DNA of 23,221 nt from a virus, in the IMG/VR virus record IMGVR_UViG_3300030106_005545, positions 1-23,221 of that record. One strand, given 5' to 3'. This document shows positions 1-23,221 of this stretch, piece after piece. Position numbers and translations under genes: made by a program. The first letter of the stretch is position 1. Each line of letters starts with the position of its first letter. A model generated the notes under the pieces. It was not told the origin of the DNA. It searched no databases and was given only the letters and a program-made list of their open reading frames with translations.

Positions 1-39
1 GTGCGGCTTCCGATTTTTCGCGCGAGACAAAATCAGAAC

Positions 40-77
40 GGTTGCAACTTTGCGGTTGGCGGGTTGCAATACTTTGC
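40..77 (+). promoter_or_regulatory. Direct repeat and possible promoter before the terminase genes
   Basis: Two near-identical blocks, GGTTGCAACTTTGC and GGTTGCAATACTTTGC, lie just before the first gene. A weak sigma70-like pair fits here: TTGCAA at 42-47 and TGCAAT at 65-70, 17 bases apart, each matching 4 of 6 consensus bases. The repeat is seen directly. A promoter or a packaging-protein binding site (small terminases often bind DNA near their own gene) is inference. The rest of the first 89 bases shows no gene. Confidence 0.3.
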
Positions 78-89
78 AAAAGGAGCACC

Positions 90-578
90 ATGGCCCAGAC
101 GCAAGCGTCACCAGCCGAACGCCGCGCCCTCGTTGCGGAGCTAATCGCGAACAATCAATGGACGCTCGACAACGTCAAAGCTCTGGCGAAGCGTCTTGGC
201 TGCTCACAGCGGACGTTGTACAGCGACCGCAAATCGATGCAGCGTCCAACACCTCCGAAGACCGCTGCGCCGGTTGTGCAGCTGGCGCCGCCTGCTATCC
301 GCGTTGCGTCGCCATCCATCGACTTCAACGAGGCCAGCCTACTCGAGGTCTACAGTTGGTTGTTGCAGCGCCTGGCCGCAGAGATCGAGGCCGGAGACAT
401 GCGCGACAATGCCCGCGTTGCGGCCTACCGGGAGATCAGGTCAGTTGCCGTGGACCTGCATGATCTGCGCAGCGCCGAGAGGCCTGCAGAAGTCTCGGCG
501 ACTCCGGAAGAACTGCAAGAGCGCATGACCGCGCTGATTGCTCGTTTGCCGCCAACGCTGCGACGTTCGATCGGATGA
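90..578 (+). CDS. terS: Putative small terminase subunit (TerS)
   Basis: A 162-aa protein directly before the large terminase, the usual place for the DNA-recognition subunit of the packaging motor. Residues about 25-50 read as a helix-turn-helix (VKALAKRLGCSQRTLYSDR), typical of TerS N-termini. A proline- and alanine-rich linker follows, then a helical, charged C-terminal half suited to oligomerisation. The ATG is chosen because AAAGGAGCACC precedes it directly; a TTG 48 bases upstream lacks a ribosome site. The stop overlaps the TerL start as ATGA, so the two are probably translationally coupled. The assignment rests on position and the HTH, because TerS sequences diverge widely. Confidence 0.75.
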   Translation: MAQTQASPAERRALVAELIANNQWTLDNVKALAKRLGCSQRTLYSDRKSMQRPTPPKTAAPVVQLAPPAIRVASPSIDFNEASLLEVYSWLLQRLAAEIEAGDMRDNARVAAYREIRSVAVDLHDLRSAERPAEVSATPEELQERMTALIARLPPTLRRSIG

Positions 579-2023
579 ATCTTGCTGACGCGTCGCGTAC
601 GCTCGACGAACTCGAGACGCTAGCCGCTCAAGTGGAGTCGGATCCGGCTGCGTGGATGTCATGGCTTCCAGGTCAACACGCGTTTCTGTCGCATCCAAGC
701 CGCGTCAAGTTGTTCCGCGCCGGCAACCAAAGCCTGGGCAAAACGACTGCAGGCCTGTCAGAGGTCCACTTTCGATGCCTGGGCGCTCATCCGTTCCAGA
801 CGGTCGCAGACCCGCCGATTGAAGCGTGGATCCTGTGTGCCAGTTGGTCGCAGTCCCTCGCCATTCAGGCCAAGTATCATGCGATTGCGAAAAGCCATTT
901 GATCGCGGAGACGCGGTTTGACCAGGTCAACGGGTTCCACGCCAATCGCCCAACCGCGCGCTACCGCAACGGCAGCATTGTTCGATTCAAAACCACGCAG
1001 CAATCTGGTTTGGACTTGGCTGGCGCTACCATTGACGTTGCGCTGTTTGACGAGCCACCAGCCAGCGCGAGGATTTTCGAAGAGGTCAGGAAGCGGTTGA
1101 TTCGTGGACGTGGTGGCGGTGCCTTGTTGCTGTGCCTCACACCAGTGAACGCGCCAACGGACTGGTTGCGCGAGCTGGTCGAAGACGGCCAGATCGAGGA
1201 CATCCACCGACGGTTGACGCCAGAGGAACTGATCCCGATTGGCGAAACAGAGCCGTTGCGTCTGCCATCTGGCCAGCCCATGGATCAGGCTTGGATCGAC
1301 AACCTGCGAGCCAATACACTTCCTTACGCTGTACCGGTCGTTGTGGACGGCGAATGGGAACAGCGCGTTACCGGTCGCGTCTTCACGCAATGGGATGAGA
1401 CGAAAATGCTATCCGCAGAGGCGCCCATTGGCGGAACCTGGAAGGTCTGTCTTGGCGTCGATCACGGAAGCAAGGTTGGCAAGGAAATTGGCCTGTTGGT
1501 GCTGGTCGATGACTCCGACGAACACCATGACCGCATTTGGGTTGTCGACGAATACGTCGGCGCTGAAAATGGAACTGTGAGTGATGACGCTAGAGGCATC
1601 ATGGCGATGCTCAGTCGCAATGGCCTGCAATGGCGTCAATTGGACCATGCGTGGGGCGACCGTCTGTATATGAGAGGCGTTGTCGATCGGAAAAGCAACA
1701 TTGAGCTTGTTCGTGAAATCGCGCGCCTGGTCGGCGTACCTCATCGCAGCTTGTCGCCGACCATTCGAACGGTCAAACGTGGAACCGGTCGCGGTCGCGG
1801 TAGTGTCGACGCGGGTTGCCGTTACCTGCACCAGGCCATGCTGAGGCCTGGACATTTCTTCGTTCATCCTCGCTGCTCGAGACTGCTGGAAAGTCTAGAC
1901 CGTTGGGATTACACGGATTCAGACTTCAAAGACCCTATTGACGCTCTGCGCTATAGTTTGCAGAGGTTCATTTTTCGCACCGGTCGCGGTGCGTATCAGA
2001 CACAGCGTTTGCATCTCTACTAA
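575..2023 (+). CDS. terL: Terminase large subunit (TerL), ATPase and nuclease
   Basis: A 482-aa packaging motor protein, a usual length for TerL. The N-terminal ATPase has a Walker A-like loop at residues 50-58 (GNQSLGKTT) and a Walker B at about 154-160 (VALFDE, acidic pair D159 E160). The C-terminal RNase H-fold nuclease shows the expected spaced acidic residues: D296 in LGVDHGS, D362 in HAWGDR, and D456 in DPIDALRYSLQRF, a motif seen near the end of many large terminases. Known role: it cuts concatemeric DNA and pumps it into the prohead through the portal. The start overlaps the TerS stop and has no strong SD of its own, which suggests coupling. Confidence 0.95.
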   Translation: MNLADASRTLDELETLAAQVESDPAAWMSWLPGQHAFLSHPSRVKLFRAGNQSLGKTTAGLSEVHFRCLGAHPFQTVADPPIEAWILCASWSQSLAIQAKYHAIAKSHLIAETRFDQVNGFHANRPTARYRNGSIVRFKTTQQSGLDLAGATIDVALFDEPPASARIFEEVRKRLIRGRGGGALLLCLTPVNAPTDWLRELVEDGQIEDIHRRLTPEELIPIGETEPLRLPSGQPMDQAWIDNLRANTLPYAVPVVVDGEWEQRVTGRVFTQWDETKMLSAEAPIGGTWKVCLGVDHGSKVGKEIGLLVLVDDSDEHHDRIWVVDEYVGAENGTVSDDARGIMAMLSRNGLQWRQLDHAWGDRLYMRGVVDRKSNIELVREIARLVGVPHRSLSPTIRTVKRGTGRGRGSVDAGCRYLHQAMLRPGHFFVHPRCSRLLESLDRWDYTDSDFKDPIDALRYSLQRFIFRTGRGAYQTQRLHLY

Positions 2024-2032
2024 GGTTTGGCC

Positions 2033-3616
2033 ATGTTTCCTCGCAATCCGTCGAACCCTACGCCGCCGACTCCCAAGGATCCGTACGAGGCCAAGCGATG
2101 GGAAGAGAGCGCGCGCCGTCGTCGCCAGCTGGATGGAACTTGGCGCGAGGATCTGCGCGTTCGTTTGGCGGATCAATTGGGTTCCGTTCGTGCGTCTGCA
2201 TGGGGCCCGATCTCTCTGGCCTTGAATCCGTTTGCAAGCATCATCCGTGAACTGTCGGTCTTGTATTCGCATGAACCAGAGGTCTTGCATGATGACGCAC
2301 CGGAAGCCGCTGTTGCGGTCGTAGCGTCTGAGGCCGGGCTTTGGCCGATGATGAGTCGCGTTCAGCAATACACGCTTGGTCAGCGTGAATGCTTTGTGCG
2401 GGTCGATGTGGCACCGATCCTAAACTATCGACCGGTGTACGTGGATCTCGTCCAAGCGCAGGCTCTGCCGTCCAACCCGTCAAAGCCTGCCATCATTCAC
2501 GAATGGCGCTTGCGCTTGGATCCGGACAGCCACGAAGAAATCTGGACCGTCGACTGTATCAGCATCGTTGGTGAACCGTATTACCGCATTAAGCGCGCTG
2601 AAGGTGATGGCACGCTTGGCGAGGATCTGACCGAGCACTATCTTGGGCGGGCCTTCGAAGGCGACGATTACCCATACCGCTATGCGGACGGAACGCCCTT
2701 CCTGCCGTACTGCCTCTATCATGCAGAAAGAACCGGTGACCGGATGTTCGATCCGTTCCGGTTGTCCGAACTGGCTGAAGGGAGTTTGGACTGTGGCGTG
2801 TTGCATCAGATGCTTATGCACACATATCGCCAGGCCTCCTGGCCTCAGAGGTGGGTTGCCAACCTCGAGCCGGCTGCGCTCGACGTCACGGGTGATGTCG
2901 GGACCAGAAGGGAGATCGTGACCGATCCGGCCACGCTGCTGATCCTACGCCAGGCGCGCGAACTCGAGGATGCTGGCCAGCCCATGGTTGGTCAGTGGGA
3001 TCCTGGCGCCGATGTGGGCGCCCTCGAGGAAACCCTGTCGAACATCGTGGCCCGACTTGCGCAGGAATCCGGCGTACCTGCATCCGACATTCAACGACTT
3101 GGCAGCACCGCACGCAGCGGTGTTGCCATCAGTTTGAATAATGAAGGCAAAAGGCGCGCCCAACGGGCCTACCGGGAATCATTCCGTGTGGTTGACCAAG
3201 AATTGATGGGCAAAACTGCTGCCTTGCTCAACCGCAGCATGGGTCTTGATCTGCCAGAGCGGGGATACCGTGTCGTATACCATCAGATCCCACTGAGTCC
3301 CGAAGAGGTCAAGTCGCGTCGCGAAGACGTGTTCGAACTGCTTGACAAGGGCCTGTTGTCGCGTGTCGCGGCCTATACGCGGCTCAACCCTGGAATCAGT
3401 CGGACGCAGGCATCTCGAGCCCTTGACAGCATCGAGGGACGCGCAGACGGCCTCGATGAAATCCGCGCAGCGCGCGAAGAGTTGTTCGACCTGGTCGACC
3501 GCATCGACGACGAGCACGCCGCGCGATTGCGTCTGATGGGCGCCAGCCTTGATCATGGCTTGCGGTTGCTCAATCAGGAGCTTGCAGAAGACGTCGCCGA
3601 AAACGGCGGCTATTGA
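2033..3616 (+). CDS. Portal protein
   Basis: A 527-aa protein directly after TerL, where siphovirus portals sit, and of normal portal length. The N-terminal third is mixed alpha/beta. Around residues 325-410 lie segments typical of portals: a stretch ending in IVARLAQESGVPASDIQRLGS, and a helix-rich region with ALLNRSMGL. The C-terminal part is long, charged helix (crown or clip type). Its role is to form the dodecameric ring at the unique capsid vertex, dock TerL and join the tail. ATG 2033 is preferred over TTG 2027, because AAGG at 2022-2025 lies 7 bases before the ATG but only one base from the TTG. No cysteine-protease or head-morphogenesis domain is fused. Confidence 0.85.
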   Translation: MFPRNPSNPTPPTPKDPYEAKRWEESARRRRQLDGTWREDLRVRLADQLGSVRASAWGPISLALNPFASIIRELSVLYSHEPEVLHDDAPEAAVAVVASEAGLWPMMSRVQQYTLGQRECFVRVDVAPILNYRPVYVDLVQAQALPSNPSKPAIIHEWRLRLDPDSHEEIWTVDCISIVGEPYYRIKRAEGDGTLGEDLTEHYLGRAFEGDDYPYRYADGTPFLPYCLYHAERTGDRMFDPFRLSELAEGSLDCGVLHQMLMHTYRQASWPQRWVANLEPAALDVTGDVGTRREIVTDPATLLILRQARELEDAGQPMVGQWDPGADVGALEETLSNIVARLAQESGVPASDIQRLGSTARSGVAISLNNEGKRRAQRAYRESFRVVDQELMGKTAALLNRSMGLDLPERGYRVVYHQIPLSPEEVKSRREDVFELLDKGLLSRVAAYTRLNPGISRTQASRALDSIEGRADGLDEIRAAREELFDLVDRIDDEHAARLRLMGASLDHGLRLLNQELAEDVAENGGY

Positions 3617-3951
3617 TGCCGGTGCGCTCTGGTGTTGACGCAGTCGGGCCCTACTATCAGTGGGGATCCGCCAAGCGCTATTACTATCTGCGCGGGTCGC
3701 CGCGATCGAAGCAGATGGCACGACGCAAAGCCGAACGCCAGGGCGCAGCCATTGAACGACGCGAAGGCGGTGGACGCGTGATGGTTCCGCCGTCGTTGCG
3801 TGAAGTCCTGGGCGACGAGATCAGCCGCAACCGCCTGCGTACGCTTGACGCATGGTTCCGGCGTCGACCCGAATCAGAGCACCATCGGCGAGGGGGCCCA
3901 GCTGTTCAGCGTTGGGTCACCCGAACCGCAGCAGCCTTGCCACAATACTAG
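3616..3951 (+). CDS. Small basic protein between portal and scaffold, function unknown
   Basis: A 111-aa, very basic protein starting on the last base of the portal stop (TGATG), so translation is probably coupled. The N-terminus has an aromatic run, YYQWGSAKRYYYLRG, followed by arginine- and lysine-rich helix. I recognise no domain. Its place between portal and scaffold is where head-assembly or head-protease genes are often found, but there is no visible Ser, Cys or Asp protease motif. It could be a small head or nucleic-acid-binding protein; that is inference from charge and location. Confidence 0.7.
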   Translation: MPVRSGVDAVGPYYQWGSAKRYYYLRGSPRSKQMARRKAERQGAAIERREGGGRVMVPPSLREVLGDEISRNRLRTLDAWFRRRPESEHHRRGGPAVQRWVTRTAAALPQY

Positions 3952-3960
3952 GAGAGCACC
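3951..3960 (+). promoter_or_regulatory. Conserved ribosome-binding 10-mer GGAGAGCACC
   Basis: An exact copy of the start-site 10-mer that recurs through this genome, one base before the scaffold-like ATG. Other exact plus-strand copies lie at 5648-5657 and 8609-8618, with a shortened form, AGGAGCACC, at 81-89. GGAG is the SD core; the AGCACC tail is not explained by pairing with the 16S rRNA end. Confidence 0.8.
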
Positions 3961-3961
3961 C

Positions 3962-4525
3962 ATGTCCGACGAAACTACGACCCAGCCTGCAGCTTCTGTG
4001 GAGCCGACTCCCAAAGCGACGGAAACCTCTGTCAGCTATGACCGGTTCAGCGCGGTGAACGACGCCAGGCGCGAAGCAGAGGCGCAGATCGCCGAACTAC
4101 GCGCCCAACTCGAGCAGGTCGTGCCAATCTTCGACAAGGTTGAGCAGCTGTCGCAGGCCTTGCAGGCCGAACGCACGGAACGTCAGACTGTCGAAGTGTT
4201 GGCCCATCACGGCATTGGTGACGCCGATTTGCGCGAACTCGTGCGTTGGTGCTACGACCGATTGCCGGACGATGGCCGACCCACCTTCGGCGACGCCGTC
4301 GCGTCTTGGCGCAATGATCCCGAAGCTGCGCCACTGGCGCTGAGGCCTCACCTCCGTGCGCCGTCGGCGCCTGCTCCGGCTATGCCGAACAGCAATGCTG
4401 GTGCGCTGCGCCAGCCTGAAGCCAATGGCGCATTGCAGGTTCGTACGGATGCCGGGTCGCTTGATCTGCATCGCCAGCATCGTGACGCGATCTTGCGGTC
4501 AATTGGTATCAATCGAAAAGATTGA
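3962..4525 (+). CDS. Putative capsid scaffolding protein
   Basis: A 187-aa acidic protein immediately before the major capsid gene. The N-terminus is low-complexity (Thr, Ala, Pro, Glu). Residues about 30-80 form a strong predicted coiled coil (AQIAELRAQLEQVVPIF and following). The middle is helical, the region near 130-150 is proline- and alanine-rich, and the C-terminus is short and basic, ending HRDAILRSIGINRKD. An acidic coiled coil with a basic C-terminal tail just before the capsid gene is typical of scaffolds, whose tail binds capsid subunits. The start is set by GGAGAGCACC; an upstream in-frame ATG at 3800 would run inside the preceding gene. Call by architecture and position. Confidence 0.75.
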   Translation: MSDETTTQPAASVEPTPKATETSVSYDRFSAVNDARREAEAQIAELRAQLEQVVPIFDKVEQLSQALQAERTERQTVEVLAHHGIGDADLRELVRWCYDRLPDDGRPTFGDAVASWRNDPEAAPLALRPHLRAPSAPAPAMPNSNAGALRQPEANGALQVRTDAGSLDLHRQHRDAILRSIGINRKD

Positions 4526-4636
4526 CGCACAAATGCGCGCCGGGTAAGCTCTGCGCGAAGAGCCGTCGGGTCGCTCCCCGTTAAACGCGAACAGGCTTGC
4601 TGAAGATCCACCAACTTTCTTCTGGAGTCTGTACAC
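4526..4636 (+). promoter_or_regulatory. Leader region of the capsid gene
   Basis: A 111-base non-coding gap, long for this compact module. It can form a small hairpin (GCTCT at 4548-4552 with AGAGC at 4559-4563, loop GCGCGA), enclosed by a possible CGGG/CCCG pairing (4541-4544 with 4577-4580). TGGAG at 4623-4627 serves as the SD for the capsid ATG, 9 bases away. No clear sigma70 promoter or terminator is visible. The structure may set capsid mRNA stability or yield; this is inference. Confidence 0.35.
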
Positions 4637-5560
4637 ATGGCGACCATCGCGTCCCCTTACAAGTTCAGCCTGATGGACGGCAATCTGCGTCTGGCGGCTA
4701 TCCTGCACAACGAAGTCAGCTTGCTTCTGGCTGACCGCGCGAGCCTGCGCAACCATCCGTCTATCGTGAACTACGGCAACATTGCCGGTTCCGGTTCCGA
4801 AACCATCCGTGTTCCGCTGCTTGGCGTTGACGGGTACGACCTGATGGCCAGCACCAACGAGGCCACTGCGCCTTCCTCGGCTACTGCGCTGACCTACCTG
4901 GCGCCTGAAATCACTGTGGCTCGCTTTGCGCTGCAGCGCGCGATCAGCGACCTTGCGCAGATGACGAACAGCGGTGGCGGGCCTTCCCTGGACATCCTGG
5001 TGCAGGACTTCGCTGGTGCGTTCGAAATGACCGTCACGAGCCAAATCTGTGCTTTGTTCGGCTCTTTCAGTAATTCTGTCGGATCCGCCACAGTGGATCT
5101 TTCCGTCGATGATTTCTTCGCCGCTGTGTTCCAGCTGGAGCAGAGCAACGTTACCGGCAAGCCGGTTGCCGTTCTGGCGCCTGTCCAGGTCAGCGACCTG
5201 CAGAACAGCATCCGCCAGGAAGGTGGTGCGCTTCAGTACATCCCGGCGACCCAGGCCATGCTCGAGGCCAAGGGTCAGGGATATGTTGGAGAATTCGCTG
5301 GCGTCGATATTTTTAAGTCGGATAAGGTCGCCACCAGTACCGGTCGACAGGGCGGTATGTTTGTGCGTGGTGCAATTGGCTACTGTGAGGGAAGCATGAC
5401 CGCTCCGGCTATGCTTGGATCCGCCGTGCAGGCCAATGGACCCGTCGTCATCGACATCGATCGTTCCTTCGGCGATACTACCGATTTGATCGGTAATGCG
5501 TATTTTGGTGTCGCCGAATTGCAGGACAGTATGGGTGTCCTGATTGAGACGGATGCATAA
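4637..5560 (+). CDS. Major capsid protein
   Basis: A 307-aa protein following the scaffold, with the size and pattern of a HK97-fold major head protein: an N-terminal helical arm (KFSLMDGNLRLAAILHNEV), then glycine- and serine-rich loops, a long-helix region around residues 95-135 and a beta-rich C-terminal half. Conserved-looking segments include GSGSETIRVPLL (E-loop-like region) and VAVLAPVQVSDLQNSIRQEG. No N-terminal protease or scaffold domain is fused, consistent with a separate scaffold gene. It has its own SD and a 111-base leader, as expected for the most abundant product. The fold family is inferred from pattern and position. Confidence 0.88.
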   Translation: MATIASPYKFSLMDGNLRLAAILHNEVSLLLADRASLRNHPSIVNYGNIAGSGSETIRVPLLGVDGYDLMASTNEATAPSSATALTYLAPEITVARFALQRAISDLAQMTNSGGGPSLDILVQDFAGAFEMTVTSQICALFGSFSNSVGSATVDLSVDDFFAAVFQLEQSNVTGKPVAVLAPVQVSDLQNSIRQEGGALQYIPATQAMLEAKGQGYVGEFAGVDIFKSDKVATSTGRQGGMFVRGAIGYCEGSMTAPAMLGSAVQANGPVVIDIDRSFGDTTDLIGNAYFGVAELQDSMGVLIETDA

Positions 5561-5574
5561 TACGCAATAATCGT

Positions 5575-5636
5575 CCCCCATCGAGGGGGCGAACTGTGCG
5601 GTTTCCGGTGCTCTCCGGCCCATAGTTCGTCCCCTC
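5575..5636 (+). ncRNA. Structured RNA element with an anti-ribosome-site loop after the capsid gene
   Basis: Two competing hairpins are visible. Hairpin A pairs CCCCC (5575-5579) with GGGGG (5585-5589). Hairpin B is a 16-bp stem (5583-5598 with 5621-5636, two G-U pairs) that reuses the same G-run. Hairpin B's 22-nt loop contains GGTGCTCTCC (5607-5616), the exact reverse complement of the ribosome site GGAGAGCACC at 5648-5657 before the next gene. A CCGG/CCGG mini-stem would present TGCTCT at the loop tip. Pairing the loop with the downstream site would make an H-type pseudoknot that hides the SD. There is no U-tract, so it is not a standard terminator. The pairings are read from sequence; the regulatory role is inferred. 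Confidence 0.6.
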
Positions 5637-5647
5637 ACCTTCCTACA

Positions 5648-5657
5648 GGAGAGCACC
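5648..5657 (+). promoter_or_regulatory. Ribosome-binding 10-mer GGAGAGCACC with upstream perfect complement
   Basis: The SD for the gene at 5661, spaced three bases from the ATG. All ten bases can pair with GGTGCTCTCC at 5607-5616 in the preceding structured element. Confidence 0.8.
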
Positions 5658-5660
5658 AAA

Positions 5661-6305
5661 ATGGCTGTCACGCTGCAACCAACAATCCCCGTTCAACAGT
5701 CCGTCACCGGACCTGCGCATCGCATCAAGGTACAGGGCATCACGCGCCCGATGTTCACCTTTGTGTGGCATCCGAACCGTGGATATGAACTGCTCGACGG
5801 CAAGTTCCTTCCGATCTTGGAACTGTTCCCGCACGCACCGGGAGTCAACAACGTGCGCAAGAATGGCGACGCGACGTATGCGCTTAGTCGCCAGATGCAA
5901 AAGGGCTGGGTCGTTGTCCCCTCGTCGGCGGCTACGCCAGACGACACGCCGGACAAGGGTCCGGGCTATGTGCGCGCCTGGCCTGGTGACCGTGGGACGC
6001 ACCACGAACACGCGTGGATTACCTACACGGGCAGTCATGGTCGCTGGACTCGCCAGATCCATCATGAAAGCTATGCCGCTTGGCGGGCCAAGCTGCTCGA
6101 GCGCGGCGTGTTGCCGTCCATCGACGCAGCTGGAATCGAAAACCTCCGCGAACAGATGCACCGGTCGCGTGATCAGTTCGCCGGACGCGCGGACGTCAAC
6201 CCGTACGCCGCATCCAGGCTGAAGCAGATCCAAACCGAACTGGCCACCTTTGAGGAAGCCGCCAAGGCTGCTCTCAATCCCCGTCGTCGCAAGGCCTCGA
6301 AATGA
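5661..6305 (+). CDS. Head-region protein of unknown function, after major capsid
   Basis: A 214-aa protein. The N-terminal 60 residues look beta-rich (TVxVQ-like strands, then MFTFVWHPNRGYELLDGKF). The middle has KKGWVVVP-like strands and an aromatic motif HAWITYTGSHGRW. The C-terminal 70 residues are helical and basic, ending NPRRRKASK. I do not recognise the family. Its place after the capsid gene and before connector genes suggests a head-completion or minor capsid role. Translation is probably controlled by the structured region just upstream, whose loop is complementary to its ribosome site. The stop overlaps the next small gene (ATG inside AAATGA). Confidence 0.8.
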   Translation: MAVTLQPTIPVQQSVTGPAHRIKVQGITRPMFTFVWHPNRGYELLDGKFLPILELFPHAPGVNNVRKNGDATYALSRQMQKGWVVVPSSAATPDDTPDKGPGYVRAWPGDRGTHHEHAWITYTGSHGRWTRQIHHESYAAWRAKLLERGVLPSIDAAGIENLREQMHRSRDQFAGRADVNPYAASRLKQIQTELATFEEAAKAALNPRRRKASK

Positions 6306-6463
6306 GCGACCGCGAACGCTCTGAAGTGCGGCGACAAATGGAACGCTTTGAAGGTCGCTTGCGCCGCCAGGGGATGCCCCCTGAGAAGGCTCGAAAGCAG
6401 GCCCGTGAAACCGCACTCTATGTAGATCGTCGCAAGTCGGCGAAGGAGAATCAGAATGGCTAA
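6302..6463 (+). CDS. Small basic helical protein, 53 aa
   Basis: A short ORF overlapping the preceding stop by four bases (ATGA) and the next start by eight bases (ATGGCTAA). It fills the only space between two solid genes, so it is very likely translated by coupling. The product starts MSDRERSEVRRQMERFEG and ends RRKSAKENQNG. It is almost all charged helix, rich in Arg, Glu and Lys, with no hydrophobic core and no known domain. It could be a small head cofactor or DNA-binding peptide; no function can be assigned. Confidence 0.65.
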   Translation: MSDRERSEVRRQMERFEGRLRRQGMPPEKARKQARETALYVDRRKSAKENQNG

Positions 6464-6902
6464 GTCTGCCGTCGGTCGCAACCTGCTGCGAGCTAACGCC
6501 GTCGTTAGTTACACCGCTCTCATTGAGGCCGCGACAACCTCAACTCAGACCCTGTTCAACTTGCCTGCGGGCGCCATCGTTCAGGATTGCTTCGTTGATA
6601 CCGTCATCCCGTTCAATGACACGGATGGCACCATCACCAGCGTCACGGTCAAGGTCGGCGTTTCCGGTTCTACGGGAGCGTTTACGAACAACGTGAACAT
6701 CTTTAACGGCACCGCAACTGCGGGTAGCCGCGCGTCCGATGTGCCGGCCACCTCGACCAAGCGGGTTTTCTCTTCGGCTGGCGACGTCATCGCCACCTTT
6801 ACCGGTGACCAGAACCTGGGCAGCGGCAGCGCGACCGCCCTGGAAGCGGGCGTCTGCCAGATCACGGTTCTCTATTACGTGTTGAGCATCGCAGGCGCAT
6901 AG
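6456..6902 (+). CDS. Beta-rich virion protein, possible head decoration
   Basis: A 148-aa protein poor in charge and rich in Thr, Ser, Val, Gly and Ala, with alternating strand pattern throughout (for example TSVTVKVGVSGSTGAF and CQITVLYYVLSIAGA). That composition is typical of capsid decoration, spike or fibre proteins. It has a good SD (AGGAG at 6444-6448). The location in the head block favours decoration over tail fibre, but I see no recognisable family motif. The C-terminal CQITVLYYVLSI is hydrophobic strand rather than membrane helix. Confidence 0.75.
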   Translation: MAKSAVGRNLLRANAVVSYTALIEAATTSTQTLFNLPAGAIVQDCFVDTVIPFNDTDGTITSVTVKVGVSGSTGAFTNNVNIFNGTATAGSRASDVPATSTKRVFSSAGDVIATFTGDQNLGSGSATALEAGVCQITVLYYVLSIAGA

Positions 6903-6905
6903 CCA

Positions 6906-7658
6906 ATGCAAGACGAGGTCTACACATCGAGGTTCCCTGGACCGCGTTTCCTTGTTCGGAACGTGGCCGAGACGATTGAACTTCGTGTCTATCGAGATGG
7001 TGCGTTGGTCGCTCCGTCTGCGGTAACCGTTTCGGTCTATGACCAGAACGGCCAGGCCATCGTCGATGCTCAAACGGCAACCATCGCCTCTAGCTTCGCT
7101 ACGTACGCGATCTCTGCCGCTACAACGAACGGTCTGCAGCTGTCGCAAGGCTGGCGGATTGAATGGACTGCAACGATTAGCGGTGAAGTCCACCTGTTCC
7201 GCAATGATGCCGCGTTGGTTCGGCGTCAGTTGTATCCGGTCGTCACAGACCTTGATCTGTTTCGACGCGCATCAAGTCTGAACCCAGCCAGCAGCACAGT
7301 CATCACTAGCCTCAGCAATTACCAGGACTACCTGGACGAGGCCTGGTGCGAGATCACGAACCGCCTGATCAACACGGGTCGACGTCCCAACTTGATCATC
7401 AGTCCGTATTCGCTGCGCGACGTGCATTTGTATTTGACGCTTGCGCTGATCTTCGAAGACCTGTCCACCAGGTTGAACGAGGCCTATGAGTTGCGCGCTC
7501 AGGACTACCGCGCTCAATATGAACGCTGTTGGGGCGAAGTGCGCGCGCTCATCGACAGCGATGACAGCGGCGAGGCCGACGATCCCCACCATCGAACCGC
7601 AGCCAATCCAACGGTCTGGCTTGCTGGTCGCGGAGGCGGCTACAAATGGCGGTTCTGA
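6906..7658 (+). CDS. Putative head-tail connector with N-terminal Ig-like domain
   Basis: A 250-aa protein with two parts. Residues about 1-110 are beta-rich and Ig-like (AETIELRVYRDGALV, AVTVSVYDQNGQ, EWTATISGEVHLFRND). Residues about 115-220 are helical (LDLFRRASSL, YQDYLDEAWCEITNRLI, LRDVHLYLTLALIFEDLS), resembling the helical core of gp6-like head-tail adaptors that bind under the portal. The end is flexible and ends in YKWRF. Position after the head genes and before tail terminator and tube agrees. The SD is weak, and the start sits three bases after the preceding stop, so coupling is likely. Connector role is inferred from order and architecture. Confidence 0.65.
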   Translation: MQDEVYTSRFPGPRFLVRNVAETIELRVYRDGALVAPSAVTVSVYDQNGQAIVDAQTATIASSFATYAISAATTNGLQLSQGWRIEWTATISGEVHLFRNDAALVRRQLYPVVTDLDLFRRASSLNPASSTVITSLSNYQDYLDEAWCEITNRLINTGRRPNLIISPYSLRDVHLYLTLALIFEDLSTRLNEAYELRAQDYRAQYERCWGEVRALIDSDDSGEADDPHHRTAANPTVWLAGRGGGYKWRF

Positions 7659-8086
7659 CGGTCAAGCAAGTCCGGCAGCGCATAGACGCTGGCATGGCCG
7701 CTGCAGCTGGGTTCCGGAAAAGCCGATACACCGGCTACATCTTTGGCAGCGATCCACGTCAAGTGATGCATGGCTCGTACGCCGTCGATGTTCCCGCGAC
7801 GTCGGTCAATGCCGGAGCAAACCAGCGGCAGAAGACCAGCGAAGGCTTGATGGTCAACACCGCTGTTGAAGTGCGGATCGCCGGTCGCTACCGCGCAGAC
7901 GCGCAGCGCGCCGATATGGATACGCTTCTGGACCTCGAAGCCTCTGCAGTCGTTGCCGTCGAAGGCGTCAGCCGAACGGATCTGCATGTCCTGTATGAGG
8001 GCGCGCGCCGCGAACTCTCGACTTCTTCTGAATTTTGTTTTAGCACTCTTACTTTCCGGGCAATCCATCGCCTGGCCTTGGCCTAA
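7646..8086 (+). CDS. Putative tail terminator or neck protein
   Basis: A 146-aa alpha/beta protein overlapping the connector gene by 13 bases. N-terminal helix (KQVRQRIDAGMAAAAG), then strands (NTAVEVRIAGRY), a helix (DMDTLLDLEASAVVAV) and a C-terminal strand pair (EFCFSTLTFRAIHRLAL). The pattern and size match tail-terminator proteins that cap the tail tube, and the gene lies directly before the tube gene, their normal place. No family-specific motif can be claimed by eye; a second connector is the alternative. Confidence 0.6.
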   Translation: MAVLTVKQVRQRIDAGMAAAAGFRKSRYTGYIFGSDPRQVMHGSYAVDVPATSVNAGANQRQKTSEGLMVNTAVEVRIAGRYRADAQRADMDTLLDLEASAVVAVEGVSRTDLHVLYEGARRELSTSSEFCFSTLTFRAIHRLALA

Positions 8087-8098
8087 AGGAGTTTTCTC

Positions 8099-8590
8099 AT
8101 GGCTGTGAGCACTGTGATCAAGCATTTCACGGATGGGACCGTGACCCTTGCAGATGGCACTGGAACCCCCGTCACATTGACTGTGCCTTTTTCCCAAGGC
8201 GATTTCAGCCTGAGTGGTGTCCAGGAGTCGCAAAAAGCCGTCAACGTATACCAGTCTCGTGGTGTGCTACACAGTGTGCGCCTGGGTGAAAAGGCGTTCG
8301 TGACGGGCAGCTTTTCCGCGATGCTGGCCGATGTCAGCGACAGCAGCGCCGGCAACCTTTTGGACTTCGTCCGGAAGACTAACGCGTACAGTGCCAACGC
8401 TTCGACTCTGTCGAGCGGGGACGCCTATCTCATCAAAATTACGCTGGAAATTGAAGGCACTGATTTGGGGGACTCTGCGGACCATACGATTGTTTTGGAC
8501 GATTGTGCGTGTACTGCGGATGTGTCAGAAGGCGAGCCCAACTCCATTTCCATCAGTTTCACGAGCTATGCTGATCCGGTCATGACCTGA
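8099..8590 (+). CDS. Major tail (tube) protein
   Basis: A 163-aa beta-rich protein with a strong SD (AAGGAG at 8086-8091). Strand-rich segments such as GTVTLADGTGTPVTLTVPF, GDFSLSGV, RLGEKAFVTGSFSAML and YLIKITLEIEGTDLGD fit the tube fold shared by siphovirus tails. It precedes the frameshifting chaperone gene and the tape measure, the standard order, which strongly supports the call. Hexamers of this protein stack to form the tube whose length is set by the tape measure. Confidence 0.8.
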   Translation: MAVSTVIKHFTDGTVTLADGTGTPVTLTVPFSQGDFSLSGVQESQKAVNVYQSRGVLHSVRLGEKAFVTGSFSAMLADVSDSSAGNLLDFVRKTNAYSANASTLSSGDAYLIKITLEIEGTDLGDSADHTIVLDDCACTADVSEGEPNSISISFTSYADPVMT

Positions 8591-8608
8591 TCAGACTGCA
8601 TCACACAA

Positions 8609-8618
8609 GGAGAGCACC
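8609..8618 (+). promoter_or_regulatory. Conserved ribosome-binding 10-mer before the tail chaperone
   Basis: Exact GGAGAGCACC directly against the ATG at 8619, with no spacer base beyond the 10-mer. Confidence 0.8.
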
Positions 8619-8978
8619 ATGGACCATCATCAGATTGGTCAACATTCGATCACACTCGTTCCACCTCGAAGCATGGCCGTCAGATGGGAAATCTTCAGCC
8701 TGGGCGCTCATTCTTCGTTGCGTGCGAGTGCCGCTGCTTTGGCGGTGTGCTGGAAGGGACCAGGCAAACCCAAGGCCACGCTCGAGCGTCATCAATGGAA
8801 CGTCGGTCGTTGGGCTGGCGCCGTCCTCGACGAGCTGCTGACGCGCGGCGTTCCTCTCGACGAGATCGCCAGCGTGGGAGCTATGGCCTTTACAGCGTTG
8901 TCAGACGGTCTGATGACGGAGGACGAGGTTGTAGAGACGGGAAATGGCTCAAGCGCGGAGGCGCCCTCGAGCGCGTAG
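8619..8978 (+). CDS. Tail assembly chaperone, short (zero-frame) product, gpG-like
   Basis: A 119-aa product between tube and tape measure, the place of lambda G. It is helical through residues 40-105 (SAAALAVCWKG, WNVGRWAGAVLDELLTRGVPLDEIAS) with an acidic, serine-rich tail. Known role of the family: it coats the tape measure and recruits tube subunits, and is absent from mature virions. Near its end lies G GGA AAT (8939-8945), a slippery heptamer in the right phase, so a minority of ribosomes should shift -1 and make a longer protein. Excellent SD upstream. Confidence 0.85.
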   Translation: MDHHQIGQHSITLVPPRSMAVRWEIFSLGAHSSLRASAAALAVCWKGPGKPKATLERHQWNVGRWAGAVLDELLTRGVPLDEIASVGAMAFTALSDGLMTEDEVVETGNGSSAEAPSSA

Positions 8979-9142
8979 TGTTGGCGATCTGCCGCGACTA
9001 TGCGCAGCCTCCGCGTTGGTTCTACCAACTCGAGCACGCAGAACGCTTGATCCTCTTGGCTGACTGGCGAATCCGTCACGAGGCCGACAAGCCGCGATCC
9101 ACGAAGAGCGGACGCGACTTCTGGATGACCAGCGATGGCTGA
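8619..9142 (+). CDS. Tail assembly chaperone, -1 frameshift fusion product, gpGT-like
   Basis: Reading zero frame to the AAT at 8943-8945, slipping back one base and continuing from 8945 gives a 174-aa fusion. Its 65-residue extension starts WLKRGGALERVVLAICRDY and includes PPRWFYQLEHAERLILLADW, a pattern typical of the T part of chaperones (helical, aromatic, ending close to the tape measure gene). The extension has no good start of its own, because the ATGs in that frame near 8684 lie inside the first gene. The stop overlaps the next gene's start by eight bases. The slip is inferred from sequence; no protein evidence is available here. Confidence 0.85.
8939..8975 (+). promoter_or_regulatory. 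Programmed -1 ribosomal frameshift signal
   Basis: Slippery site GGGAAAT (8939-8945) in X XXY YYZ phase, one base different from lambda's GGGAAAG. Eight bases downstream a hairpin can form: CGCG (8954-8957) with CGCG (8972-8975), and GAGG (8958-8961) with CCTC (8965-8968), loop CGC and a three-base bulge. The spacing suits a stimulator. The zero-frame stop follows directly at 8976-8978. Confidence 0.85.
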
Positions 9143-9629
9143 TTTTCAGATCAAGGTCGATCCGTCGCTCAAGAAGTTTGTTGCGCGTCTCTTGGAGACG
9201 CCAACGTACAAGCCGGTCGTTGAGCGCCTGGTCGAAGAGGCCACGTTGATGCGTGACAACGCGCGCGAGAAGTGGCCCGTTGCTCGTCGCTTTAGAGATG
9301 GTCAGCCGACACGCAAGAAGCACAGTCGCGACCAATTCAGCGAAATCATGGTCGAAGTTCGACCCAACAAGATGATTGTCAAGTTCGCCAATACGGCGCC
9401 TTATGTCTACTATATCCGCAGTCATCTGACGGGCATTTCGCAGAAGGAACAGCAGGAACTCAGGCGCAAGCGCCAAGGTGAGGATCTGCTTGACGTCACG
9501 TTGCGCGTACGCGACAACGCCCCGAAGCGCGCTGCCAACGTGCATTTGATTCGTCGCCCATTGAAGAAGCGCAGGGCCCAGCTGATCGCCGACTTGGAAG
9601 CCGACATGGCAAGGATCGCAAATGGCTGA
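9135..9629 (+). CDS. HK97-gp10-like minor tail or completion protein (tentative)
   Basis: A 164-aa basic protein between the chaperone and the tape measure. The N-terminal half is helical (YKPVVERLVEEATLMRDNAREKWP). A strand motif MIVKFANTAPYVYYIRS follows, resembling the 'nxaPYAxyve' core of HK97 gp10-like tail-completion proteins, then a basic helical end (RRPLKKRRAQLIADLEADMARI). In most phages that family sits before the tube gene, so its place here would be unusual. The start overlaps the chaperone fusion's stop, and its own stop overlaps the tape measure start, both as ATGGCTGA. The family call is tentative. Confidence 0.6.
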   Translation: MADFQIKVDPSLKKFVARLLETPTYKPVVERLVEEATLMRDNAREKWPVARRFRDGQPTRKKHSRDQFSEIMVEVRPNKMIVKFANTAPYVYYIRSHLTGISQKEQQELRRKRQGEDLLDVTLRVRDNAPKRAANVHLIRRPLKKRRAQLIADLEADMARIANG

Positions 9630-11523
9630 AAAGGTAATCCTCGAGTTCGAAGCGAACATGGACGGGATGCAGAAGGCGCTTGCGGCCTTCCCCGACATGA
9701 CTGAAAAGCAAGCGAAAGAAGCGGTGCGCAAACTGCGCAAGGCCTTCCTTGCTTCGGAAAAGGCTTCGAAGAAGGCGGCTGCAGCGTCTGCCAAGGCTTT
9801 CCGGAAGTCTTCGAAGGACATTGGCGCCAGCGCAGACAAAACAGGCGAAGGCCTGATCCGGATGTCGCAGGCTGTTGGCGGCAAAACTGGAGAGATGGCC
9901 GGACGCGTCGAAGCTCTCGGCCAATCCGTTGCGGCGCTGGCGACGCCTATTGGCGCAGGTACGGCGGCAGCAGTCACGTTCACCGCTGCTGTCACGGGCT
10001 TGGCTGCGGCGATGGTCGCGTCTGTGTTTGCCGCTGATGATTTCATCGAAGACTTGAAGGAGTTGCAGGGCCTCGAAGGCTTTGAGTTGCTGCCTTCGGA
10101 GCAAGTCCAGAACATCGAAAACGTCAACGCGTCGCTTGATGCGATCGGCGCCATTGCCAAACAAGCGACGGTCATCATTGCTGGCGAGTTTGCGCCGGCC
10201 ATGGACGAGGCAGCGGTTGCGGTTGTTGCGTTGAATCTGGCCGTGTTGGACACGATCCGCGACGTTGCCGAAGCCGTCGACATGTTCCAACTGATTGGCG
10301 ACGGCATCATCAATGGATTCCTGGTGCCCGTTGACCGGGTCATCGAAGGCCTGACCATTCTTGGGCAATCGTTTGCGCGACTTGCTGAGGCCGTCGGCCA
10401 GGATGAACTTGCAGGCCAACTCAACACGGCAGTTGAGGCCATGCATGATTTGCGTGGACAACTCACAACCGAGGGCATCGCCAACTACATCGACAGCACG
10501 CTGGAACTGACCGACGGCTATGACGATTTGACCGCGCGCGCGCGGGAACTGATCGGCACGATGGACAGCCTGGAAACAAGCCAGGACAACGCCAAGGTAT
10601 CAAGCGAAGACCTGGCTGCATCAATCGACAAGGAAGTCAACGCAGCCTTTGCCAGCCTCAACAAGACGCTTGAGGCAGAACAGAAAGCCTTTGACCAAGT
10701 CGCGGTCATCGGAACGCGCGCGCGTGAGAGTCAGCTTGAGGCAGAGGACAAGCTGACCCTCGAGTATCAGAAGCAACTCGAGCAGATCAACGCGCTGACC
10801 ATCGCATACCCGGAAAGCCTAGCCATTCAGGAAGAAGCGGTTGCTTCGCGGTTGGCTCTCGAGCACGCGTATACGAACGAATTTGAGGCGCTAAAGAAGA
10901 AGGAAGCGGACGCAGAAAAGGCCGTCCAACAAGCCAGGGTCAATGACACCATGGCTGTTGCGTCAACGCTGGCCGACACGGCGAACAACCTTGCAGAGCA
11001 ACGCATTGACAGCATGGGCGCCGTGCAGGCTGCGGGGAAGAGCGAAGCGCAACGCATGTTCAAAACGCAGAAGGCGTTGGCCATGGTTGGTGTTGCGATT
11101 GATGGTGCCAGCGCCATCATCAAGGCCTTTGCGCAATTCGGTCCACCGCCAAGCCCCCTCGGAATCGCTGCAGCGGCTGCAGCTGGTGCGGCAACGGCTG
11201 GCGCCTTGGCTGCGATTGGATCGCAGCGAATGCCGATCGAGTTTCCAACTGGTGGCCTTGTCCCCAGCATGGATCATCGACTAATTGCCGCGCAGCCAGG
11301 CGAAGCGGTTTTGAATCGGTCAGCGGTTGAGCGGCTTGGCCCGTCCGGCGTTGACGCTTTGAACAGCGGTCGTGCCGGTGTGGGTGAGGTCATCGTGATC
11401 AATCGATATGAACACCAGGTGTTTGATGCCTTTTTGGCCGATAATCTGCGGGAAGGCGGGCCCCTTGCTAATGCGCTAAATCAACGCAGCGGCCCACCTG
11501 GCCATAGCCGACGGAGGCGATGA
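9622..11523 (+). CDS. Tape measure protein
   Basis: A 633-aa, mostly helical, Ala- and Lys-rich protein. Residues about 1-95 are lysine-rich coiled coil. A hydrophobic segment lies at about 102-138 (TPIGAGTAAAVTFTAAVTG and on). A long coiled coil covers about 330-470. A second Ala/Gly-rich hydrophobic stretch lies at about 485-540. The C-terminus contains AQPGEAVLNRSAVERLGPSG, the pattern 'GExVLNRxAvxrlG' common at tape measure C-ends. Hydrophobic segments are thought to help membrane passage of DNA. By the usual rule of about 1.5 angstrom per residue the tail should be near 95 nm. The long antisense ORF across it is a codon shadow. Confidence 0.93.
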   Translation: MAEKVILEFEANMDGMQKALAAFPDMTEKQAKEAVRKLRKAFLASEKASKKAAAASAKAFRKSSKDIGASADKTGEGLIRMSQAVGGKTGEMAGRVEALGQSVAALATPIGAGTAAAVTFTAAVTGLAAAMVASVFAADDFIEDLKELQGLEGFELLPSEQVQNIENVNASLDAIGAIAKQATVIIAGEFAPAMDEAAVAVVALNLAVLDTIRDVAEAVDMFQLIGDGIINGFLVPVDRVIEGLTILGQSFARLAEAVGQDELAGQLNTAVEAMHDLRGQLTTEGIANYIDSTLELTDGYDDLTARARELIGTMDSLETSQDNAKVSSEDLAASIDKEVNAAFASLNKTLEAEQKAFDQVAVIGTRARESQLEAEDKLTLEYQKQLEQINALTIAYPESLAIQEEAVASRLALEHAYTNEFEALKKKEADAEKAVQQARVNDTMAVASTLADTANNLAEQRIDSMGAVQAAGKSEAQRMFKTQKALAMVGVAIDGASAIIKAFAQFGPPPSPLGIAAAAAAGAATAGALAAIGSQRMPIEFPTGGLVPSMDHRLIAAQPGEAVLNRSAVERLGPSGVDALNSGRAGVGEVIVINRYEHQVFDAFLADNLREGGPLANALNQRSGPPGHSRRRR

Positions 11524-11524
11524 T

Positions 11525-14500
11525 ATGGCTTCTGACGTCAGTACGTCCGACGACCTGCGCGGACTGCTCATCCATGATCCACGCATCAAACACGCGAACC
11601 TCGATGCGTCTCAATCGAGCTACACGCAAGCCTCGCCGCGACCTGGTGTGCCAGAGGATCAGAACAGTCCGCGTTCGTCCATGGTGTTTCAGACGTCCGG
11701 GTCACAGTCTGCCAATCAGCAGCTGCGTTTTCGAATCGGCGAAGGGGGCTACCCCGGCACGTACGGTCGCGGCGCTGGTGGACTTTGGAAGTATGAGAAC
11801 GATTCGAACTGGTATGGATCCGACGTCTACAACGTGATCACTGGCCGCGACTGGATCGAATATATCGACAATAGTCTTGGCAGCGACAACAACGATGACC
11901 CTTGTTTGGTGCGTTTAGAAGACGGATCGGTCATGGCCGCGTACCATCACCAAACCAGCCTGGCCGGATCCCGCATTCGCATCAAGACGATGCGTCCTGG
12001 CGGCGCCTGGACGACAGCGGCAGACCTGAACCCAACGCCAACCGCCGTTGCGGCCTCGTTCATGAATCCGTGTCTGCTGGTCCTGCCTGGTGGCCGGGTC
12101 GCGCTGTATTACTGGACCGCTGACACATCGGCCAACGTCGGTCAGATCCAGATGCAGTATTCCGACGACGGCGGGACAACGTGGACCCTGGGTGCCACCG
12201 CTTGCCTGACTTCGGCGATTGACATCAGCAGCGCCGCCAGTGGGTATTACCTGGGTCGAATTCGTATGGCGCGCAACAGCGGCCAGATCCTGCTGGTTGC
12301 TGAGTTGACGACCCGCGACGGATCGAAGACAAATCCAGAGGTGCTGACCCAATGGGGCAGCGATGATGACGGCGTAAATTTTACCCACGTTGAAACTTTC
12401 GTCGCAGATACGAACAACGGGCAACAGCCTTCTGTGTTGGCGCTTCAGTCTGGTGGCTTCGTTGTGTACGTCGCGTCCGTCACCGCAACGTCGACCGTGC
12501 AGTATCGTTTGGCCTCCGCATATGAAGCGATGACGACGGCTGGAACCACGACCATGTCAGGCCTGACTGGTGGGTCAGAAGTCATCGATGTATTCCGCGA
12601 TGAAGATCAAACGCTCTATATGTTGTGGCATGACGTCGGTGCGGACACTGTCCAGGTTGTCCGAAGCATCGACGAGGGCCTGAACTGGATTCACTTGGAC
12701 GACGCTGTCAGCAACGCACAAGCCTTCTACAGCCTAGCGGATGCCAACACGATGTTGAGCACGCGCGAACTTACGGCGACCGCTGTTGAAGGTCGAATGG
12801 TGGTGCTCAGTAAGTTCACGACGGCGACCGGGACGAAGGATGACGAATCAATCATCTGTCTTTATGGTGGCGGGTCGTCATCGGTGACGTTGCCTTCCGT
12901 CGCGGCATACCGTCGCGATGCAAATCAGATGGCGTTCAACAGGACGTGGATTGACATTGAGAAGCCTGGCGACACGGCGGATTACAGCAAAGTCGGCGCA
13001 GGTACGGACACGCTGACCGTCAATGGGTTGACCCTAAGCACAGCGGTTGGTCAGGCTCTCTATTATGACGACACCGGATCCAACATTGGCACCTCGAGCG
13101 TTGCAGATCAGGTCATCGTTTTGGCTGAACTCGACGTGCAGAGCGGTGGCACGCTCATCAATGATCAGATTGCAATCAATGTCGTTCTGGCCGATGGGAC
13201 GAACGATTACAACATCAGCGTGCGGATGACGGCGTCTGCCTTCCGACTGTGGGACAACAACGCGGCTGCTGCAGTTGGATCAGACGCAACCGTTGACATG
13301 ACGGCTGGCGTTCAACTCTTGATTGCCATCAAGAACGGCAAGGCCGCGACCTACTACCGGTTGACCGGCACGTCATCTGACAACGCGCGCAGTTGGACAA
13401 ATGGACCGGCTGGCAGTTTGACCAGCGACACCAGTTCACCAGCGGCCAACAGTTCGATCAGCTGGGGTCATCGCGTCATCCAGGCTGGCGAAAGCAAATG
13501 GCGGCTGTTCCATTGGTCTGTCCAGGGCGCCGCGTCGCAACCGCTGGCTGAAGGGTTTACGAATCCAACGGATCTGTTCTCGCGTCCCATCTCAAGGCAT
13601 CCAATTGGCATTGATGACGGCGTGAAGGTGTCGGCCATCGATGGGCCTGGGCGCGAGTCGGAAACGTGGAACATTGACACGCGCTATGACTACAGCGTCG
13701 AACACATTGATCCGACCTTGGCGCCGTCGCCGCGTCGTCGCTGGCGCACCACAGGCGAAACGCAAGCGGACATCGTGTGGGATCTGCACGGGCTGGCCAA
13801 TGATGCTCGCTATGGCAGCACCACCATTGGGCTCTATTTGGGCGGCATCAACTGGCGTACGGGCTCGCTTTGGGGCAAAGCCAACGGCGGCAGTTGGGTC
13901 AAGTTGGGCGATCTCGACGCCGCTGAAGGTCTGCAGCCGCTGGCCTTCACTCGTGTTGGCGATTCCGTGGGACCAAACGTCGCCGGATCCGTCAACGCCG
14001 CTCAATACTTGCAACGCAATGAATACGCAGGCGGCTCGTTTGCCAGTTCAACCTCCGTCGTCCGACGCATCGTGCGTCATACGGAGGGCGCGTTTTCCAA
14101 CAGCCTGACCAGGCGCGCAACGCTGTTCCTCGATGGCGTCGCCGACTCCGACCCGGCCAGCGGGGACGGCGCGATCTGGTCACCTCGTATGCTGGCCATT
14201 GCACACCATGTCAGCGACTATCGCTATCTGCGGTTGCGCGTCGATGCGCAGACAACCGCTGACGGGTATTTCGAAATCGGCAGCTGCATCCTGGGTCCGT
14301 TGGCGCTCTTCGGCTCGCCGTACTCATGGGGACGGGTCATCGACAACGTCGCAAACGTTGAACTGACGACGGCTCGAGATGGGACGCGCTACGCACGAGG
14401 CCTGGGGGATCCGCGTCGTCTGGTGTCGTTCTCTTGGTCCGAAGGTGTCGACACGTCCGCGACCTACAGCAGCAGCGGAACCAATGCCATTCCAGATTAT

Positions 14501-14782
14501 CTGACCGGGACGTCGACATCAGGTGCTGAACCGATTGGCACCCCGTATGACACGCCAATGGTTCTGTCTGGTGTGCTCACTGAAATCAATGGCGCTGCAA
14601 CGCCGGTCGTGTATCTGCCTGCCATTGCTCGAGGTACGCCGAACTTTGCGGTGTATCCGCAGAAGGCCGCGTCCGTTTATGGACGGATGACGACGCCGGT
14701 TCGCCTCGAAACTGTGCAAGGCGATGAATTGGGCACAGAGATCATGCGAGTGCTCAACGTAGAAATTGAGGAAGAGGTCTAG
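11525..14782 (+). CDS. Large tail protein with sialidase-type Asp-box propeller, likely distal tail or receptor-binding
   Basis: A 1085-aa protein right after the tape measure, where distal tail or tail-tip proteins lie. Three Asp boxes (S-x-D-x-G-x-x-W/F) are visible: SDDGGTTW at 213-220, SDDDGVNF at 279-286 and SIDEGLNW at 381-388. The spacing of 60-100 residues and the beta pattern of residues about 90-450 suggest a sialidase-like beta-propeller. Residues about 490-640 are beta-sandwich-like. The C-terminal 350 residues are another beta-rich domain with YRYLRLRVDAQTTADGYFEI. Asp boxes mark the fold, not activity; I cannot place the arginine triad, so enzyme activity is unproven. Host glycan binding or depolymerising is plausible. 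The start lies one base after the tape measure stop. Confidence 0.8.
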   Translation: MASDVSTSDDLRGLLIHDPRIKHANLDASQSSYTQASPRPGVPEDQNSPRSSMVFQTSGSQSANQQLRFRIGEGGYPGTYGRGAGGLWKYENDSNWYGSDVYNVITGRDWIEYIDNSLGSDNNDDPCLVRLEDGSVMAAYHHQTSLAGSRIRIKTMRPGGAWTTAADLNPTPTAVAASFMNPCLLVLPGGRVALYYWTADTSANVGQIQMQYSDDGGTTWTLGATACLTSAIDISSAASGYYLGRIRMARNSGQILLVAELTTRDGSKTNPEVLTQWGSDDDGVNFTHVETFVADTNNGQQPSVLALQSGGFVVYVASVTATSTVQYRLASAYEAMTTAGTTTMSGLTGGSEVIDVFRDEDQTLYMLWHDVGADTVQVVRSIDEGLNWIHLDDAVSNAQAFYSLADANTMLSTRELTATAVEGRMVVLSKFTTATGTKDDESIICLYGGGSSSVTLPSVAAYRRDANQMAFNRTWIDIEKPGDTADYSKVGAGTDTLTVNGLTLSTAVGQALYYDDTGSNIGTSSVADQVIVLAELDVQSGGTLINDQIAINVVLADGTNDYNISVRMTASAFRLWDNNAAAAVGSDATVDMTAGVQLLIAIKNGKAATYYRLTGTSSDNARSWTNGPAGSLTSDTSSPAANSSISWGHRVIQAGESKWRLFHWSVQGAASQPLAEGFTNPTDLFSRPISRHPIGIDDGVKVSAIDGPGRESETWNIDTRYDYSVEHIDPTLAPSPRRRWRTTGETQADIVWDLHGLANDARYGSTTIGLYLGGINWRTGSLWGKANGGSWVKLGDLDAAEGLQPLAFTRVGDSVGPNVAGSVNAAQYLQRNEYAGGSFASSTSVVRRIVRHTEGAFSNSLTRRATLFLDGVADSDPASGDGAIWSPRMLAIAHHVSDYRYLRLRVDAQTTADGYFEIGSCILGPLALFGSPYSWGRVIDNVANVELTTARDGTRYARGLGDPRRLVSFSWSEGVDTSATYSSSGTNAIPDYLTGTSTSGAEPIGTPYDTPMVLSGVLTEINGAATPVVYLPAIARGTPNFAVYPQKAASVYGRMTTPVRLETVQGDELGTEIMRVLNVEIEEEV

Positions 14783-16401
14783 TGGCCTGGTCGCGCGCTG
14801 ATTTGCTGGCAGGTCCGCGACACTACGTCGTCGAATTGACGGTCGGTTCGCGACGTCTCTACTTCAGCCACGAAGCACTCAACATCACGAAGGCAGATGG
14901 ATCCGTTGTTCATGTCGCCGCTGGTTTGATCGCTGACATTGATGCAACGCGCGCGCTGAAGATTCAGCAGACGTCCGTTCCGTTGAAGTCCGTGTCCATG
15001 TCCATCATCACGCAGTTTGAAGATTGGGCGGCGATGGTGGTGGCTGGCTGGGATCTCGCCGCAGGTGAAGGCGAACTGTCGGAGTGGATCCCAGGTCGCA
15101 CATGGGAAGAGCGCCGGATCTTGGTCAAGGGTTTGCTTGATGCACCCACGTACGGCGCACTCGGCGAAGCGTTGTCGTTCACGCTCAAAAACCATCCCAT
15201 GCAGGACCGAAGTCAGCTGCCTGCATCGACAGCGGTCGTTGATTCGGTGACCTGGCCGGATGCGAATTCTCACGCCATGGGGCGAACGTATCCGACGGTC
15301 ATTGGAAAGCCTGGAACGCTGCAACGTTTCATGACGACAGGCCTTCCAACCTCGCAGCGCTTCGCGGGATCTCCGGCGCTGATGGTCGATGGTCTGAACG
15401 GGATTTTGCTCATTGCAGGCCATGAGGTTGAAGCGACAACGGTTCAGGTCGCCGACATGACCAATGCGCCCTTTACATGGACAACGCAGTCTGTCGTTCA
15501 TCGCACCGATGGTCGCGGACGCAAGGTCGCAACGGTCACGCTGTCACCCGTCCCCTTGTCGCCTGGCGAATACCATGTGTGCTGGGGATACTCCGGCGCT
15601 GGTGGCGGTCTGTACGACAAGACCCGTTCTGGGTCGATGCGATCTGCTGGCGACGTCCTGGCCTACCTGTTTGAACAGTCGACGCTTCAAATTGATCGAG
15701 GCCGAACCGCTGCAGCCGCCGAGTTGCTGCAAGGGTATTTGATTGATTGCTATATCGACGAGCCGGTCAACGTTTGGGAGTGGATCCAAGGCAACTTGCT
15801 TCCAGTCCTGCCGGTGTCGATCCGCTATGGCTCAGACGGTCTGTATCCAGTCGTCTGGCGTTCAGTGATCGAGGATGAGCAAGGAGCAATGCTCCAGCTG
15901 CTGAACGCTGATGATGGGGACGTTGTCCGACTTGGCGTCGTGTCGACGTCATCCACCTTGCATGGCGATCTGACCAACACGATTCGCGTCAGCTACGGAA
16001 CGGAATCCTTCGCCGGTGAACATCGCGGCGCGTATTTGCTTCACGGCGATCCTGACAACATCACCAATGGACCGACGTCAGCCAGCAGCCGAATCACCAG
16101 AGTGTCTGTGTCCCGTTTCGGCGAGTTTCCGACGGACCTGGTGACGGATGTCGTTTGGGATCCGTCAACCGCTGCAGCGGTCGCATACCAAGTCGCTTTG
16201 CGATCTGCGCTGCCCGTACGACGCATTAATTACCTCTGTCCGCAATCGTTCGGCTGGTTGGAAGAAGGCAGCGGCGTGCAGGTAACTGATACAGAGTTGT
16301 CGTTGTCTCAGGTTTTTGGCTTGGTTTCGGAGATCGAAGCGCTTGACGATAGTTCCGTGCGTGTTCAAGTGACGCTATTAGATCCCGTCGTCCGAAACTG
16401 A
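14782..16401 (+). CDS. Tail tip or baseplate hub-like protein
   Basis: A 539-aa protein starting at GTG, whose first base is the last base of the preceding TAG; GAGG upstream is the probable SD. The N-terminus MAWSRADLLAGPRHYVVELTVGS and the early strand pattern resemble siphovirus tail-tip proteins that follow the distal tail protein. Mixed alpha/beta throughout, with a helical region around 300-345 (RSAGDVLAYLFEQSTLQI, VNVWEWIQGNLLPVLPVSI) typical of hub-type domains where a long tail protein clamps the tube end. The C-terminus ends in strands (VRVQVTLLDPVV). Hub role is inferred from position and pattern. No peptidase motif is visible. Confidence 0.65.
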   Translation: MAWSRADLLAGPRHYVVELTVGSRRLYFSHEALNITKADGSVVHVAAGLIADIDATRALKIQQTSVPLKSVSMSIITQFEDWAAMVVAGWDLAAGEGELSEWIPGRTWEERRILVKGLLDAPTYGALGEALSFTLKNHPMQDRSQLPASTAVVDSVTWPDANSHAMGRTYPTVIGKPGTLQRFMTTGLPTSQRFAGSPALMVDGLNGILLIAGHEVEATTVQVADMTNAPFTWTTQSVVHRTDGRGRKVATVTLSPVPLSPGEYHVCWGYSGAGGGLYDKTRSGSMRSAGDVLAYLFEQSTLQIDRGRTAAAAELLQGYLIDCYIDEPVNVWEWIQGNLLPVLPVSIRYGSDGLYPVVWRSVIEDEQGAMLQLLNADDGDVVRLGVVSTSSTLHGDLTNTIRVSYGTESFAGEHRGAYLLHGDPDNITNGPTSASSRITRVSVSRFGEFPTDLVTDVVWDPSTAAAVAYQVALRSALPVRRINYLCPQSFGWLEEGSGVQVTDTELSLSQVFGLVSEIEALDDSSVRVQVTLLDPVVRN

Positions 16402-16424
16402 CCTGTTAGGATAGCCTTACTCCA

Positions 16425-16442
16425 GACTGACTGACTGACTGA
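16425..16442 (+). repeat. GACT tetranucleotide tandem repeat
   Basis: Four and a half perfect GACT units lie in the 52-base gap between the tail hub gene and the next gene, ending right at the SD GAGGAG (16441-16446). Copy-number change would alter the leader but not the SD-to-ATG distance. Confidence 0.75.
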
Positions 16443-16453
16443 GGAGTCGCCCC

Positions 16454-16828
16454 ATGGCTTACGCTGCAACCGTGACCGTCGACCGTCGAGGGCGCGAAAT
16501 CCGCGTCACCATTTCGGAAAGTGATGCCGCGTCTTCTTCGGAGGCCAGCATTGATCTTGGCGTCCAGAAGTTCCGAGTTCACCGCCAAATCAGTTCGCTG
16601 ACCAGCGGCACTGGAACGACCGTCGATCCTATTCTTGGCAATGCCACCAGCCCGTCTGGCGCTAATGTCATTCTCGAGAACGACACAGCTGCGGCAACCA
16701 CGGACAACTCCATCACAGGAGGCACCACGGGCTATGTCGCGAACGGAACGCTGTACCACCGCAGCCAGGTGGACGCCGGCACAAACAATGTGATTGTGAG
16801 CATTTACCATCTGACCGTGGGCTGGTAG
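16454..16828 (+). CDS. Small beta-rich tail or fibre-like protein
   Basis: A 124-aa protein with a good SD (GAGGAG, 7-base spacing). It is Ser/Thr/Gly/Ala-rich, with strand-like segments at the start (ATVTVDRRGREIRVTISES) and end (NNVIVSIYHLTVGW) and a loop-rich middle of the TGGTTGYVANGT type. This composition suits a fibre, tip or decoration protein. I recognise no family. It sits after the hub gene with the 240-aa fibre-like gene three bases behind it, so both may form part of the tail tip. Confidence 0.7.
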   Translation: MAYAATVTVDRRGREIRVTISESDAASSSEASIDLGVQKFRVHRQISSLTSGTGTTVDPILGNATSPSGANVILENDTAAATTDNSITGGTTGYVANGTLYHRSQVDAGTNNVIVSIYHLTVGW

Positions 16829-16830
16829 TC

Positions 16831-17553
16831 ATGGCGCTTGCTCGTCCTGGTTACGCGATTGCGAGGCCTACCATTGTCCCGGCCATTGGTGGCGGTGGCG
16901 CCACTGTGTCTGCGTGGACGGATGTCAATCTGAGCAACGCCACGATGACAGATGCACAGAGCTTGTACACGTCCAGTGGATCCACACTCAGCACGGTGAG
17001 CACCATCGTGCTTGATGGCACGAACCATGGTCGCATGGACACCATGGACGCGCTGTTCTTCACGCTGCAATTGTCCAACTTCGACCGTGAAAAGCACTTT
17101 GGCGTTGCAGTTCGTGCCACATGGTCGAACAATCTAACGGGCGTGTGGGAAATGTACATTGGTGTGGGCAACGACTCCGCGCCTGTGTCAGATGGCGGCG
17201 TCTACATCTCGACGCATCTCAAAGCAACGGCTGCTGGCGTGGGCGGGAATGACTATGGGTCAAACCCGACAAACAACCAAACGGTGAGCGATGGGGCCCG
17301 CTTTCTTGCTGGCATGATTAACTACCGGTCCGATCGTCAGGATGGTTCTTGCGGGCAGTCTGCGAACAGTGATCGCACCGTTCGAGCCGGTCAAAACCGG
17401 TCCGTTGATCCGGGTACGGCGATGTCGGATAACGATCAATTTTTGTTGGTTGGATTTGGCAATCAGTCTGCGAAGGCTGATGGCAGCTACAACGGCACGC
17501 TGACTGATCTGAAGGTCCAATATCAGTTGCTTGCGCACTACGGCCAAGACTGA
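16831..17553 (+). CDS. Putative minor tail or fibre protein
   Basis: A 240-aa protein with a Gly-rich linker (AIGGGGATVS) at residues 18-28, after a short N-terminal segment, then a beta-rich globular domain (FFTLQLSNFDREKHFGVAVR, VWEMYIGVGND, QFLLVGFGNQS, LTDLKVQYQLLAHYG). The layout, a short anchor, a flexible linker and a beta-sandwich, is common in phage receptor-binding tips. No catalytic motif is apparent. The stop overlaps the next start as TGATG. Function is inferred from position and composition only. Confidence 0.65.
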   Translation: MALARPGYAIARPTIVPAIGGGGATVSAWTDVNLSNATMTDAQSLYTSSGSTLSTVSTIVLDGTNHGRMDTMDALFFTLQLSNFDREKHFGVAVRATWSNNLTGVWEMYIGVGNDSAPVSDGGVYISTHLKATAAGVGGNDYGSNPTNNQTVSDGARFLAGMINYRSDRQDGSCGQSANSDRTVRAGQNRSVDPGTAMSDNDQFLLVGFGNQSAKADGSYNGTLTDLKVQYQLLAHYGQD

Positions 17554-18167
17554 TGCCCGTGCGACCTGGCCTGATGGGTGATTGGGACATCCTGCTTCGC
17601 TTGGCGTCTGCGCCTGGTTGGCGGGAACCGCGCTATGGCGGTGGCGGTGGACCGATTGCCGGAAACCCTTTGGGTTCGGCGTCGCTGCCTGTTTCGGATC
17701 ATTGGAACTGCTCGACGTTTCAGGCCAAGGTCACGATCTGGGCCGCATACCTGTTGGGCCGTGAAGGCTTCCAGTTCACCATTGCGGATTGGTCTGAATG
17801 GATGATCCGCGAGTTGGGCGATGCTGGCGGCGTTGATGTTGCTGTGCGGCTGGGCTTGGCTCGCCGCGTTCATCACGGCATCCCGCGCGGCGTACGCGAA
17901 GGGGATTGGTTGATCTGCCAGGGCTGGAACGGAAACCGGGGACATGCGTTTTTTCTGCGGGCCTGCGCAGATGAGTCTGGGCTGGGCTTCGCATACCTCG
18001 AGAGCAACTGCGCCTTTGGTGTCGACGGGATCGGGTCGCGGTCCTGTCCTACTGTGCCCAACGCGCGCAATTGGGGCGGCACCTGGCCTGAGAATGCGCT
18101 GGTGCTCGAGAGTCCAGAAGCCATTATCGACCGCTCCGAAGCCCTATTCACCGCCGTTTTGATTTGA
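17553..18167 (+). CDS. Endolysin candidate, NlpC/P60- or CHAP-like cysteine peptidase
   Basis: A 204-aa protein at the end of the tail block and start of a likely lysis cluster. A papain-fold pattern is visible: Cys53 in DHWNCSTF heading a helix (QAKVTIWAAYLLG), a G-D-W-L-I-C-Q strand at 117-123, His131 in RGHAFFLRA, and a polar Asn152 in YLESN. Cys, then GD..., then GH followed by hydrophobics, is the order in NlpC/P60 and CHAP peptidoglycan hydrolases. There is no signal peptide or obvious wall-binding domain. It could instead be a virion-linked peptidoglycan hydrolase of the tail tip, a role NlpC/P60 proteins also take. The catalytic residues are proposed, not proven. Confidence 0.6.
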   Translation: MPVRPGLMGDWDILLRLASAPGWREPRYGGGGGPIAGNPLGSASLPVSDHWNCSTFQAKVTIWAAYLLGREGFQFTIADWSEWMIRELGDAGGVDVAVRLGLARRVHHGIPRGVREGDWLICQGWNGNRGHAFFLRACADESGLGFAYLESNCAFGVDGIGSRSCPTVPNARNWGGTWPENALVLESPEAIIDRSEALFTAVLI

Positions 18168-18175
18168 GGCCTATG

Positions 18176-18391
18176 ATGGACAAACTCCGCGCCCTTCGTG
18201 ACCGTTTCGCCAACCGCGACAGCAACATTGATCGCGCTGAGGCCGTGCTAATTGCGTTGGAAGTGCTCGACGTCGTCAACGTCATCACGGATGCGATGGT
18301 TGATGGTCAGTTGGACGCGGCTGAAGCTGCAGCCATTGGCCGCGAAGTCGCCGAGTTGCGCGCCGTCGTCGCTGAAGCGCTGGCGGACTGA
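18176..18391 (+). CDS. Small acidic helical protein in the lysis cluster
   Basis: A 71-aa protein, nearly all helix, rich in Ala, Asp, Glu and Val (DRAEAVLIALEVLDVVNVITDAM...). GAGG at 18166-18169 lies six bases before this ATG, which is why it is preferred over the ATG three bases upstream. No membrane segment or known domain is clear. The stop overlaps the next gene's start (TGATG). A role in lysis control is only suggested by neighbours. Confidence 0.6.
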   Translation: MDKLRALRDRFANRDSNIDRAEAVLIALEVLDVVNVITDAMVDGQLDAAEAAAIGREVAELRAVVAEALAD

Positions 18392-18771
18392 TGCCGCCGT
18401 CGCCCCACGTCGAACCCACGTCGGATCCGCCGACCAGTCCACCGATGACGCTGGATCCGGTCGCGTCTGCTCCAGCTGGTCGCGGTGGCTGGATCTCCAA
18501 CCTGACCATTGGTCAATTGGGCGGGTTTGGAACGCTGCTCCTTCTGTTGTCTGGTTCAGGCGGTGCCGGCTTCAGCGCAATGATCATGGGCGACCGGGAC
18601 GTGGTCCACCAGGAAGACCTGGACGAGATGGAAGCGCGATTGCGCGCGGATCTGCAGAAGGATCGCAAGATCGAGCTTCTTGCGCAGGAGCAACGTTTGG
18701 CTGCGGAGTTGGCCGACATCGATCACAAGCTTGATGTCATTGCGCGCGAACTCGACATCGACCTTGAGTAG
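18391..18771 (+). CDS. One-TM coiled-coil protein, candidate holin or spanin component
   Basis: A 126-aa protein in three parts: a proline/serine-rich N-terminus (residues 1-30), one hydrophobic segment at about 39-66 (IGQLGGFGTLLLLLSGSGG and on), and a charged coiled coil at about 70-126 (DLDEMEARLRADLQKDRKIE and on). One membrane pass plus a coiled coil fits an inner-membrane spanin (Rz-like) or an unusual holin. No lipobox-containing partner ORF was found in other frames here, which weakens the two-component spanin reading. It is the last gene of the plus-strand late module. Confidence 0.55.
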   Translation: MPPSPHVEPTSDPPTSPPMTLDPVASAPAGRGGWISNLTIGQLGGFGTLLLLLSGSGGAGFSAMIMGDRDVVHQEDLDEMEARLRADLQKDRKIELLAQEQRLAAELADIDHKLDVIARELDIDLE

Positions 18772-18778
18772 CGTACGC

Positions 18779-18803
18779 AAAAAAGCCGCCCCGAAGGCGG
18801 CTT
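18779..18803 (-). terminator. Rho-independent terminator between converging modules
   Basis: Stem AAGCCGCC (18783-18790) with GGCGGCTT (18796-18803), five-base loop. On the minus strand it is followed by a run of six T, a classical terminator for the early module. On the plus strand only TT follows, so late-transcript termination would be weaker. Confidence 0.8.
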
Positions 18804-18826
18804 GATAAGCGGCAGACTGTCAGCGA

Positions 18827-19012
18827 TTAGCTTGGCTTGTTAGCCTTGCGCGTCTGCTCGCTGACCCACGCCGGGATGGCCCAGGGACCAAGAACGCTGT
18901 TGGTCCAGGTCCGATATTCGATGCTGGTCGGCGTACGGCCCAGGTAGGACCGCAGCATCTCGAGCAGTTCAGCGTGGTTGCGTGCTTTGAAGACTTGTTG
19001 GCGCGTGATCAT
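18827..19012 (-). CDS. Small protein of unknown function, last gene of the minus module
   Basis: A 61-aa protein whose start is fixed by GGAGAGCACC on the minus strand (19014-19023). It begins MITRQQVFKARNHAELLEML; the first half is helical and the second half has WTNSVLGPWAIPAWVSEQT, with several Trp and Pro. No domain is recognised. A longer in-frame ORF exists upstream, but it reads through the leader repeat and a terminator-like hairpin, so it is rejected. The intrinsic terminator lies 24 bases past the stop. Probably an early accessory or host-takeover protein, by context only. Confidence 0.7.
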   Translation of the reverse strand: MITRQQVFKARNHAELLEMLRSYLGRTPTSIEYRTWTNSVLGPWAIPAWVSEQTRKANKPS

Positions 19013-19046
19013 GGGTGCTCTCCGTTGATGGTGTGACTGCTTTACG
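19009..19046 (-). repeat. 38-bp leader direct repeat, copy 1
   Basis: Identical over 38 bases to 19457-19494. On the minus strand it runs from CGTAAAGCAGTC through ATCAACGGAGAGCACCCATG, including the SD and the ATG of the 61-aa gene. Confidence 0.95.
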
Positions 19047-19079
19047 CGCAGGACCGGCAGATTGTTGCAGGCCCCTGCG
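19047..19079 (-). promoter_or_regulatory. Leader hairpin B with conserved 14-nt loop
   Basis: On the minus strand a 7-bp stem (one G-U), a one-base bulge and two more pairs close the 14-nt loop TGCAACAATCTGCC (loop at 19056-19069). It is preceded by seven A on the minus strand, so on the plus strand it is a hairpin followed by seven T (19080-19086) and may also stop plus-strand transcripts. It stands about 25 bases upstream of the SD of the 61-aa gene. Compare the hairpin at 19898-19937. Confidence 0.6.
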
Positions 19080-19095
19080 TTTTTTTGGGCAACGC

Positions 19096-19119
19096 AAAAG
19101 GGCCGCCCGAAGGCGACCC
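19096..19119 (-). terminator. Terminator-like hairpin after the 96-aa gene
   Basis: On the minus strand an 8-bp stem (one G-U, 19100-19107 with 19112-19119) is closed by a TTCG tetraloop and followed by TTTT. It lies about 50 bases past the stop of the 96-aa gene. The short T-run suggests partial termination, leaving the next gene expressed at a lower level or from its own leader. Confidence 0.65.
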
Positions 19120-19169
19120 AGTTCATTGCGGCTAATTTTCGTATATTCCATAGCGCTTGACGCGCGATG

Positions 19170-19460
19170 CTAGTTCCCCGCTTGATCGACGAGTTCGCGA
19201 AGAGCCGCCTTGTATAGGCGAATGTTTTGCTCCAAATCGTTTGTCCAATCTACGTGCATGTCGCCGTGCAACGGGATGTCCCCGTCAGCATTTTGCAGGC
19301 AGTAGGGCAAACAGCCGCCTTCCCAGCCCGGCGTGGCGTACAAGTCGCGTTCGCTGTCTACGCGAACGAACAGCGATCCAGCCGCAACGTCCATGGAGGC
19401 GATGTTCCGCGAGGCAATAGCCTTGATCAAGTCGTCGAAGTTTTTTTCGCTAAGGGTCAT
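19170..19460 (-). CDS. Small acidic protein of unknown function, 96 aa
   Basis: Begins MTLSEKNFDDLIKAIASRN and has a middle segment of strands (AAGSLFVRVDSERDLYA), two cysteines (GGCLPYC) and an acidic helical end. The start is set by the minus-strand GGAGAGCACC (19462-19471); the longer ORF reading through the repeated leader is rejected. No family recognised. It shares the full 38-bp leader with the 61-aa gene, so the two are probably regulated alike. Context suggests an early accessory protein. Confidence 0.75.
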   Translation of the reverse strand: MTLSEKNFDDLIKAIASRNIASMDVAAGSLFVRVDSERDLYATPGWEGGCLPYCLQNADGDIPLHGDMHVDWTNDLEQNIRLYKAALRELVDQAGN

Positions 19461-19494
19461 GGGTGCTCTCCGTTGATGGTGTGACTGCTTTACG
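19457..19494 (-). repeat. 38-bp leader direct repeat, copy 2
   Basis: Same 38 bases as 19009-19046, with the ATG of the 96-aa gene at its end. Further upstream on the minus strand, similarity to copy 1 continues in patches (AAAAA, TGCAA, CTGC, GGTCC, CGTAAAG), but the stem of the copy-1 hairpin is lost. Confidence 0.95.
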
Positions 19495-19524
19495 TGGACC
19501 GTCAGCAGTTCATTGCAAATCTTT

Positions 19525-19608
19525 TTATTCGGCGGACTCGCGCAGGTGCTGCAACACAGCAAGAACGATGACGAGCGCGGCAGCGATTGCGAACAAGATG
19601 GATGTCAT
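19525..19608 (-). CDS. 27-aa single-membrane-span micro-protein
   Basis: A tiny ORF with a full minus-strand SD motif GGAGAGCACC (19616-19625) seven bases before the ATG. The product begins MTSILFAIAAALVIVLAVL and ends QHLRESAE: one hydrophobic helix of about 17 residues and a short charged C-terminus. The conserved leader and clean membrane pattern argue for real translation despite its size. Phage micro-proteins of this type often act on host membrane enzymes or infection exclusion; no specific role can be claimed. Confidence 0.7.
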   Translation of the reverse strand: MTSILFAIAAALVIVLAVLQHLRESAE

Positions 19609-19635
19609 GAGGTTGGGTGCTCTCCGTTGATTAAT

Positions 19636-19666
19636 GCCGCCCCGGGGTGAGGCGGCGTGGGGCGGC
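19636..19666 (-). terminator. GC-rich hairpin after the 67-aa gene
   Basis: A perfect 8-bp stem, GCCGCCCC (19636-19643) with GGGGCGGC (19659-19666), directly after the stop codon. On the minus strand it is followed by ATTAAT, not a T-run, so it may be a weak terminator or an mRNA 3'-end stabiliser. Confidence 0.45.
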
Positions 19667-19870
19667 TTACTTGATCGATTTGGCAACCGCGTACGGGTCA
19701 TCAGTTACCGACAACTGGTTGATCTCCAACCAGTCAAGCGCCGCCTGCATACGGAACAACGCTTGCGCGATCCTCCTGGAGCCTGAATGGGTTTGCGTCG
19801 AACTAGCGATCAAATGTGTCACGGCCTCAGAAAGGGCCTGCGCGGCTTCGATCTTGTTGTCAGTGTTCAT
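19667..19870 (-). CDS. Small helical protein, 67 aa, unknown function
   Basis: Starts MNTDNKIEAAQALSEAVTHL directly after minus-strand GGAGAGCACC (19871-19880). The protein is predicted almost wholly helical, with mild amphipathic repeats (RRIAQALFRMQAALDWLEI) and no membrane segment. No known domain. Its leader includes the hairpin at 19898-19937. An early accessory role is inferred from location. Confidence 0.7.
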   Translation of the reverse strand: MNTDNKIEAAQALSEAVTHLIASSTQTHSGSRRIAQALFRMQAALDWLEINQLSVTDDPYAVAKSIK

Positions 19871-19897
19871 GGTGCTCTCCGTTGTGGTTCAGACGTG

Positions 19898-19937
19898 AAA
19901 CGACCGGGCTGGCGTTTTGTTGCAAGCCCGGTCGTTT
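19898..19937 (-). promoter_or_regulatory. Leader hairpin A with conserved 14-nt loop; also bidirectional terminator-like
   Basis: A 13-bp perfect stem (10 GC-rich pairs plus AAA/TTT) closes the 14-nt loop TGCAACAAAACGCC on the minus strand. The loop matches that of hairpin B in 11 of 14 bases and has the same length, while the stems differ. On the plus strand it is followed by five T. It lies only 18 bases upstream of the SD of the 67-aa gene, leaving no room for a promoter between, so it is part of that gene's leader if transcribed through. Confidence 0.65.
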
Positions 19938-19961
19938 TTCCTGCTGTCTTGCTTCCTGGTT

Positions 19962-20042
19962 TCAGACTCCTTCCCCGCGACACTCGAGCAAGCCCAGCAG
20001 CACAAGCAGCGAAACGATCACCGCCAAGCCAAGCGCCGTCAT
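19962..20042 (-). CDS. 26-aa hydrophobic micro-protein coupled to erf
   Basis: A tiny ORF whose ATG overlaps the erf stop as ATGA, the same junction used by every other gene pair in this operon. The product begins MTALGLAVIVSLLVLLGLL and ends ECRGEGV: a single membrane-length helix with a cysteine just after it. The junction type and composition make it a credible gene, although it has no separate SD motif. It ends about 25 bases before the hairpin at 19898-19937. Function unknown. Confidence 0.6.
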   Translation of the reverse strand: MTALGLAVIVSLLVLLGLLECRGEGV

Positions 20043-20809
20043 GCCGCGCCACCTTTCCGTTGACGCTTGGCTTGACGAGTGGACCACCAGCCAAGCCAGG
20101 CCTCAGCAATCGGAGTGCTGCCGGTGAGATCGCGCGCCAAAGCCTGACGCGCAGGCGGCGCCCATGAGCTAGGCGATCCCGCATCCGCCGTTCCGGGGAA
20201 GCTGCGCAAGAACTCGCGCAAATCCTGGTAGGCCGCTTCGTGCTCGTTTTCTTCGCTGCCTTGTTCGCCCGGATAGCAGAGCGTGAAACACCATTGCTTG
20301 AAGCGCGGCGACTCGGCTTCCCAGCTGGCGTGGTGGTGTCGTCCGCGATGCGGATTGTTCTTGGGATTGGCTCGTGCCTGCGGTGCGTTCGGGAGATCGC
20401 GGACGCGGCCTCGTCCCTCCGCGCCCTCTCCGTCATCATCTGCCGACACGACGCCGCACATTGCGGCGAGTGCATAGCGGCGCAGATAGGTAATGGTTGA
20501 GCCAATCGCCTGCGGGCCCATGTTCTTGGCTGCGGCGCTCATCGTGCATTCCATCCATTGGCCGGATGAGTGAGCCAGCAGCGTCGTGATGGTGACCGCG
20601 CCTTCATGGACGCCAGGCGCCTGCACAACCGCAAGCCCGTTCCGCGACAGCGGACCAACAGCAGCATCATGGATGCTGGCAAGCGTCGCGTACGTGCTCC
20701 GAAAATGCGGATTCTTGCCGTCGTTGGATGCTGCAGTCATTTCGCCTTGTGCTTTCGCCAAGGCGCCAGCCAGTTCGTTGATCTGGTCGCTGGTGGTCAG
20801 GTTCGTCAT
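20039..20809 (-). CDS. erf: ERF-family single-strand annealing recombinase
   Basis: A 256-aa protein. Residues about 5-130 match the ERF pattern: INELAGALAKAQGEM, a NDGKNPHFRSTYATL segment where the family has 'kxxxNPffkSkYadL', PLSRNGLAVVQ, and GSTITYLRRYALAAMCGVV followed by a DDDG acidic turn. Known role: ring-forming annealing of complementary single strands in phage recombination and circularisation. Residues about 140-256 are family-variable, Pro-, Ser- and Trp-rich with a basic end (RQAKRQRKGG). The SD AAGGAG lies within the preceding gene's end and the start overlaps that gene's stop (ATGA). It would pair functionally with the nuclease near the window's right end. Confidence 0.9.
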   Translation of the reverse strand: MTNLTTSDQINELAGALAKAQGEMTAASNDGKNPHFRSTYATLASIHDAAVGPLSRNGLAVVQAPGVHEGAVTITTLLAHSSGQWMECTMSAAAKNMGPQAIGSTITYLRRYALAAMCGVVSADDDGEGAEGRGRVRDLPNAPQARANPKNNPHRGRHHHASWEAESPRFKQWCFTLCYPGEQGSEENEHEAAYQDLREFLRSFPGTADAGSPSSWAPPARQALARDLTGSTPIAEAWLGWWSTRQAKRQRKGGAA

Positions 20810-21069
20810 GGTTGGTTGCGCTCCTTTCGTGAGAACTGGTTGAATTGGTCTTCGATGCCTTCAGCAAGCCATTGCGCGTGAGCGCCAATGCTTCGCCGCT
20901 CGTCATCCGGCAGCGCCGGATTCATCAAGGCTTCAATTGACGCATAGAGGCACCGCATATCGGACGCGCCTTGTTGAAAGAACGCCATGCGACTTGCAGA
21001 GGGTTTGCCGGTTGGCGCGCAGGCTACACATGGAACGGCCAAACCATGCTGGAGGCAATACAGCGTCAT
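20806..21069 (-). CDS. Small zinc-knuckle-like protein
   Basis: An 87-aa protein with a Cys/His cluster at the N-terminus: C5, H8, C14 and C17 in YCLQHGLAVPCVAC, suiting one zinc ion. The rest is helical and charged (CLYASIEALMNPALPDDERR, AEGIEDQFNQFSRKE). The start is set by the ATGA overlap with the upstream gene; a longer ORF in frame runs inside that gene. It could be a nucleic-acid-binding helper of the recombination module. Zinc binding is inferred from residue spacing. Confidence 0.7.
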   Translation of the reverse strand: MTLYCLQHGLAVPCVACAPTGKPSASRMAFFQQGASDMRCLYASIEALMNPALPDDERRSIGAHAQWLAEGIEDQFNQFSRKERNQP

Positions 21070-21551
21070 GCTGCGCCTCGCTGAACCCATTGCATCCCGT
21101 TGAAGGCCCAGCCGTCGCGCTCTGCAATGCGCCGCACTGTCGCAGCGGACCAGCCGGTGATCTGTGCAATCTGCTTTGCGCGTAAGCCCAGACGCATCAA
21201 GCAACTGATGCGCTTGGCAAGCCACAAACGACGGACCTGGCTTGGCGTGATTCCGTAATGCCGTTTCATGCTGCGACACAGGTTGCCGGGATCCATGTCA
21301 GCAGCATCCGCAGCGGAAGACACAAGGCCACCAGCCTCGAGCACCGCCACCGCCGTCTCGAGCCGATCAACAAACCGCTGACGCATGATCTGTCCGTGAT
21401 CGTAGTCGACTAGGTGAAGCCAGCGCGACAACGAATCAGCGTCGTAGCCTTCACGCTCTCCCAACTGAATGAGCGTCAACGATGGGTCATGGCGCAGTTC
21501 ATTTGCCCATCGCCGAAGACGTACGCGCGACGGACACCGACGACCGTTCAT
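21066..21551 (-). CDS. DNA-binding protein with three helix-turn-helix-like segments, one AraC-like
   Basis: A 161-aa basic protein. HTH-like segments: residues about 12-46 (LTLIQLGEREGYDADSLSRWL), about 68-106 (SSAADAADMDPGNLCRSMKRH, with the AraC-family 'A..a.....LxRxFKrxxGxtPsqyR' pattern ending GITPSQVRR), and about 115-146 (LRAKQIAQITGWSAATVRRIA, resembling Mor/resolvase-type HTHs). No ligand-binding domain is present. The start ATG overlaps the upstream stop as ATGA. It is likely a phage transcription regulator or a DNA-organising protein. The middle call is the most secure, the outer two are by eye. Confidence 0.7.
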   Translation of the reverse strand: MNGRRCPSRVRLRRWANELRHDPSLTLIQLGEREGYDADSLSRWLHLVDYDHGQIMRQRFVDRLETAVAVLEAGGLVSSAADAADMDPGNLCRSMKRHYGITPSQVRRLWLAKRISCLMRLGLRAKQIAQITGWSAATVRRIAERDGWAFNGMQWVQRGAA

Positions 21552-22006
21552 GGCTGCTCCTTGAACGTGATGGGGTTTCGCTCTTCGTCCGTCAGTGCGT
21601 AGTTGCACCAGCCCCGATATTCGCGGAACTTCCAATCGCGCGTCCAACCTTGCGTCCACAACGACGCCGACTCGCAGACCGGGCAATACCAGCAAGGGCC
21701 ATGATATTCGCTCCACCAGGGGCGGGAATCGGCCATGAACAACGCTGGCACACCGCAATGCGACGGCTGACCGTCACGAGGCTTGCCCCATTGCTTCAGT
21801 CGTTCCCAATCGCCGTCGAACGGTACGGGCACAACTTGACCGATTGGCGGCAAGACCTGGCCTTGATGGCTTTGCTTATGATTCGCCTTGCCCGGACATT
21901 TCCAATAGGAATCGGCTTTGCCGTTGCAGTATTTGCAGACGAAGTCGAACCATTGGGCGCCAGGAAAGCCTGGGATTGATCGATAGTTGGTGCGCAGGAA
22001 GCTCAT
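21548..22006 (-). CDS. Cysteine-rich, zinc-finger-like protein of unknown function
   Basis: A 152-aa protein, very rich in Trp and Cys. One cluster, C24, C27, C37 with H43 and H47 (FVCKYCNGKADSYWKCPG), resembles a zinc finger; a second, C105, C108 and C111, lies in PCWYCPVCES. No enzyme motif seen. The start overlaps the upstream gene's stop as ATGA, and its stop overlaps the downstream start, so it is embedded in the coupled early operon. DNA or RNA binding is plausible from the fingers, not shown. Confidence 0.7.
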   Translation of the reverse strand: MSFLRTNYRSIPGFPGAQWFDFVCKYCNGKADSYWKCPGKANHKQSHQGQVLPPIGQVVPVPFDGDWERLKQWGKPRDGQPSHCGVPALFMADSRPWWSEYHGPCWYCPVCESASLWTQGWTRDWKFREYRGWCNYALTDEERNPITFKEQP

Positions 22007-22194
22007 GCGCCCATGCCCATCAAGTCCCACAGGGCATCAATCGCGGCGTCATTGCCTTCCAATGCTTGTTGGATGAGCGCAGCCCGGTCGACGTCACCTG
22101 ACCGACCAGCAGCGACGCTCATATCAATGAGGCGCTGCCTTATCAGTTGCGCTTGTCGGTAAAGGTCGGACGCGGCTTCGACTTGCTGGATCAT
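22003..22194 (-). CDS. Small helical protein, first gene of the minus operon
   Basis: A 63-aa helical protein, MIQQVEAASDLYRQAQLIRQ at its start and DAAIDALWDLMGMGA at its end. The SD is GGAGAGCACT on the minus strand (22196-22205), a one-base variant of the genome's motif. It opens a run of ATGA-linked genes through erf. No family recognised. Confidence 0.7.
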   Translation of the reverse strand: MIQQVEAASDLYRQAQLIRQRLIDMSVAAGRSGDVDRAALIQQALEGNDAAIDALWDLMGMGA

Positions 22195-22310
22195 GAGTGC
22201 TCTCCGTTGATGGGTCAGTCTTACTTGTCTCTACGATATCAGTCAAGTTGTTATTTTCGTCTTGACGGATAATACTAAGAGCAGTAATCATCGCCAGCAA
22301 GGGAGGCATC
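22195..22310. promoter_or_regulatory. Divergent promoter and operator region
   Basis: The gap between the minus operon and the Xre gene. An inverted repeat, TATCAGTCAA (22237-22246) and TTGACGGATA (22262-22271), matches at 9 of 10 positions around a 15-base AT-rich centre. The half-sites read TTGAC-N-GATA outward on each strand, so they may double as -35 elements of two divergent promoters, or as repressor half-sites. Good -10 hexamers at standard spacing are not clear; GATAAT (22268-22273) is an alternative -10. The Xre product next door is the obvious candidate binder. The repeat is seen; its function is inferred. Confidence 0.6.
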
Positions 22311-22553
22311 ATGCCAGCCAGAAAGGAACCCAAGACGCCATTTGGTCGCGCCGTACGCGACAAGCGGAAACAGCAGAACCTCAGCCAGACGCAGTTGGCG
22401 TCGGCCTGCGGTTGGTCACAAGCCAAGCTGTCGCAACTCGAGACAGGCGATCAGCAACCGTCGTTGCTCGACGTTATCGAATTGTCGATCCATCTCGAGT
22501 GCGCGCCGTCCTGGCTGACTTCGTTGGCGATCCAATCGGTTCAGGCGGCTTGA
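22311..22553 (+). CDS. Xre-family HTH regulator
   Basis: An 80-aa protein that is one HTH_3 domain: VRDKRKQQNLSQTQLASACG (helices 1-2), WSQAKLSQLETGDQQPS (recognition helix and turn, with the typical 'S..tiskiE.G...P' pattern), then DVIELSIHLECAPSWLTSL. Cro-like in size, with no dimerisation or peptidase domain. SD GGGAGG lies four bases before the ATG. It likely binds the adjacent inverted repeat to govern both divergent operons, as in lambdoid or P22-like switches, but may simply be an early regulator in a lytic phage. Confidence 0.88.
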   Translation: MPARKEPKTPFGRAVRDKRKQQNLSQTQLASACGWSQAKLSQLETGDQQPSLLDVIELSIHLECAPSWLTSLAIQSVQAA

Positions 22554-22633
22554 TGTTGCGTCTGCTTCAGGCCCGTCGTCCGGCGCTGCCGTTTCGCTCC
22601 GTTGCGGTGCGTCGGATCGGCGGGCCTTTCTGA
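22553..22633 (+). CDS. 26-aa basic micro-ORF linking two genes
   Basis: The ATG overlaps the Xre stop (TGATG), and its stop overlaps the next gene's ATG (TGATG), so it tiles the gap exactly. The product, beginning MLRLLQARRPALPFRSVAVR, is strongly basic and has no helix or membrane pattern. It may be a real small protein or only a relay ORF that carries ribosomes from one gene to the next. Confidence 0.45.
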   Translation: MLRLLQARRPALPFRSVAVRRIGGPF

Positions 22634-22857
22634 TGAGCGCAAATGACCTCGAGCGCCAGAAAGACCTGGCTGCAGAGAGTGCCCTGCATCACCTGGACGC
22701 GTGCTATCAGGAACTCGAGCACGCAGAGCAGGCGCTGCGAAACGCAGGCCTGGCCGGTCATGCTTTGGGGATCCAGTGGGCGCGACGCAAGGTGGCGGTT
22801 CAGCAGATGGACCTTCGGCTGTTGCGCCAAGCCTTTCGCGATGAGGCGCACCATTGA
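22633..22857 (+). CDS. Small helical protein of unknown function, 74 aa
   Basis: Predicted two-helix protein (DLERQKDLAAESALHHLDAC, then ALGIQWARRKVAVQQMDLRL), soluble and charged, with a Cys at 24. Its start and stop each overlap a neighbour (TGATG both times). It precedes the nuclease gene, so a DNA-metabolism helper role is possible; no family recognised. Confidence 0.7.
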   Translation: MSANDLERQKDLAAESALHHLDACYQELEHAEQALRNAGLAGHALGIQWARRKVAVQQMDLRLLRQAFRDEAHH

Positions 22858-23221
22858 TGGGCAAGCGGTCGCGCGACAAGGGCGCCACATGGGAACGGGC
22901 GGTCGCTCGTGCCTTGCAGTTCTGGTTGGGCTCTGACTGGCATGTCTATCGCATCCAAGCGGATCGTCAGCAAGGCCAGAAGGGCGAAGCCGGTGACATC
23001 GGCTTCCGTGGACCCTTTGCGTTCCCCTTCGCCGTCGAGGCAAAGCACAGCAAGAGCTTTCGGGCTGGCCAGCTGTGGAAGGGATCTGGTCCCTTCATGA
23101 CCTGGTGGGCACAAGCAACCGATCAAGCGGAAATCGTTGGCCTTGAACCAATGTTGGTGCTCAAGGGCAACGGCTATGAATGCCCTGCACTGGTCGCCAT
23201 GCGTACGCCGACGGCGCGCAG
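22857..23221 (+). CDS. PD-(D/E)XK nuclease, Hjc/Holliday-junction-resolvase-like, truncated by window end
   Basis: At least 121 residues, open at the window's edge. Catalytic pattern: E13 in WERAVAR (helix 1), D47 in EAGDIGF, then E61-x-K63 in FAVEAKHSK. E ... GD ... ExK, with an early basic RSRDKGATWER segment, is the signature of Hjc-type resolvases and related VRR or PD-(D/E)XK nucleases. Known role: cut branched DNA, resolving packaging substrates or recombination intermediates. It complements the ERF protein on the other strand. The start overlaps the previous stop (TGATG). The C-terminus is not visible. Confidence 0.75.
   Translation, partial: MGKRSRDKGATWERAVARALQFWLGSDWHVYRIQADRQQGQKGEAGDIGFRGPFAFPFAVEAKHSKSFRAGQLWKGSGPFMTWWAQATDQAEIVGLEPMLVLKGNGYECPALVAMRTPTAR

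Follow-up and report, generated by a model that had tools for sequence, protein, structure and literature searches.

The uncultured virus IMGVR_UViG_3300030106_005545 is represented by a record of 25,247 bases, of which positions 1 to 23,221 were analysed and are referred to here as the window. The late gene order of siphophage DSL-LC06 parallels that of the record, and the product of the major capsid gene gives tblastn matches to the annotated capsid proteins of DSL-LC06 and HTVC026P; no capsid homologues were found in GTDB genomes. The late genes and structural features that bear on the element described below are as follows:

3962-4525, + strand: scaffold-like gene, 187 aa, just 5' of the capsid gene, named from its position and synteny with DSL-LC06
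4637-5560, + strand: major capsid gene, 307 aa, with the element in its 3' UTR
5575-5579, + strand: C-run proposed to form a competing fold with 5585-5589
5583-5636, + strand: hairpin, intergenic, between the capsid stop and the adjacent gene, with a 16-bp outer stem, an inner CCGG stem and a UGCUCU apical loop
5661-6305, + strand: adjacent gene, 214 aa, ATG at 5661, directly 3' of the capsid gene and kept there in relatives
8619-8978, + strand: tail-assembly-chaperone-like gene, 119 aa, named from position and weak fold similarity only

A profile search with the scaffold-like gene returned no significant match, and a fold search with the adjacent 214-aa protein found nothing in the PDB and a single match, to an uncharacterised marine virus protein. 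In DSL-LC06 a reverse-strand HNH endonuclease gene (L033:3250-3669) lies right 3' of the capsid gene, the place held by the element in relatives.

The outer stem of the hairpin is formed by arms at 5583-5598 (GAGGGGGCGAACTGTG) and 5621-5636 (CATAGTTCGTCCCCTC), which pair over 16 bp (14 Watson-Crick and 2 G.U) and enclose a 22-nt loop at 5599-5620. Its fold has a z-score of -3.6 relative to dinucleotide shuffles, none of 200 being equally stable, and ensemble prediction gives the outer stem a pair probability of about 0.86. The same ensemble extends the hairpin inwards through a CCGG/CCGG helix and leaves only the 6-nt UGCUCU apical loop single-stranded; opening this inner part is predicted to cost about 5.7 kcal/mol, and any pairing between loop and leader must compete with it. 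An earlier note on this DNA had described the 16-bp stem, the 22-nt loop and a perfect 10-base complement of the loop 31 bases downstream, and all were found as it stated. Its proposal that the element switches between two folds is poorly supported, because the competing hairpin has an ensemble probability of about 0.025 and relatives L002 and L004 have lost the C-run. Two other candidates were rejected. The hairpin is followed by ACCTTCC, with no U-run, and is absent from the terminator-like sites listed for the window, so an intrinsic terminator was discarded; a possible promoter, TTGAGA-16-AATAAT at 5544-5571, has its -35 box within the capsid reading frame, and relatives L002 and L034 do not preserve it. 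The Mu-gpT-DE RNA is located downstream of Mu-like capsid genes; an Rfam 15 search with the present element gave no match at the gathering threshold and none at E up to 1.

Part of the loop is complementary to a sequence that recurs just upstream of several start codons in the window:

5607-5616, + strand: anti-leader loop sequence GGTGCTCTCC, invariant in the closest clade (clade A) and changing with the leaders in other clades
3951-3960, + strand: target leader GGAGAGCACC of the scaffold-like gene, exact complement of the loop
5648-5657, + strand: target leader GGAGAGCACC of the adjacent gene, exact complement of the loop, 31 nt downstream
8609-8618, + strand: target leader GGAGAGCACC of the tail-chaperone-like gene, exact complement of the loop
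19014-19023, - strand: early-gene leader, 11-nt match to the loop
19462-19471, - strand: early-gene leader, 11-nt match to the loop
19616-19625, - strand: copy of the leader motif on the early strand; the sole ORF behind it has 27 aa
19871-19880, - strand: early-gene leader, 11-nt match to the loop
22196-22205, - strand: early-gene leader with one mismatch, GGAGAGCACT, a near-complement of the loop

Counting one-mismatch forms, the window contains 10 copies of the leader 10-mer where 1.75 would be expected, and none of 100 shuffles reaches that number of copies. Three copies are + strand leaders and five lie on the early strand (four exact complements of the loop and one with a mismatch); one is the loop's own complement, and one, mismatched, falls inside a late gene. 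The 10-nt match of the loop to the adjacent leader has p = 0.0007 against shuffled leaders, and among 164 hairpin candidates in the window (perfect stem, at least 8 pairs) this hairpin alone has a match longer than 7 nt to the three late leaders. Duplexes between loop and leaders are predicted at -21.7 to -24.7 kcal/mol. The match to early-strand leaders, which the earlier note had also pointed out, extends to 11 nt where window early genes carry CAACGGAGAGCACC, and the same early leader motif recurs, as CAACGGAGAGCA, before three early genes of a 30-kb relative. The 27-aa ORF behind the copy at 19616-19625 is possibly a gene for a small membrane peptide.

Relatives of the capsid gene were found at 44 IMG/VR loci (33-91% identity), which provide 37 distinct intergenic regions and are referred to as family 1. 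A strong hairpin lies 3' of the capsid gene in 35 of the 37, and none was found there in L068/L069. Compensating changes in the stem, which the earlier note had named as a check, are demonstrated in the alignment of clade A (8 sequences): 99.4% of cells are paired when the structure is taken as stem plus loop-leader pairs, five stem pairs have changed on both sides, and the covariation score was reached by none of 500 shuffles. Many stem pairs in this clade are G.U when read on the late strand and would become A.C mismatches on the other; the late-strand RNA is therefore the structured one, and a reading of the element on the opposite strand was rejected. Since no U-run follows the stem, the clade A hairpin is not an ordinary terminator. 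The element is almost certainly a conserved RNA. An AT-rich clade (L028, L044-L049, L051, L059, L066) has another layout 3' of the capsid gene, with two hairpins, in which GTCGGTTCC has three mutually exclusive partners (the upstream arm, GGGACCGAC and the leader GGATACCGAC); this arrangement looks like an attenuator-type switch.

The loop does not stay constant across family 1, and the leaders change with it. In 17 of the 37 distinct regions loop and leader match over 8-11 nt, through five different leader motifs; co-changed motifs (GGAGAGCAC, AGAGAGAGAGC, GGAGAACAGC, AAACAGGA and GAAGGACG) account for about half of the distinct cases. The pairs are these:

Clade A: loop GGTGCTCTCC, leader GGAGAGCAC(C)
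L037-L040: loop GCTCTCTCTCT, leader AGAGAGAGAGC
L041: loop TGCTCTCTCTC, leader GAGAGAGAGCA
L043: loop GTGCTCTC, leader GAGAGCAC
L058: loop GCTGTTCTCC, leader GGAGAACAGC
L061: loop TCCTGTTT, leader AAACAGGA
L063: loop CGTCCTTC, leader GAAGGACG

Weaker matches of 6 nt occur in L029 (CCTCCG) and L052-L057 (CTCCTG). When the match of each loop to its own leader is summed over 11 clades, the total is equalled in none of 100,000 between-clade permutations, and the joint change of loop and ribosome sites, another check proposed in the earlier note, is thus established at the level of sequence. No strong loop-leader match was found in L060/L062/L064, L050 or L067, and about half of the distinct relatives are without one. 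In L029 the hairpin interior GGGCAGTCCT matches the leader of the capsid gene itself over 10 nt, which suggests capsid autoregulation in that clade.

Comparison of the hairpin interior with the leaders of about 20 late genes in every family 1 relative demonstrates that the match is restricted to few genes. In clades A and B three leaders, those of the scaffold-like, adjacent and chaperone-like genes, match at 8-12 nt, and nearly all others at 3-7 nt; the scaffold and chaperone leaders had already been named as possible loop partners in the earlier note. The scaffold leader of L001 reads GGAGAGCACC-TTG. Distal leaders often match over a longer stretch than the adjacent one: the chaperone leader of L058 matches over 12 nt against 10, and the distal leader over 11 against 8 in L061, 12 against 11 in L037, and 11 against 9 in L035 and L036. 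Matches to the scaffold leader are short or absent in L041, L058 and, in the second family described next, L018.

This second family, a siphovirus group found by a pattern scan, carries its element 3' of the major tail protein gene. It is unrelated to the first: when late proteins of the window were compared with it, the tape measure protein alone gave a match, and a weak one (E = 0.005). Another match from the first pattern scan, L024, looks like chance. The second-family hairpin is followed by a tail assembly chaperone gene (phrog_313, E 1e-12), and eight relatives have distinct loops, with the loop-leader pairs TGCTCTCC, TGCTCTCCTA, GCTCTTCC, GCTCTC, TTGCTCTCT, GTCCGT, TTGTCCGTT and TGCGCCT; 6 of 40,320 permutations beat or equal the pairing of each loop with its own leader. 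The scaffold leader is also matched in two of these phages. One is the L078 phage, in which the loop that matches the chaperone also matches the leader of the head scaffolding gene (phrog_206, L089) over 10 nt. In the other, L104/L108, the two matching leaders belong to the chaperone and to a coiled-coil gene just before the capsid gene, the latter over 6 nt. The motif stands twice in tandem before the chaperone start in L018, L080, L101, L104, L105 and L119, and both copies co-vary with the loop. Some of the motifs, such as ACGGACAA and AGGCGCA, are not Shine-Dalgarno-like, so the match is not accounted for by a loop of the generic anti-Shine-Dalgarno kind. The co-change in both families bears out the earlier description of a riboregulator-like element whose loop tracks shared ribosome sites.

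In L079 an inserted cassette of four reverse-strand genes (L079:3510-5570) follows the hairpin of the major tail protein, and the tail chaperone gene lies beyond it, 2 kb from the hairpin; all the same, loop and leader have changed together, to GCTCTTCC / GGAAGAGC. Similar cassettes lie 3' of the tail tube gene in Guernseyvirinae. The major tail protein of L018 (L018:3449-4569) reads as two ORFs of 176 and 169 aa where relatives have one of about 389 aa, the result of an insertion, a frameshift or an assembly error.

Hairpins are found at the same places, after capsid and major tail genes, in lambda, HK97 and Guernseyvirinae, with small loops, and the loop-leader device is absent from the cultured Guernseyvirinae Bas71, Snoke and Jersey. 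Eleven further loci (L139-L182), together with the Pseudomonas phages Aurca01 and Cruim01, have a tail-tube hairpin with the loop ACGCC and a tandem GGCGTGGCGT before the chaperone. The match between the two is 5-7 nt, with a weaker candidate pair AACGCC/GGCGTT in Aurca01, and some of these hairpins have U-runs; these phages may, on this weak match, be a third lineage.

The reading that we consider likely is that the major structural gene carries in its 3' UTR an antisense hairpin, which represses a small set of genes through loop-leader pairing. The element would be encoded in cis, within the major structural gene's message, and would probably act in trans or over long range. Its long, stable stem would present a loop complementary to a leader motif common to a few genes, and pairing would cover the ribosome-binding region and lower initiation on those genes: scaffold, the gene that follows the capsid, tail assembly chaperone and, perhaps, early genes. 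With the build-up of capsid (or tail tube) message, synthesis of helper proteins, which are required only in limited amounts, would be kept low. A shut-down of early-gene translation by the same element is possible. From the comparative data we infer the pairing in cells, the repression and an action mainly at a distance. A point against this reading is that, on a full-length late transcript, a single loop would have to serve several targets.

The earlier note had placed the pairing in cis, in a pseudoknot that blocks the next gene. In its purely local form, this explanation has the loop pair with the adjacent leader only; the resulting H-type pseudoknot would free the next gene from its coupling to capsid translation, and the other leaders would be no more than similar ribosome sites. 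The loop does complement the sequence immediately 3' of the hairpin. In most members of both families a matching leader follows the hairpin at a distance of 20-40 nt, and the linker lengths could permit such a fold. The restriction to the adjacent gene is weakened by distal leaders that match over equal or longer stretches, by scaffold leaders that match from upstream of the structural gene, by the joint change of all leaders of a set with the loop and by L079, and we regard a purely local device as unlikely. The longer distal matches and the co-changed target of L079 favour pairing in trans or over a distance.

Two further explanations were weighed. If the hairpin were a 3'-end, processing or terminator structure of the mRNA, as after the structural genes of lambda and HK97, the loop complement would be incidental; model phages do often have hairpins at these positions and long stems could be RNase III sites, yet their small loops (UUCG, GAAA) match no leader, the co-change found here goes far beyond chance and clade A lacks a U-run, which makes this account highly improbable. 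A phage RNA-binding regulator might instead bind the leader motif, or the motif might serve a specialised mode of initiation, with the loop titrating or freeing the leaders and hence activating rather than repressing them. The tandem motifs of the second family and the departure of some motifs (ACGGACAA, AGGCGCA) from the Shine-Dalgarno sequence are in keeping with this, whereas no candidate protein was seen, and repression is the simplest outcome since the loop matches the ribosome-binding region; activation by this route is thus very doubtful.

The proposed mode of action resembles that of Staphylococcus aureus RNAIII, whose C-rich hairpin loops 7 and 13 pair with the ribosome sites of coa, spa and rot and block initiation (PMC2837412). 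In both cases several mRNAs have a common signature at the ribosome-binding region, and the pyrimidine-rich loop of a stable hairpin is complementary to it. RNAIII, however, is a separate host regulatory RNA, whereas here a phage structural gene bears the hairpin in its 3' UTR and the targets are phage genes; nor is the loop fixed, as it co-evolves with motifs that are sometimes not Shine-Dalgarno. A leader motif common to a subset of phage genes is also known from Cluster K mycobacteriophages, in which the conserved SAS/ESAS motif lies just 5' of the start codons and about half of the copies have a nearby inverted repeat (PMC3203893). Those repeats occupy the non-structural half of the genome, with inverted repeats at each target and a variable spacer, whereas here one hairpin 3' of a structural gene carries the complement of the leaders. 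The 13-bp GGGATAGGAGCCC repeat of SAS/ESAS, with inverted repeats at each start, was not found in the window, where the motif is GGAGAGCACC and its complement lies in one hairpin only. Small and antisense RNAs such as lambda OOP, aQ and c4 likewise exert base-pairing control inside phage, and the parts of a review of them that were consulted (PMC12197685) describe no capsid- or tail-gene 3'-UTR hairpin controlling assembly factors. The hairpins of lambda, HK97 and Guernseyvirinae share the genomic positions of the element and differ in their small UUCG/GAAA-type loops, which match no leaders, and in their frequent U-runs. Such an element was not found described in the literature searched, and to our knowledge the genomic design is undescribed.

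Scaffold and tail chaperone proteins are made at low levels relative to capsid and tail tube from shared late transcripts, a difference for which ribosome-site strength, frameshifting and protein feedback provide most of the explanation. We give about an even chance to a broader proposition, in which the most abundant structural message (capsid or tail tube) of several unrelated tailed-phage lineages doubles, through its 3' UTR, as a trans-acting regulatory RNA. A single hairpin loop would read a phage-specific leader tag on the scaffold, the tail chaperone and sometimes early genes, switch them off and so determine how much helper protein is made relative to structural protein, with tag and loop co-evolving as a private code. 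In two unrelated families the loop co-evolves with the leader tags of just these helper genes, which points to a simple control of the ratio by RNA. Such a control would be predictable from sequence and, if loop and tag are swapped as a pair, could possibly serve as an orthogonal riboregulator.
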